From the NCBI GenBank assembly GCA_016793775.1, contig JAEULK010000029.1, positions 1 to 64,000 of the forward strand: a DNA stretch of 64,000 nt, read 5' to 3'. The notes under the pieces are model-generated. The model searched no databases and was not told the DNA's origin. It saw only the letters and a list, made by a program, of their open reading frames with translations. Origin of the DNA: Sphingopyxis sp. Its GTDB lineage: Bacteria > Pseudomonadota > Alphaproteobacteria > Sphingomonadales > Sphingomonadaceae. Positions 1-64,000 of this stretch are shown here, one piece after another. A program made the position numbers and the translations under genes. How positions within the stretch are numbered: the stretch's first letter is position 1; every line of letters begins with the position of its first letter.

Positions 1-98
1 CAGCGCAAGGCCATCTTCAACAAACCAGCATCATATTATCCGAAAAGGGGGTCCCTCTTCGACGCCGATCGGGGGTCCCTTTTGAACGCCGTTTGACA
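1..98 (+). mobile_element. right end of an IS21-type insertion element (partial)
   Basis: Two 24-bp tandem units, each starting GGGGGTCCCT and continuing to ACGCCG, lie at 47-70 and 71-94 and are followed by TTTGACA ending in CA at 98. Repeated transposase-binding units close to a terminal CA are typical of IS21-family (istA/istB) ends. The rest of the element would lie left of the window, so no transposase is visible. The boundary coincides with the point where the neighbouring helicase stops looking like its family. Assignment to IS21 is from family knowledge, not a database match. Confidence 0.55.
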
Positions 99-1784
99 CC
101 CGTCCCAGACCTTCCCGCCGCTGAGAACGATGGCTTCAGCGGCGGCACACCCCATGCCGCTCGAGGTTCGGATCACCGATTGCGGGGGAACGCATGCCAG
201 GAGATCGACCGCGAAGTTGCCAAGCTCGCGAGCTGCCTCGACGAGTTCTGTCACTCGTCCCGGTTCTGCCGCGAGGTCGCCCTCGAAGATGATCACGCGT
301 CCTCCGTTGGCGTCTGAGTTCGGAACGAGGTCCCAATCGTCCAGCCCCAAGCCCCCTGCGACGTCAGCCACGAACGACGCCACATTCGCCTTCATCCTCA
401 GGCACTTCCTGAGCCTGCGCATTGTCGATTGGCCCTTGGCCAGATCTGACGTCCAGTCGGCGACCGAATTCCGCACATACTGGTCCACGCCGTCGGAGAC
501 AACAAGCCGTCTCGGGCCATAAACTGCGTTGAGGATGGCGATCTCATCACTGGGCCAATCCTGGCCTTCGTCGACGAACACCAGATCCCAGTCGAAATCG
601 GTCGCGTCGGCCCGCATAATCGACGCGAGGTCCTCTGGCGTGACCGCGCCACTGCGCAGGTAGTTCAGCAGCGAGGACTTGTGCCCGTCATAGTCATCGA
701 GGAACCCGGAATAGTCGGCAATGATGCCGAGTTTCAGCATGAGCCTCCCAATGAAGCCATGCACGGTTTCGATCGCGACGCCGCCGCCCTCTACGCCGCG
801 AGGGACGCCTAGAAGCGCCATCGTACGCCGCATATCGGCGACCAGAGCCTTGTTGAACGTCAGGACGAGTGAGCGCTGGCCGGACTGATCGAACGCGCGG
901 AACGCCATCTGGAGGAGAATGACCGTCTTCCCGACGCCGCCTCGACCCTTGAGCAGAATCTGGCGCTCGCCTAAATCCTCGAGCCACACGTCCGGCAGGG
1001 CGGTCTTCGCGATCAGGTCCATGCGGCGCCTGTCCAACGGGGTCGGCTCAAGGGTTGTGAACAGCGGCGAGTTGGGTGCAATCAATCGGTCGAACGCCTC
1101 CTCGCTGCCAAAGGAGAGCGTGACTCGTCGGCCTTGCTCCCTGGGGCCCGTCACCTGTCCTAGCACGTTCAAGATGCGCTCGAAGCTCGTGTCGCTCGCG
1201 ATGCAGACGTGGGGACGCGGCGGTAGGTCGCGCTCCTTCAGGCCGGTGAATAGCACTAAGTTCTGCACGTGGACGTAATCCAGCCCAAAACGATCGAGCC
1301 ACTTCTTGAACTCGAACATCTGCGCCCTGTTCTTTTCGGTCACACATTCCCAAGAAGGCTGGCCGTTGCGAACATAGCGCACCGACGCAACGGAGTTCTC
1401 GAACCGGACTCCGGTCGCGGTGTGCGACTTCACCTCAATCACGAGGGCGAAGTTCCGGACCTTCGCTGACTTGGGTGTGAAAGGTTCGCCATCGCGCGGG
1501 TAAAACTTCCATTCTACGTCGAACTGGCGAGCCTCAGCGAAGGTGCCGATGACGACGAGGTCGAGATCCTCGATTTTCTGGCCGTGCATCTTTAACCCAA
1601 CGAAAATCCGCACCATGTCTGTCTTGCTGCGCGCAAGATCGGGCCAGAGATCCAGCAGCCGCCGCTCGAGCCGCTTGGCGGCAGCGTATTCGTCGCCATC
1701 GGTCACGCCAGAGATGATAATCAATGCACGATACTCTCGGTGACCACTGTCAGCACATCTCTCAACGCAGCACCTCTTCCTCAA
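36..1784 (-). CDS. truncated SF1 helicase with N-terminal nuclease-related domain
   Basis: Last gene of the accessory operon. Residues about 55-125 resemble a NERD or PD-(D/E)xK nuclease fold (DLVVIG, then VIEVKS). A UvrD-like ATPase follows: Walker A GRGGVGKT at 280-287 and Walker B VFVDEGQDWP further on. The family continues with a motif V/VI region after a KVWDG-type segment. Here KVWDG is followed at once by residues encoded by the terminal repeats of the IS-like element, and the frame stops at 36. The protein is therefore probably cut short and lacks motifs V-VI. The frame opens with TTG at 1784, overlapping the upstream stop; TTG at 1724, preceded by GAGAG, is an alternative start. Likely role is DNA unwinding or cleavage in defence; activity is doubtful after truncation. 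Confidence 0.7.
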   Translation of the reverse strand: MRKRCCVERCADSGHREYRALIIISGVTDGDEYAAAKRLERRLLDLWPDLARSKTDMVRIFVGLKMHGQKIEDLDLVVIGTFAEARQFDVEWKFYPRDGEPFTPKSAKVRNFALVIEVKSHTATGVRFENSVASVRYVRNGQPSWECVTEKNRAQMFEFKKWLDRFGLDYVHVQNLVLFTGLKERDLPPRPHVCIASDTSFERILNVLGQVTGPREQGRRVTLSFGSEEAFDRLIAPNSPLFTTLEPTPLDRRRMDLIAKTALPDVWLEDLGERQILLKGRGGVGKTVILLQMAFRAFDQSGQRSLVLTFNKALVADMRRTMALLGVPRGVEGGGVAIETVHGFIGRLMLKLGIIADYSGFLDDYDGHKSSLLNYLRSGAVTPEDLASIMRADATDFDWDLVFVDEGQDWPSDEIAILNAVYGPRRLVVSDGVDQYVRNSVADWTSDLAKGQSTMRRLRKCLRMKANVASFVADVAGGLGLDDWDLVPNSDANGGRVIIFEGDLAAEPGRVTELVEAARELGNFAVDLLACVPPQSVIRTSSGMGCAAAEAIVLSGGKVWDGCQTAFKRDPRSASKRDPLFG

Positions 1785-4700
1785 CCGTCCGTGTCGCGGC
1801 GGGGAGGTTGCCCCTCACCAGGAGTTCATTGACCGGAATGACCTCGCCACCGTCCCACTTCTCCCGCAGTTCGGCGATGACGGGATCCGCCGGATGGTCG
1901 GCCGTGAGGGGGCCGGCGATCGCTATCACGATCTTTGCGCCATCGGCGCGCGTCGCCAGAATGGGCACGACGACATTTCCCATGCCAGATACCGTCACCG
2001 TCGCGTCGCCCTCGTAGGTCATACCATTGCCCGTGTTCCGCTTAAGATCGAGTAGTAGAATCCGGGTGGACGCCGCCACACGCTGAGGACTGAACGGCTG
2101 CATGTTGTCAGTTAGGAGGAACTCCACGAGTTCCGCACCGACGTGCCGGTCGAGTTGCCCATGCTCGAACTTGTTCTTGAAGCTACGTAGGCAGCGGTAG
2201 CAGGAGGAATCGCAGTTCTCCTCGCAGGTCTTCATTACCTTGAGCGCGCGCTGGAACAGTTCTAGCCCGCGACCAGCCAGTTGTCGGGCAAAGCCAGCAC
2301 CACCAGGCAGCGTGTCGTAAAGGAAGATTTCGGCCTCGAGGCCTGCCTTGCCTGCGGGCGTCAGCGCCGGCCGATATTCGGCCATCATCTCGCCCGGCTC
2401 GACCTCAAGGATGCCGCAGGCGGCCTTCGCCATCGCTTCGCTTACCGTCCGCAAGGCGACATCCGTGGGATAGTAACCCGGCTTCAGCTTCAGGGGCGCC
2501 TCGACGCGGAGCGAGAAGAGCGCGATGTCGGTGATGAAATCGGTCCCTAGGACAATGTGTCTGGAGGTCCGCGTCCCGGGGCAGGTGGGCTCCTTGTCCG
2601 GATACGGCTTCGGATGCGGAGCGAACATCGACGCCGTGCCTTCAGCGGAAGATTCGATGCGACCGCACAACGTGCAGTAGTTGTATCCCTCATGCTTGGG
2701 GCCGGTGTTCGACACCAGAAGATGCTCCCGGTTCGGCATAACGCGGATGCGGTCGTTCACAAACGTCCACTTATCGTCGTCGGCGGGCGTCGGCATCACT
2801 AGCTTCGCCCGCGTCGCGTAGCTAGTTTCTGGCATATCGTCCGGTGAGGTGACCTCCTCTTGATCCACCCGGTGCGCGAAGCCAGGTGGCCTTAGCCAAT
2901 ATTGCGTCGGGCCGAACGTCTCCTCCGAGCCGCACGCATGACAATCTGTGATTGTATCGCGCTCCAGACCCTCGTCGATTTTCACCGTTTCGGCGAACCC
3001 GCACTCGCTACACTCTCGGTAGAGCCGGCGGTTCTGCCAAGCGTCAAACCGATCCTCCGACATCGGAGAGTAGATGGCACCCGAGGTGTAGCACTTGCCT
3101 GAAATCCAGACCTGCTTGCCGGGGGCGTATTGCGACAGTGCGACCGGCAGTCCCTGCGACGGCGCGAAGCGCATTACCGGTTTGTACTGGGTTGAGCGCT
3201 CCAGATCGAAGACGCTGAAAGTCGCGACGTCCGTCGGGAACGCATAGCGCGGCAGAACACCCTTGTAGAGCAGGCGGTCGAGCAGCGTGCCGGTTACCGC
3301 CTTCTGGGGAGGAGCCTCCTCACCAACCTCCTCCTGCACCTCGTTGTCACCTTCTTTGGCGTCGTCATCGTCCTCTATCTCGACTTTCGCGCCGCCGACC
3401 GAATCACTGGCAATCGCGGCCTCGACTGCGGTGATGCAATCCTCGGCCATCCCGTCGAGCAGCGCTTGCCGGACCTCGCCCGACACCTCATGGGGAATCC
3501 ATCCAGACACCCGGGATTTGAGGTCGGCCTCATTGTCCAGAAGCCACTGCTTGAAGTCGGCCGCGTTAAGCGTGGCTCCAGACGTCTTGAAGCCTTCAAC
3601 CGAACCGAGAACCGAGAACAGGTCGGGGTTGGACGTGGGATCGAACTTCGGGAGGCGGACCTGATGATACGACTGCAACAAGTATGCCCGGATGTGCCGC
3701 TTTACGATATCGGGATTGTCTAGCGTCAGCCTCGGATCGATGACCTTCCCCGAAATCATCTCCTTCGGCTCCCTAAAGTAATGTTCGTCGTGGCTGTCGG
3801 CGCTGCCGAAAGCGACGACCGTCGCTACCGCGTTGCCGCGGCGCCCTGCGCGGCCCGCGCGCTGCTGGTAGTTGGCCCGGCCGGGCGGCATGTTGCGGAG
3901 CGCGACGCCGGAAAGGGCGCCGATGTCGATCCCCACTTCCATCGTGGTGGTGCTCGACAGTACATCGATGGCCGTCGACTGCCCAGCCGTGGCTCCCCAG
4001 TCGAGGTCCACGTCTTGGAACAGCAGTTCGTTCACCTCGGCCATCGAGAACACGTCGTCGCTCTGGGGAGCGTTCAACTGGGCGGTGTGCTCGGCCGCGA
4101 TCAGCGCCATAGGGATCTCGGGAGGATCCGCCAGCGCCCCTAGGACGGGCGAGCGGTAGTACCCCTTGCGCGCGGAGAAGACGCTGTCCTCGACGGGGTC
4201 GAGGGCCGCGACCTGATCGCTGCCGCAGTCCAGGCAGTGTGGGATGGTCCGCACGGGACGGTGGACCGACTTGCAGTCCGTGCAACGCCGCCACTCGCCA
4301 TTTAATTCGAGGGATAAGTTCTGGCCCGCGAGCCGGCGAAAGCCACCGTCCATATCGGTCGTGAATATGTTGAGCAGGATCGGCGTCCAGGCCTTGAACG
4401 ACTTACGGGCTGCGGGGTCCTTGAGGACCGTGTCCATCGCCTTGAACGTGCCCTTGCGGGAATTCACGCTCGTACCTTTGCCCGCGGGGCGCTTATACCA
4501 TGCCATCGGCATCGTGTTCAGCCAGAAGCCAACCGAGCGCCAGCAGCGCAGCCACGCCCTCGCTAGCGCGACCTTGTCCTCGTCGGTTTCCGCAATCCCC
4601 GGGATCGGCGGGAGCGCGTGCAGCTCTTTGGTCTTGTTGGCACGCTCGCGGATCGACGCGAGCGCGAGCGCCTCCAGGCCCAGATACTTGTCCTGGACGG

Positions 4701-7305
4701 TCTTCACGATGTCGTCCAGCAGCGCTGCAGGCGGCGTCTCCCCCCGTACCTCCATCCACAGCATCGTCAGCCGGTTTTCGTCTGCCGTCGCGTTCTCCGC
4801 AATGCCTTTCGCAACCATCTCCTCCGCGGTAGAGAAGTTCTCCCCGGACTTCCGCTCGGGCCGCAGGCGAACGCCAAGCGCCTGCGAAGCCAGCATCACC
4901 GCGAGATAGAGTTCCTCGAGGCTAAGCATCTGCTGGACCATCGTCGGCTTCGCAAGCAGGTCGTATCCCCAGATGATCAAAGAGCGCAGCGCGTCGCGCA
5001 CGGAATACATCTGCAGATTGGGCGCCAGCCGCGCAGCGACCTGACGCGAATCCGAGAAGACGAGGACCTTACGCCCGCGGAGCGGCGCGAACCGGCTCGG
5101 GGCTTGCTTGCCGGGGGGCTGCACGGCCAACTGGCGGGAGACAATCGCCTGGAACGGCTGATCACCCTTGGTCTGGTGGTTCTGGACCGTTGTGCGGCCC
5201 CGTGCCGTCTGCCCGCACACGCCGCAGGGCACGAACTGGCCGCGCCGTTCCGAATTCGTGTCGACCTCACCATCCTCTCCGACCGCTGGCGCCTGACGCT
5301 CCTTCCTAATGTAGACGGTGCGCGTCCGCTGGCCGGCCGAAAGTCGGCCAGTGTCGAGATCGTATTCAGCGATCTCGGCGACATCAGGCCGTCTCGGCCG
5401 TTCCAGCAGCAGGTCGAGGTCTAGAAGCGGCAGGGTTTCGCCGCCCGTCATGCGCAGCCTGCGGCCAGGTTCGGACCAGAGGGCGTCCGGCGAGTCGACG
5501 TCGTCCGAATACGCCCTTGCGTACCCCGAACCACAACTCCGGCAGGTGAAGAACTCCAATACCCGCGACCCGCATCCGCAGACGTCGTGCGGCTGGCTGT
5601 ACATCTTGCCGCTGATGCCGGTGCGCTCCTCCTCGCCGAGTTCCGAGCAGTCGGGGTCCATGCACACCCACAGACCCGGGAGCCCGCGGTAGAAATTGTG
5701 CACGCGGCATGGCAGCGGGCCCGACGCATCGGGCTGCTCGCGCGCTACGCTGCCGATCGCGAGAAGGGCCGTGACGGCCGCGTCAGCGATCTCCAGCGAA
5801 TCAGGGAAAAGCTCCGCGCCGAGTTCGGCGACCGGTTGGGCGGCACCCATGGTGGTGTTGACGAGCCGCCCAAGCGGCGCGAAGTCCTTCAACGCCTCGA
5901 ACAGATCGCGCTCGATGCCTGCCGACGGCGTCACGCCGCGATGGCCGAGGAACGGCGCGATCGCTGCCGCGCGGTCTGCTTCGTCCGGCGAATAGAACAA
6001 CGGGAGGTCGAGGGCCGCCAAGACCTCAGCGTCCGCCTTGCTGCCGACCGCCGCGTTGGCCCGAAAGTCTAGGTCGCCCGTGACGGCCACGAACGTCTCG
6101 GGCGGCACGCCGGAAAGTTGGGCACCAAACTCGGTCGCATATTCCTTACTGTCGAAGCTCGCGGTCGCGCAGATAACCTGGAAGCGCTCGGCAGAGATGT
6201 CGAGGCGGTCACGGAGTCTTCGGAGCAGAAGCCCGACCTCGGCGCCCGCCGCACCGCGGTAAAGATGGGCCTCGTCGAGGACGACGGTGAACTTCTCGAC
6301 GGGGTTGGCCGCCAGCCAAGTGCGCGTGCTGTCGAAGATCGTCCGCTCGATCGGCCGCATCATCATATATTCGAGCATCGAGTAGTTGGTCACCATCAGG
6401 TCCGGGCACGAAGCCTGGACCTCGTGGCGGGTGATCAGTTCAGAGTCCTCCGGAAGCGTCGTCGCGCGAAGGAATTCGTCCTGCTTGGGGTCGTACCAAC
6501 GCGACCCCTTCGCCCCGAACCACCTGTCGAGATCGGGTTTCGCCGGCCACTTCCCACGTTCCTGCAACTGCGAGCGAAGCCGCGCCGCGCGTTCCTGATC
6601 CTCGGAGACGGGACCAGCCGCTTGGCGCTCGATCTCGACGTAGAACTCCTCAAAGGAGGCGAGCTTCCGTCCATCCTTCTTACCTGATCGAACCCCGGCA
6701 TACGGCGTTCGGCTGGTGTAGCGTGCGAAACGCGGTGGGCGCCCCGCCCAGGTGTTGAAGTGATCGACGAGGTCCGTATCGCCGAAGATGGCACGCAGAC
6801 GGCCCAACTGGTCGTTGACCAGGGCGTTCATCGGATAGAGCAGCAGCGCCCGCATAGCCGGCTGCGCGAAGGACGTCGGTCGCTCCGCCGCCTCGCGGGC
6901 AAACTTGCCCAGGATGGGGAGCAAGAAGGATTCGGTTTTACCCGAACCCGTGCCGGTCATGATGACAAGGTTGCGTCCATCGATCAGCGCGTGCCGGACC
7001 GCATCGCCCTGATGTCGGTAGGGAGGGTCGAACAGCAGGCGGGGACGGTCTTCGCGGACACTCGACAGCTTCTCAAAGATCGTGCGGGCGGCCGGCGGCA
7101 AACCCTCGACCTCGCTGAATCTCGCGCCGACCTGGTAGCGCGGTGTCGTCTCGAGGAATGGCTCCTGGTGCGTGACGCCGGTCCGGTCCAGCAGCGTCCT
7201 GCGCTGGTCGATTAGCGTGGACGCACCGATGTGGTAGGTCGCCTCGATGTATTCCTTCAGCGAGGAATGGAGACGGTCAATCGTCTCCTGGATTGTGGTC
7301 GACAT
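1762..7305 (-). CDS. large DEAD/DEAH helicase with DUF1998-like C-terminus (DruE/MrfA-like)
   Basis: An 1847-aa SF2 helicase. Walker A TGTGSGKT is near residue 120, motif Ia LLYPMNALVNDQ near 160, DEAH with VVLDEAHLYRGAAG near 345, motif III CATAS follows, and motif VI QQRAGRAGRRG lies in the second half. Several CxxC zinc-knuckle pairs separate and follow the helicase lobes (for example CGVCG, CTDC, CSEC, CTLC). The C-terminus has PGGAGFARQL and a C-x3-C-x3-C-x2-C cluster (CEENCDSSCYRC), the signature of DUF1998/MZB-type helicases such as DruE, DrmB-related proteins and MrfA. I place the start at ATG 7305 because AGGGGG lies just upstream; a GTG at 7353 would overlap the previous gene. It starts 13 nt after the 358-aa gene. 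Likely the DNA-translocating core of a defence system; which one is inference. Confidence 0.85.
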   Translation of the reverse strand: MSTTIQETIDRLHSSLKEYIEATYHIGASTLIDQRRTLLDRTGVTHQEPFLETTPRYQVGARFSEVEGLPPAARTIFEKLSSVREDRPRLLFDPPYRHQGDAVRHALIDGRNLVIMTGTGSGKTESFLLPILGKFAREAAERPTSFAQPAMRALLLYPMNALVNDQLGRLRAIFGDTDLVDHFNTWAGRPPRFARYTSRTPYAGVRSGKKDGRKLASFEEFYVEIERQAAGPVSEDQERAARLRSQLQERGKWPAKPDLDRWFGAKGSRWYDPKQDEFLRATTLPEDSELITRHEVQASCPDLMVTNYSMLEYMMMRPIERTIFDSTRTWLAANPVEKFTVVLDEAHLYRGAAGAEVGLLLRRLRDRLDISAERFQVICATASFDSKEYATEFGAQLSGVPPETFVAVTGDLDFRANAAVGSKADAEVLAALDLPLFYSPDEADRAAAIAPFLGHRGVTPSAGIERDLFEALKDFAPLGRLVNTTMGAAQPVAELGAELFPDSLEIADAAVTALLAIGSVAREQPDASGPLPCRVHNFYRGLPGLWVCMDPDCSELGEEERTGISGKMYSQPHDVCGCGSRVLEFFTCRSCGSGYARAYSDDVDSPDALWSEPGRRLRMTGGETLPLLDLDLLLERPRRPDVAEIAEYDLDTGRLSAGQRTRTVYIRKERQAPAVGEDGEVDTNSERRGQFVPCGVCGQTARGRTTVQNHQTKGDQPFQAIVSRQLAVQPPGKQAPSRFAPLRGRKVLVFSDSRQVAARLAPNLQMYSVRDALRSLIIWGYDLLAKPTMVQQMLSLEELYLAVMLASQALGVRLRPERKSGENFSTAEEMVAKGIAENATADENRLTMLWMEVRGETPPAALLDDIVKTVQDKYLGLEALALASIRERANKTKELHALPPIPGIAETDEDKVALARAWLRCWRSVGFWLNTMPMAWYKRPAGKGTSVNSRKGTFKAMDTVLKDPAARKSFKAWTPILLNIFTTDMDGGFRRLAGQNLSLELNGEWRRCTDCKSVHRPVRTIPHCLDCGSDQVAALDPVEDSVFSARKGYYRSPVLGALADPPEIPMALIAAEHTAQLNAPQSDDVFSMAEVNELLFQDVDLDWGATAGQSTAIDVLSSTTTMEVGIDIGALSGVALRNMPPGRANYQQRAGRAGRRGNAVATVVAFGSADSHDEHYFREPKEMISGKVIDPRLTLDNPDIVKRHIRAYLLQSYHQVRLPKFDPTSNPDLFSVLGSVEGFKTSGATLNAADFKQWLLDNEADLKSRVSGWIPHEVSGEVRQALLDGMAEDCITAVEAAIASDSVGGAKVEIEDDDDAKEGDNEVQEEVGEEAPPQKAVTGTLLDRLLYKGVLPRYAFPTDVATFSVFDLERSTQYKPVMRFAPSQGLPVALSQYAPGKQVWISGKCYTSGAIYSPMSEDRFDAWQNRRLYRECSECGFAETVKIDEGLERDTITDCHACGSEETFGPTQYWLRPPGFAHRVDQEEVTSPDDMPETSYATRAKLVMPTPADDDKWTFVNDRIRVMPNREHLLVSNTGPKHEGYNYCTLCGRIESSAEGTASMFAPHPKPYPDKEPTCPGTRTSRHIVLGTDFITDIALFSLRVEAPLKLKPGYYPTDVALRTVSEAMAKAACGILEVEPGEMMAEYRPALTPAGKAGLEAEIFLYDTLPGGAGFARQLAGRGLELFQRALKVMKTCEENCDSSCYRCLRSFKNKFEHGQLDRHVGAELVEFLLTDNMQPFSPQRVAASTRILLLDLKRNTGNGMTYEGDATVTVSGMGNVVVPILATRADGAKIVIAIAGPLTADHPADPVIAELREKWDGGEVIPVNELLVRGNLPAATRTVEEEVLR

Positions 7306-7318
7306 CTTCAGGACCCCC

Positions 7319-8395
7319 TCATTCGGCTGTCCCCGCGAGGAACAGCATCTCACTTAGAAACTTCTCTTCGGTCGCGACCTCTGTCTCTGGAACGAGAAAC
7401 GAAAGGAGGCATCCTGCGGGATCGATCTCGCTCCCGATTACAGCAAGCCGCTTCCGTGCCCACATCGGAATCGGGAAGAAGAAGTCCAGAATCGAGTTCC
7501 CTCCGGCTTCGCGCAACCGGTATTCCTGCGGGCGGCCGGCGACCGTATCGATCGCCATCTGGATCCGCCACGCGGCGTCGCAGCCGCGCCACCTGTCGCC
7601 ATGTAGCGGCAGGTCCAACAGTTTCCGCGGCTGACCATCGACGAGTTGCGCATAGCCCCACAGGTCGGATCCGAACGTCTGCGGCCTACGGACCACGAAG
7701 TTGCCCGTCAGCGTCCCCGGCGATGTCCATCTTCCCTTGTAGCTTCGAGCCCTTCGCGATCCGTCGAGGACGATCATGTCGGGTATTTCTCCAGATGCTG
7801 GCAACCCGTTGAGCTTTGTATCGTGAAGCGTGATTAGGTCCTTGGCGCTGACAGGTTTTGGGTGTTTCAGCCAGGCGCTCTCGGACAGGTGCCGCAAACC
7901 AAGGTCGTGCAGGGCTGTGGCCAAGTCCTCCGTCGGAAGCGGGGTGATGGACCTGATGCCGCGGCGGTTCTCGACCCGCGACCTCATCTCCGTAGGCAGC
8001 GGAGTCTGCTCGTCCGCGGAGAGCCCTAGCACGAAGGCCGTACCGCCGGGTCGGACGACATAGCCGGGTGGCGCCGCGACCAGCCAAGTGCCGCGCACCT
8101 GCTCGCCTTCGAGCGCGACGTCGCCCAATTCCAGAAGATCGCCGATCGCCACCAGCGATTCGATCGAAGCCTCGACGAGGTCTACGAAGGTCGCGACATC
8201 ATCGACCAGCCCGTGGTGGCTGTCGACCATCCGGCGCACGAGTGTGCGCGGTGAGCACGGGCAAAGGAAGCCGGCGAGCCGCCGGACAGCGGCCGACAAG
8301 TAGCAAGCGCTCAAAATTCCCTCATCGCCTCTTTCAAGGCCCAATGATGAATAGGCTGTGCCAATGACGGCGTGCTCGTCGATGGCTTCGATCAT
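7319..8395 (-). CDS. unknown protein of helicase-linked defence-like operon (358 aa)
   Basis: Second gene of the operon. Its ATG overlaps the stop of the 946-aa gene as ATGA, so the two are probably translationally coupled, and it is followed after 13 nt by the DUF1998 helicase. I recognise no domain. There is no signal peptide or membrane segment, and the fold looks mixed alpha/beta. The C-terminal third has a hydrophobic aromatic stretch (SILDFFFPIPMWARKR) and ends in an acidic helix. It may be a DNA-recognition or bridging subunit for the helicase; this is inference from position only. Confidence 0.75.
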   Translation of the reverse strand: MIEAIDEHAVIGTAYSSLGLERGDEGILSACYLSAAVRRLAGFLCPCSPRTLVRRMVDSHHGLVDDVATFVDLVEASIESLVAIGDLLELGDVALEGEQVRGTWLVAAPPGYVVRPGGTAFVLGLSADEQTPLPTEMRSRVENRRGIRSITPLPTEDLATALHDLGLRHLSESAWLKHPKPVSAKDLITLHDTKLNGLPASGEIPDMIVLDGSRRARSYKGRWTSPGTLTGNFVVRRPQTFGSDLWGYAQLVDGQPRKLLDLPLHGDRWRGCDAAWRIQMAIDTVAGRPQEYRLREAGGNSILDFFFPIPMWARKRLAVIGSEIDPAGCLLSFLVPETEVATEEKFLSEMLFLAGTAE

Positions 8396-11232
8396 ACCGA
8401 ACCTCCAACATTGGACGCAGAAGCTGGGTAGGACCGGCCAAGCAATTGCACGATGCGGGCACCGGCCGTCAGGCCTGGACAGTTCCAGAGGTGGTCGATC
8501 ATGGTCGCCAGTTCAGTGTCGTCAGGTCTCAAACCCCGGTCGAGCACGTCGGATAGGTCGAGAGCGGGTTGTGACGCGACACCGGGCGCGACGGCATAGC
8601 GATGCGCGAGCGAGGCAAATTCGCGCTGCCTGACGTGGTCGGGCAACCGGGCGAACTTCGCTGCGTCCCTAACTAGGACGATCGCGAACGCCCGCTTGTG
8701 TTCGAAGCACTCAATCAACGCCTCCACCGCCTTTTCCCGAGAACGACCTTCGCGCAGTGCTCTTTCCGCGGCGGCCCAATTCGCGCCACACATGACGTAG
8801 TGGAGGCACTCCTTCAGGCGATCGAGGACGCGCGCGCGCCGCTCGATCGCGAACGCCCCGGCGACCCGCGCATCGGACCACGCTACTACCGCCTTCACGA
8901 TGATGAGTGCATCTTCACGCGTCTGAAGCACAGTCCTCAAGTCCGGCTCGACGAGCAGCCCTCCGAGGCCGCCATCGACTTTCCTCACACCTACGACCAG
9001 CGGCACATGCTGATCACCATAGCTCGCGACGAAAAGGCCGCCTGGTGTCTCCGGCTCGATGCCCGCCTCGACGTCGGCAACTGCGAAGGGTTTCTCGTCT
9101 AGCGGTCTTGCGAAAGATCGGAATGAGACTTGCGGTGGTGCCTCACCGTCATGGTCGTCAACCAGCCTGATTTGCGTGGACTTGTTCGTGGAGCGCCATA
9201 CCCAGCGGATGGGGGAGGCGTCCCTGTGAAGCGGGATCCGAATTGTTCCGAGTTCGTCCCCATCGACCAGAATTCGGCCAGAGCTGGCCGCAAGATAGCC
9301 CCAAGGATCCTTCTCCCGTCGCTCGAAGGTCGCGAACGCCGAGCGCCACGTCTCCGGGCCAAAAGGCAGCGCCAAAACGCCAATCTGTTCGAGGGCGATT
9401 CGTGCTCCGGAGCCATCGAGAAGCTCAACCGAGACGGTCACATGGCGACCCGCCGGTCCTAGGACATCTATCTGGGAAAGGCCCTCCCAGAACTCGTCGA
9501 GTGTAGATTCCGGCGGTTCCGAACTGGCAATGAGTCCACAATGACCGATCGTTCCGCTGACCCAAGCGTTGGGCGGCCTGATGGACAGCGAGATCCATCC
9601 TTCGACGGGCTGCGATGAAGTGTCCGGTGCCGCGTGCCCGATCACTCTGACGGAGAGCACGTGGTTGCCTGCCGGCAATGGCTGAAGGCGGATGAACGTT
9701 GGGACGCCGGCAGCCTTCGCGGCGATTGTCAACGGTGGGTCCGTGCCGAGCCTTACTTGATACTCCGCGATAGGGTGATCATGCTCGATTCCGAAGCACG
9801 GGCTTTCGTTCTCAAGCCACTCCGTCGCCCCTTCGCCATCCCAATTTCGTGCGGCGAGTCCCGCTGGCCAGACTCGAATTGTCTGCGCGATGGAGAACCC
9901 GGCCGCTTTAAGTTCGGCGACCTGTTCGGTTGACAGGGTTCGAGGCAGTTCCAGTCGTAGCCCCTTCGCCCCTTCGCATACGATCGAGGTCGGAGTGGCG
10001 GCAGTGAGGTTCGGAACTTCTGACGTCGATATGAGCACGTAGGTGTGGCCGGGTCGGACCAGCCTTCCGACCATCTCGATCGCCTGTCCGTCGGCGCCGA
10101 CCCGGAAAAGCCATGTCGGGCCTGGAGAAATATGCCCCTCGCTTGCGAGCAGATGTTCCATCTTTGGGTTCGGCATCAGAAATTTCAGAACCGGCGCTCC
10201 CGTCGGAGGCCAAGAATCCAGCACCCTTCTTTGCGCACCTTGAAGGAGCCAGCCAGGGGGACGGGTTCCCTTCGTACCAGCGACGGTGCACCTTGTCCGT
10301 CTCAGGAACTCGTCAAGCTCAGGGGAGAGGTCGGCGACGGGCTGGAGGCTGGGCAGTTCGATGGTCGGCGTCCACTCGTCGGGGGCAGTCCGACGCAGTG
10401 AGAGCAACGGGCGGATCGAAAGTCTCCGCTCGTCGTGTTTGCTCGTTGAAGAGGCGTCCGCAGCCGCGCCCCCTCCGAGATTTCGTGCCACGCCGCGCAT
10501 TCTGGCGACCTCGACGGCCTTCCTGGTATCGTGCAGCCACTGGCGCGCGTTTCTCGTTTCTTCGAGATCGCCAACGATTCTCTCGAGCGTCTGCGGCAGA
10601 ATTGCGCTATCTTCACCGGCGGTACGGTGGTCGAGGAGGCCGAGAACAATTCGTCCGACCAACTCCTCTTGCTCTAAGAAGTTGTCGAAGCGCGAACTGC
10701 CTCCGCGAGCCATGCGGGCAACGTAACGGCCAACGTCTGAGGCCGATTGGTCGAGCCTTGAGACCAACTGGTATCGAAGGCCATAAAGCGCGCGTGCCAA
10801 TTGCCATTGCAGGTCTTTGGGGAGCAGCGCGTGGGTGATTGGCCATGCGATGATTGAGAAAAAGTTTGCCCATCTTCCAACGGGCAAGACGCCGCCATAG
10901 CTCTTGCGGAACTTTCCGAACCAGTTGCGGAGCGCCGGACGCCAACTCCGATCCCAAAAGGGCATGCGGCATTCAAACGTATGCCAATACTCGTCGCCGT
11001 CGTAGTCATAACCCTGTTCTGTTGCGTAGATAACCCAAACCAGCCAGTGCGTGGCCAAGCGATAGCGGGTTTGCAGGGCCGCCTTGAGCAGCTTCGAGAC
11101 GTCGGACAACTCATCGGTGTTTAGTCCATGCTCGAAAGCGAACACGGGCAAACCGCGCTCCGCGCGAATTGCCGCCAGCGACGCGAAGTGCCCTTCGAGA
11201 CGCTTTTGGAAAGCGTCAAGATCACCGCTCAT
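8392..11232 (-). CDS. large unknown protein of helicase-linked defence-like operon (946 aa)
   Basis: First gene of the four-gene operon. The N-terminal 250 residues are helical and rich in Trp and Tyr (GDEYWHTFE, then WANFFSIIAWPITHALLP); the remainder looks beta-rich with repeated short strands. No Walker, nuclease or methylase motif is visible. ATG at 11232 is preferred over TTG at 11238; no strong ribosome-binding site is seen. Its size and its place beside a DUF1998 helicase resemble DruH beside DruE in type III Druantia, but I could not align them. The ORF is intact, with codon use like the helicase, so the operon probably moved as a unit. Confidence 0.75.
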   Translation of the reverse strand: MSGDLDAFQKRLEGHFASLAAIRAERGLPVFAFEHGLNTDELSDVSKLLKAALQTRYRLATHWLVWVIYATEQGYDYDGDEYWHTFECRMPFWDRSWRPALRNWFGKFRKSYGGVLPVGRWANFFSIIAWPITHALLPKDLQWQLARALYGLRYQLVSRLDQSASDVGRYVARMARGGSSRFDNFLEQEELVGRIVLGLLDHRTAGEDSAILPQTLERIVGDLEETRNARQWLHDTRKAVEVARMRGVARNLGGGAAADASSTSKHDERRLSIRPLLSLRRTAPDEWTPTIELPSLQPVADLSPELDEFLRRTRCTVAGTKGTRPPGWLLQGAQRRVLDSWPPTGAPVLKFLMPNPKMEHLLASEGHISPGPTWLFRVGADGQAIEMVGRLVRPGHTYVLISTSEVPNLTAATPTSIVCEGAKGLRLELPRTLSTEQVAELKAAGFSIAQTIRVWPAGLAARNWDGEGATEWLENESPCFGIEHDHPIAEYQVRLGTDPPLTIAAKAAGVPTFIRLQPLPAGNHVLSVRVIGHAAPDTSSQPVEGWISLSIRPPNAWVSGTIGHCGLIASSEPPESTLDEFWEGLSQIDVLGPAGRHVTVSVELLDGSGARIALEQIGVLALPFGPETWRSAFATFERREKDPWGYLAASSGRILVDGDELGTIRIPLHRDASPIRWVWRSTNKSTQIRLVDDHDGEAPPQVSFRSFARPLDEKPFAVADVEAGIEPETPGGLFVASYGDQHVPLVVGVRKVDGGLGGLLVEPDLRTVLQTREDALIIVKAVVAWSDARVAGAFAIERRARVLDRLKECLHYVMCGANWAAAERALREGRSREKAVEALIECFEHKRAFAIVLVRDAAKFARLPDHVRQREFASLAHRYAVAPGVASQPALDLSDVLDRGLRPDDTELATMIDHLWNCPGLTAGARIVQLLGRSYPASASNVGGSV

Positions 11233-11865
11233 CGACAAACGAGCATAGATTTTTCGTAACGACTGCCCCGTCCCTGCGCTTCAAACCCCGTTCCCCCTGC
11301 AGCGCCTTCAGACAATCGCCGTCGCCCCCGACTGATTGTATCGACTTACATGAACATTTAGTTTGCACCAATGGAACGGACGAAACAATCCAATACGGAT
11401 GGAGCAAGTGACTTCATTCTGTTTTAATGTCTCACTTGAGCGGCAAGTCCTCGATGTTGGTGCCTGACGCAGATTGCGTGAACAACCTCCCTTCTCGACT
11501 GTGCGCTTATGTGTCGAAAGCTGATTCTTCGCGAATGTTGACGGTTGGATTCGACAGGCACGCTTCTTGCCTTGACCAAGGTCACACAAATGTCCGCTTG
11601 CTGCGATTCACAGCCGAAAGCGGTCGGGCCGCAATCGGCCATGAGTGGATTGTGACCCCGCGCTGTATCGATTCATAGGATGCGGGCGGCGTGGACAATT
11701 CTTGGACCCGCCAGAGACGCCCGCCAAGAATCGAGACGATGCAAAAATTTGTGCCAGTCTCTGTCCCCGCAAGTCTGACTAGCATTGCCAATAGCGCGCG
11801 GAAGTAGGCTCAAAGACGGTCCAGCATCAAATTTTAGCGAGCTAAAACAGATATTTAACACTGTG
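11233..11865. other. non-coding AT-richer gap between island operon and tRNA-Arg
   Basis: This stretch of about 630 bases is visibly less GC-rich than both sides. It holds only short overlapping ORFs with no recognisable product. It must contain the promoter of the minus-strand operon, but I see no convincing -35/-10 pair. No integrase gene and no second copy of the tRNA 3' end is visible, although an island boundary is expected here. Confidence 0.6.
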
Positions 11866-11942
11866 TGGCGCGCCCGGCAGGATTCGAACCTGCGACCACC
11901 CGCTTAGAAGGCGGGTGCTCTATCCAGCTGAGCTACGGGCGC
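11866..11942 (-). tRNA. tRNA-Arg (anticodon UCU)
   Basis: The reverse strand folds into a complete 77-nt cloverleaf: acceptor GCGCCCG paired with CGGGCGC, D-arm GCTC/GAGC, anticodon stem CCCGC/GCGGG with loop CTTCTAA (anticodon UCU, reading AGA), T-arm GCAGG/CCTGC with TTCGAAT, discriminator G and an encoded CCA. Its 3' end points at the accessory island, the usual orientation for a tRNA used as an integration site. Confidence 0.97.
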
Positions 11943-12013
11943 GTGCACAAGGCTGTGGAGCGCGCGAATAGCGCGGTTTGCGCGGGCAGCAAAGCAAGAT
12001 AAGCAGCGAGTCG

Positions 12014-12751
12014 ATGACCGACCCCACAGCACCCGCCCGCACCAGTGCCGCCGACGTGCGGCATTTTCGCTATTATGACTTCGTCATGGCGGCGTTCGTC
12101 GCGATCCTGTTGCTCAGCAACATCATCGGGGCATCGAAACGCTCGGTGGTCGAACTGCCCTCGATCGGCGACTGGCCCTTCGGCGCGGGGGTGATGTTCT
12201 TCCCCCTGAGCTATGTCATCGGCGACATGCTGACCGAGGTCTATGGCTATGCGCGGGCGCGGCGGGTGATCTGGACGGGCTTTGCCGCGCTCGCCTTCAT
12301 GGCGTTCATGGCGTGGGTCGTCGTCTCCTTGCCGCCCGCCCCCGGGTGGCCGCATCAGGCGGCCTATGAGGCGGTGTTCGCGAACAGCTGGCGGATCGTG
12401 ATCGCCTCGATGCTCGCCTTCTGGGCCGGGGAGTTCGCCAACAGTTTCGTCGTCGCCAAGATGAAGGTCGCCGACGACGGCAAGCGCATGGGGCTGCGCT
12501 TCGTCGCCAGCACCTTCGTCGGCCAGGGACTCGACAGCCTGATCTTCTACCCCATCGCCTTTTACGGCCTGGAAGGCTGGCCGACCGGCGAACTGATGAA
12601 GACCGTGCTGTCGCAATGGGCGATCAAGACGGGGTGGGAGATCATCCTGCTGCCCGTGACGGTCGCGATCGTCGTCTGGCTGAAGCGCCGCGAAGGCGTC
12701 GACGTCTATGACGAGGGTACCGATTTCAGCCCCTTCGCGGCGAAGCTCTGA
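12014..12751 (+). CDS. yhhQ: queuosine precursor transporter (VUT/YhhQ family)
   Basis: A 245-aa inner-membrane protein with about six hydrophobic segments and the family sequence FPLSYVIGDMLTEVYGYARA. YhhQ proteins import preQ0/preQ1 for queuosine tRNA modification. I use ATG at 12014; an upstream TTG (11978) would add 12 polar residues without a ribosome-binding site. The next gene shares one base with its stop. Function is assigned by family. Confidence 0.88.
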   Translation: MTDPTAPARTSAADVRHFRYYDFVMAAFVAILLLSNIIGASKRSVVELPSIGDWPFGAGVMFFPLSYVIGDMLTEVYGYARARRVIWTGFAALAFMAFMAWVVVSLPPAPGWPHQAAYEAVFANSWRIVIASMLAFWAGEFANSFVVAKMKVADDGKRMGLRFVASTFVGQGLDSLIFYPIAFYGLEGWPTGELMKTVLSQWAIKTGWEIILLPVTVAIVVWLKRREGVDVYDEGTDFSPFAAKL

Positions 12752-13125
12752 TGGGCGAGGCGATCTCGCTCCTCTACCAGCAGCTCAAGATCGTGCTGAT
12801 CGACGGCAGCGGACTCGGCAAGGATGCGCTGCACATTTACGCCGGCATGGCGATCTATCTGACCGTGCGGCTGGGGCTGCGGCGGTCGGTGTGGATGGCG
12901 TGGCTTGCGGTGGTGATCGCGGCGCTGGCGGGCGAATGGCTCGACGTGCAGGGCGAATATATCCGCGGGCTGCTCGCCCCCGAACCCGGCCATTGGCACG
13001 ATATCTGGAACACCGCCTTCTGGCCGAGCGTGCTGGCGGTGGTCGAACGCTGGTGGCCGCGGCGCGAGGCTGGGCCGACTGCCGACTTAAGCGAGAACGC
13101 CAAGCGCGGCCTCGAACAGGCGTAG
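12751..13125 (+). CDS. small membrane protein of unknown function (124 aa)
   Basis: Two predicted membrane segments (around [13 protein letters not shown] and [16 protein letters not shown]) and a charged C-terminus. Its ATG shares the A of the upstream TGA, so it is coupled to the transporter gene. Its last 39 bases overlap the 3' end of purQ on the other strand. The layout recalls small VanZ-like proteins, but I cannot assign a family. Confidence 0.75.
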
Positions 13126-13752
13126 CCCGTCGGTGCCGCCATGCGCGCGGTCGATCGCGCGTTCGGGATGCGGCATCATGCCAAGCACATTGCCCGCATC
13201 GTTCAATACGCCCGCGATATCGCGCGCCGATCCGTTGACGCTGTCGGCGTAGCGGAAGGCGACGCGCCCCTCGCCTTCGAGCCGGTCGAGCGTTTCGGCG
13301 TCGGCGAAATAATTGCCGTCGTGATGCGCGACCGGGATGGCGATCGCTTCGTCGACCTTATAGCTGGCGGTGAACAAGGACTGGCTGTTCGCGACGGTCA
13401 GCGGCACCGTGCGGCAGACGAAATTGAGCCCGGCGTTGCGCATCAGCGCACCGGGCAGCAGCCCCGCCTCGGTCAGCACCTGGAAGCCGTTGCACACGCC
13501 GAGCACCGGCACGCCGCGGCCTGCGGCCTCGCTGACCGCGGCGAGGATCGGCGAGCGCGCCGCCATCGCGCCCGAGCGCAGATAATCGCCATAGGAAAAG
13601 CCGCCGGGCAGCGCGACGAAGTCGGTGCCGTCGGGCAAGGCGGTCTCACGGTGCCACACCATCGCGGACGCCTTGCCCGTGACCTGTTCGAGCGCGACCG
13701 CCATGTCGCGGTCGCAGTTGGAGCCCGGAAAGACGATGACGGCGGTCTTCAT
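13087..13752 (-). CDS. purQ: phosphoribosylformylglycinamidine synthase subunit PurQ
   Basis: A 221-aa class I glutamine amidotransferase that supplies ammonia for FGAM synthesis in the fourth step of purine biosynthesis, working with PurS and PurL. The nucleophile is Cys87 in GVCNGFQ, and His195/Glu197 in MMPHPERA complete the triad. It starts 14 nt after purS; purL is not in this window. The length is normal for the small PurQ of the PurSQL complex. Confidence 0.96.
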
Positions 13753-13766
13753 GGCTCGCTATCCTT

Positions 13767-13997
13767 TCAGGCGCGCTGGATGCGGTAGTTTTCGATCACC
13801 GTGTTCGCGAGCAGCCTGGCGCACATCGCGTCGAGGTCGGCGTCGCTGACGCTGTCGGCGACTTCGAGTTCGATGAAGCGGCCGGCGCGGACATCGTCGA
13901 CCCCCGCGAAACCCAAGCCTTCGAGCGCATGGTGGATCGCCTTGCCCTGCGGATCGAGCACCCCGGGTTTCAGCGTCACATAGATGTTCACTTTCAT
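13767..13997 (-). CDS. purS: phosphoribosylformylglycinamidine synthase subunit PurS
   Basis: A 76-aa protein beginning MKVNIYVTLKPGVLDPQG, the hallmark of PurS, with the GLGF segment that follows in the family. It bridges PurQ and PurL in the three-subunit FGAM synthase. First gene of the purS-purQ pair; its upstream region faces the iron-regulated bfd gene. Confidence 0.96.
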   Translation of the reverse strand: MKVNIYVTLKPGVLDPQGKAIHHALEGLGFAGVDDVRAGRFIELEVADSVSDADLDAMCARLLANTVIENYRIQRA

Positions 13998-14115
13998 GGG
14001 GGGACTTTCATGGAAGCAGACCGTTGCTGCGGAGGGCGGGAAGATGGGCGCGCCTATGCCCGCGAATCACTTGATCGGCAAGGGTGGCTGCCCAAGAAAA
14101 TGCGGCTTTTCGGAA

Positions 14116-14155
14116 TGCGAACCACTCGCAACTTTCCTGTTGCGAGTCCGTCGCA
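14116..14155 (+). promoter_or_regulatory. tandem Fur-type boxes upstream of bfd
   Basis: Two inverted repeats of the form TGCGA-N5-TCGCA lie at 14116-14130 and 14141-14155, 25 bp centre to centre. The segment between them also forms a larger palindrome, GCAAC/GTTGC. The spacing and half-sites fit GC-rich versions of the alphaproteobacterial Fur box. They sit 38-77 bp before the bfd start, consistent with iron control of bfd and bfr. Confidence 0.6.
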
Positions 14156-14192
14156 CTATCCCTATCTGAGTCTTGTTGAGAAGGATTCGCAC

Positions 14193-14366
14193 ATGGTCGT
14201 CTGTGTCTGCAACGCAATAAAGGAAAGCCAGCTGCGCGACGTCGTGCGGAATGGCGAAGTGCGGTGCGCCAAGGCCGCCTATGCGCAACTGGGTCGCAAA
14301 CCCAAGTGCGGCCAATGCCTGCCTTTCGCTCGCAATATCATCAGCGACGTCGCCGCGACCGCCTGA
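14193..14366 (+). CDS. bfd: bacterioferritin-associated ferredoxin
   Basis: A 57-aa [2Fe-2S] protein of the BFD-like fold with Cys4, Cys6, Cys39 and Cys42 (CVC then CGQC), the standard cluster ligands. It reduces and releases iron stored in bacterioferritin, whose gene follows 99 nt downstream. The ATG at 14193 gives the normal family length; a longer frame upstream runs through the regulatory region and is rejected. Probably Fur-controlled through the two palindromes upstream. Confidence 0.93.
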   Translation: MVVCVCNAIKESQLRDVVRNGEVRCAKAAYAQLGRKPKCGQCLPFARNIISDVAATA

Positions 14367-14395
14367 TTTTTCTACGTTTTCTGCCATTTTTGACC

Positions 14396-14425
14396 TTGGC
14401 CTGATGGGGTCCGGGGGCGTATAAT
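14396..14425 (+). promoter_or_regulatory. predicted bfr promoter
   Basis: TTGGCC at 14396 and a perfect TATAAT at 14420-14425, separated by 18 bp, sit 40 bp upstream of the bfr start. This would let bfr be transcribed independently of bfd. Confidence 0.5.
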
Positions 14426-14465
14426 GCCGCCATCCCATTCCCAGGACAAAAAGACAGGACGACAC

Positions 14466-14948
14466 ATGAAGGGCGACGAAAAGGTCATCGATTTCCTCAA
14501 CGAGGCGCTGAAGAACGAGCTGACCGCGATCAACCAGTACTGGCTGCACTATCGCATGCTCGACAATTGGGGGGTCGCGAAGCTCGCGCATTTCGAGCGC
14601 GAGGAATCGATCGACGAGATGAAGCACGCCGACAAGCTGGCCGATCGCATCCTCTTCCTGGGCGGCCTGCCCAATTTCCAGATGCTCGGCCGCCTGCGCG
14701 TCGGCGAAACGGTCGAGGAAATCCTCAAGGCCGACCTCGCGCTCGAGGAGGAAGCGATCCCGCTGCTCAAGGATGCGATCGCGCATTCGGAAAGCGTGCG
14801 CGACTATGTCAGCCGCGACCTGTTCGCCGACATCCTCGAGAGCGAGGAACATCATGTCGACGAACTCGAAAAGCAGTTCGAGATGATCGAGCGCATGGGG
14901 CTGGAAAATTATATCCAACTGCAGTCGAAGTCGGTCGGCGACGACTGA
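14466..14948 (+). CDS. bfr: bacterioferritin
   Basis: A 160-aa four-helix ferritin with all diiron ligands in place: Glu18, Glu51, His54, Glu94, Glu127 and His130. Met52, the inter-subunit haem ligand that separates Bfr from other ferritins, is also present. It stores iron in a 24-mer shell in the cytosol. ATG 14466 is preceded by AGGA; the longer upstream frame is not supported. The gene ends at a strong terminator and is partnered by bfd. Confidence 0.97.
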   Translation: MKGDEKVIDFLNEALKNELTAINQYWLHYRMLDNWGVAKLAHFEREESIDEMKHADKLADRILFLGGLPNFQMLGRLRVGETVEEILKADLALEEEAIPLLKDAIAHSESVRDYVSRDLFADILESEEHHVDELEKQFEMIERMGLENYIQLQSKSVGDD

Positions 14949-14989
14949 GAATCGCGGGGGCGATGCAAGCTCCCAAAACGGCGAATATC

Positions 14990-15017
14990 GAGAGGCGCCT
15001 TCCGGCGCCTCTTTTTT
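14990..15017 (+). terminator. rho-independent terminator after bfr
   Basis: A perfect 8-bp stem, GAGGCGCC/GGCGCCTC, with a TTCC loop is followed by a run of T. Confidence 0.92.
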
Positions 15018-15079
15018 GCGATTCTGTCGATGCGAATCCGTTCGTCCACCAGCGGAATTGAAGTGGGAAGCGGACATTG

Positions 15080-15268
15080 CCGATCCTCCCCGGCACGGGG
15101 AGGGGGACCATCGAAGATGGTGGAGGGGTACGGGAGGTTTGCGTAACACCGGACCGATAAGCTCTTGCTTGTCGGCAACATCGCCGCAGTGCGCTGTCTC
15201 GTCGGCAAGGCAATCCGCCTATACCCCTCAACCATCTTCGATGGCCCCCCCGTGCCGGGGAGGATCGG
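15080..15268. repeat. long intergenic inverted repeat (type A)
   Basis: Arms of about 47-51 bp (15080-15130 and 15222-15268), each containing a CCTCCCC...CCGG block and an ACCATC...GATGG block, are arranged head to head around about 90 bp. A related copy lies at 51193-51340. No coding sense. Confidence 0.8.
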
Positions 15269-15348
15269 CTTGGTTCGTTCCCGCCCGCCCCCTCTGTTTC
15301 CCGCCCATCTTCACAAAAGAAACAATCGCGTCATTTTTTCACTTGTCT

Positions 15349-15365
15349 TTGAGAATAATTCTCAA
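15349..15365 (+). promoter_or_regulatory. perfect Fur box
   Basis: TTGAGAATAATTCTCAA is a perfect palindrome matching the classical 7-1-7 Fur consensus. It lies 121 bp upstream of the orphan 139-aa gene and in a stretch much poorer in GC than its surroundings. The only plus-strand gene it can control is that orphan. Confidence 0.8.
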
Positions 15366-15485
15366 TAGCAAGGTCGGGCAGTCCCCTCCTGCCGGCCGCT
15401 GCACCATGCAGCGGCCGGCGGCTTTTTCGGATCTGGCGCCGGACTGCGCCAACCGGCCAGGCCGAACGGGAAAGGGACGCACGTC

Positions 15486-15905
15486 ATGGAATCGCCCAGC
15501 CTGATCCGGCAACTGACCGAACAGCCGCTCGTCCGCGACCTGCCCACCGACGCCGCGCAGGCGGTGCTCGCGCTGCGCTATTGCATCCTCTGCCGCCGCA
15601 GCGAGCGCGACCCGATGCCCGAGCTCGAGCGGCGCTGGGGCAATATCCTGGCGGCGCGGCGCTTTCGCCTGGTGGTCGAGGCGATCGGCCACAGCTGGCC
15701 CGACCCCTTTGCCGTCGCCCCGCCCTGCTGCCCGCGCCTCAGCTTCGACGAGAGCCTGCTCGCCGCGATGATCGGCGTCTCGGCCCGCCGCGACCGCGCG
15801 CAGTTCGACTGGCTCTGCGCCGAAATGCTGGGCAGCGACGCGCGCGAAATGATCTTCGTGGCGCTCGAGAATTTCCTGCGCGCAAGGGCGCCGGGGCGGG
15901 TCTGA
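15486..15905 (+). CDS. unknown protein behind a Fur box (139 aa)
   Basis: A mostly helical cytosolic protein with no signal peptide. It carries a CxxC (CILC, about residue 33) and a Cys-Cys pair (PPCCPR, about residue 80), which could bind metal or a cluster. The C-terminal half reads like a helical bundle ending in ENFLRARAPG. I do not recognise the family with confidence; small orphans of this kind occur in sphingomonads. The perfect Fur palindrome upstream suggests induction under iron limitation. Confidence 0.75.
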   Translation: MESPSLIRQLTEQPLVRDLPTDAAQAVLALRYCILCRRSERDPMPELERRWGNILAARRFRLVVEAIGHSWPDPFAVAPPCCPRLSFDESLLAAMIGVSARRDRAQFDWLCAEMLGSDAREMIFVALENFLRARAPGRV

Positions 15906-15915
15906 CTCCCATCCC

Positions 15916-16524
15916 TCAGCCGGCGGGATAGAGTGGCAGGCCGTCGTCCATCGCTCGCGATGACGATAGCAGCGCCACTCCCGCTGCCTCTGGCGCCACC
16001 CGCAAATCCCAATCAGTTGTCATCGGATATTCCGTTCCGTCGAAACGGAACGGTCGCTCATAACCCTGCAAAATGCCGCCGCCTTGGGTCCAGGCTGCCA
16101 AGACAGGACGCCCCTCGACGCGGCCTTCCAACAATCGAACAGGCATCCATGTCACCGGAACACGGGCTAGCGGCCGCAACCGCTGATCCGACCCATCCCA
16201 GACAAAAAGCGAGCAGCCCCCCGAGCCGCAAAAGCCGCGCCCCAAGCGCCACGCGATGACCATCTCATTGCAGGGCAACCGCGTCGCCCAGAACCGCGCG
16301 CCCTCGTCTCGGGGCTCATTCGGCCGGACATCCTCCGCCCAAGCACGCAGTTCGCGCGCGATGGGTTCAGCGGTAACGGCATCGGTAATGGCTTCCGGCT
16401 TTTCGCTGGCGAGATCGCAATGCGCATGCCGATCCGCGACCTTCGGCGGCTGGCTCGACAATTGTCCGCAGGCGGTCAGCAGCGCCGCGAGCGAGGCAAC
16501 AAAAAGGGTCGCCTCGCGTCGCAT
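15916..16524 (-). CDS. predicted lipoprotein of unknown function (202 aa)
   Basis: The N-terminus has a short hydrophobic helix ending in LLTAC, so Cys19 is the expected lipidation site. The mature part has several Cys (for example GFCGSGGCSLF) that may form disulfides. It starts 3 nt after the stop of the M16 peptidase and is almost certainly in one transcript with it, suggesting an outer-membrane or periplasmic partner. No domain recognised. Confidence 0.75.
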   Translation of the reverse strand: MRREATLFVASLAALLTACGQLSSQPPKVADRHAHCDLASEKPEAITDAVTAEPIARELRAWAEDVRPNEPRDEGARFWATRLPCNEMVIAWRLGRGFCGSGGCSLFVWDGSDQRLRPLARVPVTWMPVRLLEGRVEGRPVLAAWTQGGGILQGYERPFRFDGTEYPMTTDWDLRVAPEAAGVALLSSSRAMDDGLPLYPAG

Positions 16525-16527
16525 TGC

Positions 16528-19437
16528 TTATTTCCCCGCCTTATCGCTCACCGCCTTGATCACCAGCGCCTTGTCGTCGGTAAGGTAGCGTTTCGCCAGC
16601 GCCTGCAATTCCGCGGGGGTCGCGACCTCCACCTCGGCGATGCTCTTGCGGCTGCGGTCGAGGCGGGCTTCCTTGCTCGTCGCGGCGGCGACATAGGGCA
16701 CCCAATAGGCGTTTTCGCGCCGCGCCTTGGTCATCGCCTCGAGCATCGGCTTGCGCGCGCGGTCGAGCAGGTCGGCGTCGACCGGGGTATCGCGCAATTC
16801 CCGGGCGATGCCGAGGATCGCGGCGCGGGTGGTCGCGATATCCTTGAAATCGATATTGCTCGCGGCGAAGAGATGACCATAGCCGGGGAAATCGTCCGAC
16901 AGGCTGGCCCCCGCGCCGGGGCTGTAGCTTTCGCCCAGTTTCTCGCGCAATTCCTCGGTCAGCATCAGCTGCATCACGCGCGACAACAGTTGCAGCCGCA
17001 TCGCCTCGCCAAGGTCGCTGTCGTCGCGGGCGGGCCAATAGACGCGCACCTCGGCCTGCTCGGCGGGGCCCTTGTGGATCAGCGTGCGTTCGCTGCGGTC
17101 CTTGGCATAGTCGCGGATGCGCGCGTCGGGGCGGGGGTCGAAGGCCGGGCGGCGTTCGGGCAGCGCGCCGAAGGTCGCCGCGATCGCCTGGATCGCCGCC
17201 GCCTCGTCGATGTCGCCGACGACGCCGATCTCGATCGCGCCCTGCGCGAAGCTGTCGGCGACCGCCGGTTTCAGACTCGCCCAGTCGAGCGTCATCATCG
17301 TGTCGAGCGGCGGGGTGGTGGCGCGCGGATCGTTGTTCGCCAGGATGCCGCCGGCGTCGCGACCGAGCACCGCCGCCGGGGTCGCGTCGTTCGCGGCATA
17401 TTGCTGCGGCAGGAAGCGGCGGATCAGCGCCAGCCCGTCGGGGCGATAACCCGGATGGGTGAGGAAGGCGGCCATCAGCTGCGCCTGCAGCCGGAAATCC
17501 TCGGGCGAGGTGCGCGCGGTGCCGCCGAAGCTGTCGGTGGCGCTGCCGACGCTGCTGCTCACCGTCCGGCCGGCGAAGATGGTGCTGAGTTCGTCGCGGC
17601 TGTGCGCCTCGAGCCCGCCGAGGCTGATCGACCCCGCGAGCGCCACCCGGGTCGGGTCTTCCTTGGTCGCGAGCAGGCTGCCGCCGTCGATGCGCAGCGA
17701 CAGATAGACCGCGTCCTTCTGAAAATCGGTCGTCTTGATGTTGAGCATGACATTGTTGGCGAAGCGGATGCGGCGGATGCCCAGATCCTCGATGCGCTGG
17801 TCGCTGACGATCTTTCCGGGGGTGCCGAAGTCGGTGTAGGCGAAGGCGACGCTGGTCGCGGCGGCGGGCGCGGCGACCGCGACCTGCTGCGACGCCTTGA
17901 GCGCGGCGAGGATCGCGTCGGTGCCGCCCTCGATCGGCGTCTTCGACGTCACCCGCGCCAGCGGAGCGCCGAGCCCCGCCATGCGTTTCTGGAAGGCGGC
18001 GCTGACCGCCGCGGCGTCGAGCGACGGAGCGGCCGTGTCGAACAGCGTCTGCGCGGTTTCGGGGCGGACCACGACGAAATCGCCCTTCGCCGCCTCGACC
18101 AGCACATCGGCCAGATTTTCGCTGCGCCGCGTATCGACCCCCGCGACCGCATTCTTGATCGCGGTGCGGCGGTTGGCGAGCTGTTCGTCGACCTCGGCCT
18201 GGGTGAAGCCGTGCTGCGCGGCGCGGCGCCATTCCTGTTCGATCAGCGCCTGGGCCTCGCGCCACGCGCCGGTCTTGGCGGTGGCGCCGAAGGTCACCTG
18301 GTCGAAGATGTCCCAGCCGTTACTCTCGCCGAAATAGCCGCCCAGGATCGGCGAATCCTCGGCAAGCGCGAGCTTGGCGATGCGGCGGCTGACGATCGCC
18401 TCGCCGATTTCCTCGGCCAGATCGTCGGCGCGCTTCGCCTTGGTGTCGGGCAGTTTCACCCAGGGTTTGAAGGCGGTGAGGGTGACGCTGTCGTTGATCG
18501 CCGGATCGACGAAATCGTCGGCGGCCGAGGCGCGTTTATAATCGATCATGCCGATGTCGGGATCGGCGCCCGCGGGGCCGCGCCCCTTCCAGTCCGCAAA
18601 GCGCGCCTTGATCTTGGCCTCGACCGCCGCCGGGTCGAAATCGCCGACCATCACCAGGGTTGCGCGCTCGGGGCGGTAATAGCGGTCGTACAGGTCACGG
18701 ATGCGCGCGGCGGGGGCCGACTGGATCACCTCGACCGTGCCGACCGGAATCCGATTCGGCGCGATCACGCCCTTCATCTGGAAATCGAGCTGGTCGATCA
18801 GGCTGCGCAATTGATAGGTGTCGCGCGCGCGCCGCTCCGACAGGATGATGCCGCGCTCGCGGTCGACCGCGGCGGGGTCGATGGTGAGCTCGCTGCCGGT
18901 TTCGCGCATCAGCATCAGCCCGGTGTCGATCAGGTCGTCCGAGGCGTTGGGCAGGTCGAGTTGATAGACGGTGGCGTCGAAGCCGGTCACCGCATTGGTA
19001 TCGGCGCCAAAGGCCAGCCCCTTGCGCTCGAGCAATTTGACCATCTCGCCCTCGGGCACATGGGTCGATCCGTTGAACGCCATATGTTCGAGGAAATGGG
19101 CGAGCCCGCGCTGGTCGTCGGCCTCGGCGAAGCTGCCGACGTCGAAGCGCAGGCGCAGCGAGACGCTGTCCCGGGGCGTGGTATTCTTCAGCAGCGCATA
19201 TTTCATGCCGTTGGGCAGGACGCCGAATACGATGTTCGGATCGACCGGCACGTCGCTCGGCGCGAAGTTCCAGGCGCGCGCCGCGTCCGTCTGGGGATTT
19301 GGGGTCTGCGGATTGGTGGCTCGCGCAGCGACGGGCTCGCGCGCCGCGAGCGGCACCGGGGCGGCAAGGGCGAGAAGCGTCGCAAGGGCAAGGGGTGACA
19401 GCGCGGCGGAGGCGCGCAACAGAGCTCGGGAAATCAT
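16528..19437 (-). CDS. M16 family zinc metallopeptidase (pitrilysin/insulinase type)
   Basis: A 969-aa secreted protein: signal peptide at residues 1-32, then two M16 halves. The catalytic inverted zinc motif HFLEH is at 114-118 (His114, Glu117, His118), with the third ligand expected in the ERGIILSE region. The second half lacks the motif and serves as the inactive clam-shell partner, as in pitrilysin. Likely degrades peptides in the periplasm. A 992-aa frame on the opposite strand is an antisense shadow. Confidence 0.93.
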   Translation of the reverse strand: MISRALLRASAALSPLALATLLALAAPVPLAAREPVAARATNPQTPNPQTDAARAWNFAPSDVPVDPNIVFGVLPNGMKYALLKNTTPRDSVSLRLRFDVGSFAEADDQRGLAHFLEHMAFNGSTHVPEGEMVKLLERKGLAFGADTNAVTGFDATVYQLDLPNASDDLIDTGLMLMRETGSELTIDPAAVDRERGIILSERRARDTYQLRSLIDQLDFQMKGVIAPNRIPVGTVEVIQSAPAARIRDLYDRYYRPERATLVMVGDFDPAAVEAKIKARFADWKGRGPAGADPDIGMIDYKRASAADDFVDPAINDSVTLTAFKPWVKLPDTKAKRADDLAEEIGEAIVSRRIAKLALAEDSPILGGYFGESNGWDIFDQVTFGATAKTGAWREAQALIEQEWRRAAQHGFTQAEVDEQLANRRTAIKNAVAGVDTRRSENLADVLVEAAKGDFVVVRPETAQTLFDTAAPSLDAAAVSAAFQKRMAGLGAPLARVTSKTPIEGGTDAILAALKASQQVAVAAPAAATSVAFAYTDFGTPGKIVSDQRIEDLGIRRIRFANNVMLNIKTTDFQKDAVYLSLRIDGGSLLATKEDPTRVALAGSISLGGLEAHSRDELSTIFAGRTVSSSVGSATDSFGGTARTSPEDFRLQAQLMAAFLTHPGYRPDGLALIRRFLPQQYAANDATPAAVLGRDAGGILANNDPRATTPPLDTMMTLDWASLKPAVADSFAQGAIEIGVVGDIDEAAAIQAIAATFGALPERRPAFDPRPDARIRDYAKDRSERTLIHKGPAEQAEVRVYWPARDDSDLGEAMRLQLLSRVMQLMLTEELREKLGESYSPGAGASLSDDFPGYGHLFAASNIDFKDIATTRAAILGIARELRDTPVDADLLDRARKPMLEAMTKARRENAYWVPYVAAATSKEARLDRSRKSIAEVEVATPAELQALAKRYLTDDKALVIKAVSDKAGK

Positions 19438-19479
19438 CGCGCCTGTCTGGGCGACCCCCGCGGCGGGGTCAAGCGCCGC

Positions 19480-20625
19480 TCAACCCGCCTGCGCGGCACT
19501 TTCGACAGACGACATGGGATCGCGGTCGCGTGCCTTGGCGGCATAGACCGCGCGGTCGGCGATCTCGAACAATTTTTTGGCGCTGCCGCCCTGATCGGGC
19601 CAGATCGCGACGCCGATGCTGGCGCCGACATGGATCGTCGCGCCGTCGATGCGATAGGGCATGGCGAGTTCGGACAGGATGTGGCCCGACAGCGAGGTGC
19701 CCATCAGCGGCGAACCGGCGGGGACGAGGATCGCGAATTCGTCGCCGCCCTGGCGCGCGACCATCGCATGGTCACCGCACGCATGGCGCAGCCGCGCCGC
19801 AACCTCGCAGAGCAGCGCGTCGCCCGCGGCATGGCCGTAACGGTCGTTGACCGGCTTGAAGCCGTCGAGATCGAGCAACGCGATCGCGAAGCGCGTATCG
19901 GGGCGCGCTGCGGCAATTTCCTGGTCGAGCCTCGCGTCGAGTTCGCGGCGGTTCCACAGGCCGGTGAGCGGGTCGGTGTGCGCGAGGTCGCGCATCTGTT
20001 GCTGCAACTGGAGCAGGTCGACGAGCTGGCCGTGCTGCTGCACGATCATGCGCAGCAGGAAAATGGTGGCGACGAGCAGGCTGGTCCCCGCCGCGATCTC
20101 CGCCGGGTTGCCCGAGGTCAGCATCAGCAGCATGATCGGCACGATGCCGATGCCGAGGTTGACGAAGGTGGTGAAGCGGATCGACGACAGGCAGTAAGCG
20201 GTCGCGAGCGAGCCCATCGCCATGATGATCGCATAATAGCTGTGCGCCTCGGGCGGCGCCGCGAACCAGTTGATCACCGTCCAACTGCTGCACATCGCGC
20301 CCATCGTGCCCGACAGCCAGGTCGATTCGACGATCATCCGCCGGGCGCGGCGCACGCTCATCCGCCGACCGCGATTGCGCCACAGCACGAAGAAGCCGAA
20401 CAGGCTGACCGCCGCGAGGATGATCGGGAACCCGATGCGGATGAAGGGATGCACCGTTTCGACCCCGCCATAGATGGCGGTCGGCGTCGTCGCCGCCAGG
20501 GTCAGGAACAGCATCGGGGTCAGCGTCTCGATACGATTGGCGCGCAGCAACGCGACATCGTCGCGAATCGCTTGCGGAACCGGCGGGAACACCCGCGTCC
20601 GTATCCAGTGATAGACCCCCGTCAT
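19480..20625 (-). CDS. membrane-bound diguanylate cyclase (GGDEF)
   Basis: A 381-aa protein with about six N-terminal membrane helices (residues 35-195), a short coiled linker and a GGDEF domain with an intact active site, GGDEF, at 293-297 and the substrate-site segment DLDGFKPVNDRYGH. The RxxD inhibitory site expected six residues before the active site is absent (GDHA there), so product inhibition is probably lost. Makes cyclic di-GMP; a PilZ protein lies at 59 kb. Confidence 0.93.
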   Translation of the reverse strand: MTGVYHWIRTRVFPPVPQAIRDDVALLRANRIETLTPMLFLTLAATTPTAIYGGVETVHPFIRIGFPIILAAVSLFGFFVLWRNRGRRMSVRRARRMIVESTWLSGTMGAMCSSWTVINWFAAPPEAHSYYAIIMAMGSLATAYCLSSIRFTTFVNLGIGIVPIMLLMLTSGNPAEIAAGTSLLVATIFLLRMIVQQHGQLVDLLQLQQQMRDLAHTDPLTGLWNRRELDARLDQEIAAARPDTRFAIALLDLDGFKPVNDRYGHAAGDALLCEVAARLRHACGDHAMVARQGGDEFAILVPAGSPLMGTSLSGHILSELAMPYRIDGATIHVGASIGVAIWPDQGGSAKKLFEIADRAVYAAKARDRDPMSSVESAAQAG

Positions 20626-20691
20626 GGACAGCGGGATAGCAAGCGGGAGTAAAGCATCGGTTAAGGAACAGAATCCCCATTTTTCATCCGA

Positions 20692-20703
20692 CTACGCGCG
20701 TAG
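20692..20703. promoter_or_regulatory. palindrome in the GGDEF/lipoxygenase divergent gap
   Basis: CTACGCGCGTAG is a perfect 12-bp palindrome in the 161-bp region between two divergent genes, 84 bp before the lipoxygenase start. It may be an operator for either gene; no regulator is identified. Confidence 0.3.
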
Positions 20704-20786
20704 CACGGTAGAAGGACTTGCAAAATATTAACCATGATTTGCGATAGGCGCTCCCGATATCGCATCATCGAGAGGGGATTTTGACC

Positions 20787-22781
20787 ATGTCGTTCCAGTC
20801 CGTACCGACCGCCGCTTCCGCATCATCGATCGCGCTCGCCACGCTGCCCTCGGCATCGCCCAGCCTGCCGCAGAACGACACATCGGCGCAGCAGGCGGCG
20901 CGCGCCGCGCAGCTCGTCGCCTCGCGGGGCGTTTACACCTGGACCACCGACATCGCGACCCTGCCCGGCCTGCCGCTCGCCGCGACGGTGCCACCAAGCA
21001 ACGAGCCGACGATTCCCTGGGGCATCACGCTGATCGGCATTTTGCTGGGCATCGCGCGCAACGCGCTGTCGGTGAAAATCGGCGGCGTCGACAAAGGCGA
21101 ACTCGACACGCCGCGCGCCGAATATGAAGCGGCGCTCGCGCAATGCGACGCGATCGAGGCCTCGACCGCCAAAATTGCTGCGCAGCATGGCGTGCACAAT
21201 GGCGGCAATATCTTCGAGCGCGTCATCGGCGATGTCGAGGCCGCGGTCGAGGCCGCCGAGCACGACATGCATGTCGCGCTGCTCAAGGGCTATAGGAACG
21301 CGCTGAAGGACATGGCCGCGGTCAGCGAGCATGAAGCCGCCGGCCTCGGCAGCAGCACACCGCGCAGCATCGACGCCTATCGCGCCCTGTTCGACACGCT
21401 GCCCGTCCCCGGCATCGCCTATACCTTCCAGGAAGATGACGAATTCGCGCGGCTGCGCGTCGCGGGTCCGAACAATATGCTGATCACCCGCCTGCTCGCC
21501 ATTCCCGCCAATTTCCCGATCACCGAGACGCAATATGCCGCGGTGGTGAACGGCGACAACCTGTTCGACGCCTTGCTCGCCGGGCGGCTGTTCATGCTCG
21601 ACTATCAGGAACTGTCGGTGCTGACCGCCGGCACCTATGGCAGCGACCGGAAATATGTCACCCAGCCGATGGCGCTTTTCGCGGTGCCGCCGGGCGGCGC
21701 CTCGCTCGTGCCCGTCGCGATCCAGTGCGGGCAGGAATCGGCGAGCAATCCGATCTTCACGCCGTCGGTGGCGGCCGCCGACCAATGGGGCTGGCAGATG
21801 GCGAAGCTGGTCGTGCAGGTCGCCGACGGCAATTATCACGAGCTGTTCACCCATCTCGCGCGCACGCACCTCGTCATGGAGGCCTTTGCGGTCGCGACGC
21901 ACCGCCACCTCGCCGAGGTGCATCCGCTATGGGCGCTGCTCGTCCCGCATTTCGAGGGCACTTTGTTCATCAACAACCAGGCGGCGACCTCGCTGATCGC
22001 CGCGGGCGGGCCGATCGATCATATTTTCGCCGGCACGATCACCACGAGCCAGCTCGCCGCGGTCGACGATCGGCTGGCGTTCGATTTCTATGGCAAGATG
22101 CTGCCCGCCGACCTGATCGCGCGCGGCGTCGATCAGAGCTCGATGCTCACCGACTATCCGTACCGCGACGACGCCTTGCTCGTCTGGGGCGCGATCCACG
22201 GCTGGGCCAAGGCCTATGTCGAACATTATTATGCGAACGACGCCGCTGTCACCGGCGATACCGAACTGACCGCGTGGACGGCGACGCTGGCGGGCGAGGC
22301 GCAGATCAAGGGTTTCTGCGCCATCGCGACGCGCGCGCAGCTCGTCGATATCTGCACGATGCTGATGTTCACCGCGAGCGCGCAACATGCCGCGGTCAAT
22401 TTCCCGCAGAAGAGCATCATGGCCTTCGCCCCCGCGGTCACCGGCGCGGCGTGGCAGCCGGCGCCGAGCGCGCAGAGCGGACAGACGAAGAGCGAGTGGC
22501 TGGCGACGATGCCACCGATGGCGCTTGCGCTCGAACAGCTCAACACGCTGGTGCTGCTGGGGTCGCTCTATTACCGGCCGCTCGGCCAATATTACAGCAA
22601 CGCCTATCCCTATCCGACCTGGTTCCAGGACCCCGCGATCACCGTCGCGGGTGGTCCGCTGCCGAGTTTCCAGGCGGCGCTGGTGAGCGTCGAGGCCGAG
22701 ATCGTCACACGCAACGCCGAGCGGATGCAGCCTTATACGTACCTGCAGCCGAGTTTGATTCCGACGAGCATCAATATTTGA
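20787..22781 (+). CDS. bacterial lipoxygenase
   Basis: A 664-aa iron dioxygenase of the plant/animal lipoxygenase fold, which adds oxygen to polyunsaturated fatty acids. The H-x4-H iron motif is His356/His361, in a segment that continues RHLAEVHPLWALLVPHF as in eukaryotic enzymes. A third ligand is His534 with Asn538 nearby, and the chain ends in Ile664 (SINI), whose carboxylate is the fifth ligand. No PLAT domain and no clear signal peptide; the first 45 residues are Ala/Ser-rich. ATG 20787 follows a GAGAGGGG site. Such genes are patchy in bacteria, suggesting horizontal gain. Confidence 0.93.
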   Translation: MSFQSVPTAASASSIALATLPSASPSLPQNDTSAQQAARAAQLVASRGVYTWTTDIATLPGLPLAATVPPSNEPTIPWGITLIGILLGIARNALSVKIGGVDKGELDTPRAEYEAALAQCDAIEASTAKIAAQHGVHNGGNIFERVIGDVEAAVEAAEHDMHVALLKGYRNALKDMAAVSEHEAAGLGSSTPRSIDAYRALFDTLPVPGIAYTFQEDDEFARLRVAGPNNMLITRLLAIPANFPITETQYAAVVNGDNLFDALLAGRLFMLDYQELSVLTAGTYGSDRKYVTQPMALFAVPPGGASLVPVAIQCGQESASNPIFTPSVAAADQWGWQMAKLVVQVADGNYHELFTHLARTHLVMEAFAVATHRHLAEVHPLWALLVPHFEGTLFINNQAATSLIAAGGPIDHIFAGTITTSQLAAVDDRLAFDFYGKMLPADLIARGVDQSSMLTDYPYRDDALLVWGAIHGWAKAYVEHYYANDAAVTGDTELTAWTATLAGEAQIKGFCAIATRAQLVDICTMLMFTASAQHAAVNFPQKSIMAFAPAVTGAAWQPAPSAQSGQTKSEWLATMPPMALALEQLNTLVLLGSLYYRPLGQYYSNAYPYPTWFQDPAITVAGGPLPSFQAALVSVEAEIVTRNAERMQPYTYLQPSLIPTSINI

Positions 22782-22788
22782 CCATGGG

Positions 22789-22878
22789 CGTCGCCCCCGC
22801 GAAGGCGGGGGCCGCCACCGGTTTACGCGGCGTCGCTGAGTATGATTCCCAGCGGCCCCCGCCTTCGCAGGGGCGACG
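22789..22878. repeat. intergenic inverted repeat (type E)
   Basis: Arms of about 27 bp, CGTCGCCCCCGC... and its complement ...GCGGGGGC, fill the gap between two convergent genes (lipoxygenase and purC). Probably forms a hairpin acting on both transcripts. A shorter relative lies at 23788-23888. Confidence 0.75.
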
Positions 22879-22884
22879 TACCGG

Positions 22885-23664
22885 TCAGCTGCCCTTTTTC
22901 TTCCGGTGGCTTTCCAGGTCGAGCACCGCATTGTCGGCGCCTTCGGGCAGCAGGCCAAGCCGGCGCGCGACTTCCTGATAGGCCTCGACTTCGCCGCCGA
23001 GGTCGCGGCGGAAGCGGTCCTTGTCGAGTTTATCGTTGGTCGCCATGTCCCACAGGCGGCAGCCGTCGGGGCTGATCTCGTCGGCGAGGATGATGCGGCT
23101 GAAATCGCCGTCGTAAAGCCGCCCGAATTCGAGCTTGAAGTCGATCAGGCGGATGCCGACTGCGGCGAACATGCCCGACATGAAATCGTTGATGCGGATC
23201 GCCATGTCCTGGATATCGTGCAATTCTTCCTGGCTGCACCAGTTGAAGCAGGCGATATGCTCCTCGGCGACGAGTGGATCGCCGAGCGCGTCGTCCTTGT
23301 AGCAATATTCGATCAGCGTGCGGGGAAGCTGCGTCCCCTCCTCGATGCCGAGGCGTTTCGACAGCGTGCCCGCGGCGACGTTGCGAACGATCACCTCGAT
23401 CGGCACGATCTCGACCTGACGGATCAACTGCTCGCGCATGTTGAGGCGGCGGATGAAATGGGTCGGCACGCCGATGTTGCCGAGCAGGGTGAACACATGC
23501 TCGCTAATCCGGTTGTTGAGCACACCCTTGCCGCTGATCGTGCCCTTTTTCTGGGCGTTGAACGCGGTCGCGTCGTCCTTGAAATATTGGATCAGCGTGC
23601 CCGGTTCGGGGCCTTCGTAAAGGATCTTGGCTTTGCCTTCGTAGATCTGGCGGCGACGGGCCAT
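22885..23664 (-). CDS. purC: phosphoribosylaminoimidazole-succinocarboxamide synthase
   Basis: A 259-aa SAICAR synthetase, beginning [16 protein letters not shown] (the ATP-binding loop) and containing DFKLEFGR and [13 protein letters not shown], both family signatures. It condenses CAIR with aspartate in purine synthesis. Stands alone here, about 9 kb from purS-purQ. Confidence 0.97.
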
Positions 23665-23978
23665 GGCTGCGTACTTTCCTGTGCGTCAAAATAGCTGGCC
23701 CCGGCGAATGCGACTCATTGACGAGGCGCGGCGCCGGGGCGGTTCGTGGGGGCCTATAGCCGCAAAGGGGGGGCGCGTCATCAGTCACGTCGCCCCCGCG
23801 CAGGGTGCCGGGAGTCGCGTGCCTCCCGACACGGCCGCAAGCAGGGTAGCGCAAGGCCCACAGCGGCCACCGCCTGCGCGGGGCGACGATCATTTACACC
23901 TTTACGCTTACGTAAACTAGACCTTGCCTTCGCGCGCTTCCCTTGCGACCATGGCCCCCACGACAAGGAGAGAGAGAC
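23665..23978. repeat. 314-bp gap with a type E inverted repeat
   Basis: Arms at 23788-23804 and 23873-23888 (CGTCGCCCCCGCGCAGG and its complement) match the repeat at 22.8 kb at their outer ends. The remainder carries the purC upstream region and, at the right end, the GGAGAGAGAG site of the crotonase gene. No ORF of note. Confidence 0.65.
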
Positions 23979-24902
23979 ATGAGCTTCGAAGAGATTCGCC
24001 TCGACCGGCATGAGGGTATCGCGCTGCTGACTTTGTACCGGCCCGGCAAGATGAACGCCTTTACCACGCAGATGATGACCGAGATCGTCGCCGCGCTCGA
24101 CGAATGCGACGCCGACGACGGCGTGCGCGCGGTGGTGTTCACCGGCGACGGCGACCGCGCCTATTGCGCCGGGGCGGACCTCAGCGCGGGCGGGTCGACC
24201 TTCGATTACGACAAGCGTAGCGACAAGGCCGCGCTGCTGCCCGACGGCACCTCGCCCAGCCCGGTCGCCGAGGACGGCACGATCGACTGGTCGCACCCGC
24301 TGATCCGCGACGGCGGCGGGCGCGTGTCGATGCGCATCTTCGAGAGCAAGAAGCCGGTATTGGGAGCGATCAACGGCGCCGCGGTCGGCATCGGCGCGAC
24401 GATGACGCTGTCGATGGACGCGCGCCTCGCCAGCGACACCGCGCGCTACGGCTTCGTCTTCGCGCGCCGCGGCATCGTGCCCGAAGCCGCGTCGAGCTGG
24501 TTCCTGCCGCGCCTGGTCGGCATCCAGACCGCGCTCGACTGGTGCTATTCGGGCCGGCTGATCCCCGCCGCCGAGGCACATGAGAAAGGCCTCGTCCAGT
24601 CGGTGCATGCCCCCGGCGAGCTGGTCGACGCCGCGATCGCCAAGGCGCGCGAATTGACCGGTGACAGCGCGCCGGTGTCGGTCGCCCTCACCCGCCACAT
24701 GATGTGGCGGATGCTCGGCGCGCCGCACCCGATGAGCGCCCACCGCTGGGACAGCCGCGTGATCTTCGCGCGCGGGCGCAGCCCCGACGCGATGGAGGGG
24801 GTGACGAGCTTCCTCGAAAAGCGCGCGCCCAATTTCACCGCGAGCGTGGCGAATGATTATCCGTCGTTCGGTGAGTTCGAGGACGCGCCGCCCTATGGCT
24901 GA
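23979..24902 (+). CDS. enoyl-CoA hydratase/isomerase (crotonase) family protein
   Basis: A 307-aa crotonase. The oxyanion-hole segments are CAGADLSAG and INGAAVGIGATMTLSMDARLA, and RRGIVPEAASSWFLPRLVG carries the catalytic Glu. A roughly 35-residue insertion after the first oxyanion segment makes it longer than typical (about 260 aa), as in crotonase-related proteins of uncertain substrate. ATG 23979 has a strong purine-rich site. Acts on an acyl-CoA, probably in fatty-acid oxidation; substrate unknown. Confidence 0.9.
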   Translation: MSFEEIRLDRHEGIALLTLYRPGKMNAFTTQMMTEIVAALDECDADDGVRAVVFTGDGDRAYCAGADLSAGGSTFDYDKRSDKAALLPDGTSPSPVAEDGTIDWSHPLIRDGGGRVSMRIFESKKPVLGAINGAAVGIGATMTLSMDARLASDTARYGFVFARRGIVPEAASSWFLPRLVGIQTALDWCYSGRLIPAAEAHEKGLVQSVHAPGELVDAAIAKARELTGDSAPVSVALTRHMMWRMLGAPHPMSAHRWDSRVIFARGRSPDAMEGVTSFLEKRAPNFTASVANDYPSFGEFEDAPPYG

Positions 24903-24922
24903 CGGTTGCATCCCAATTTGAT

Positions 24923-25002
24923 CCGTTTGTGTCGAGCGAAGTCGAGACTCGCCGAAATGTCGCGCGTCCCAAGCGTGTCTCGACTTCGCTCGACACAAAC
25001 GG
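24923..25002. repeat. intergenic inverted repeat (type B, copy 1)
   Basis: Arms CCGTTTGTGTCGAGCGAAG... and its complement are separated by about 30 bp. Copies at 35858-35931 and 46213-46292 share the arms but have different centres. Here it separates two convergent genes. Confidence 0.85.
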
Positions 25003-25044
25003 AAACTGGAGGCGGCTGATTGTCAGAAGCGCCGTGCGGACCGA

Positions 25045-26676
25045 TTACACCGCATCATAAACCCGCTTCCCGCGCCGCACCGTCATGCTGTGCGTAGCCT
25101 TCAGCGCGAGCGATTTTTCGCGGATCGTCTCGACGCTGTGCCAGTTGGCGGTGACCGTGTCGCGGGTCAGCGCCACCGACACATAGCCGCGGTCCTGGGT
25201 GTTCGCCCATTTGAGCTGCGGCGACGATCCGCGCAGCGCCGCGACGCGCACCGCTTCGGGCACGCCGCGCGTGTAATTTTCGAAGCCCGGAGAAGTGACG
25301 CTATGGCCGCCGATCTCGATGCCGGCGGGCTTGCCGCCTTCGCTGAGGTCGAAGGCCCAGCCATTGTGGCTGTCGCCCGACAGGGTGACGAAGTCGGCAT
25401 CGGCCTGCTGCGCCGCCGCCAGCAGTCGCGACCGCGCGGCGGGATAACCGTCCCAGCCGTCGAGGTTGAGCGGCAGCCCCGCCTTCGCCGCGGCCTGCGC
25501 CGATTCGACGCGGCGGCGGACATTGTCGGCCATATTGGGGCCGAACCAGTCCTTGGCCTGCGGCGGGGTGAACAGGCTGCCCATCACGATCTGCTGCGCG
25601 CAGACCTGCCAACGCGTGCCCGCTTTCGTCGATGCGGCGAGGCCGCCGAACAGCCAATTTTCCTGCTCGGCGCCCATCAACTGGCGCGCCGGGTCGCGAT
25701 AGGCGCCCTCGGCATAGGCCTTCAGCGCCGCCGCCGGGTCGCTCGCGCCCTTGACGATATCGTCGACCTCGACCTGCTTGTCGCGGCCGGTGATGCGTGT
25801 TTCGGGCAGGAAGATCGTCGCGAGGTCGCCGACCTGGTAGTGGCGCCAGCGGCTGTCGGCGACGGGCATCCATTCGCGATAGACGCGCTCGGCGACTGCG
25901 GCGCGCACCGCCCATTCGCCCTCGCCTTCATTGTGATTCTCGGCGCCGCCCTTCCAGCTGTCGTTGGTGAATTCATGATCGTCCCATTGCGCGATCATCG
26001 GGAACAGCTGGTGCAGCCGCGCGAGGTCGGGGTCGCTGCGATAGGCGGCGTAGCGCAGGCGATAGTCGGCGAGGCTGACGATCTCATGGTCGGGCTGGAT
26101 CAGGCGGCCGGGCACCGCCAGCTTGACCGACGGATAATCGCCCGGCGCATATTCGTAGAGATAGTCGCCGACATGGACGACGAGGTCGATGTCCTGGCGC
26201 GCGGCGGCATGGCCATAGGCGTTGAACCAGCCGAAGGGCAGGTTCGAGCAGGAGACGAGCGCGAGGTTGAAGCCGCTGGTCGGTCCCTGCGGCAGGGTGC
26301 GGGTGCGGCCGGTGAGCGACTTGGTCCCGTCGGGCGCGACGAAGCGGTAGAAATACCAGCGCCCGGGCTGGAGCCCGTCGACGACGATCTTGGCGGTGTG
26401 GTCGCGCTCGCCCATCGCGGTGACGCTGCCCCCGCCCGATATGCGCGCGAAATCGGCGCTTTCGGAAACTTCGGCGGTCAGCGCGGCGTCGTTCGCGGCG
26501 GCGTAGCGCGTCCACAGCAGTACCGAATTGGGTCCCGGCTCCCCGCTCGCGACGCCATGGGTGAAACCCTGCGCCATCATCGCCCGCGCCGCGCCGGGCA
26601 GCGACAGCGCGGCGAGCCCCGCGGTGCCGAGCTTGATGAGCAGGCGGCGGTCGATCTCACCCCAAAGCTGGTGCAT
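25045..26676 (-). CDS. phoD: PhoD-like alkaline phosphatase/phosphodiesterase
   Basis: A 543-aa secreted phosphatase. The N-terminus IDRRLLIKLGTAGLAAL is a Tat-type leader. A PhoD N-terminal beta domain follows (GVASGEPGPNSVLLWTRY), then the catalytic core with HVGDYLYEY, QWDDHEFTND and SGDSHNGW, which hold the Ca/Fe ligands. Releases phosphate from esters in the periplasm. An AAGGAG site precedes the ATG. No PHO box was noticed. Confidence 0.93.
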   Translation of the reverse strand: MHQLWGEIDRRLLIKLGTAGLAALSLPGAARAMMAQGFTHGVASGEPGPNSVLLWTRYAAANDAALTAEVSESADFARISGGGSVTAMGERDHTAKIVVDGLQPGRWYFYRFVAPDGTKSLTGRTRTLPQGPTSGFNLALVSCSNLPFGWFNAYGHAAARQDIDLVVHVGDYLYEYAPGDYPSVKLAVPGRLIQPDHEIVSLADYRLRYAAYRSDPDLARLHQLFPMIAQWDDHEFTNDSWKGGAENHNEGEGEWAVRAAVAERVYREWMPVADSRWRHYQVGDLATIFLPETRITGRDKQVEVDDIVKGASDPAAALKAYAEGAYRDPARQLMGAEQENWLFGGLAASTKAGTRWQVCAQQIVMGSLFTPPQAKDWFGPNMADNVRRRVESAQAAAKAGLPLNLDGWDGYPAARSRLLAAAQQADADFVTLSGDSHNGWAFDLSEGGKPAGIEIGGHSVTSPGFENYTRGVPEAVRVAALRGSSPQLKWANTQDRGYVSVALTRDTVTANWHSVETIREKSLALKATHSMTVRRGKRVYDAV

Positions 26677-26731
26677 GGCAGTCTCCTTTTTTGCTGGCCG
26701 CTCTTTGCTCCGGCTTTGTGACGAAATGGCG

Positions 26732-27853
26732 TTATCCCATGATCCCCAGCGCGAGCAGCAGCAGCATGAAAGTGGTCACCGCGAACAGGCTGAAGAACAG
26801 CAGCAGCGTCCCGCGTACCAGCGCACCCAGGCGCGACGAACGATAGGCGCCGCGCAGCTGGCGCACCATGTGGAAGGGCACATAGAAGATCGCGAGGAAG
26901 GTCGCGACCTCGCCCAGCACGGTCAGGTTGAGCAACCGCACGACGACGAACAGGAGCAGCATGAAGCTGATCGAATAGGTCACGAAGACGAAATGGTCAT
27001 AGGTGTGGAAGCGGCGGCTGAACGGATAGAGCAGCCATAGGAAGGGCAAGGACAGCGGGATCAGCGCCCAGGCGAATTTATAGGCGTTGGCCTGCAATTT
27101 ATACAGCAGCAGCCCGGGGTTGGCGTTCGCCTTTTCAAACCCATGGTCGATGAACGCGATGCCGGTATCGACCTTGGTCCGTGCCAGGAAATCGACGCCG
27201 GTCATCATCTGATCGGCGGGATCGTCGAGCACCGGCGGACCCTTGTCGCGTTCCGCCTGCGTCATCGCCGGGCGGAGGCCGAGATAGGCGGCGCTTTTCA
27301 CCAGCATGTCGCGCTCGCGCTCCAGCTTCTGCCGTTCGGCGGGCGCCAGTTGCTTTTGCGCCAGCCGCGTCTCGACCTTGGCCATTTCCTCCTGGAAACC
27401 GGCCGAAAGCGCATTCGACTGGGTCTGGGTGGCGGCCGCCTTGGAAATTCCCTCGCCGACCCCGCCGCCGCTGCCGACCATCGCGAGCACCGCATAGGTC
27501 AGGAACACCGCGAACAGGAACAGCGCCAGCGGCGAAATGAAGCTCGCGCGCTCGCCGTGGATATAGCGGCGCGTCAGGTCGCCGGGGCGCCAGGCGAGCA
27601 AAGGCAGCGTGTTCCAGATCTTGCCTTCGAAATGGAAGATCGCATGGACCAGGTCGTGGCCGATCGCGCCGAAACTGCGGTGGACATCGACGCGCTGGCC
27701 GCAACGGTGGCAGTGCGAACCGATCAGGCTGGTGCCGCAATTGAGGCAGCGTGGCGATCCATGGCCGTCGGGCCCGCCGTGCCGCGGTTCGACCGCGCGG
27801 CCCGCCAGTCCCGCGGTCACCGCCGCCCCGATCGCTTCGATATCCCCGCTCAT
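26732..27853 (-). CDS. DUF3667-like membrane protein with N-terminal zinc ribbon
   Basis: A 373-aa protein. A CxxC-x6-CxxC zinc-ribbon motif (CLNCG then CHRCGQ) near residue 40 is followed by DLVHAIFHFEGKIWNTLPLLAWRPGDLTRRYIHGERASFISP, a conserved region typical of DUF3667, then four or five membrane helices with a charged loop. ATG 27853 is used; upstream in-frame codons overlap the proA promoter side. Function unknown. It is upstream of and co-oriented with the phoD-like gene. Confidence 0.8.
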   Translation of the reverse strand: MSGDIEAIGAAVTAGLAGRAVEPRHGGPDGHGSPRCLNCGTSLIGSHCHRCGQRVDVHRSFGAIGHDLVHAIFHFEGKIWNTLPLLAWRPGDLTRRYIHGERASFISPLALFLFAVFLTYAVLAMVGSGGGVGEGISKAAATQTQSNALSAGFQEEMAKVETRLAQKQLAPAERQKLERERDMLVKSAAYLGLRPAMTQAERDKGPPVLDDPADQMMTGVDFLARTKVDTGIAFIDHGFEKANANPGLLLYKLQANAYKFAWALIPLSLPFLWLLYPFSRRFHTYDHFVFVTYSISFMLLLFVVVRLLNLTVLGEVATFLAIFYVPFHMVRQLRGAYRSSRLGALVRGTLLLFFSLFAVTTFMLLLLALGIMG

Positions 27854-27931
27854 GGCGCCCTGCCTAAAGGCGCGCGCGGCAGGGCGCAACGGGACTTTCG
27901 CGGCGCGCGCAAAGCATGATAGGGGCGGCGG

Positions 27932-29215
27932 ATGACCGCCAAGGCCCACACACTATCCGCCGTTCCCGACGCCGATGCGCTGATCGCCGACATGGGCGCG
28001 CGCGCGCGCGCCGCCGCGAAGCTTCTGGCGACCGCGCCGACCGCGGCCAAGGCGGCGGCGCTCCACGCGGCGGCCGGGCAATTGCGCATCCGCGCCGACG
28101 CGATCCTCGACGCCAACCGGCGCGACATGGCGGACGGGCGCGCGGCGGAGCTGTCGGCGGCGATGCTCGACCGGCTGCGGCTCGACGATGCGCGGCTGAA
28201 CGCAATTGCCGGTGCGGTCGAGGCCGTCGCGGCGCTCACCGACCCGGTCGGCAGCGAAATCGATCGCAGCACCCGGCCCAACGGCCTGGCGCTCAGCCGC
28301 GTGCGCGTGCCGCTCGGCGTCGTCGGGATCATCTATGAAAGCCGGCCCAATGTCACCGCCGACGCGGCGGTGCTCGGGCTGATGGCGGGCAATGCGGTGA
28401 TCCTGCGCGGCGGCAGCGAGGCGGTGCACAGCAATCGCGCCATTCACGCGGCGCTGGCGGCGGGGCTCGCCAAGACGGGGCTGCCCGCCGACGCGGTGCA
28501 GCTGGTGCCGGTGCAGGACCGCGCCGCGGTCGGCGCGATGCTGCGCGCGCAGGGGCTGATCGACATCATCATCCCGCGCGGCGGCAAGGGGCTGGTCGCG
28601 CGCGTGCAGGACGAGGCGCGGGTGCCCGTACTCGCGCATCTCGACGGGATCAACCACCTCTATATCGACGGCGCCGCCGACCCCGCGAAAGCGGTGGAAC
28701 TCGCGGTCAACGCCAAGATGCGCCGCACCGGCGTCTGCGGCGCGACCGAAACGATCCTGATCGACCGGGCCTATCCGGCGCCGCTCGCGATTATCGATGC
28801 GCTGATAAAGGCGGGCTGCGAAGTGCGCGGCGACAAGGATGTCGCGGCGCTCAGCCCGCATGTCACCCCCGCGAGCGCCAACGACTGGGACTGCGAATAT
28901 CTCGACGCGATCGTGTCGATCGCGATGGTCGATGGCCTGACGGGCGCGCTCGCGCATATCGATGCACATTCGAGCAAGCACACCGACGCGATCGTCACCG
29001 AGGATGCTGCCGCCGCCGACCGCTTCTTGGCCGAAGTCGACAGCGCGATCGTCATGCACAATGCCTCGACGCAATTCGCCGACGGCGGCGAATTCGGCCT
29101 CGGTGCCGAAATCGGCATCGCGACGGGGCGGCTGCATGCGCGGGGCCCGGTCGCGCTCGAAGGGCTGACGACGTACAAATGGCTGGTGCGCGGAACGGGG
29201 CAGGTCCGGCCTTGA
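27932..29215 (+). CDS. proA: glutamate-5-semialdehyde dehydrogenase (ProA)
   Basis: A 427-aa gamma-glutamyl phosphate reductase, the second step of proline synthesis. The catalytic Cys269 is in [11 protein letters not shown], and the segments [15 protein letters not shown] and HDGN-equivalent [11 protein letters not shown] fit the family. In many relatives proA sits directly before nadD; here three extra genes lie between. Confidence 0.96.
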
Positions 29216-29251
29216 CCGCGGCAAACAGGCGATTTCGACGGTGAGCGATTG

Positions 29252-29881
29252 ATGCGCCGCCCGGCAAAATTCGCTCTGGTGGCGCTCATTCTGGTCGTGA
29301 CACCCTTTTGCTGGTCGATGGCGCGCGACCTGTTCCCATTGCTGTTGGCCGACAAGGATGAAGCCGGCATCGCCGAGGCCGGGATCGCGTTGCAAGTTGT
29401 CGCCGAGCACAGAAGATTGCATATCGGCGAGGCGCCGCTTTCGCTCTCCATTTCAAGACCGGCCCCTTGCTATTCGGTCCCCAAGGCCAGTGTCCGGACG
29501 GAGTTTCGGCTGCCGAACAAGACGATCGACGGCATTGACGAAGATTTCCGGTCGAGCTCGGACATGGTCACCATGAACGGCTATCTCATTCCCTATGCCC
29601 TTTTTGCCGAGCGGATCGAACTCGAAGGACTGCAGACGAATCTCTCGCCGTTCGAACTGGCCGCGCTGAACGCCTGTATGACGGCGACGCCCTTCGCCCG
29701 CTGGTGCGACACCCATATCGAGGAGAATATGGGAGCCGACCATAAGCAAGTCGAACAAAGGCTCGTGATTTATGGCTTCATGCGCCACGCGATCGACGAA
29801 TATGGCAGCGAGATTCTTTGCACGACGATCCCGTCGATCGAGGATCGCCCCCAGCGCGGGAGCGGCCAGACGCGGCCTTGA
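29252..29881 (+). CDS. unknown protein with N-terminal membrane anchor (209 aa)
   Basis: One N-terminal hydrophobic helix (FALVALILVVTPFCW) and then a polar domain with several Cys that may be exported. It starts 36 nt after proA (ATG 29252) and is less GC-rich than proA. With the following toxin-antitoxin pair it forms the extra block between proA and nadD. No family recognised. Confidence 0.7.
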   Translation: MRRPAKFALVALILVVTPFCWSMARDLFPLLLADKDEAGIAEAGIALQVVAEHRRLHIGEAPLSLSISRPAPCYSVPKASVRTEFRLPNKTIDGIDEDFRSSSDMVTMNGYLIPYALFAERIELEGLQTNLSPFELAALNACMTATPFARWCDTHIEENMGADHKQVEQRLVIYGFMRHAIDEYGSEILCTTIPSIEDRPQRGSGQTRP

Positions 29882-29885
29882 AGCA

Positions 29886-29906
29886 TTTGTATACAAGTGA
29901 TACAAA
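29886..29906 (+). promoter_or_regulatory. operator-like palindrome before the toxin-antitoxin pair
   Basis: TTTGTAT and ATACAAA arms flank a 7-bp centre, and a second palindrome, TTGTATACAA, overlaps the left arm. It ends 6 bp before the antitoxin ATG, the expected place for autoregulation by a ribbon-helix-helix antitoxin. Confidence 0.65.
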
Positions 29907-29912
29907 CGCTTC

Positions 29913-30182
29913 ATGGACACATCGCCGATCACGGCTCGCCTCGACGCGGCCACGCTCGAAACCCTGGATCGGATCGCCGAGCGCTATGACCGCTCGCGGT
30001 CGTGGCTGGTCGCCCAGGCCGTCCGGCAATTTGTCGAGCGCGAAGCCGAGATGCTGGCCTTTATCGAAGAAGGCGAACGTTCGGCGCGCGAGGAACCGTT
30101 GATCTCGCATGAAGAGATGAAGCAGTTCATCGCGGCGAAGCGAGCCGAACTTCTCGCAAAGCGGGATAAAGCCGCAGCGTGA
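29913..30182 (+). CDS. ribbon-helix-helix antitoxin (ParD/CopG-like)
   Basis: An 89-aa protein. Residues 6-50 form a ribbon-helix-helix (ITARLDAATLETLDRIAERY, then RSWLVAQAVRQFVERE). The acidic C-terminal half is expected to wrap and neutralise the toxin. Its stop overlaps the toxin start as GTGA. Likely represses its own promoter through the palindrome just upstream. Confidence 0.88.
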   Translation: MDTSPITARLDAATLETLDRIAERYDRSRSWLVAQAVRQFVEREAEMLAFIEEGERSAREEPLISHEEMKQFIAAKRAELLAKRDKAAA

Positions 30183-30466
30183 CCAAGGTCCAATGGTCGC
30201 AGGCAGCGAACGAAGACCTGCTGAACAATGCGGACAGCCTTTCCCTCGTCGATTTCGATCTAGCCTTTGAATTGCTGACAGCAGCCGATAGCGCGAATGA
30301 TTTCCTGGCCTTGACGCCGCGCGCCGGTTCGCTGGTCGATGCAACGGGGCTTCGCAAATGGCGCCTCGGCCAATTACCCTTTGCCCTATTATACAACGTC
30401 AACGCCGAGCGGCTCCTGGTTCTGCGCGTGATCCACTTGCGTAGCGATTGGCAGAGCCTCCTATGA
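30179..30466 (+). CDS. RelE/ParE-superfamily toxin
   Basis: A 95-aa protein with the ParE layout: an N-terminal VQWSQAANEDL strand-helix, a central helical pair, GLRKWRLGQLPFALLYNV (conserved Arg and beta strand), and a C-terminal strand LLVLRVIHLRSDW. ParE toxins target gyrase, RelE toxins cut mRNA; the sequence does not settle which. GTG start overlaps the antitoxin stop, and its own stop overlaps the nadD start (ATGA). Confidence 0.85.
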   Translation: MTKVQWSQAANEDLLNNADSLSLVDFDLAFELLTAADSANDFLALTPRAGSLVDATGLRKWRLGQLPFALLYNVNAERLLVLRVIHLRSDWQSLL

Positions 30467-31116
30467 TCCCCACCGGCCTTTTCGGCGGCAGCTTCAACCC
30501 CGCGCATGGCGGGCACCGGGCGATCAGCGTCAATGCGATCGCGGCGCTGGGGCTCGAGGAACTGTGGTGGCTCGTCTCGCCCGGCAATCCGCTCAAGCCC
30601 GTGCAGGGCATGGCACCTCTGCCCGCGCGGCTTGCTTCGGCCCAGCGCATGGCGCGCGGCGCGCCGATTCGCGCCACCGCGATCGAGGCCGAACTCGGCA
30701 CGCGCTACACCGTCGATACGCTGAAGAAACTGGTCCGCCGCCACCCCAACCGGCAGTTCATCTGGATCATGGGCGCCGACAATCTCGCCCAATTGCCCCA
30801 CTGGCGCGACTGGCGGGGGATTGCGCGACTCATGCCGATTGCGGTTATCGCGCGTCCGGGCTATAATGGCCGCGCCCATGCTGTACAGGCGATGGGTTGG
30901 CTTCGGCGCTTCGTCCGGCCCGCGGACCAGAAACTTCACTGGACGGACTGGAGACCGCCTGCCCTCGTGTTCCTGCGCTTTTCGCCCGATGTGCGATCTG
31001 CAACTGCGATACGGCAGGCCAACCCCCGCTGGTTCGAATGGTATCAAGGCCGCGCGCTGCGCGACCCGCTGACCCATTCGCGCCTGGCATGGAATGAAAG
31101 GAATGAAACCGCTTGA
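30463..31116 (+). CDS. nadD: nicotinate-nucleotide adenylyltransferase
   Basis: A 217-aa enzyme of NAD synthesis with the nucleotidyltransferase motif GGSFNPAHGGH (residues 8-18) and SATAIR near the C-terminus, equivalent to the ISSTxxR motif. I use ATG 30463, which overlaps the toxin stop; an in-frame TTG 15 bases upstream lies inside the toxin gene. It is followed directly by rsfS, the usual arrangement. Confidence 0.95.
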   Translation: MIPTGLFGGSFNPAHGGHRAISVNAIAALGLEELWWLVSPGNPLKPVQGMAPLPARLASAQRMARGAPIRATAIEAELGTRYTVDTLKKLVRRHPNRQFIWIMGADNLAQLPHWRDWRGIARLMPIAVIARPGYNGRAHAVQAMGWLRRFVRPADQKLHWTDWRPPALVFLRFSPDVRSATAIRQANPRWFEWYQGRALRDPLTHSRLAWNERNETA

Positions 31117-31508
31117 TAGCCGCCAGTAAGGATGCCGCGCCCGGCGCCGCACCGAATGACAGCGTGGACGCCCTTCACGCGCTGATTCTCGACCAGCTCG
31201 ACGAGGATCAGGCCCAGGAAACCATCTCCATACCGCTTGCCGGCAAGAGCAGCATCGCCGACCATATGGTCATCGCGAGCGGCCGTTCGACGCGCCATGT
31301 CTCGGCGATCGCCGACAAGCTGGCGCAGCGGATCAAGCAGGAAGCGGGCCGCCTCGTCCGCGTCGAAGGCCTGCCGAACGCCGATTGGGTGCTGATCGAT
31401 GCCGGCGACGTCATCGTCCACCTGTTCCGCCCCGAGGTGCGCAGTTTCTATAACCTCGAGCGCATGTGGTCGTTCGGCGACGCGCCGCCCGTCACCGCCG
31501 TAAATTGA
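31113..31508 (+). CDS. rsfS: ribosomal silencing factor RsfS
   Basis: A 131-aa protein that binds L14 on the large subunit to block subunit joining when nutrients are scarce. Typical segments are IADHMVIASGRSTRHVSAIAD and the C-terminal DAGDVIVHLFRPEVRSFYNLERMW. The start appears to be TTG at 31113, overlapping the nadD stop. Confidence 0.95.
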   Translation: MIAASKDAAPGAAPNDSVDALHALILDQLDEDQAQETISIPLAGKSSIADHMVIASGRSTRHVSAIADKLAQRIKQEAGRLVRVEGLPNADWVLIDAGDVIVHLFRPEVRSFYNLERMWSFGDAPPVTAVN

Positions 31509-31540
31509 CGCCGTCACCGCTTAGCGGTTAGGCGGCGTCC

Positions 31541-31969
31541 ATGCTGCTGCATATCATCGCAAGGGGACGCATCGGGCGGTCCCCCGAGGCCGACCTCGTC
31601 GGCCGCTATATGAAGCGCGTGACCTGGCCGCAGAAGATCACCGAATTGCCCGACACCGGCGGCAAGCCGCCCGCCGCGGCGCCCGGCAGCCGCACCATAT
31701 TGCTCGACGAGACGGGCGAGCAGATCACTTCCCTCGACCTGGCCAAACTCCTCGAACGCTGGCGCGACGACGGCGTGCGCGAGGCGCGCTTCTGCCTCGG
31801 CGCCGCCGACGGCTTTACGCCCGAGGAACGCGAAGGCGCCGACAAGGCGATCGCCTTCGGCCGCGCGACCTGGCCGCATCTGATGGCGCGAGCGATGCTC
31901 GCCGAACAATTGTGGCGCGCGACCAGCATCATCGCCGGCCACCCCTATCATCGCGAGGGCCAGCAATGA
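31541..31969 (+). CDS. rlmH: 23S rRNA (pseudouridine-1915-N3)-methyltransferase RlmH
   Basis: A 142-aa SPOUT methyltransferase ending in HPYHRE, the family's conserved C-terminus, with the SAM-site segment FCLGAADGF. It methylates pseudouridine 1915 in helix 69. Its stop overlaps the next ATG (ATGA). Confidence 0.95.
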   Translation: MLLHIIARGRIGRSPEADLVGRYMKRVTWPQKITELPDTGGKPPAAAPGSRTILLDETGEQITSLDLAKLLERWRDDGVREARFCLGAADGFTPEEREGADKAIAFGRATWPHLMARAMLAEQLWRATSIIAGHPYHREGQQ

Positions 31970-33180
31970 GGGCCGCGCTCGCCCTGCCCATGCTGCTGCT
32001 GGCGCTGGCCTGCGGCGCGCTCGCGCTGGCGCAGAGCGACGTCTTCGATCCCGAAGCCATCGCCGCGCAGGAACGCCGACAGCTTGTTACCGCGAAGGAA
32101 CAGTCCGCCGCCGCGCTCACGCGCAGCGCCGCGCTCGAAAAACAGGCGGCGGCGGCGACCGACGCCGCCGATCGGCTGAAGAAACGCAGCGCCGCGCTCG
32201 CCGCGCGCATCCAGTCGGCCGAGGCCGACATCAGCGCCGGCGAGGCGCGCGTGGCGCTGGTCGGCCGCCGCCTGTCCGAACAACAGGCCCGGCTCGCCGA
32301 CCAGCAGCAGCCGTTGCTCGAACTCACCGCCTCGCTGCAACAATTGTCGCGCCAGCCGCCGGTCAGCGTGCTCGCGCAGCCGGGGTCGCTCCGCGAGATG
32401 GTCCACGCCCGCGCGGTGCTCGACGCGGTGATGCCGGTGATCGACCGCCGCACCGCCGGGGTGCGCCGCGAACTCGCGCAATTGCGCGCGACGCGCCAGC
32501 AACAGTCGGTCGCGCTCGCCGCACTGGCCGCGAGCAAGAAACAGCTCGCGGTGCGGCGCGACGAGCTGACGCGGCTGGAAAATGAAGGCCGGCTGCGCTC
32601 GCGCGACCTGATGAGCAGCGCGCGGCTCGAGGCCGACCGCGCGCTCGGGCTGGGCGAAAAGGCACGCGATATCGTCGACCTGATGGACACCCTCGAAGTC
32701 GACAGTGGGGTGCGCGCCGAACTGGCGCAGCTGGCGGGGCCGGTCCAGCGCCCCACCAATCCGGCGACCGGCAACCCCGCCGTCTCGGCGTCGGCGGCGC
32801 CGGAAGCCGACCTCGCGCGCGGTGCCTATCGCCTGCCCGTCGTCGGGCGCATCGTCGCGGGGCTGGGCGAGGTCGACGACAGCGGGGTGCGCTCGCGCGG
32901 CATCACCATCGTCGCACGCCCGGGCGGCCAGGTCGTCGCGCCGGCGCCGGGCCGCGTCACCTTTGCCGGCGACTATCGCGGCTATGGCAAGATCGTCATC
33001 ATCGACCATGGCGGCGGCTGGACCTCGCTGCTCACGGGGATGATCGGCCTGTCGGCGGGCGTCGGCGACACGCTGGATGCCGGAGCGCCGATCGGGCGCG
33101 CGGGGGCGGGCGACGCGCATATCACGGTCGAACTGCGCCGCGCCGGGCGCCCCGTCGATATCGCGCAGATGTTGGGCTGA
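31966..33180 (+). CDS. envC: EnvC-like murein hydrolase activator (degenerate M23 domain)
   Basis: A 404-aa secreted protein: signal peptide (LALPMLLLALACGALALAQ), then about 220 residues of Ala/Gln/Arg-rich coiled coil, then a C-terminal LytM-like domain. The HxxxD and HxH zinc ligands of active M23 peptidases are not present (RSRGITIVAR and DAHITVELR occupy those places), so it is probably an amidase activator for daughter-cell separation rather than an enzyme. Followed by the ctpA-type protease, a common pairing. Confidence 0.88.
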   Translation: MRAALALPMLLLALACGALALAQSDVFDPEAIAAQERRQLVTAKEQSAAALTRSAALEKQAAAATDAADRLKKRSAALAARIQSAEADISAGEARVALVGRRLSEQQARLADQQQPLLELTASLQQLSRQPPVSVLAQPGSLREMVHARAVLDAVMPVIDRRTAGVRRELAQLRATRQQQSVALAALAASKKQLAVRRDELTRLENEGRLRSRDLMSSARLEADRALGLGEKARDIVDLMDTLEVDSGVRAELAQLAGPVQRPTNPATGNPAVSASAAPEADLARGAYRLPVVGRIVAGLGEVDDSGVRSRGITIVARPGGQVVAPAPGRVTFAGDYRGYGKIVIIDHGGGWTSLLTGMIGLSAGVGDTLDAGAPIGRAGAGDAHITVELRRAGRPVDIAQMLG

Positions 33181-33232
33181 CAGCGACCGTTAACGTGCCG
33201 TTCGGGTGCTGAACCGTAATGGGATGCATCGC

Positions 33233-33261
33233 TTGACGCCCCGCCCAATGCATAGGATTAT
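33233..33261 (+). promoter_or_regulatory. predicted promoter of the S41 peptidase gene
   Basis: TTGACG (33233-33238), a 17-bp spacer and GATTAT (33256-33261) lie about 50 bp before the start, indicating a promoter separate from the nadD operon. Confidence 0.5.
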
Positions 33262-33312
33262 GGCATACCGGGGAATATAAGGCGCAGACTCCGCCAAGGC
33301 TGAAAGACGATC

Positions 33313-34710
33313 ATGACCGAACCGACCGAGACCACCGCCTCCCCCAAGCGCCGTTTCGCCCTGTGGCAGGGCGCCGCCGCGCTGAGCACGCTCGCGCTGG
33401 TGCCGCTGGCGACGGGGGCGATGGCGACCGTCGATAGCGCGACGACCGACGAGATTTCGCGCTTCATGGACGTCTTCCTCGAAGTGCGGTCGAACTATGT
33501 CGAGCCGGTCGACGATTCGAAACTGATCGAGGGTGCGATCAACGGCATGCTGGCCAGCCTCGACCCGCATTCGGGCTATCTCGACGCGCGCGGCTATTCG
33601 ACGCTGCGCACCCAGACCGATGGCGAATATGGCGGTCTCGGCCTGTCGGTGACGATGGAAGACGGCGTGGTGAAGGTGATCGCGCCGATGGCCGACACAC
33701 CCGCCGCCCGGGCCGGGGTCAAGGCGGGCGATTACATCACCCATATCAACAAGGAACTGATCTTCGGCCTGACTCTCGACGAGGCGGTCGAGCAGATGAA
33801 GGGCAAGCCGGGCACCAAGATCGACATCACCGTCGTGCGCGAAGGCCAGGACAAGCCGATGGAATTGTCGCTGACCCGCGAGATCATCGACCTGAAGCCG
33901 GTGAAATGGGAAGTGAAGGGCGACGTCGGCGTGCTGACCGTGTCCAGCTTCTCGGCCGACGCGACCGGCGACCTGCGCGCCGCGATGATGGCGGTCGAAA
34001 AATCGCTGGGCAAGAAGCCGCGCGGCTGGGTCCTCGACCTGCGCTCCAACCCGGGCGGGCTGCTCGACGAGGCGGTCGGGATCAGCGACCTGTTCCTCGA
34101 ACGCGGCGAGATCGTCTCGCAGCGCGGCCGCCGCAAGGGCGATATCGAACGCTATTTCGCCGAACCCGGCGACGCGGCGGGCGGCGCCCCGGTGATCGTG
34201 CTGATCGACGCCGGATCGGCCTCGGCCTCCGAAATCGTCGCGGGGGCGCTGCAGGACCAGCATCGCGCGGTGATCATGGGCGAACGCAGCTTCGGCAAGG
34301 GGTCGGTGCAGACGGTGCTGCCGCTGACCGACACCACCGCCCTGCGCCTGACCACGGCGCGCTATTATACGCCGTCGGGCCGCAGCGTGCAGGAAGGCGG
34401 GATCGATCCCGACATCCGCGTGCCGCAGTTGTCGGACCCCGATTACAAGGACCGTCCGCGCTTCCGCGAGAGCGATCTGCGCCGTCACCTGATCAACGAG
34501 AAAAAGGTCGACAACAGCCTGCTCGAAAAGGACGAGAAGGACGATCCGCGCTTCACCGCGACCGCCGAGGAACTGAAGGCCAAGGGCATCGAGGATTTCC
34601 AGCTCAATTATGCGTTGCAGACGATCGGCCGGATCAACCCCGCCGCGCGCATGGCGCAAAGCACCAAGGCGCCCGCGAAGCCAGCTGCCAAGCCGGTGCG
34701 CCGCAACTAG
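33313..34710 (+). CDS. ctpA: C-terminal processing peptidase (S41 family)
   Basis: A 465-aa periplasmic serine protease: an N-terminal membrane anchor, a PDZ domain (around EYGGLGLSV...GVKAGDYITHINK) and the S41 core with nucleophile Ser306 in SASASEI and general base Lys329 in GKGSVQ. The C-terminal tail is Pro/Ala/Lys-rich. Trims or degrades envelope proteins from their C-termini. Confidence 0.95.
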   Translation: MTEPTETTASPKRRFALWQGAAALSTLALVPLATGAMATVDSATTDEISRFMDVFLEVRSNYVEPVDDSKLIEGAINGMLASLDPHSGYLDARGYSTLRTQTDGEYGGLGLSVTMEDGVVKVIAPMADTPAARAGVKAGDYITHINKELIFGLTLDEAVEQMKGKPGTKIDITVVREGQDKPMELSLTREIIDLKPVKWEVKGDVGVLTVSSFSADATGDLRAAMMAVEKSLGKKPRGWVLDLRSNPGGLLDEAVGISDLFLERGEIVSQRGRRKGDIERYFAEPGDAAGGAPVIVLIDAGSASASEIVAGALQDQHRAVIMGERSFGKGSVQTVLPLTDTTALRLTTARYYTPSGRSVQEGGIDPDIRVPQLSDPDYKDRPRFRESDLRRHLINEKKVDNSLLEKDEKDDPRFTATAEELKAKGIEDFQLNYALQTIGRINPAARMAQSTKAPAKPAAKPVRRN

Positions 34711-34722
34711 GATCGTCCTTCG

Positions 34723-34789
34723 CCGTAGCCCTGAGCCTGTTCAAGCGCGCCTATCCGAGAAGCGCCCTTCGACAGGCTCAGGGCTACGG
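34723..34789. repeat. intergenic inverted repeat (type C)
   Basis: Arms CCGTAGCCCTGAGCCTGTT... and its complement lie between ctpA and dsbB. Only this copy was seen in the window. Confidence 0.75.
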
Positions 34790-34822
34790 TTCAAACTCGA
34801 CCGACATATTGAGGGGTCCTTG

Positions 34823-35305
34823 ATGCTGAACTCGCGTATCGCCGCGCCCGTCGTCGCGCTGGCCGCGCCGCTGCTTCTTTATGGCGGCGCGCTGGTGTCG
34901 CAATATGGCTTTGGCCTCCACCCGTGCGAGATGTGCTATTGGCAGCGCTGGCCGCATCAGGCGGCGATCCTGCTCGCGGTGCTCGCGCTGCTGCTGCGCA
35001 GGAATGACGGCGCGATGCGCGCGCTGACCCTGCTCGCGGCAATCGCGATCGCGATCAGCGGCGCGATCGGCATCTTCCACGCCGGGGTCGAATATGGCTG
35101 GTGGGAGGGGCTGACGACGTGCAGCACCAGCGCCGCGGGGCCGGTGACGCTCGACGACATCATGAACGCGCCGATCGTCCGCTGCGACGTGGCGCAATGG
35201 ACGCTGGGGCCGATCTCTCTCGCCGGGTTCAACGCGATCTTCTCGCTCGCCGCCGCCGCCTTCGTCTTGACCCTGCTGCGCCGGCGGCCCACATCGGTCG
35301 CATGA
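34823..35305 (+). CDS. dsbB: disulfide bond formation protein B
   Basis: A 160-aa protein with four membrane helices. Cys35/Cys38 (PCEMC) in the first periplasmic loop and Cys100/Cys121 in the second form the redox pairs that pass electrons from DsbA to quinone. ATG 34823 follows a GAGGGG site. The stop overlaps coq7 (ATGA), which makes the quinone DsbB uses. Confidence 0.93.
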   Translation: MLNSRIAAPVVALAAPLLLYGGALVSQYGFGLHPCEMCYWQRWPHQAAILLAVLALLLRRNDGAMRALTLLAAIAIAISGAIGIFHAGVEYGWWEGLTTCSTSAAGPVTLDDIMNAPIVRCDVAQWTLGPISLAGFNAIFSLAAAAFVLTLLRRRPTSVA

Positions 35306-35844
35306 GCGACACGAAAAAGGACGGCGCCGGCGACGACGGGCGCAATGCGTCGATGATCCGCGTCGACCAGGCCGGCGAATATGGCGCGACGCGCATCTAT
35401 GCCGGCCAGCTCGCGGTGATGGGCGACCGCCACCCGATGGCGCGCGAGATCGCGCATATGGCCGAGCAGGAAGAGCGCCACCGCAAGTTTTTCGACGCGA
35501 TGGTGGCAAGGCGCGGCGTGCGCCCGACCGCCTTGCAGCCGATCTGGAACGTCGCGGGTTTCGCTTTGGGTGCGGTGACCGCCGCGATGGGGCCGCGCGC
35601 CGCGATGGCCTGCACCGCCGCGGTCGAGACCGAGATCGACCGCCATTATCGCGATCAGCTCGACGAGCTCGGCGACAGCGATCCCGAACTCAGCGCCGCG
35701 GTCGCCGATTTCCGCGCCGAGGAGCTGGAGCACAAGGACAAGGCGCTCGCCGCGGGCGCCGAAGGCGCGCCGGGCTATCCACTGCTCAGCTTCGCGATCC
35801 GCGCCGGCTGCCGTGCAGCCATCGCGCTGTCGAAGCGTATATAG
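35302..35844 (+). CDS. coq7: 3-demethoxyubiquinol 3-hydroxylase (Coq7 family)
   Basis: A 180-aa ferritin-like diiron hydroxylase of ubiquinone synthesis. The ligands are in two repeats: Glu26 (QAGEYGA) with Glu57/His60 (EQEERH), and a second set in ETEIDRHY and EELEHKD. It replaces the flavin enzyme UbiF in many alphaproteobacteria. Confidence 0.94.
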   Translation: MSDTKKDGAGDDGRNASMIRVDQAGEYGATRIYAGQLAVMGDRHPMAREIAHMAEQEERHRKFFDAMVARRGVRPTALQPIWNVAGFALGAVTAAMGPRAAMACTAAVETEIDRHYRDQLDELGDSDPELSAAVADFRAEELEHKDKALAAGAEGAPGYPLLSFAIRAGCRAAIALSKRI

Positions 35845-35857
35845 GGACACCCCCGTT

Positions 35858-35931
35858 CCGTTTGTGTCGAGCGAAGTCGAGACACGCGAGCGCCACGCCA
35901 GACGCATCTCGACTTCGCTCGATGCAAACGG
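35858..35931. repeat. intergenic inverted repeat (type B, copy 2)
   Basis: Same arms as at 24.9 kb, but the right arm ends GATGCAAACGG instead of GACACAAACGG, a small loss of symmetry. Confidence 0.85.
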
Positions 35932-35998
35932 TTATGGGATGTTCATCGACGGTGCAGATGAATCGTGGCACGCGACCGACATGCAGAAGGATGATCCG

Positions 35999-36607
35999 AT
36001 GACCCGCCTCCCCCTCGCCGCGCTGCTGATCGCCGGCAGCCTGTTCGCGCTTCCCGCCGCCGCGCAGGAGGCCGACACGTCGAACGCCGACAAGATCAAC
36101 CAGGTCATCGTCTATGGCAGCGACAAATGCGAACAGTCGAGCCCCGACGAGATCGTCGTGTGCAATCGCCTGCCCGAACAGGACCGTTACCGCGTGCCGC
36201 AGATGTTCCGTGGCGGCGACCCGCTCGACCCGCGCAACCAGGCGTGGCTCAACCGCGTGACGACGATGGAGCGCGTCGGACGCTTCGGTACCGACAGCTG
36301 CTCGCCGACCGGGCTCGGCGGCTTCACCGGTTGCACCCAGGCGCTGCTCGCGGGTGCCAAGGCCGAGGCGCAGGCCGCCGACAAGACCGACTGGCAGGCG
36401 ATGATCGCCGACGAGCGCGCCAAGCGCCTCGCGGGCATCGACGCGGCATCGGACGAGGTCGAAGCCGCGGTGGTCGCCGAAGAACGCGCGCTCGCCGAAC
36501 GGCAGAAGGCCGCGACCGACCTCGAGGCGCAGGCCAATGGCACCGCGCCGCACGCCGAACCGACCGAACCCGACGCCGCCGAACTGCCGGTACCGCCGCA
36601 GAATTGA
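35999..36607 (+). CDS. secreted protein of unknown function (202 aa)
   Basis: A clear signal peptide (LPLAALLIAGSLFALPAAAQE) precedes a short Cys-containing domain (DKCEQSSPDEIVVCNRLPEQDRYRVP) and a long charged helical tail rich in Ala/Glu. The EIVVCNR segment with its following Pro/Arg recurs in many sphingomonad secreted proteins of unknown role. ATG 35999 is chosen as the codon directly before the signal peptide. Confidence 0.8.
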   Translation: MTRLPLAALLIAGSLFALPAAAQEADTSNADKINQVIVYGSDKCEQSSPDEIVVCNRLPEQDRYRVPQMFRGGDPLDPRNQAWLNRVTTMERVGRFGTDSCSPTGLGGFTGCTQALLAGAKAEAQAADKTDWQAMIADERAKRLAGIDAASDEVEAAVVAEERALAERQKAATDLEAQANGTAPHAEPTEPDAAELPVPPQN

Positions 36608-36613
36608 TAACAA

Positions 36614-36738
36614 CCTTCGCCCTCCCCTCCCTGCAAGGGAGGGGTTGGGGGTGGGTAACCGCCGAAGGCGGTGCTCTTCCTCTTGCTCGCTTCGCTCGCG
36701 ACCCACCCCTAACCCCTCCCTAAAAGGGAGGGGAAGGT
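36614..36738. repeat. intergenic inverted repeat (type F)
   Basis: Arms rich in CCCTCCC...GGGAGGGG with an ACCCACCCC block, about 40 bp each, with each arm itself partly palindromic. It separates two convergent genes. Confidence 0.8.
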
Positions 36739-36766
36739 AACCTCTCCGTCCACAACGGTTCGATCA

Positions 36767-38098
36767 TCAGCCGCTACAGCGCACGTCCATCGCCGCGGCA
36801 TAATTGGGGCCGCTGCCGATCCCGCGTTTGACGGTCAGATAATTCAGCATGCCCGCCAACAGATCGGCGTCGTCGATCTTCGCGATCCGCTGCGCCATCG
36901 TCTCGCCGCCCGTGCAGTTGGTGCAGGGATAATTGTCGGCGAAGCCGAAGCTGTTCTTCGCCGCCCAATCCTTGCCCGTCTTTTCGCTGGCGAAGCGTGT
37001 CGTCCGCTCCAGCCAGTCGTAGCGCGCGTCATAGGCGAAAAGCTGCATCGCCGGGTTGCTGCCATGGTCGGTGGTGATCGCGGGAATCGATAGGTCGAGT
37101 TCGGTCACCGCGCCCGCGCAATCGCGCAGCCGCCGCATATCGTTGAGATGCGTATGGCTGCTCATCGTGCCGGTAATCTCGGCCTGATAGGCGGCGACGA
37201 GACCGAGATAGGCGTCCTGCACCGGCTTGCCGACATAGGGCGCGAGCGCGGCGTCGCTGCCGGTGTAGAGCAGGGCCGGGTTCCAGTTCGGATAGCCGCT
37301 ATAGCCGTCGGTGCCGGGCGGCACGTGCATCGCGAGCATCGCCTTGTCGCCCGCCATGCGCGTCGCGGCGAGCTGCGCCGCCAGCCATTCGAGCTGCGCA
37401 TTGGCGTCGGCCTGCCGCGTCGCCGCATCGACGCAGTCGCCTTTGTTGAAGACCCCGTAGTTGGGGTTGAAGATCACCGTGTTGAGCGCGAGCAGGCGCA
37501 GCGCCGGGCCGCTGCGGCCCGCTCCCGGCTTGCCGAGCGGATAGGCGGCGTAAAAGCCGCGCGCGAGCTGGCTGGCGTCGATGATGTCGCCCGGCTTCGC
37601 ATTGACCACCGGCCACGCGGAGGGATCGGTCGCAGCGGCGAAGGGCGTCTCGCCGCCGGTGGTGAAGGCACAATAATCCTCGCCGTCGCTGTCGTTGTTG
37701 CCGGGCAGGAACAACAGCCGCCGGTCCGAGCCCGCGACCAGCCCCTGCAACCCGTCGAGCACCGCGCGGAACTGCTGTTCGCGCACGCTCTGCGGCATGC
37801 CGTGCGCGGGCAGGTCCCCCAGATAGATGATGAAAGCGGGATCGTCGGCGGCAATGATGCTCTGCGCCTCCGCCTGCGCGCGCGTCCACAAGACCTTGCT
37901 GGTTTCGTGGTTGCGGCCCCATTGGTCGGTCGCATTGCCGTCGTAATGGACGTCGGAGAGCGCAAGAAAGCTACCCGGCTTGGGCAAGGTGATGCTGGTC
38001 AGCGGACGCGCGTTGCTGGTTGCAGGCTCCGGCGCAGTCGCGCAACCCGCAAGCCCCAGCGCCGCCGCCAGACCCAAAATCATTGCCGCTCTTGCCAT
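36767..38098 (-). CDS. acid-sphingomyelinase-like metallophosphoesterase lipoprotein
   Basis: A 443-aa exported protein with lipobox LAGC (Cys19). Calcineurin-fold metal motifs occur in order: SDVHYDG, YLGDLPAH, LPGNNDSDG, and SSHTHLND further on. The layout resembles acid sphingomyelinase-type phosphodiesterases, which would fit an organism with sphingolipids in its outer membrane, but the substrate is inferred only. Four or more Cys near the C-terminus (YPCTNC) suggest disulfides. Confidence 0.85.
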   Translation of the reverse strand: MARAAMILGLAAALGLAGCATAPEPATSNARPLTSITLPKPGSFLALSDVHYDGNATDQWGRNHETSKVLWTRAQAEAQSIIAADDPAFIIYLGDLPAHGMPQSVREQQFRAVLDGLQGLVAGSDRRLLFLPGNNDSDGEDYCAFTTGGETPFAAATDPSAWPVVNAKPGDIIDASQLARGFYAAYPLGKPGAGRSGPALRLLALNTVIFNPNYGVFNKGDCVDAATRQADANAQLEWLAAQLAATRMAGDKAMLAMHVPPGTDGYSGYPNWNPALLYTGSDAALAPYVGKPVQDAYLGLVAAYQAEITGTMSSHTHLNDMRRLRDCAGAVTELDLSIPAITTDHGSNPAMQLFAYDARYDWLERTTRFASEKTGKDWAAKNSFGFADNYPCTNCTGGETMAQRIAKIDDADLLAGMLNYLTVKRGIGSGPNYAAAMDVRCSG

Positions 38099-38181
38099 GA
38101 CCGCCGCCCCCCTGCCCGTCGTGCGAAAGACTGGGCGCGGGAGGGTGGAGAGTCAAATCGGTATCGGTGCATATCCCGCAT

Positions 38182-38257
38182 CGTCACGCCGGGCTTGACC
38201 CGGGGCCTGCCTCTCTTGAAGAAAAAAGGCGGGTCCCGGATCAAGTCCGGGATGACG
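38182..38257. repeat. intergenic inverted repeat (type D)
   Basis: Arms CGTCACGCCGGGCTTGACC... and ...GGATCAAGTCCGGGATGACG, an imperfect match, lie between two co-oriented minus-strand genes. Confidence 0.75.
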
Positions 38258-38285
38258 GAGATGAGCGGATCGTTCGCTCTCGACC

Positions 38286-40253
38286 TCAATTCAGCAGATA
38301 TTGCTTCCAGAACAGCAGCGACGCCCAGAACTGATAGTCGATATTTTCCTTCTTCGCGAAGCCATGGCCCTCGTTGGTGCCGACGAGGTGCCAGGCGGTG
38401 CCGCCCTTGCCGCGCACCGCGGTGACGATCTGGTCGGCCTCCGAAGCCGGCACGCGCGGGTCGTTGGCGCCGGTGACGATGAACAAAGGCTTCCTGATGT
38501 CGCCGACACGCGTCAGCGGCGAGATTTCGAGCAGCTTCCTGCGCTGGTCGGGCACGCGCTCGTCGCCATATTCGACGCGGCGCAGGTCGCGGCGGTAATC
38601 CTGGGTGTTCTCCAGGAAGGTGACGAAATTCGAGATCGCGACGACGCAAAGGTTGGCGCGGATCTTGTCGGCATAATGGGTCGCGGCGGCGTAGCACATA
38701 TAACCGCCATAGCTGCCCCCGGTCAGGCCGAAGCGCGCCGGGTCGAGCGTCTTGTCCTTGGCGAACAGGTCGAGGAAGGCGCCCATGTCCTTGACGCTGT
38801 CCTCGCGCTTATACGGGCCATTGTCGAGGCTGACGAATGTCTTGCCATAGCCGGTCGAGCCGCGGACATTGGGATAGAAGACCGCGATGCCGAGTTCGTT
38901 GATAAGATAATTGGTGCGCCCCAGGAAGCCCGGGCGCGACTGGCTTTCCGGCCCGCCATGGACGTTCATGATCAGCGGGCGCTGGCCGGGGAATTTCGCG
39001 GGATCGGGGCGGTAGAGGAAGCCCGATACCTCGAGCCCGTCGAAGCTCTTCGCCTTGACCAGCTCGGGTTCGATATTCTTCGTCACGTCGAGCCCGCCGG
39101 TCTCGCTCTGCGTCCAGCGCGTCACCGCCAGCGTCTGCGGATCGACGCTATAGGCATCGGCCGCGCTGCGCGCCGAGGTGAAGCTGATCCCGACCTCGCC
39201 CCAGGGCGCGATCTCCAGCCCGCCGATGATCCCCGCGGGCAGCGTATCGACCGTCCGCACCGCGCCGCTCTTGGGATCGAGCAGACGCAGTTTCGACATG
39301 CCCGCCTCGTTCACGACATAGGCGATGAAGCTGCCGTCGTCGGCGATCGCGAAAGTATCGACGTCCCATTTCTCCGCCGGCCCCTTGGGCGTGAACTTGC
39401 CGCTCGCGGGGTCGAGCGTGCCGAGCCGCTGGAAATCGCTGCCTTCGTCGCTGGTCCCCCAGATCGTGCCGTCGGGGGCAAAGGCGCCGCCGCCGTAAGC
39501 GATGCTCGTCTGGTGATCGCCGATCGGGGTCATCCGGCCGGTCGCGAGGTCGAGCCGGAACAGGTCGACCTTTTCCACCGACGTGTATTTGCCGACCAGC
39601 GCCCAGCTCTTGTCGGGGGCGATGTCGCTGACGCCCCAGCCGCCGCCGTCGACCTCGGCCACCATGCGCGTCGTCGCGGGATCGCGCGGGTCCATGACAT
39701 AGATGTCGCTGTCGCTGCCGTTGCGGCGCGTCGAGGTGTAGGCGACGAGACTGCCGTCCTTGCTCCAGCTGTTCAGCCCGTTGCGGCTCTTGCCGTCGGT
39801 GAGCAGCGCGAGCCGGCCGTTCTTCATTGCATAGATCTGATAGAATTCATTGCCGCCGATATCCTTCTGGACCAGCATGATGTCGGCGCTTTTCGGCGAC
39901 CAGGCGGCGCCGGCGATCGGCTCTTCCTCGAAGGTCAGCTGCTGGCGCGCGCCCATCGGCATCGCGACGCGGTGGATCTGGCTGGTGTTGCCGAAGCGCG
40001 TCGAGATCAGCATCGACTTGTCGATCGGGTTCCAGCCGACGAAGCCCGCGCCGCGATTCTCCATATAGGGCCGCGTCGCCGAGGCGAGGTCGGCGGGAAT
40101 GGCTGGCAGGCCGTCGGCGGTCAGCGCCGCGGGCTTGGGCGCGACGGGCGCAACGGGCGCAACGGGCGCTGCCGGGGCCGGCTTGGCAGCTTCCTGCGCG
40201 AGCGCGGACGCGAGCGGCAGCGCAAGCGCCGCCAGAAGGGCGAGATGACGCAT
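38286..40253 (-). CDS. S9 family serine peptidase (acylaminoacyl/dipeptidyl type)
   Basis: A 655-aa secreted protein: signal peptide (HLALLAALALPLASALAQ), a Pro/Ala linker, a beta-propeller (about residues 60-400) and a C-terminal alpha/beta hydrolase with nucleophile GGSYGGY, Asp in GANDPRVP and His in NEGHGF. ATG 40253 directly precedes the signal peptide; the longer frame upstream is rejected. Cleaves short peptides in the periplasm. Confidence 0.93.
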   Translation of the reverse strand: MRHLALLAALALPLASALAQEAAKPAPAAPVAPVAPVAPKPAALTADGLPAIPADLASATRPYMENRGAGFVGWNPIDKSMLISTRFGNTSQIHRVAMPMGARQQLTFEEEPIAGAAWSPKSADIMLVQKDIGGNEFYQIYAMKNGRLALLTDGKSRNGLNSWSKDGSLVAYTSTRRNGSDSDIYVMDPRDPATTRMVAEVDGGGWGVSDIAPDKSWALVGKYTSVEKVDLFRLDLATGRMTPIGDHQTSIAYGGGAFAPDGTIWGTSDEGSDFQRLGTLDPASGKFTPKGPAEKWDVDTFAIADDGSFIAYVVNEAGMSKLRLLDPKSGAVRTVDTLPAGIIGGLEIAPWGEVGISFTSARSAADAYSVDPQTLAVTRWTQSETGGLDVTKNIEPELVKAKSFDGLEVSGFLYRPDPAKFPGQRPLIMNVHGGPESQSRPGFLGRTNYLINELGIAVFYPNVRGSTGYGKTFVSLDNGPYKREDSVKDMGAFLDLFAKDKTLDPARFGLTGGSYGGYMCYAAATHYADKIRANLCVVAISNFVTFLENTQDYRRDLRRVEYGDERVPDQRRKLLEISPLTRVGDIRKPLFIVTGANDPRVPASEADQIVTAVRGKGGTAWHLVGTNEGHGFAKKENIDYQFWASLLFWKQYLLN

Positions 40254-40584
40254 CGATGATTTCCCCTTTTGGTCGGTAAGTCCGGGCGGACAGGGTCTAG
40301 ACGCTATCAGCCGGGCGGGCGGATGCAAGTTTCGACCGAAACCATATCGCCATCGACGAAAACCGGCGCCGCGCCCGAGTCGGAGCATCTTGACCGTCCG
40401 ACCGTAGCAACGGGCTATTTTGCTGCCACATTGGCGACAAAAGCGCGTTTCGACCCGGAGTCGTTCGCAAATTGGGGCGAATCGAGGGCAAAATTAACGA
40501 CTCGGGGGCAGACTGTCTTGACTCGGTCATGATTGGCTGAAAATCAGGGTTTCTGGGAATCGCCGGCCTAAGGGGGCTGAAAAA
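40254..40584. other. 331-bp divergent intergenic region
   Basis: Lies between the S9 peptidase (minus) and a small membrane protein (plus). Short overlapping frames occur on both strands but none has a ribosome-binding site or a recognisable product. TTGACT near 40516 may be part of the plus-strand promoter. Confidence 0.5.
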
Positions 40585-40983
40585 ATGGCATCAACATTCG
40601 GACCGCGCCTGTTAGGGCGCTCGACCCGCGCCGTGCCTCCGGCACGCAGCCTCGGCCGCCGAATGACCTTTCATGCCGCCACCGCGCTCCTCGTCTTTGC
40701 CGCCCTGCAGATCTGGCTCGTGTCGAGCGCGATTTCGGCGGGCGCGCCGACCGCGCTTACCTTTGTCGCCTTGACCCTGCTGCTCGCGATCGCGGTGCCC
40801 TTCGCGCGCATCACCGAACGCCGCTGGTATCATCTCAGCCGCCAGGCACTGGCGAGCTGGGGCCTGCACGCGCGCTTCCGCCGCGACGTCCGCCGTCTGT
40901 GGGCCGCGGCGCTCGTCCTGCCCTTCCTGTGGGTCAGCGGCGCGATGGCGGCGACCAGCGGCCTGTCGATCGTCGGCGGCTGA
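40585..40983 (+). CDS. small membrane protein of unknown function (132 aa)
   Basis: Three hydrophobic segments (ATALLVFAALQIWLV, PTALTFVALTLLLAIAVPF, LWAAALVLPFLWVSG) separated by Arg-rich loops. ATG follows AGGGGG with good spacing. No family recognised. It precedes pmbA by 60 nt. Confidence 0.75.
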   Translation: MASTFGPRLLGRSTRAVPPARSLGRRMTFHAATALLVFAALQIWLVSSAISAGAPTALTFVALTLLLAIAVPFARITERRWYHLSRQALASWGLHARFRRDVRRLWAAALVLPFLWVSGAMAATSGLSIVGG

Positions 40984-41043
40984 ACCCGCAACTTTCACCG
41001 ATAAGATTTTGACGACCCCGCGCGCGCGCCCTAAAGCGCGGCC

Positions 41044-42387
41044 ATGCTGACCGTCGCCGAAGCCCTCGACCGTGCGCAGATGCTGTGCGACGCCGCCGCC
41101 AAGGCCGGCGCCGACGCCGCCGACGCGCTTTATTATTGCAACGCCGCCACGTCGGTCTCGATGCGGCTCGGCGCGCTCGAGGATGTCGAGCGGTCCGAGG
41201 GGCAGGACATCAGCCTGCGCGTCTTCGTCGGCCAGCGCAGCGCCAGCGTGTCGACCGCCGACATGGACGCGGACGAACTGGCGAAGCTGGTCACCCGCTG
41301 CGTCGCGATGGCGCGCGAGGCGCCCGAGGATCCCTATGCCGGCCTCGCGCCGCAGGAGCTGCTGTTCAAGGAAACGATCCCCGATCTCGACCTCGACGAC
41401 GCCAGCGAGGCCAATCCGCAGGCGCTGCGCGAAAGCGCGCGCGCGGTCGAAGAGGCGGCGCGCGCCGTCGCCGGGGTCACCAACAGCGAAGGCGGCACCG
41501 CGAGCCACAGCCGCACCCGCATCGCGCTCGCCACCAGCCACGGCTTTGCCGGCGGCTATGGCGCCAGCGGCCACAGCCTGTCGGCCAGCGTCATCGCGGG
41601 CGAAGGCGCGAGCATGCAGCGCGACTATGGCTGGCACAGCGCGCATCACTTGGCCGACCTCGAAAGCATCGCCGCCATCGGCACGCGCGCCGGCACGCGC
41701 GCGGTCGCGAGGCTGGGCCCCGGCAAGGCGCCGGTCGGCAAGGTTCCCGTCTTCTATGACCCGCGCGTCAGCAGCGGCATGATCAGCCATCTGCTCGGCG
41801 CGATCGGCGGCCCCGCCATCGCGCGCGGCACCAGCTTCCTGCTCGGCAAGGAAGAGGAGCAGCTGTTCGACGGCGCGATCGTCATCCGCGACGAGCCGCA
41901 CCGCCCGCGCGGCCTGCGCAGCCGCGCCTTCGACGGCGAGGGCCTGCCCACCACGGCGCGCGACCTGATATCGGGCGGGCGCCTCACCGGCTGGCTGCTC
42001 GACAATGCCTCGGCGAAGCAGCTCGGCCTCGCCCCCACCGGCCATGCCAGCCGCGGCGGCGGCGCGTCGGGCGTCAGCGTCAGCAACGTCTATATGGCGG
42101 CGGGCAGCGTAACCCCCGCGGCACTGATGGCCGATGTCACCGAGGGCGTCTATGTCACCGAACTGATCGGCCAGGGCGTCAACCCCGTCACCGGCGACTA
42201 CAGCCGCGGCGCCTCGGGCTTCGCGATCCGGAACGGCCAGCTCGCCGAACCGATCGCCGAATTCACCGTCGCGGGCAATCTGATCGCGATGTTCGCCGCG
42301 CTGACCCCCGCCGACGACCTCGTCTTCCGCCACGGCACCGACGCGCCGACGATCCGCATCGACGGCATGACCGTCGCGTCGAGCTGA
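41044..42387 (+). CDS. pmbA: TldD/PmbA family metalloprotease (PmbA)
   Basis: A 447-aa PmbA-type protein with the family's N-terminal ADAADALYY region, central YGASGHSLSASVIAGEG segment and C-terminal VTGDYSRGASGFAIRNGQ. With TldD it degrades unfolded peptides and matures peptide antibiotics; TldD is not in this window. PmbA lacks the zinc motif that TldD carries, as expected. Confidence 0.93.
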   Translation: MLTVAEALDRAQMLCDAAAKAGADAADALYYCNAATSVSMRLGALEDVERSEGQDISLRVFVGQRSASVSTADMDADELAKLVTRCVAMAREAPEDPYAGLAPQELLFKETIPDLDLDDASEANPQALRESARAVEEAARAVAGVTNSEGGTASHSRTRIALATSHGFAGGYGASGHSLSASVIAGEGASMQRDYGWHSAHHLADLESIAAIGTRAGTRAVARLGPGKAPVGKVPVFYDPRVSSGMISHLLGAIGGPAIARGTSFLLGKEEEQLFDGAIVIRDEPHRPRGLRSRAFDGEGLPTTARDLISGGRLTGWLLDNASAKQLGLAPTGHASRGGGASGVSVSNVYMAAGSVTPAALMADVTEGVYVTELIGQGVNPVTGDYSRGASGFAIRNGQLAEPIAEFTVAGNLIAMFAALTPADDLVFRHGTDAPTIRIDGMTVASS

Positions 42388-42400
42388 GGGCCAGAACCTG

Positions 42401-43192
42401 ATGGACCATCGCAACCTCGAGGCCGTGATCGCCGCGACCCGCGAGGTCGGCGACATGGCGATGGCGCGCTGGCGCGGCGAGGGCAAGGCGGTCGACGTCC
42501 AGTATAAGTCGCCGGACAATCCGGTCAGCGACGTCGATCTGGCGGTCGATGCGCGGCTGAAGGCGGTGCTCGGCGCGATGGTGCCCGAGGCAGGCTGGCT
42601 GTCGGAAGAGACCGCCGACAACACCGATCGCCTGTCGTGCCGCGCGATGTGGTGCGTCGATCCGATCGACGGCACCCGCGATTTCATCCGCGGCCGCCCC
42701 GGCTGGGCGGTGTCGGTCGCGCTCGTCGTCGACGGCGCCCCCGAATTCGGCGTCCTCTATGCCCCCGCGCTCGACGAGCTGTGGGTCGCGCAGCGCGGCC
42801 AGGGCGCATTGCTCAACGGCGAGACGCTGCACGCCAGCCAGCGCTGCGAATTCGCCGGGTCGCGCGTCCCCGCCGATGCTCTGCCGCGCGTCGATAGCGA
42901 CCTCGTCATCGTCACCAAGCCGAACAGCATCGCGCTGCGTATGGCGCTCGTCGCCGACGACCGCGCCGACCTGGTCGCGACCCTGCGCTGGGGTTTCGAG
43001 TGGGACGTCGCCGCCGCGACGCTGATCGCGACCGAGGCGGGCGCGATGGTCACTGATGCTTTCGGTGCGCCCCTGGTCTTCAACACCCCGCGCGCGCAGG
43101 CGTTCGGCGTGATCGCCTGTGCCCCCGGAATCCACCGCGCCGTCGTCGAACGCTTGCACGATCGCGCGGTCGCGCTTACAACCAAGGCATAA
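42401..43192 (+). CDS. inositol monophosphatase / CysQ family phosphatase
   Basis: A 263-aa Mg-dependent phosphatase with SEETAD (first metal Glu), DPIDGTRDF (metal and active-site motif) and WDVAAATLIATEAGA near the C-terminus. Candidates are inositol-1-phosphatase or 3'(2'),5'-bisphosphate nucleotidase; the sequence alone does not decide. It starts 13 nt after pmbA and is probably co-transcribed with it. Confidence 0.9.
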   Translation: MDHRNLEAVIAATREVGDMAMARWRGEGKAVDVQYKSPDNPVSDVDLAVDARLKAVLGAMVPEAGWLSEETADNTDRLSCRAMWCVDPIDGTRDFIRGRPGWAVSVALVVDGAPEFGVLYAPALDELWVAQRGQGALLNGETLHASQRCEFAGSRVPADALPRVDSDLVIVTKPNSIALRMALVADDRADLVATLRWGFEWDVAAATLIATEAGAMVTDAFGAPLVFNTPRAQAFGVIACAPGIHRAVVERLHDRAVALTTKA

Positions 43193-43251
43193 GGCGCCAT
43201 CGCCCCGCCGTTTCCGCACTGCGGAAACCCCATCGGCGCGCCGCAGTTCGC

Positions 43252-43280
43252 TTGACAATTCGGGCGACTCACCCTATTTG
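43252..43280 (+). promoter_or_regulatory. predicted promoter of the ribosomal alpha operon
   Basis: TTGACA (43252-43257), a 17-bp spacer and TATTTG (43275-43280) lie about 135 bp before rpsM. A hairpin, GTTTCCGC/GCGGAAAC (43210-43228), just upstream may close the previous transcript. Confidence 0.6.
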
Positions 43281-43414
43281 CGCCTTCCATTCCGACAGCC
43301 TGACCGGACGGCGAAGCGCAGCAGCGTATTCGTGGTCCGTTTTTTGCGTTGGAAATCAGACGCTTTGAGATGGGGCCGGTGCCAGCGGTCCTGTGGAGCA
43401 GGAGAAAGTTACCA

Positions 43415-43783
43415 ATGGCACGTATTGCGGGCGTCAACCTGCCCACCAACAAGCGCGTTATCATCGCGCTCACCTACATCCATGGCATCGGTCGCAAGAC
43501 CGCCGTCGACATCGCCGACAAGCTGGGCATCGACCACAGCCGCCGCGTTCAGGACCTGTCCGACGCCGAAGTGCTGCAGATCCGCGAAACGCTGGACGCC
43601 GACCACACGGTCGAGGGTGACCTTCGCCGCAACACGGCGATGAACATCAAGCGCCTGATGGATCTCGCCTGCTATCGCGGCCTGCGCCATCGCAAGGGCC
43701 TGCCGGTCCGCGGCCAGCGCACGCACACCAATGCGCGCACCCGCAAGGGCAAGGCCAAGCCGATCGCCGGCAAGAAGAAGTAA
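43415..43783 (+). CDS. rpsM: 30S ribosomal protein S13
   Basis: A 122-aa S13 beginning [19 protein letters not shown] and ending in a Lys/Arg-rich tail with [17 protein letters not shown]. Sits in the head of the small subunit. First gene of rpsM-rpsK-rpoA-rplQ; ATG 43415 chosen by family length. Confidence 0.98.
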
Positions 43784-43859
43784 GCCGGTTTTTCGCGTCG
43801 GCGGCCGCCTTCTGGCTGCGCCCCGGCCGCTTTACGGATTTAGGTAGGATACGCACATC

Positions 43860-44249
43860 ATGGCTCGTGAACCGCAGCGCCTTCGTCGGCGCGAACGCAA
43901 GAACATCTCGTCGGGCGTCGCCCACGTCAACGCCACCTTCAACAACACGATGATCACCATCACCGACGCCCAGGGCAATGCGATTGCCTGGTCGAGCGCC
44001 GGCATGATGGGCTTCAAGGGCAGCCGCAAGTCGACCCCGTATGCCGCCCAGGTGTGCGCCGAAGACGCCGGCAAAAAGGCCGCCGAACATGGCGTCCGCA
44101 CCCTCGAAGTCGAAGTCAAGGGCCCGGGTGCGGGCCGCGAATCGGCGCTCCGCGCGCTGCAGGCGGTCGGTTTCCACATCACCTCGATCCGCGATGTGAC
44201 CCCGATCCCGCACAATGGTGTCCGCCCGGCCAAGCGCCGCCGCGTCTGA
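43860..44249 (+). CDS. rpsK: 30S ribosomal protein S11
   Basis: A 129-aa S11 with [27 protein letters not shown] and the C-terminal [16 protein letters not shown]. Part of the platform near the mRNA exit site. Second gene of the alpha operon. Confidence 0.98.
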
Positions 44250-44355
44250 CACCTGCTTCGGATCCGCCCCGTCCGGGGCGGCATCCGCCACCTCCTAACG
44301 CCGGACCGGTCGGTTTCCGCCCCCGCCCCGTCCCGCCAAAAGCAAAGGGAAGACC

Positions 44356-45414
44356 ATGACTGTCAATATCCGGAACTGGCAGGAATTGAAGAAGCCCAGC
44401 AACCTGGAAATCAAGGCCGGCAGCGACGGCAAGCGCAAGGCGACCTTCGTCGCCGAGCCGCTTGAGCGCGGTTTCGGCCTGACGCTGGGCAACGCGCTGC
44501 GCCGCGTGCTGCTGTCGTCGCTCCAGGGTGCGGCCATCACGTCGATCAAGATCGAGAACGTCCTGCACGAATTCTCGAGCCTGGCCGGCGTGCGCGAGGA
44601 CGTCACCGACATCGTCCTCAACGTGAAGCAGATCGCGCTCAAGATGGAAGGCGAAGGCCCGAAGCGGCTCCAGCTTTCGGCCACCGGTCCCGCGACCGTC
44701 AAGGCCGGCGACATCATGGTGTCGGGCGACATCAAGGTGATGAACCCGAACCATGTCATCTGCCACCTCGACGATGGCGCGACGCTGAACATGGAACTGG
44801 TTGCCGACACCGGCAAGGGTTATGTCCCCGCGACCGCCAACCGTCCGGCCGACGCGCCGATCGGCCTGATCCCGGTCGACTCGCTCTTCTCGCCCGTGCG
44901 CCAGGTCGCCTACAAGGTCGACAATGCCCGCATCGGCCAGGAACTGGACTATGACAAGCTGTCGCTGACCGTCGACACCGACGGCACGGTGACCCCGGAA
45001 GACGCCGTCGCCTACGCCGCGCGCATCCTCCAGGACCAGCTGCAGGTCTTCGTCCACTTCGAGGAAGCGATGAACGACAGCGGCATGATCGGCATGGCGG
45101 CCTCGCCGACCACCGCCGACGAGAGCGACGTCAACCAGCTCAACCGCTTCCTGCTCAAGAAGGTCGACGAGCTCGAGCTGTCGGTCCGTTCGGCCAACTG
45201 CCTGAAGAACGACAACATCATCTATATCGGTGACCTCGTTCAGAAGACCGAAGCCGAAATGCTCCGCACCCCGAACTTCGGCCGCAAGTCCTTGAACGAA
45301 ATCAAGGAAGTGCTGTCGTCGATGGGCCTGCGCCTAGGCATGGACATCCCCGGCTGGCCGCCCGAGAATATCGAGGAAATGGCCAAGAAGCTCGAACAAG
45401 AGCTGCTGGGGTAG
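44356..45414 (+). CDS. rpoA: DNA-directed RNA polymerase subunit alpha
   Basis: A 352-aa alpha subunit. The N-terminal dimerisation domain includes [18 protein letters not shown], and the C-terminal domain (from about residue 265) includes [15 protein letters not shown] and the DNA-contacting [14 protein letters not shown]. Third gene of the alpha operon. Confidence 0.98.
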
Positions 45415-45424
45415 CTGGAGCGAG

Positions 45425-45524
45425 CCGCGTAGCGCAGCTACGCGGCGGTTCGCGCCAGCGAACGCGAACGGCCGGCCAGCGGCGCGAAGCGCCGACTGAC
45501 GTCACGGGATTTACTCCCGTGACG
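45425..45524 (+). other. two perfect hairpins between rpoA and rplQ
   Basis: CCGCGTAGC/GCTACGCGG (9 bp, 45425-45445, GCA loop) and CGTCACGGGA/TCCCGTGACG (10 bp, 45500-45524, TTTAC loop) lie in the 257-bp gap. Neither has a T run, so they may be processing or stability signals rather than simple terminators. Confidence 0.6.
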
Positions 45525-45671
45525 GTTCGCCGGAAGAACGGGAAGGGGTCGGCCCGCAATCGACCTGGCTTGGGGTACCTCGCACGGCCCCTCTGACAAA
45601 CGCCCGATCCCTTCAGGGCAAGTGGGAAGCACTTTCCCGCCCGGAAGGGTCGGCACAAAGGAGTATGGATT

Positions 45672-46094
45672 ATGCGTCATAAATCGGGTGGCCGGAAACT
45701 GCAGCGCACCAGCGCGCATCGTACCGCGATGTTCCGCAACATGTCGGCCTCGCTCATCAAGCATGAGCAGATCACGACCACCGTCGCCAAGGCGAAGGAA
45801 CTGCGTCCCTATGTCGAAAAGCTGGTCACGCTCGCCAAGCGCGGTGGCCTTGCCAATCGCCGTCTCGCGCAGAGCCGCCTGCTCGACGAAACCCAGCTGA
45901 AGAAGCTGTTCGACGTCATCGCGGCGCGCTACGCCGACCGCGCCGGCGGCTACACCCGCGTCATCAAGGCCGGCATCCGCGCCTCGGACGCGGCGCCGAT
46001 GGCGATCATCGAATTCGTCGATCGCGACGTCGATGCCAAGGGTCAGGATTCGGGTCCGGTCGACCAGTATGACGACGAGATGGAAGCCGCGTAA
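45672..46094 (+). CDS. rplQ: 50S ribosomal protein L17
   Basis: A 140-aa L17 beginning [20 protein letters not shown], with an acidic C-terminal extension. Last gene of the alpha operon, separated from rpoA by an unusually long structured gap. Confidence 0.98.
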
Positions 46095-46114
46095 GCGCAG
46101 CCTTTCGATCGAAA

Positions 46115-46159
46115 AACAGAAGGGGCCGGAAGCAGGTGCTTCCGGTCCCTTCTGTTTTT
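46115..46159 (+). terminator. rho-independent terminator of the alpha operon
   Basis: A long stem, ACAGAAGGG-CCGGAAGC with its complement and an AGGT loop, is followed by TTTTT. Confidence 0.92.
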
Positions 46160-46212
46160 GTGGGTCCGAAGGGCAGGTTTCGGGCGGTAGCGGCCGAGCT
46201 GCCCTTTAACTC

Positions 46213-46292
46213 CCGTTCGTGTCGAGCGAAGTCGAGACACCCGGCAGGCAGGCGCTTCCCAAACAGGTCTCGACTTCGCTCGACACAAACGG
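46213..46292. repeat. intergenic inverted repeat (type B, copy 3)
   Basis: Same arms as at 24.9 and 35.9 kb, with one change in the left arm (CGTTCGTG instead of CGTTTGTG). It separates the convergent rplQ and ABC-F genes. Confidence 0.85.
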
Positions 46293-46329
46293 AAAGAGGG
46301 ATGGTCTTGAATCCACCCCAAAGCCGCCA

Positions 46330-47913
46330 TTATCCCCCACCAAGATCAACCCACCGCCCCACTCCGATCGCATCCAGAAACGCCGCATCGTGGCTCACCA
46401 CCAGCAGCGCGCCGTCATAACCGCGCAGCCCCGCCTCGACCGCTTCGAGCGAGTCGATGTCGAGATGGTTGGTCGGCTCGTCGAGGATCAGCAACAGCGG
46501 CGGCTTCGGGGCGCCCAAGGTGCACGCCAGCCCCGCACGCAGCGTCTGGCCGCCGCTCAGCGTGCCGACGATCTGCAACGCGGCATCGGCGCGGAAACGA
46601 AAGCGGGCGAGCGCCGCGCGGCATTCATTCTCGCCCGTCTCGGGGTGCCGGCGCCGGAAATTGTCGCGGATCGACAGGGTGGGATCGAGCAGCGACACGC
46701 TCTGGTCGAGCATTGCATGCTCGGTGACCACCTTCACCCGCCCCGTCCATGGCGCCAGCAGCCCCGTGAGCAGCGACAGCAAGGTCGACTTGCCCGACCC
46801 GTTCGCCCCCATGATCGCCACCCGCTCGGGGCCGGTCATTACGAACGACAAGCCGTCGATCACCGGCACCCCCGGAACATAGCCCGCCGACACATGCTCG
46901 ACCTCGACCACCACCCGGTTGGCCGCGAGCCCGCTAGGCGCGATCTCGACAGTCAGCGGCTGCAAGACCTCGACCTTGGCGCGCGCCGCCGCCAGCGTTT
47001 CGTCCGCCTCGTCGCGTTTGCGCTCGGCCAGCCGCGCGCCCGCGCCCGCACTCTCTTCGGCGCGGCGCTTCAGCGCGCCGATCAGGATGCGCGGCATGTC
47101 GCCCTTTGCCGCTTTCTTGCGCCCGCCCTTGTCCTTGCGCGCCTGCCGCTCGCTCGCCGACTGGATCTCGCGACCCATCTGCGTCGCATGGCGCGCGGCG
47201 TCGGCGAGTCCCTGGTCGGCCAACGCCAGTTCGGCATCCTTGCGCGCCCGATAGACGCTCCAGTTCCCGCCATAGCGCGCCGCGCCGAGCGAGGTCAGCT
47301 CTACGATCGCGTCCATTTCCTCGAGCAGTTCGCGGTCGTGGCTGACCACGATCATGCCGCCGCGCCAGCCGCGGACGAGGTCGCGGACGGCATCGCGCCC
47401 CTCGCGGTCGAGATTGTTGGTCGGTTCGTCGAGCAGCAGGAAATCGGGCGCGGCGAGGATCGCAGCTGCCAGCGCCGCACGCGTGCGCTGCCCGCCCGAC
47501 ATCTGACCCAGTGCGGTGTCGGCGGTGGCCGCCAGGCCGACGCGCGCCGCCGCTTCCTCGATCCGGCTTTCGAGCGTCCAGTCGGCCTCGGCCAGTTCGT
47601 CGGCGCTCGCCGTCCCCGCCTCGGCGCGCGCGAGCAGCGCCATCGCGTCGCGCACCCCGAACAGGTCGGCGATCGTCTCGCCCGGCTGCGGCTGCACGCT
47701 CTGTCGCAAAGTTGCGAGCGTGCCCGTCACCGCGACGCTGCCCGCCTGCGGCAAAATCTCGCCCGCGATCAGGCGCAGCAAGCTCGTCTTGCCGACCCCG
47801 TTGCGCCCGATGAGTCCCGTGCGCTCGGCGGCGAAGCCGAGGTCGAGACCGGTGAACAGCGGGTGGGCGTCAGCTATGCTGTAGTGAAGATTGGATAGGG
47901 TGATCGAGGGCAT
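46330..47913 (-). CDS. ABC-F family ATP-binding protein
   Basis: A 527-aa protein with two ATPase domains and no membrane segments. Walker A motifs are GRNGVGKTS and GANGSGKST; signatures are MSGGQRTRAAL and LSGGQTLRAGL; both DEPTN motifs are present. A charged linker (ERQARKDKGGRKKAAKGD) joins the domains. ABC-F proteins act on the ribosome, some giving antibiotic resistance; the subfamily is not clear. ATG 47913 is chosen because MPSITLSNLHYS starts the first domain. Confidence 0.92.
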   Translation of the reverse strand: MPSITLSNLHYSIADAHPLFTGLDLGFAAERTGLIGRNGVGKTSLLRLIAGEILPQAGSVAVTGTLATLRQSVQPQPGETIADLFGVRDAMALLARAEAGTASADELAEADWTLESRIEEAAARVGLAATADTALGQMSGGQRTRAALAAAILAAPDFLLLDEPTNNLDREGRDAVRDLVRGWRGGMIVVSHDRELLEEMDAIVELTSLGAARYGGNWSVYRARKDAELALADQGLADAARHATQMGREIQSASERQARKDKGGRKKAAKGDMPRILIGALKRRAEESAGAGARLAERKRDEADETLAAARAKVEVLQPLTVEIAPSGLAANRVVVEVEHVSAGYVPGVPVIDGLSFVMTGPERVAIMGANGSGKSTLLSLLTGLLAPWTGRVKVVTEHAMLDQSVSLLDPTLSIRDNFRRRHPETGENECRAALARFRFRADAALQIVGTLSGGQTLRAGLACTLGAPKPPLLLILDEPTNHLDIDSLEAVEAGLRGYDGALLVVSHDAAFLDAIGVGRWVDLGGG

Positions 47914-48045
47914 GGGACGCATCCTGCAAGGCAAGGCTTTGGAGCGATGGCTTGGTGATGAAATCCATGACGGCTTACTCTTCCTGCGAAATCAGGCGGC
48001 TAGCATAGGACGCGCAGGCCAACGTCGCAACCCGCGCGCCCGGCG

Positions 48046-48762
48046 CTAATAGGGCGCCTTTCCCGCCGCCACGGCGTCGCGCTTGCGCCGCAGCGAGTTG
48101 CGCATCTCATCGTCGGGAATGGTCGCGGCGATCGCCGCCGCTTCATCGAGCAGCGCCTTGTCCTTGGTCATCCAGCCATGATCGTAGAGCGCCTCGGCCA
48201 GCAGCAGCTTTTCGAACCAGTCGCCGGGGATCGCCTTCACCCGGTAGCGGTTCGCCTGCACCCGCATCGCCGACCATTCGGGCAATCGCGGATCGTCGAA
48301 GCGCAGACCATGGTCGAACAGCTGCCCGGCGGCGCCGCGAAATTCATAATGCTCGCCCGCCCCGTCCCGCGCCGCGAGCACCGGGCCGAGCAACCGCACC
48401 GTCTCGTCGAGCCAGGCGATTTCCTGTTGTTGTCCCGCAAGGTCGCCATAGTCGGGATCGTTATGCTGCGCCGCGTAAAAGGCGCCGATCGCCTGCAACG
48501 CGTGCAAGGACCGCGCGGTGTCGGGGTCCGATGCGAAGCGGTCGGCCGATGCCTTGGCGCGCGCCTCGACCTTGATGAAGGCGTCGCGGATCGCGCCCTT
48601 CTGGGTGCTGTAATCGAGGTCGAAGGCATCGGACACCATCTGTCCGATCGCCAGCACCTCGGCCTCGCCCGCCGCGCTGTCGGCCTGTATCGCCAGCGCC
48701 GCCGGCGCCGTCGCACCCACCGATCCCGCTGCCAGAAAGGCAGCCGCCACCCATGTCCGCAT
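48046..48762 (-). CDS. secreted protein of unknown function (238 aa)
   Basis: Signal peptide (RTWVAAAFLAAGSVGATAPAALA) followed by an all-helical domain rich in Ala/Asp. ATG 48762 has GGAG five bases upstream and opens the signal peptide. Divergent from the GbsR-type regulator with about 60 bp between their promoters. No family recognised. Confidence 0.8.
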   Translation of the reverse strand: MRTWVAAAFLAAGSVGATAPAALAIQADSAAGEAEVLAIGQMVSDAFDLDYSTQKGAIRDAFIKVEARAKASADRFASDPDTARSLHALQAIGAFYAAQHNDPDYGDLAGQQQEIAWLDETVRLLGPVLAARDGAGEHYEFRGAAGQLFDHGLRFDDPRLPEWSAMRVQANRYRVKAIPGDWFEKLLLAEALYDHGWMTKDKALLDEAAAIAATIPDDEMRNSLRRKRDAVAAGKAPY

Positions 48763-48824
48763 AAAGCTCCATCCTCCGGCGCGACCCGCGGCTGCTCTAC
48801 GTCGTTCGCCGCCGAACGGCAATA

Positions 48825-48870
48825 TTGACAAGATTCCTCAAATGACTATTATTTCTGTTATGACAGAAAT
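48825..48870 (+). promoter_or_regulatory. promoter and overlapping operator of the GbsR-type gene
   Basis: TTGACA (48825-48830), a 16-bp spacer and TATTAT (48847-48852) predict transcription starting about 48859. ATTTCTGT/ACAGAAAT (48851-48870, 4-bp centre) is a perfect palindrome covering that point and the ATG at 48860, a good place for autorepression. Confidence 0.65.
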
Positions 48871-49435
48871 TATCGAACATGAGTCGAAACTGTCCCCCGC
48901 GGCGACCGAGTTCATCCTCCATTGGGGCAATCTCGGCGGGCAATGGGGGGTCAACCGGTCGGTGGCGCAAATCCATGCGCTGCTGTTCGTGTCCGACCGC
49001 CCGCTGCATGCCGAGGAGATCGCCGACCTCTTGGGCCTCGCCCGCTCGAACGTCTCCAATTCGATCAAGGAACTGCTCGGCTGGCGGCTGATCGAGCGGG
49101 TACCGTTGCTCGGCGACCGGCGCGATCATTTCACCGCCGAGACCGACATCTGGGAAATGGTCACGCGCATCGCCGCGGGGCGCAAGGCGCGCGAGGTCGA
49201 CCCCGCCGAGGCGGCGCTGAAGGCCTGCGTCGCGCGCGCGGCGCACGACCCCGCGCTCAGCGACGGCGCCAAGGCGCGGCTCGCCGACATGCTCGATTTC
49301 GTGACGACGATGAGCCGCTGGCACGACGAGATGCTGCAAGTGCCGAAGCCGGCGCTGATGCGGCTGATCAAGCTGGGCGCCGGGGTGACCAAGCTGATCA
49401 ACTGGCGGCCCGGCAAGGGCAAAGAGGTCAGGTAG
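48860..49435 (+). CDS. GbsR/MarR-type transcriptional regulator
   Basis: A 191-aa winged-helix protein with the helix-turn-helix in LHAEEIADLLGLARSNVSNSIKELLGWRLIERV and the GDRRDHF wing, as in GbsR-like regulators. An earlier in-frame ATG (48842) lies at the edge of the -10 element, so translation probably begins at 48860, at or next to the transcript end. Likely controls itself and the two following genes. Confidence 0.88.
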   Translation: MTEIIEHESKLSPAATEFILHWGNLGGQWGVNRSVAQIHALLFVSDRPLHAEEIADLLGLARSNVSNSIKELLGWRLIERVPLLGDRRDHFTAETDIWEMVTRIAAGRKAREVDPAEAALKACVARAAHDPALSDGAKARLADMLDFVTTMSRWHDEMLQVPKPALMRLIKLGAGVTKLINWRPGKGKEVR

Positions 49436-49445
49436 GAGATAGGCC

Positions 49446-50117
49446 ATGTGGGGCGGAGCGCAGCGCGAACCGGTCGAAACGGCCCCCGCACCGTCGGTGC
49501 GCGACGACGATCCGCTCTACGACACGCGCTTTCGCCGTCTCGTCCCGCGCGCCGACTGGGACGCGCTGCCCGAGGACGTCCGCCGCCGCTTCTCCAAACG
49601 GCTGACCGGCCAGGCGGTCGCGACCTACAGCGGCGAAATCGTCTGGACGCGGCTCTCCCGCGCCGGCTGGCTGCTCGCGCAGCTGTGCCGCCTGATCGGC
49701 GCGCCGCTCCCGCTCGCCGCCAGCGGCCCCGCCCCCGCGGCGGTCGCGGTCAGCGAGGAGCGCCGCAGCGGCGGCCAATATTGGACGCGGCTCTATGGCC
49801 GCCGCAATGCGCCACCGCAGGCGATCCACAGCGCCAAGAGCTTCGTCGGCCCGACGGGGCTGGAGGAGCATATCGGGCGCGGTTTCGGCATGGCGCTGAC
49901 CGTGCGCGCCGAGGCCGACGCGCTGATCTTCACGTCCGACCATTATTTCTGGCGACTCGGGCGTTTGCGGCTGCGCCTGCCCGCCTGGACGACGCCGGGG
50001 GTCACGGTGGTGACGCACCAGCATCTCGGGCACACCCGCTTCGCCTTCGACCTGAAAGTCACCCACCCCCGGCTCGGCGAACTGGTCAGCCAGCACGGGC
50101 TGTTCCGCGATGGCTGA
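49446..50117 (+). CDS. DUF4166-like protein
   Basis: A 223-aa protein with the pattern of DUF4166: DPLYDTRFRRLVPRADWDALP near the N-terminus, WTRLYGR in the middle and FDLKVTHPRLGELVSQHGLFRD at the end. No signal peptide. Function unknown; DUF4166 is often fused to or beside a saccharopine-dehydrogenase-like protein, which follows here with an 8-nt overlap. Confidence 0.8.
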   Translation: MWGGAQREPVETAPAPSVRDDDPLYDTRFRRLVPRADWDALPEDVRRRFSKRLTGQAVATYSGEIVWTRLSRAGWLLAQLCRLIGAPLPLAASGPAPAAVAVSEERRSGGQYWTRLYGRRNAPPQAIHSAKSFVGPTGLEEHIGRGFGMALTVRAEADALIFTSDHYFWRLGRLRLRLPAWTTPGVTVVTHQHLGHTRFAFDLKVTHPRLGELVSQHGLFRDG

Positions 50118-51258
50118 TATCCGCGTGCTGCTGATCGGCGCGACGGGGGTGTTCGGCAGCCGCCTCGCCGAACTGGCCGCGCGCGAGGCGGGTATCGCGC
50201 TCACCCTCGCGGCGCGCGACCGGGCAAAGCTCGACGCCCTAGCGGCACAGCTCGGCGGGATGGCGGTGCGGGCGCTCGACCGCGATCGCCTGACCGCCGA
50301 CGATCTCGCCGGTTTCGACCTCGTCGTCGATGCGGCGGGGCCGTTCCAGGCCTCGGCCCCGACGGTGATCGAAGCCGCGATCGCCGCGCGCGTCCCCTAT
50401 ATCGACCTCGCCGACGGGCGCGATTTCGTCGCCGGCATCGCCGCGCACGACGCCGCGGCGCGGGCGGCAGGCGTCAGCATCACCTGCGGCGCCAGCTCGA
50501 TCCCCGCGCTGTCGCACGCCATACTCGACGACCTGACCGCGGGATGGCGCGGCGTCGACCGGATCGCGATCGGCATCTTTCCCGGCAATCGCGCGCCGCG
50601 CGGGCTGGCGGTGGTGCACGCGATCCTCTCCTATGTCGGCCGCCCCGTGCGCGTCTGGCGCGGCGGTCGCTGGACCGCCGTGGCGGGCTGGGGGATGACG
50701 CATCGCCGGGCGGTGCCGGGCGTCGGCAAACGCTGGGCCAGCGTGTGCGACACGCCCGAACAGGATCTGCTCGTCTCCCGCTATCGCCCCGCAGACAGCG
50801 CCGAATTTTTTGCCGGCATGGAGCTGTCGATCCTCCACCTCGGCCTTGCGCTGCTGGCGCTGCCGGTGCGCTGGGGCTGGCTGCCCAGCCTGCGCCCCGC
50901 ATCGCGACCGCTGCTGGCGATCGCCCGGCTGCTGCTGCCCTTCGGCAGCGATATCGGCGCGATGGATATCGTCGCTGCGGGGCGCGATGCCGGGGGCCAG
51001 GCGGCCCGCGCGCGCTGGACATTGCGCGCCGACGGCAATCGCGGCCCCTATGTGCCGACGCTCGCCGCGCTGGCGATGCTGCGGCGCTTTCGGGGCGGCG
51101 ATGCGCCCGAGCCGGGCGCGCGGGCCTGCGTCGGCTTGCTGACCCTCGCCGAGTTCGCGGACGATTTTGCGGCGTTGGGGATATCGACCGACGCCGATCC
51201 TCCCCCACCGGGGGAGGGGGACCACCCGAAGGGTGGGGGAGGGGCACAGGCGAGGTAG
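50110..51258 (+). CDS. saccharopine dehydrogenase-like NAD(P)-binding protein
   Basis: A 382-aa protein with an N-terminal Rossmann motif (VLLIGATGVFGSRLAEL), DLVVDAAGPFQ and a hydrophobic C-terminal region. Reaction unknown; probably an oxidoreductase acting on a membrane-linked substrate with the DUF4166 partner. The last 25 or so residues (DADPPPPGEGDHPKGGGGAQ) are encoded by the type A repeat and are not part of the family. Confidence 0.85.
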   Translation: MADIRVLLIGATGVFGSRLAELAAREAGIALTLAARDRAKLDALAAQLGGMAVRALDRDRLTADDLAGFDLVVDAAGPFQASAPTVIEAAIAARVPYIDLADGRDFVAGIAAHDAAARAAGVSITCGASSIPALSHAILDDLTAGWRGVDRIAIGIFPGNRAPRGLAVVHAILSYVGRPVRVWRGGRWTAVAGWGMTHRRAVPGVGKRWASVCDTPEQDLLVSRYRPADSAEFFAGMELSILHLGLALLALPVRWGWLPSLRPASRPLLAIARLLLPFGSDIGAMDIVAAGRDAGGQAARARWTLRADGNRGPYVPTLAALAMLRRFRGGDAPEPGARACVGLLTLAEFADDFAALGISTDADPPPPGEGDHPKGGGGAQAR

Positions 51259-51340
51259 CGCTTCCGATCGACGACAGGCCAGACCGCTCGTGCCCCTCGA
51301 CCAGCTTCGCTGGTCCCCCTCCCCGTTCCGGGGAGGATCG
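51193..51340. repeat. inverted repeat (type A, second copy)
   Basis: Left arm GATCCTCCCCC...GGGGACC and right arm GGTCCCCCTCCCC...GGAGGATC are related to the element at 15.1 kb. The left arm runs into the 3' end of the preceding gene and supplies its stop codon. Confidence 0.8.
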
Positions 51341-51430
51341 CATCCCCGCAAATCCCCTTGCCCGCCGCTTGCCGATGCTTACATATCGGCGAAAGAATAT
51401 TTCCCCCCGGACGATGAGGATCGCCTTGCC

Positions 51431-53590
51431 ATGCCCCGTAGAAAGTTTCGCGCGCCGCTCGCGCTGGTCGCTTTGTTCATGACGCCCGCCGCCGCGCACG
51501 CCGAGGACAGCGCCGGCACCGCCGCGACCGCGCCCTTCGCCTATCCCGCGACCGAGCGCGGCACGACGGTCGATCCGCAGTTCGGAGTCGATGTCGCCGA
51601 CCCCTATCGCTGGCTGGAGGACGACGTCCGCGTCAATCCGAAGGTCGCGTCATGGGTCGCCGACCAGAACAAGGTCACCGACGCCTATCTCGATACGCTG
51701 CCCGGTCGCGACGCCTTCAAGACGCGCATGACCGAGCTGTATAATTACGAACGCTTCGGCCTCCCCCGCAAAGCCGGCACCCGCTATTTCTACACGCGCA
51801 ACGACGGGCTGCAGCCGCAATCGGTGCTCTATGTCCGCGAAGGGCTGACGGGTGAAGGGCGTATCCTGATCGACCCCAATGGCTGGGCCAAGGACGGCGC
51901 GACCGCGCTCGCCGAATGGACCCCGTCGGAGGATGGCAGGCACCTCCTTTATTCGGTGCAGGACGGCGGCACCGACTGGCGCATCGTGCGCGTCATGGAC
52001 GTCGCGACGGGCAAGGATTTGTCGGATGAGGTCCGCTGGGTCAAATTCTCGGCACTCGACTGGGCGAAGGACGGCAGCGGCTTTTATTATTCGCGCTTCC
52101 CCGAGCCCGCCGAGGGCGCGGCCTTCCAGTCGCTCAACGAAAATCATGTCGTCTATTTCCATCGGCTCGGCACCCCGCAGAGCGCCGACGTCGCGATCCA
52201 CGCGACCCCCGACAAGCCCAAGCTCAACAACGCCGCGGTGGTCACCGACGACGGCAAATATCTGCTCGTCGTCGGCTCCGAAGGCACCGACGAACGCTAT
52301 GGCCTGACCCTCTATCCGATCGGCCCCAGGGGCGCGGGCAAGCCGATGACGCTGGTCGACGATTTCGCGAACAACTGGGAATATGTGACCAACACCGGCA
52401 CGCGCTTCACCTTCCTCACCAACAAGGGGGCGCCGCGCCAGCGGCTGGTGTCGATGGACATCAAGAAACCCGCGGCGCTGACCCAGCTCGTCGCCGAACA
52501 GGAAGGCACGCTCGTCGGCGCCTCGCGCGTCGGCAATCGCATCATCCTCTCCTACCTCGGCGATGCCAAGTCGGAGGCGCGGATGGTGGCATTGGACGGC
52601 AAGCCCGTCGCGAACATCAACCTCGCCGATATCGGCTCGGCCTCGGGCTTCGGCGGCAAGTCGGCCGACCCCGAAACCTTCTACGCCTTCTCCAGCTATG
52701 CGCGACCGACGACGATCTACCGGCTCGACACGACGACGGGGAAGAGCGAGATTTTCGCCGAGCCCAAGCTGACCTTCAAACCCGACGACTTCACTGTCGA
52801 GCAACGTTTCTACACCTCGAAGGACGGCACCAGGGTGCCGATGTTCCTGGTGATGAAAAAGGGCCTCGACCGCAGCAAGGGGTCGCCGACGCTTCTCTAT
52901 GGCTATGGCGGCTTCAACGTGTCGATGACCCCGGGCTTTTCACCAACCCGTCTCGCCTGGGTCGACAAAGGCGGGGTGCTGGCGATCGCGAACCTGCGCG
53001 GCGGCGGCGAATATGGCAAGGCGTGGCACGACGCCGGCCGCCTCGACAAGAAACAGAATGTCTTCGACGATTTCATCGGCGCGGGCGAATATCTGATCGC
53101 GCAAGGGATCACCGGCAAGGGCCAGCTCGCGATCGAGGGCGGCTCGAACGGCGGGCTGCTCGTCGGCGCGGTGACCAACCAGCGCCCCGACCTGATCGCC
53201 GCGGCGCTGCCCGCGGTCGGCGTGATGGACATGCTGCGCTTCGACCGCTTCACCGCCGGCCGCTACTGGGTCGACGATTATGGCTATCCGTCGAAGGAAG
53301 GCGATTTCCGGAACCTGCTGGCTTATTCGCCCTATCACAACATCAAGGACGGCACCGCCTATCCGGCGGTGCTGGTGACCACCGCCGACACCGACGACCG
53401 CGTGGTTCCGGGGCACAGCTTCAAATATGCCGCCGCGCTCCAGCATGCGCAGGCCGGCGACAAACCGCACCTGATCCGCATCGAAACGCGCGCCGGCCAT
53501 GGCTCGGGCAAGCCGACCGACAAGGTGATCGCCGAAGCCGCCGACAAATATGCCTTTGCGGCCAAATGGACCGGCCTCAGCGCCCAATAA
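51431..53590 (+). CDS. prolyl oligopeptidase (S9A)
   Basis: A 719-aa secreted peptidase: signal peptide (LALVALFMTPAAAHAE), a seven-blade propeller and a C-terminal hydrolase with Ser572 in GGSNGGLL, Asp in TADTDDRVVPGHS and His in RAGHGSG, the catalytic triad of prolyl oligopeptidases. Cleaves after proline in short peptides. ATG 51431 is chosen at the signal peptide. It overlaps the next gene by 25 nt. Confidence 0.95.
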   Translation: MPRRKFRAPLALVALFMTPAAAHAEDSAGTAATAPFAYPATERGTTVDPQFGVDVADPYRWLEDDVRVNPKVASWVADQNKVTDAYLDTLPGRDAFKTRMTELYNYERFGLPRKAGTRYFYTRNDGLQPQSVLYVREGLTGEGRILIDPNGWAKDGATALAEWTPSEDGRHLLYSVQDGGTDWRIVRVMDVATGKDLSDEVRWVKFSALDWAKDGSGFYYSRFPEPAEGAAFQSLNENHVVYFHRLGTPQSADVAIHATPDKPKLNNAAVVTDDGKYLLVVGSEGTDERYGLTLYPIGPRGAGKPMTLVDDFANNWEYVTNTGTRFTFLTNKGAPRQRLVSMDIKKPAALTQLVAEQEGTLVGASRVGNRIILSYLGDAKSEARMVALDGKPVANINLADIGSASGFGGKSADPETFYAFSSYARPTTIYRLDTTTGKSEIFAEPKLTFKPDDFTVEQRFYTSKDGTRVPMFLVMKKGLDRSKGSPTLLYGYGGFNVSMTPGFSPTRLAWVDKGGVLAIANLRGGGEYGKAWHDAGRLDKKQNVFDDFIGAGEYLIAQGITGKGQLAIEGGSNGGLLVGAVTNQRPDLIAAALPAVGVMDMLRFDRFTAGRYWVDDYGYPSKEGDFRNLLAYSPYHNIKDGTAYPAVLVTTADTDDRVVPGHSFKYAAALQHAQAGDKPHLIRIETRAGHGSGKPTDKVIAEAADKYAFAAKWTGLSAQ

Positions 53591-54684
53591 GGCGCTGGCC
53601 CGCGATCGCCGCCACCATCCTGCTCGGGCTGGTGGCGGCGGTTTGGGCCATCTTGCCCAACGGAAAAGCCGCGCGCGTCGAGCGGCTGGCCGATTGTTAT
53701 GATCCGGCGGCGCTGCCCAAGGTCGAGACGCTCGCCGACGGGCGCAAGGCGATGCGGCTGCGCGTCCTGCTGTGGAACGTCGAGGGCCTGCCCTGGCCGA
53801 TCCGCAGCGGCCGCGAGGCGAAACTGGCGAAGATCGCCGACTGGACCGCAAAGCGTCGCGGGGCGGGCGAAGGCCCCGACATATTGATCCTGCACAAGGC
53901 GTTCGTGCCCGAAGCGTCGCGCATCGCCGTCAAAGCAGGATATGCCAACATCCTCCCCGGCCCGGCGCTCGACGCCAAACGTCAGTTCGCCGTTGCCACC
54001 CCGCCGGCAGGCTATGCCGATGCCGCGCGCTGGTGGAAGGGCGAAGGCGTCGGCAAATGGCTCGACGGCGGGCTTTATGTCGCGACCGACCTTCCCGTCA
54101 TCGCGGCGAAAAGCGGGGCTTTTAGCGCCGACAGTTGCGCGGGTTTCGACTGCCTCTCGAACAAGGGCGGCCTTGCGCTGCGCGTCGCCATCCCCGGCGC
54201 GCCCGAGGCGCTGACCCTGTTCAACACCCACCGAAATTCGCGCGAACCGGCGAAAGTGGGCATTCCCCGCGCCGAGGCCTCGCATGTTCTCCAGACGCGG
54301 GAGAATGACGGGCTGCTGACGGCCTTCGGCGACGACGGTGCGCTGATCGCGGCGGGCGACTTCAACAATTACCGGGCGGGTGACAAGACAGGCCGCTTCG
54401 CTACCGATTCCGCTTTCCGCCTCGCCGCCAAGGGACCCGGCCTTGCCGCCCGCCCCGCGCCGATGACCGATGCGCGTGCCTGGACCGACGCCTATGACCT
54501 GCTCGGCTATCGCTCGTCGTCGGCCATGACGGTCGAGCCGCTGTCGGTGGTCACCCTGTTCGACGGCAAAAATGGCCCTGTTCTTTCGGACCATGCCGCC
54601 CAATATGTGATCTTCCTTGTCAGCTGGCGCGGCGACGCGCCCGCAATGCCCATTTCCGCCAAGACCTGCTCCGTCCGAAAGTAA
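53566..54684 (+). CDS. endonuclease/exonuclease/phosphatase-fold protein (degenerate)
   Basis: A 372-aa protein with an N-terminal membrane anchor (WPAIAATILLGLVAAVWAI) and an EEP fold: LLWNVEGLP, FNTHRNS, IAAGDFNNYR and VLSDHAAQYV. In active members the second motif reads LQEVF with a metal-binding Glu; here it is LHKAF, so a key ligand is replaced by Lys. Possibly a sphingomyelinase-like or DNase-like protein with altered or lost activity. ATG 53566 lies inside the end of the prolyl oligopeptidase gene, so the two are coupled. Confidence 0.75.
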   Translation: MDRPQRPIRRWPAIAATILLGLVAAVWAILPNGKAARVERLADCYDPAALPKVETLADGRKAMRLRVLLWNVEGLPWPIRSGREAKLAKIADWTAKRRGAGEGPDILILHKAFVPEASRIAVKAGYANILPGPALDAKRQFAVATPPAGYADAARWWKGEGVGKWLDGGLYVATDLPVIAAKSGAFSADSCAGFDCLSNKGGLALRVAIPGAPEALTLFNTHRNSREPAKVGIPRAEASHVLQTRENDGLLTAFGDDGALIAAGDFNNYRAGDKTGRFATDSAFRLAAKGPGLAARPAPMTDARAWTDAYDLLGYRSSSAMTVEPLSVVTLFDGKNGPVLSDHAAQYVIFLVSWRGDAPAMPISAKTCSVRK

Positions 54685-54687
54685 CCC

Positions 54688-55182
54688 ATGTCCTACGCCC
54701 TCGCCTTTTCCGCCACCGATGCTGCCGAACTCTGGGCCGAAGCGGGAGCCGCCGCCGAGGCGCTCGTCGCGGGCGAGCCCGACGGTATCGCGAATATGGC
54801 GAACATCTCCGCGCTGATCTGGCAGGCGATCCCCGATCTCAACTGGGCCGGCTTCTATCGCTTCGACGGTACCGAACTCGTCCTCGGCCCCTTCCAGGGC
54901 AAGGCCGCCTGCATTCGCATCCCGCTCGACAAGGGCGTCTGCGGTGCTGCGGCGCGCCTCCGCGCGACCCAGCGCGTCGAGGATGTCCACGCCTTCCCCG
55001 GCCATATTGCCTGCGACGCCGACAGCCGCAGCGAGCTCGTCGTCCCGGTCGTCGTCGGGGACCGGCTGGTCGGCGTGCTCGACCTCGACAGCCCGCGGCC
55101 CTCGCGCTTCACCGCGGACGACCAGACCGGCGCCGAGTCGCTGGTCGCGCGCATCGCCGCAGCGCTCGCGGGCCAGAACTGA
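54688..55182 (+). CDS. msrC: free methionine-(R)-sulfoxide reductase
   Basis: A 164-aa GAF-domain enzyme with Cys75, Cys85 and Cys109 at the spacing of the three E. coli fRMsr cysteines. Segments GPFQGKAACIRI and HIACDADSRSELVVP are family-typical. Reduces free methionine-R-sulfoxide with thioredoxin. Starts 3 nt after the EEP-fold gene. Confidence 0.95.
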   Translation: MSYALAFSATDAAELWAEAGAAAEALVAGEPDGIANMANISALIWQAIPDLNWAGFYRFDGTELVLGPFQGKAACIRIPLDKGVCGAAARLRATQRVEDVHAFPGHIACDADSRSELVVPVVVGDRLVGVLDLDSPRPSRFTADDQTGAESLVARIAAALAGQN

Positions 55183-55306
55183 CCCAAATCGGGACGGAAA
55201 TCTCAAGGTAAACGGATTCGCCGAAAAGCGCCGCATTTGCTAAACACTTTGTTAACCAATGCCCCTCGCCCCCCGGCGACGGCTCATGGAAACAGGGAGT
55301 TACGCC

Positions 55307-56191
55307 ATGCGCACCGCACTTCTTCTCGGGATCGCCGCCGGAACCTTGCTGCTGGCGGGTCCGGCGCACGCCGGCCATGGCGACAAGAAGCTCGATTATG
55401 GCGCGCCGTCGGCACCCGACGCGCGCGTCTATACCGGCTATCCCGACCGCGTGCCGAGCGAGGTCGACTATCGCCAGGTCAATGGCACCTATGACGCCGA
55501 GGGGCGCTGGAGCGGCACCTGGAACGGCACGTATGAAGCGCCCGACGGCCGCCGCTACGAGGGCGAATATGAAGGCACGGTCGAGGGCGCGGGCACCAGC
55601 TACGCCCCGCCGCCGCCCGCTTACGATCCCTATTATGACGATCGTCGCGGCTACGACGGCTATGACGCGCGCTACGACGAAGACATGGAACGCCGCTGTG
55701 GCCGGGGGGGCACGGTCGGCGGTGCGATTGTCGGTGGCGCCATCGGTGGCCTCGCCGGCAATCGCATCGCGGGCAAGGGCAACCGTACCGAGGGCACGAT
55801 CATCGGCGGCGCGCTGGGCGCGGTCGCCGGCGGCGCGATCGGCAGCGACGCGGACAAGAAGCGCTGCGCCGAATGGCACAGCCGCCGCACCACCTATCAG
55901 CATGGCGGCGGCTATTATCAGGGCGGCTATCCGCCCGCGCCCCATGGCTATTACGGCCAGGGCGGCACCACCGTCTATCAGCAGGGCGGCACTTACCAGG
56001 GCGGCGGCTATGGCTATGGCTATTACACCCCGGGCGTCGTCGTGACGACGATCATCACCACCGGCGCGCCCGTGGTGACCGAAACGGTCGAGACGACGAC
56101 CAGGACCTATTATGAAAATGTCCCGGTGCGGAAGCGCTATGTCGCCAAGAAAAAGTGGAAGCCACGGCCCAAGCCGCGCTGCGCCTGCTGA
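55307..56191 (+). CDS. secreted glycine-zipper protein
   Basis: A 294-aa protein: signal peptide (TALLLGIAAGTLLLAGPAHAG), a Tyr/Asp/Pro-rich spacer, a 2TM glycine zipper (TVGGAIVGGAIGGLAGNRIAG, then TIIGGALGAVAGGAIG) and a Gly/Tyr-rich C-terminal region ending in a basic tail. Glycine-zipper proteins sit in the outer membrane or periplasm. ATG 55307 with GGGAG upstream. Confidence 0.85.
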   Translation: MRTALLLGIAAGTLLLAGPAHAGHGDKKLDYGAPSAPDARVYTGYPDRVPSEVDYRQVNGTYDAEGRWSGTWNGTYEAPDGRRYEGEYEGTVEGAGTSYAPPPPAYDPYYDDRRGYDGYDARYDEDMERRCGRGGTVGGAIVGGAIGGLAGNRIAGKGNRTEGTIIGGALGAVAGGAIGSDADKKRCAEWHSRRTTYQHGGGYYQGGYPPAPHGYYGQGGTTVYQQGGTYQGGGYGYGYYTPGVVVTTIITTGAPVVTETVETTTRTYYENVPVRKRYVAKKKWKPRPKPRCAC

Positions 56192-56369
56192 GCCACGGAC
56201 CGGCAGGCCAAAGGGTCCGCCTCGCTTATGCGACGGCCGGCCTTTGGCTGCCCGCGCAACGATTCGCCGCGCGGGCCGAACGGTTCAGCGACGCGAAAGC
56301 ATCGGGCCGCTATTGACGGGTCATGGCGGGCGGGGCTTTCCCGTGCCCGCAGCTTGGGGACGTTTCTCT

Positions 56370-56930
56370 ATGCGCCGTTTCACTACCTTTGCTGCGGCCA
56401 CCGCCGTCCTGATGACCTCCTTCGCCGCGACCCCGGCCGAGGCGCGCCACCGCTATGGCGGCTGGGGCTATCGCGACCGCGACCATATCGGTACCGGCGA
56501 GGTGCTCGGCGGCCTGTTCGTGATCGGCGCCATCGCCGCGATCGTCGGCGCCGCAGGCAAGGACAAGCAGGAGCGCCGCGAACCGCGCTACGAGCCGCCC
56601 TATCCGAACGACGACAATTATCGCGAGGTTCCGCGCTACGAACCCGACAATGGCGGCGACCCGGGCAATGGCGCCTATGGCCGCAGCGATGAGAGCGGCA
56701 GCGGCGCCTATAGCGGCGGCGCGACCGAGACCCGCGCCGCCGACGCCTGCAGCTGGGCGGTCGAGGCCGAGATGGGCGACGGCGCCCGCGTCGACCGGGT
56801 CGACGATAGCGTGCCGAACAATGGCGGCTGGTACGTCACCGGCACCGCATCGCGCTCCGGCGGCGACACCCGCAGCTTCGGGTGCAGCTACACCAACGGC
56901 CGCGTCGTCGACGTGAACTTCGGCGGCTGA
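56370..56930 (+). CDS. small secreted glycine-rich protein (186 aa)
   Basis: Signal peptide, then IGTGEVLGGLFVIGAIAAIVG (hydrophobic, Gly-rich), a Tyr/Asp/Pro-rich linker, and a C-terminal domain with two Cys (ACSWAVEAE and FGCSYTNG) probably in a disulfide. The same order of parts occurs in the next gene, so the two are paralogues. Function unknown; likely envelope-associated. Confidence 0.82.
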   Translation: MRRFTTFAAATAVLMTSFAATPAEARHRYGGWGYRDRDHIGTGEVLGGLFVIGAIAAIVGAAGKDKQERREPRYEPPYPNDDNYREVPRYEPDNGGDPGNGAYGRSDESGSGAYSGGATETRAADACSWAVEAEMGDGARVDRVDDSVPNNGGWYVTGTASRSGGDTRSFGCSYTNGRVVDVNFGG

Positions 56931-57094
56931 CGATTCTCCCCTGCCCTTCGGGGAGGCGAGGCCAAGCTGAACCCCCGCTAAACCAAGTCTGAACCGCAGA
57001 TAAGCGGGGGGTTCAGACCCACGACACCCCCCTCCTTCTATAACCGGATCGACAGGCGGCGACATGCGCCCCCTGCGTTGAAGGAGACCGAACC

Positions 57095-57652
57095 ATGGCT
57101 ATGACCAAATTGACCAAGGCCGCAGTTGGTGCGGCCACCGCCGGCGCAATGTTGCTCGGCAGCACCCCCGCACTGGCCCGCGATCGTGACGGCGACGGCA
57201 TCGGCGCGGGCGAAGTGATCGCCGGCGCCGTCGTCCTCGGCGGCCTCGCCGCGATCCTGTCGAGCGGCAACAACGACCGTTACGACTCGCGTTACAACAG
57301 CCGCTATGACGATGGTCGCTATCGGGACGATTATCGCGGCGGTGGTCGTTACGACAACGACCCCCGTTACGGCTATGGCTATGACTATGGCCGTTACGGC
57401 AACAGCCGCAGCGCCGTGAACCAGTGCGTCAGCGCGGTCGAAGGCGGCAGCCGCCGCTATGGCAACACCGACGTCACCCAGGTGACCGGCATCGATCGCA
57501 AGCGCGATGGGTACAGGGTCAAGGGCCGCGTCGTCGTCCGCGACGGCTATGGCGGCCGCTGGGGTCGCGGCGGCTATTACGACCAGGGCAGGTTCAGCTG
57601 CGACATCCGCTACGGCCGCGTGCAGGACATCCGTTTCTCGGGCCTGCGCTAA
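57095..57652 (+). CDS. small secreted glycine-rich protein (185 aa), paralogue
   Basis: Same architecture as the preceding gene: signal peptide ending ALAR, IGAGEVIAGAVVLGGLAAIL, a linker rich in Arg/Tyr/Asp, and a C-terminal domain with two Cys (NQCVSAVE and FSCDIRYG). The linker is more basic than in its paralogue. Ends at a strong terminator. Confidence 0.85.
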   Translation: MAMTKLTKAAVGAATAGAMLLGSTPALARDRDGDGIGAGEVIAGAVVLGGLAAILSSGNNDRYDSRYNSRYDDGRYRDDYRGGGRYDNDPRYGYGYDYGRYGNSRSAVNQCVSAVEGGSRRYGNTDVTQVTGIDRKRDGYRVKGRVVVRDGYGGRWGRGGYYDQGRFSCDIRYGRVQDIRFSGLR

Positions 57653-57667
57653 GCTCAGCCGACAAGG

Positions 57668-57700
57668 AAGCCCCTCCCTTTGCGGGAGGGGCTTTTCTTT
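57668..57700 (+). terminator. rho-independent terminator
   Basis: AAGCCCCTCCC/GGGAGGGGCTT, an 11-bp stem with a TTTGC loop, followed by TTCTTTG. Confidence 0.9.
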
Positions 57701-57726
57701 GTCCGCGCCGCGCCGCATGAAGCGGC

Positions 57727-59049
57727 ATGATCAGACCCGCCCTGCTCGCCGCGCTGCTACTGACCGCAGCCACCCCTGCCTTTGCCAAGGATGAAACCCC
57801 CGCCGCCGACCCCGCGCGGCTGAAGGCCGACGTCGAAAAGCTCGTCTCCTTCGGTACCCGCCACACCCTCTCCTCGGCCACCGATCCGAAACGCGGCATC
57901 GGCGCCGCGCGCAACTGGGGCGCGACCGAATTCCAGCGCATATCGAAAGCCTGCGGCGGCTGCCTGACGATCGATCGCATCGCCGACCGCTTCGAGGGGC
58001 CGCGCGCGCCCGATGGTGTGATCGTCGAAAACGTCCTCGCGATCCAGAAGGGCAGCGGCGATCCCGCGCATGTCGTCCTGATCGCGGGGCATATCGACAG
58101 CCGCGTTTCCGATCCGATGAATTTCACCAGCGACGCCCCCGGCGCCAACGACGACGGCTCGGGCACCGCGCTCGTGATCGAAGCGGCGCGGCTGCTCTCG
58201 AAACAAAAGCATCGCGCGACGATCGTCTATGCCTTGCTGTCGGGCGAGGAACAGGGCCTGTGGGGCGGGCGGCTGCTCGCCCGCCATGCGCAGAGCCAGG
58301 GCTGGCGGGTCGCGGCGATGCTCAACAACGACATCGTCGGCGGCACCCATGGGCTCGACGGCACGATCGTCGACGACCGGGTGCGCGTGTTCAGCGAGGG
58401 TATTCGCGCGTCGGAGGATCTGGCCGGACAGCTCGCGCGGCGCGGCATCGGCGGCGAGGACGATGGCCCGTCACGCGCGCTCGCCAAGGCGGCGATTCGC
58501 GCCGGCCAGGCGAATCCCGCCATCGGGCTGGAGGTGCTGGCGGTGCGCCGCCCCGACCGCTTTCGCCGCGGCGGCGACCATCTGCCGTCGCTCGAACTCG
58601 GCTATCCCGCGATCCGCTTCACCGTCGGGGTCGAGGATTACGACCATCAGCATCAGGATCTGCGCACCGAGAACGGCCGCAAATATGGCGACACCGTCGA
58701 CGAGATGGACTTTCCTTACTTGGCCCGCGTGACCGCGCTCAATGTCGCACTGGCGGGCGAACTCGCCGCTGCGCCGCCCGCGCCGGCGAGCGTCAGCATC
58801 GACGGCGCGGTGAGTTCGGATACCAGCGTGACCTGGACGCCGGTCGCGGACGCCGCCGCCTATCGCATCTATTGGCGCCGCGCCGACAAGAGCGACTGGT
58901 CGGACAGCAAGCTCGTTCCGGCCGACGCCGGCGCCAAAATCCTGCTCGAAAGCGTGCAGATCGACGATCATTTCTTCGGTGTGGCGGCGGTCGCGACGGA
59001 CGGCGCCGAAAGCATCGTCACCTTCGGCGGTTTGCCGCCCCAAAAATAG
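57727..59049 (+). CDS. M28 family zinc aminopeptidase with C-terminal FnIII-like domain
   Basis: A 440-aa secreted peptidase: signal peptide (LLAALLLTAATPAFAK), an M28 core with zinc ligands in AGHIDS, PGANDDGSGT, LSGEEQGLWG (catalytic and metal Glu), LNNDIVGG and EDYDHQHQ, and a C-terminal beta domain (about 345-435) reading like fibronectin type III. Removes N-terminal residues from peptides outside the inner membrane. Confidence 0.93.
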   Translation: MIRPALLAALLLTAATPAFAKDETPAADPARLKADVEKLVSFGTRHTLSSATDPKRGIGAARNWGATEFQRISKACGGCLTIDRIADRFEGPRAPDGVIVENVLAIQKGSGDPAHVVLIAGHIDSRVSDPMNFTSDAPGANDDGSGTALVIEAARLLSKQKHRATIVYALLSGEEQGLWGGRLLARHAQSQGWRVAAMLNNDIVGGTHGLDGTIVDDRVRVFSEGIRASEDLAGQLARRGIGGEDDGPSRALAKAAIRAGQANPAIGLEVLAVRRPDRFRRGGDHLPSLELGYPAIRFTVGVEDYDHQHQDLRTENGRKYGDTVDEMDFPYLARVTALNVALAGELAAAPPAPASVSIDGAVSSDTSVTWTPVADAAAYRIYWRRADKSDWSDSKLVPADAGAKILLESVQIDDHFFGVAAVATDGAESIVTFGGLPPQK

Positions 59050-59158
59050 GGCGGGCCGCCGCCCGCGCTATCCGAATATTTACCATCTCGGTCTAGGACG
59101 GCGATGGGACCAAAGTTGCCGCCCGGAGTGGGAACCGGGGGCTTGAATTAGGTCGCCC

Positions 59159-59605
59159 ATGTCGCATACCGACACCAATCCCGAAGCCGAAAGCGCCGAA
59201 AAGCGCCAGCCGCGCCAATCGCGCCTGGTCAAGGCGGCGCTCGAGAACGAGCGTTTCGGCCGCTTCGACATCACCGTGCGTAATGTGTCGCAGACCGGAA
59301 TCGGCGGCCGCGCGCCGCATGGCCTGTCGCGCGGCGACCGGCTGACCGTTCACCTGCCCGGCCACCGGGCGATGATGGGGACTGTGCGCTGGGTGGTCGA
59401 CCAATGTTTCGGAATCGAGACCGACGAGGAAATCCGCCCCGACCAGCTGCGCGCGGCGCATGGCGGCGGCGGCATGCCCTCCGCCGATCAGAGCATCGAA
59501 TTTCGCATTGTCCCGGCGCCAAAGATCGTGAGCAAACGACCCGGCCTGTCGCTGGGCGCCGCGTCGCCGCTCGATCCCCGCAAGAGCGACTGGCGGCAAC
59601 GCTAG
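59159..59605 (+). CDS. PilZ-domain protein
   Basis: A 148-aa protein with the PilZ pattern: a basic RQPRQSR segment for the RxxxR motif and NVSQTGIGG for the D/NxSxxG motif. Binds cyclic di-GMP and probably passes the signal to a partner. The GGDEF protein at 19.5-20.6 kb is one possible source. Convergent with ctrA. Confidence 0.88.
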   Translation: MSHTDTNPEAESAEKRQPRQSRLVKAALENERFGRFDITVRNVSQTGIGGRAPHGLSRGDRLTVHLPGHRAMMGTVRWVVDQCFGIETDEEIRPDQLRAAHGGGGMPSADQSIEFRIVPAPKIVSKRPGLSLGAASPLDPRKSDWRQR

Positions 59606-59672
59606 GCTGCTAAACACTCCCCTCCCTGAAGAAGGGAAGGGAGACGCTGCTCTGCGTCCCTGCTCCACAACG

Positions 59673-59701
59673 GAAAACCGGCGCGGATCGCTCCGCGCCG
59701 G
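59673..59701 (-). terminator. terminator of ctrA (minus strand)
   Basis: Stem CCGGCGCGGA/TCCGCGCCGG (59678-59701), read on the minus strand, is followed by TTTT. Outer ACAACGG/CCGTTGT arms extend the structure, so it may also stop the plus-strand PilZ transcript. Confidence 0.7.
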
Positions 59702-59742
59702 GTCCCCCGTTGTAAACTTTCTTTGAAAAGCGCGCGGAGCCG

Positions 59743-60450
59743 TCAGGCGACGCGGCGCACCTCATTGCCCTCTTCGTCGATGTCGCGCAGCACATAGCCG
59801 CGGCCCCAGACGGTCTCGATGTAATTTTCGCCCTCGCACGCCAGCGCCAGTTTCTTGCGCAGCTTGCAGATGAAGACGTCGATGATCTTGAGTTCGGGTT
59901 CGTCCATGCCGCCATAGAGGTGGTTCAGGAACATTTCCTTGGTCAGCGTCGTGCCCTTGCGCAGGCTCAGCAGCTCGAGCATCTGATATTCCTTGCCGGT
60001 CAGATGCACGCGGGTCGAATCGACCTCGACGGTCTTGGTGTCCAGATTGACCGCCAGCTTGCCGGTCTTGATGACGCTCTGACTATGGCCCTTCGAGCGG
60101 CGGACGACCGCATGGATGCGGGCGACCAGCTCGTCGCGGTGAAAGGGCTTGGTGACATAGTCGTCGGCGCCGAAGCCGAACGAACGCACCTTCGAATCCA
60201 TTTCGGAAATGCCCGACAGGATCAGCACCGGCGTCTGCACCTTGGCGGTGCGCAGCTTTTTCAGCACGTCATAGCCGTGCATGTCGGGCAGGTTCAGGTC
60301 GAGCAGGATGATGTCGTAATCATAGAGCTTGCCCAGGTCCAAACCCTCTTCCCCCAGGTCGGTGGTATAGACGTTGAAGCCTTCGGTCGTGAGCATCGTG
60401 TCGATCGCCTTGGCGGTCGTCGGCTCGTCCTCGATCAGCAATACGCGCAT
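59743..60450 (-). CDS. ctrA: cell cycle response regulator CtrA
   Basis: A 235-aa OmpR-type regulator beginning [10 protein letters not shown]. The receiver has phosphorylation site Asp51 (LLDLNLPD) and switch Lys in TKPFHRDE. The C-terminal winged helix includes [15 protein letters not shown] and the recognition-helix region [16 protein letters not shown]. It controls division, motility and chromosome replication genes in alphaproteobacteria. ATG 60450 gives the standard length; the longer upstream frame is rejected. A CtrA box lies upstream. Confidence 0.97.
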
Positions 60451-60579
60451 TGGGCACCCCTTAGACTGTTTCCCACGATGACCCCGCGACCCGTCCGCCT
60501 GATCATCTTGATCGTGCCGGACCGACCCCATCCGCGGGACTGCCGGAACGTTAACCATGAAAGCAATGAAGGGAAAAGG

Positions 60580-60594
60580 TTAATTTTGATTTAA
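60580..60594 (-). promoter_or_regulatory. CtrA box (TTAA-N7-TTAA) upstream of ctrA
   Basis: TTAA at 60580-60583 and 60591-60594, seven bases apart, exactly fit the CtrA consensus and lie 130 bp before the gene. Points to autoregulation, as known in Caulobacter. Confidence 0.75.
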
Positions 60595-60648
60595 CCCGCA
60601 GCAATCCACGAGTCGCGGGGTATTTATGCCACAGTGTGGGCGCCGGCT

Positions 60649-61584
60649 TCAGCCCGTAGCGAGCGCCAGATGCGCGGCATGCGCGCCCGTGCACGATCGT
60701 TTCAGCGTGTCGACCAGATGGTCCGACAAGGCCTTCACCCGCGCCGGGCGCAGCCGCGACGGTGGCGAAAGAAGGTGAAGATAGGATTGCGGCAGCGACC
60801 AGTCGGTCAGGATACGCACGACCTCGCCCTTCACCAGCGCCTCTTCCGAGATGAAGTCGGGTAGCACCGCGATGCCGCCGCCGGCGATCAGCAGCGGGAT
60901 CATGACGTCGCCATTGTTGGTGAACAAAGGCCCGGTCGGGATCACCGTCGCCTCCTCGCCGTCGCGGTGGAAGCGCAGCGGCATCGCGCGTTCGCGGTGG
61001 CCGTAACCGATCAGCCGGTGGCCGCCGAGGTCGAGCGGGTGGCGCGGCGTGCCATGCTTCTCCAGATAGGCGGGGCTCGCGATCACCGATGCGGCGACCG
61101 GCGCGATGGTGCGCGCGAGCAGGGTCGAATCCTCCATGCTCGCGATGCGCAGCGCCAGGTCGATGCCCTCGGCGACGACATCGTGGCGCGCATCGCTCAG
61201 CATCACCTCGATCTCGACCGCGGGATGCATCTCGAGGAAGGTGGCGAGCGGGTGGCCCAGCACCTTGATGCCAAAGCTCATCGGCGCGGCGAGGCGGATC
61301 GGGCCGGCCAGGTCGGCGCGGTCGCCGCGCGCCGCCTCGGTCGCGGCGGTCGCCGCGGCGACCATCGCATGCGCCTCGCCGAGCAGCCCCGCGCCAGCGG
61401 TCGACACGGTGACGACGCGCGAGCTGCGATGGAGCAGGGTGATGCCCAGCGACGCCTCGAGCCGCGTCACCGCTTTCGACACGCTCGCCTTCGACAGGCC
61501 GAGCGACGTCGCCGCGGCGGTGAAGCTGCCGCCATCGGCGACGGCCGCGAAACAGGCCCAGCCTTCATAATCGGGAAGCGCCAT
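60649..61584 (-). CDS. LysR-type transcriptional regulator
   Basis: A 311-aa LysR protein: N-terminal helix-turn-helix (GGSFTAAATSLGLSKASVSKAVTRLEASLG) and an effector-binding domain. Divergent from the pirin gene with about 250 bp between, the normal place for a LysR regulator of its neighbours (pirin, azoreductase, dioxygenase). Inducer unknown; aromatic or quinone compounds are plausible. Confidence 0.92.
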   Translation of the reverse strand: MALPDYEGWACFAAVADGGSFTAAATSLGLSKASVSKAVTRLEASLGITLLHRSSRVVTVSTAGAGLLGEAHAMVAAATAATEAARGDRADLAGPIRLAAPMSFGIKVLGHPLATFLEMHPAVEIEVMLSDARHDVVAEGIDLALRIASMEDSTLLARTIAPVAASVIASPAYLEKHGTPRHPLDLGGHRLIGYGHRERAMPLRFHRDGEEATVIPTGPLFTNNGDVMIPLLIAGGGIAVLPDFISEEALVKGEVVRILTDWSLPQSYLHLLSPPSRLRPARVKALSDHLVDTLKRSCTGAHAAHLALATG

Positions 61585-61629
61585 TCTCTTCGTCCTCTAT
61601 TGCCTGCCCATGGTCGCCACCTGTTGCCC

Positions 61630-61713
61630 CGTCATTGCGAGCGAAGCGAAGCAATCCAGGGCGGATTACGCACACCTGGATTGCCGCGTCGCCTCCGGCT
61701 CCTCGCAATGACG
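61630..61713. repeat. intergenic inverted repeat (type G)
   Basis: Arms CGTCATTGCGAGCGAAG... and ...CCTCGCAATGACG, with AATCCAGG and CCTGGATT blocks inside, lie in the LysR/pirin divergent gap. Confidence 0.75.
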
Positions 61714-61835
61714 AGGTCTAAAATGGAAACGATAGATTTCCATCTACGCTATTTCGGAAACGATCGCCATGACTATCTTGTCCTCAACAAGACGGTCCCG
61801 GCACCCGCCGCAGGCCCGAACGAAAGGACGAAGCG

Positions 61836-62531
61836 ATGATCGACATCCGCAAATTCGACAGCCTCGGCCATGCCGACCACGGCTGGCTCGACGCCCGCCA
61901 CCATTTTTCCTTCGCCAACTACCACGATCCCAAGCGCATGGGCTGGGGCGCGCTGCGCGTGTGGAACGACGATGCCATCGCGGCGCAGGCGGGTTTCCCC
62001 CCGCACCCGCACCGCGACATGGAAATCATCACCTATGTCCGCAGCGGCGCGATCACCCATCGCGATTCGATGGGCAATACCGGCCGCACCGCGGCGGGCG
62101 ATGTCCAGGTGATGAGCGCCGGGACCGGCGTGACGCACAGCGAGTTCAACCTCGAGGACGAGCAGACGACGCTGTTCCAGATCTGGATCATGCCCGATCG
62201 CGCCGGTGGCAACCCCGGCTGGGGCGCGCGCCAGTTCCCGCAGGCCGACCGCTCGGGCCAGTTCGTCACCTTGGCGAGCGGCATCGAAGGCGATGACGCG
62301 CTGCCGATCCGCGCCGACGCCCGCGTCGCCGCGGCGACGGTGAACGCCGGCGAGAAGGTCGCCTACGACCTTGGCGCCGGACGCCACGCCTATCTCGTCG
62401 CCGCCAAGGGCCGCATCCGCGTCAATGGCGCCGATGCCGATCCCCGCGACGGCATCGCGCTGCGCGATGTCGGCACGATCGAGGTCGAGGCGATCGACGA
62501 CGCCGAACTGGTGCTGGTCGACAGCCTCTAA
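61836..62531 (+). CDS. pirin family protein
   Basis: A 231-aa bicupin with metal ligands in PPHPHRDMEIITYV and GTGVTHSEFN (two His, then His and Glu), as in YhhW-type quercetinases. May oxidise flavonoids or quinones, or act as a redox sensor. First of three plus-strand genes divergent from the LysR regulator. Confidence 0.92.
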   Translation: MIDIRKFDSLGHADHGWLDARHHFSFANYHDPKRMGWGALRVWNDDAIAAQAGFPPHPHRDMEIITYVRSGAITHRDSMGNTGRTAAGDVQVMSAGTGVTHSEFNLEDEQTTLFQIWIMPDRAGGNPGWGARQFPQADRSGQFVTLASGIEGDDALPIRADARVAAATVNAGEKVAYDLGAGRHAYLVAAKGRIRVNGADADPRDGIALRDVGTIEVEAIDDAELVLVDSL

Positions 62532-62678
62532 CGAAGCCCCCTGGGTCGCCGCCTTGTCCCCTCCCTGGTGGCGGCGATCCGCCCGGTGCCGCGAGTTCCC
62601 TTCTCCCCGATACCCGGAACTCGCGGCACCCCCCTTCCAAACATGCCCATCCGAACCCCAAGTCAAAGGAGTAAGATC

Positions 62679-63275
62679 ATGTCGCATATTCTTCGCATCG
62701 ACGCCTCGGCCCGCAATACCGGTTCGACCACCCGCCAGCTCACCGACCAGCTCGTCGCCCGCCTTGTCGAACAGGGCTATGGCGCCGCGGTCACGAGCCG
62801 CGACCTCGTGCTCGCCCCGCCCGCGCTGCTCACCGAAGCCTGGGTCGGCGCCAATTTCACCGACGATGCCGATCGGAACGACGACCAGAAGGCCGCGCTC
62901 GCGCTGTCGGACGAATTGATCGCCGAACTCGAAGCCGCCGACACCATCGTCATCGGCGTGCCCGTCTATAATTTCGGCATCCCCGCCGCGCTCAAAGCCT
63001 GGGTCGACCTGATCGCCCGCGCCCGCCGCACCTTCCGCTATACCGAGACCGGCCCCGAAGGGCTGCTCAAGGGCAAGAAGGCCTATCTCGTCGTCGCCTC
63101 GGGCGGCGTGCCGGTGGGCAGCGACTATGATTTCGCGAGCCGTTACATGCTCCAGCTGCTCGGCTTCGTCGGCATCACCGACGTCTCGATCATCGCCGCC
63201 GACCGCCAGATGCAGGACGGCGAAGCGATCGCCCGCGCCACCGCGTCGATCGACGCGCTGCAACAGGCGGCCTGA
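62679..63275 (+). CDS. azoR: FMN-dependent NADH-azoreductase
   Basis: A 198-aa flavodoxin-like reductase: SHILRIDASARNTGSTTRQL is the FMN phosphate loop, followed by VPVYNFGIPAALKAWVD and VASGGVPVG. Reduces quinones and azo bonds by two electrons, protecting against quinone stress. ATG 62679 follows AAAGGAG. Confidence 0.95.
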   Translation: MSHILRIDASARNTGSTTRQLTDQLVARLVEQGYGAAVTSRDLVLAPPALLTEAWVGANFTDDADRNDDQKAALALSDELIAELEAADTIVIGVPVYNFGIPAALKAWVDLIARARRTFRYTETGPEGLLKGKKAYLVVASGGVPVGSDYDFASRYMLQLLGFVGITDVSIIAADRQMQDGEAIARATASIDALQQAA

Positions 63276-63279
63276 TCCG

Positions 63280-64000
63280 ATGCGCCGTCTCCCGAGCCTC
63301 TTCGTTTCGCACGGCTCGCCGATGATGGCGCTCGAGCCCAGCCCGGCGCGGGACTTCCTCGCCGGGCTGGGTGCTGTCCTCGCGCGCCCGCGTGCGATCC
63401 TGATGGTGTCGGCGCATCATGATGCGGCGTATCAGGGAGGGCGGGCGACGGTGACCGCGTCGCTCGCTCCTCCGACGATCCACGACTTCGGCGCCTTCCC
63501 CGACGAACTGTTCGCGATGCGCTATCCCGCGCCGGGCGATCCGGCGCTGGCGGTGCGGATCGTCGCCCTGCTCGGCGCGCACGGCCTGTCCGTCACCGCC
63601 GATCCCGACCGCGGTCTCGACCATGGCGCCTGGGTGCCGCTGTCGCTGGCCTATCCCGACGCCGATATCCCCGTCGTCCAGCTCTCGATCGCGTCGAACG
63701 CCTCGCCCGAATGGCATTTCGCCCTCGGCCAGGCGCTCGCCCACCTGCGCGACGAAGGCGTGCTGATCGTCGGATCGGGCAGCATCACCCACAACCTCCG
63801 CGCGCTGTTTTCGGCACGCCCACCGATCGATGCTCCGGCCCCCGCCTGGGTCACCGATTTCACCGACTGGATCGCCGATCGCATGGCCGCAAGCGCCATC
63901 GACGATGTCCTCCACGCCGTCGAACGCGCCCCGCACGGCCAGGAAAATCATCCGACGATGGATCATATCCTGCCCTTGTTCGTCGCCATGGGCGCGGGCG
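63280..64000 (+). CDS. extradiol aromatic-ring-opening dioxygenase (DODA/LigB type), partial
   Basis: The open frame starts at ATG 63280, 4 nt after azoR, and is still open at the window edge (240 codons). It begins RRLPSLFVSHGSPMMALE; His11, the His pair in SAHHD, and His in GSITHNL are the expected iron ligands of the YgiD/4,5-DOPA dioxygenase family. A later HPTMDHILPLFVAMGAG segment is also typical. Opens catechol-type rings, fitting the neighbouring quinone-handling genes. Confidence 0.93.
   Translation, partial: MRRLPSLFVSHGSPMMALEPSPARDFLAGLGAVLARPRAILMVSAHHDAAYQGGRATVTASLAPPTIHDFGAFPDELFAMRYPAPGDPALAVRIVALLGAHGLSVTADPDRGLDHGAWVPLSLAYPDADIPVVQLSIASNASPEWHFALGQALAHLRDEGVLIVGSGSITHNLRALFSARPPIDAPAPAWVTDFTDWIADRMAASAIDDVLHAVERAPHGQENHPTMDHILPLFVAMGAG

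Follow-up and report, generated by a model that had tools for sequence, protein, structure and literature searches.

A probable Druantia type I variant, apparently broken, beside a tRNA-Arg gene of Sphingopyxis sp.

Introduction

At the start of contig JAEULK010000029.1 (C14) of Sphingopyxis sp. (assembly GCA_016793775.1), a row of genes around a large DUF1998/YprA-type helicase raises two questions: to which known defence system, if any, does it belong, and is this copy intact? The window analysed here is a stretch of 64,000 nucleotides whose base 1 is base 1 of the contig. DruE is described as the sole part common to all Druantia types (PMC13192584). Type I is defined by five genes, DruA-DruB-DruC-DruD-DruE (PMC7251935 and the E. 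coli record), and its DruE is reported to carry an inactivated Vsr domain (PMC12458937); the type III DruE is described as a helicase-nuclease that loads on 3′-tailed DNA, with its partner DruH as the likely sensor (PMC13192584).

In our reading, to which we give a probability of about 85% for the identification and the broken state jointly, the locus is what remains of an island-borne variant of Druantia type I, called X-type here, which has a protein X in place of DruB and DruC and an added nuclease-helicase (NERDhel). The full X-type would comprise X-DruD-DruE-NERDhel together with DruA, present either in a short form directly upstream or in a long form nearby, usually convergent behind NERDhel.

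Results and Discussion

Gene Content and Island Border

Three tightly spaced genes on the minus strand, with the lengths and positions claimed by an initial annotation, form the body of the locus. The X gene (946 aa, 8392-11232 from an ATG, in an ORF reaching 11238 from a TTG) overlaps by 4 bp with druD (358 aa, 7319-8395), which is followed by druE (1847 aa, 1762-7305 from an ATG, in an ORF of 1863 codons reaching 7353 from a GTG). Next on the same strand lies a truncated gene (99-1724) for NERDhel, a NERD-like PD-(D/E)xK nuclease with an SF1 helicase, recognised by its motifs and by identity to the proteins of two other loci. Its ORF spans 36-1784 (582 codons) and the start at 1724 was judged from relatives; given this start, the overlap with the 1847-aa gene that had been described is not required, while the membership of the SF1 helicase in the operon was borne out. 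Bases 1-98, at the contig edge, are the terminal part of a multi-copy insertion sequence (IS), recognised from 98-base repeats in the genome, which interrupts the NERDhel gene.

At the other end, 633 bp from the start of X, a tRNA-Arg(TCT) gene (11866-11942, minus strand) was found by ARAGORN and scored 74 bits with Rfam, which gave nothing else in bases 1-14000 of the window. The locus is thus bracketed, as proposed, by a tRNA gene and an IS end. With a query that extended 1.9 kb further into the window past the tRNA, similarity to nine genomes of the same genus runs leftward through the tRNA-Arg gene and ends at 11864-11866 in seven of them and at 11894 in the other two. Among the 1500-bp left flanks of five of these relatives (L067, L068, L070, L072 and L074), compared in the same orientation, no two are alike. 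The 3′ end of the tRNA-Arg gene thus forms a variable border and, as we infer, resembles an integration site. Since the synteny with relatives stops at this point, the operon stands on an island, on the variable side of the border.

Assignment of DruE and DruD

The DruE ORF matches the DruE1 model of PADLOC (PDLC00013) with 2062 bits over residues 17-1861, against 556 bits for the best DruE3 (type III) model; the P. putida DruE scores 2332 bits with PDLC00013. It contains the Pfam domains DEAD, Helicase_C and MZB (MrfA Zn-binding) together with helicase motifs, as a YprA-family SF2 helicase with an MrfA Zn-binding/DUF1998-type C-terminus. Five PDB chains are related to it by sequence, the best being 9tu7 (9.1e-77) and YprA 6znp being among them. 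The 358-aa protein matches the PADLOC DruD1 models PDLC00012 (E=3.7e-162) and PDLC00010 (E=7.2e-112); it has no Pfam match, and its only matches among PDB sequences were to crystallins, at chance level (E=0.26 and 0.7). Two partners had been called unrecognised, and one of them can now be named as DruD1, while the 946-aa X is without any model.

The layout had been likened to type III Druantia (DruH-DruE) with two extra genes. This reading would explain why a YprA-family DruE, which both share, stands beside a large protein of no known family with no DruA in the window. However, the window DruE is of type 1, with DruE3 at most at 556 bits, no DruH is among the matches listed, and DruD1 is present. 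Membership in type III was therefore rejected, and we regard it as extremely improbable.

Two further systems were considered and rejected. The DISARM gene set comprises DrmA, DrmB, the SNF2 helicase DrmD and a methylase; in the window, DrmA matches come from the shared helicase core only (53.5 bits at best), and neither DrmB nor a methylase is among the matches listed. In the case of ARMADA (YprA helicase, BrxHII-like helicase and PglX-like methylase), no PglX-like protein was found among the four, and the BrxHI/HII matches correspond to the helicase core of DruE. TALON, described as a YprA-like (ARMADA-like) helicase with a NERD nuclease, TPR-CSD and TBP and found largely in Chloroflexota (PMC12458937), also has a YprA-like helicase adjoining a NERD-type nuclease, but differs in its TPR-CSD and TBP genes and its ARMADA-like helicase, where the X-type has DruE1, DruD1 and X.

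Comparison with Classical Druantia Type I

Of the type I components, DruE1 and DruD were found in the window, and DruA (DUF4338/PF14236), DruB and DruC were not. The classical references were P. putida plasmid pKF715A and E. coli MB1, both with the order druA-druB-druC-druD-druE; the proteins of the former match DruA1, DruB1, DruC1, DruD1 and DruE1 of PADLOC in that order. The E. coli reference was reached through the P. putida druE stretch that is the counterpart of bases 1-3936 of the Nitrosococcus druE and that matches 69 of 5426 E. coli genomes, whereas those 3936 bases of Nitrosococcus, an X-type host, gave no match in E. coli DNA. The X-type shares with type I the same DruE1 and DruD1 in the same order, with DruA1 directly upstream in 15 relatives. 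It differs from the two references in having X where they have DruB and DruC and in an added NERD nuclease-helicase; moreover, DruE is only about 33% identical between the two groups, DruD is barely alike, and the clade of the window has a second form of DruA elsewhere.

A single DruE1 model spans X-type and classical DruE, whereas the DruD1 models differ between both groups: the best model for the P. putida DruD is PDLC00009, and PDLC00010 matches it at 2.7e-5. Compared by hhalign, X-type and classical DruD align collinearly over 211 columns with E=0.014 and a probability of 3%, which suggests that they are weakly related. In a DruE tree of 31 rows, built by a quick method with SH-aLRT support only, the 25 DruE of X-bearing loci and one from an X-less locus (L044) form one group with a support of 100. 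This group splits into a set of 14 with a short upstream DruA and a set of 11 to which the window belongs, and the E. coli and P. putida DruE fall far outside it; the outer branching order is unsure, since several long outgroup branches were flagged. Because the models PDLC00001, PDLC00002, PDLC00010, PDLC00012 and PDLC00013 already match X-type proteins strongly, X-type loci were probably among those used to model type I.

Protein X and the Place of DruB and DruC

Neither PADLOC nor Pfam nor NCBIfam gave a match for X. In Pfam, this holds for all 22 members of its alignment, and the 22-sequence profile retrieved nothing from the PDB up to E=1. The X of Nitrosococcus gave no PADLOC match either, DruB and DruC included. 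Given that the P. putida proteins match DruA1 to DruE1 in order and X matches none of these models, X occupies the place of DruB and DruC.

X might be a highly diverged DruB-DruC fusion, and the locus an ordinary Druantia type I with fused genes and an extra helicase. The position of X between DruA and DruD in 15 loci, as for DruB-DruC, fits this view, as does the gene count, with a single gene of about 950 codons in place of the two classical ones of 558 and 625 codons. Nevertheless, profile-profile comparison by hhalign gave E=0.11 over 28 columns with DruB and E=0.78 over 18 columns with DruC for X, and 0.71 and 0.4 for its homologue X′; this comparison has little reach, as the profiles of DruB and DruC were each built from two sequences and DruD against DruD is scarcely detected by this method, so that a homology could lie too deep to detect. 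In addition, no ORF in the X loci has the P. putida DruB or DruC as its best match (E≤1e-5). X matches instead the X′ of DISARM-like loci with E=4.6e-40 over profile columns 10-873, that is, most of its length. We consider the fusion unlikely, and prefer X as a replacement of DruB and DruC.

With respect to the three libraries searched, X is new, NERDhel is weakly matched, and DruA1, DruD1 and DruE1 are already modelled. Given that X has no model in the copies of PADLOC, Pfam and NCBIfam used, tools based on them show only part of such loci. We found no description of X together with Druantia in the open-licence PMC literature, as far as titles, opening parts of abstracts and selected passages go.

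Census of X Loci

X relatives were collected from plasmids, from species-representative genomes (22 loci) and from IMG/VR (2 loci), and three (L041-L043) were found via DruD. Among the plasmids, four of Sinorhizobium medicae matched X, one of which was mapped (L004). As the scans use short peptide patterns, the census is a sample and no full count. Thirty X loci were mapped: the window, L003, L004, L009-L032 and L041-L043. X is full-length (>900 aa) in 26 of them, the window included, and degraded in L004, L013, L025 and L030. In each of the 26, X is followed on its own strand by DruD and DruE, although L043 stops inside druE and L024 has druE in two frames. NERDhel follows DruE in 24 of the 25 loci that could be judged (L043 was excluded from the count); it is absent from L003, and the 24 include an 84-aa stub in L027, a gene in two frames in L014, one cut by the contig end in L018 and the truncated gene of the window. 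An identical gene set and order in 25 other loci, with the last gene absent in one and past the contig end in another, is more than chance would give.

A sample of 385 genomes of the class, including that of the window, was searched with cut-offs of E≤0.001 for DruD1, E≤1e-5 for X and E≤1e-20 for NERDhel. DruD1 was found in four genomes, X in four and NERDhel in two, and the X-type system is therefore rare, at about 1% of the sample. Both genomes with NERDhel, that of the window (G000) and G236 (L042), carry X-DruD-DruE. G276 (L043) has DruA, X, DruD and a DruE cut at the contig end. In G447 (L065), DruA is accompanied by the first 325 codons of X, where the available stretch stops. From IMG/VR, X and an X-type DruD were retrieved on the same pair of contigs.

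These results uphold the proposal of a defence-type operon around a DUF1998/YprA-type helicase with a large unrecognised partner and a nuclease-like SF1 helicase. The initial annotation had staked the novelty of the operon on its two orphan proteins lacking named hits and on the genes keeping together elsewhere; one orphan was named as DruD1 and the other matched nothing, and the genes do co-occur in other loci.

Three further loci were observed during the census. In G213 (L044, 2984-10008) there is a DruD-DruE pair, the DruD ORF having 493 aa with a long N-terminal extension, and X, NERDhel and DruA were not found in that genome. S. medicae pMl4 (L004, 8004-18740) carries a copy of X-DruD-DruE-NERDhel with several breaks; an IS3 transposase sits within druE, and a further transposase-like ORF was noted by eye between X and druD. 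A metagenome-assembled genome of Rubrivivax (L025, 5373-10215) holds another decayed copy, with rearranged pieces of X, a NERDhel fragment and a long DruA; druD-druE are not in the contig.

NERDhel as a Nuclease-Helicase of the System

The window NERDhel is 86% identical to the L010 protein, of which it covers residues 1-547 of 663, and 61% identical to that of L004. Near the N-terminus, the residues D-x-D, E and E-x-K are invariant in all 17 members compared, and D..E-x-K aligns with the sister proteins described below, one of which scores as Pfam NERD (5.9e-11). The members themselves did not match Pfam NERD, nor did their N-terminal domain match any other Pfam family, and hhalign joins them to the sister NERD proteins through the helicase part alone (E=1.5e-11), so that the NERD assignment is founded on motif and position. 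No relative of solved structure was found among PDB sequences, and PADLOC, Pfam and NCBIfam gave weak helicase-type matches only. The window copy keeps D-x-D..E-x-K and helicase motifs I and II; motifs V and VI are absent, and about 115 C-terminal residues are missing.

Another possibility is that NERDhel is an independent defence gene that rides beside Druantia without being a component. Five contigs in IMG/VR carry a NERDhel relative, two of them with X and DruD, and for the other three (27-39% identity) none of the query genes was found in the fetched stretch. Together with the absence of NERDhel from L003 (Nitrosococcus) and the 84-aa stub in L027, which imply that it may be dispensable, this speaks for independence. 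In contrast, NERDhel stands directly behind DruE in nearly all judged loci, its family was found in only two of the 385 genomes, both with X-DruD-DruE, and NERD-helicases are also present in the sister DruE-like and the DISARM-like loci. An independent NERDhel thus seems rather doubtful, and we treat it as part of the X-type. The three viral contigs with diverged homologues and no query genes nearby are L086, L087 and L088 (39, 33 and 27% identity, respectively).

DruA and Its Exchange between Systems

DruA was found in the fetched flank of 23 of the 26 loci with full-length X, which corresponds to 23 of the 25 relatives of the window; it was not seen in the fetched stretch of L023 and L026 or in the window. 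A short form (about 410 aa) stands directly upstream in 15 loci, and a long form, of 675-683 aa in three complete examples, occurs in eight. The long DruA is convergent behind NERDhel in five loci (in L010 the two genes overlap by 4 bp), upstream on the same strand in two and, in one (L014), on the opposite strand at a distance of about 5.5 kb upstream. Two examples of DruA tested match PDLC00002 and PDLC00001 in PADLOC, and the short form has no relative of solved structure among PDB sequences. With regard to the usual partners of such helicases, said to be absent, DruA is indeed lacking in the window, and the matches listed for the four proteins include no methylase or phospholipase D family. 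The lack of DruA, however, is a peculiarity of this truncated copy.

The identities of DruA between systems contradict those of DruE. Between the classical systems of P. putida and E. coli, DruA is 72%, DruE 66% and DruD 45% identical. Between P. putida (L045) and Nitrosococcus (L003), DruA is 75% identical and DruE 33%, and the DruD match is not significant (BLAST E=1.6). L010 and L016, both X-type, have DruE 63% identical and DruA 35% in the aligned part, while the long DruA of L010 is 75% identical to that of a sister system in Paracoccus versutus (L046), whose DruE is 35% identical. The simplest reading seems to be that DruA moves between systems as a unit.

Broken State of the Window Copy

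The first 98 bases of the window recur at 100% identity on five further contigs of the genome, and each of these matches ends at base 98; a sixth match, on C44, covers bases 1-65 at 91%. The IS sequence cuts the NERDhel gene ahead of motifs V-VI. The missing C-terminus of NERDhel was not found anywhere in the assembly, which is estimated to be 96% complete, and DruA was not found in the window or elsewhere in the assembly. The DruA query was repeated with positive controls, and six of eight genomes matched, G000 and G213 being the two that did not. The reading frames of X, DruD and DruE are open.

An assembly merely broken at a repeated IS, the copy itself being intact, would account for the IS matches on C53, C5 (40 bases from the contig end) and C44, which, like that of the window, are found at contig ends or close to them, and the estimated completeness leaves some sequence unaccounted for. 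Yet neither the NERDhel C-terminus nor DruA was found in the assembly, and whatever the sequence beyond, the end of the IS falls within the NERDhel gene. An intact copy is therefore very unlikely. With a NERDhel that lacks motifs V-VI and no DruA found, the window copy is not an intact operon and is probably non-functional as a complete system.

Possible Mechanism of the X-Type

An anti-phage function of the X-type is putative, by homology to Druantia, and we found no phage test of this variant in the literature. Its most likely organisation, by analogy with known systems, would be a motor with a separate NERD nuclease-helicase and a sensor or scaffold made of X and DruD. DruE would be the SF2 motor that engages DNA. 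Given that type I DruE is reported with only an inactivated nuclease domain, NERDhel is the most likely source of DNA cutting, and we give about an even chance that it acts as the effector. X with DruD would most likely serve, judging from its position in the place of DruB and DruC, as a scaffold or sensor that licenses NERDhel, and DruA would be an exchangeable accessory.

The X-type may be regarded as a natural experiment on the interchangeable parts of Druantia, where DruD and DruE are kept, the middle partners are swapped and a nuclease-helicase is added. It suggests a possible source of the nuclease missing from type I, and its DruA forms are common to otherwise distant systems.

Sister and DISARM-Like Loci with X′

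X′ occurs with an SNF2 helicase in two kinds of loci. In the DISARM-like kind, found in the same genus (L050, 4738-19772), in Azospirillum (L005) and in Rhizobium (L006), X′ and SNF2 are divergent from UvrD (GajB-like), DrmA, DrmB and a NERD-helicase. DrmA and DrmB were confirmed by PADLOC in L050 and L005, and no methylase lies between the own genes of the three loci; in L006 a set of cytosine methylase, Vsr and MvaI/BcnI endonuclease follows about 450 bp behind. The X-type is linked to these DISARM-like loci by the homology of X and X′, but its operon is without DrmA, DrmB, SNF2 or methylase.

In the sister kind, on P. versutus pTAV4 (L046, 6869-23545) and in Leisingera (L008, 11188-23877), a DruE1-like helicase (2052 aa and 1430 bits in L046), a NERD-helicase and a small protein face SNF2 and X′. 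The small protein (316-333 aa) is DruD-like in L008 (PDLC00010, 1.3e-5); its L046 counterpart is 28% identical and has no PADLOC match. X-type DruD and this DruD-like pair give a weak collinear match (E=0.0042, probability 8%). A long DruA precedes the sister system in L046 and was not seen in L008.

A wider reading, which we put forward tentatively and hold to be possible, is that the X-type represents a separate type of Druantia and that the X family is a common licensing scaffold to which varied YprA helicases and NERD nucleases attach, while DruA would be a specificity part that is passed freely between systems. If it were true, X, rather than a methylase, would link DISARM and Druantia. 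Over 82 columns (E=7.4e-9), the N-termini of the UvrD/GajB-like proteins (L005, 9961-10950; L006, 11080-11859; L050, 10674-11453) were also observed to be similar to the N-terminal region of the DruD-like proteins.
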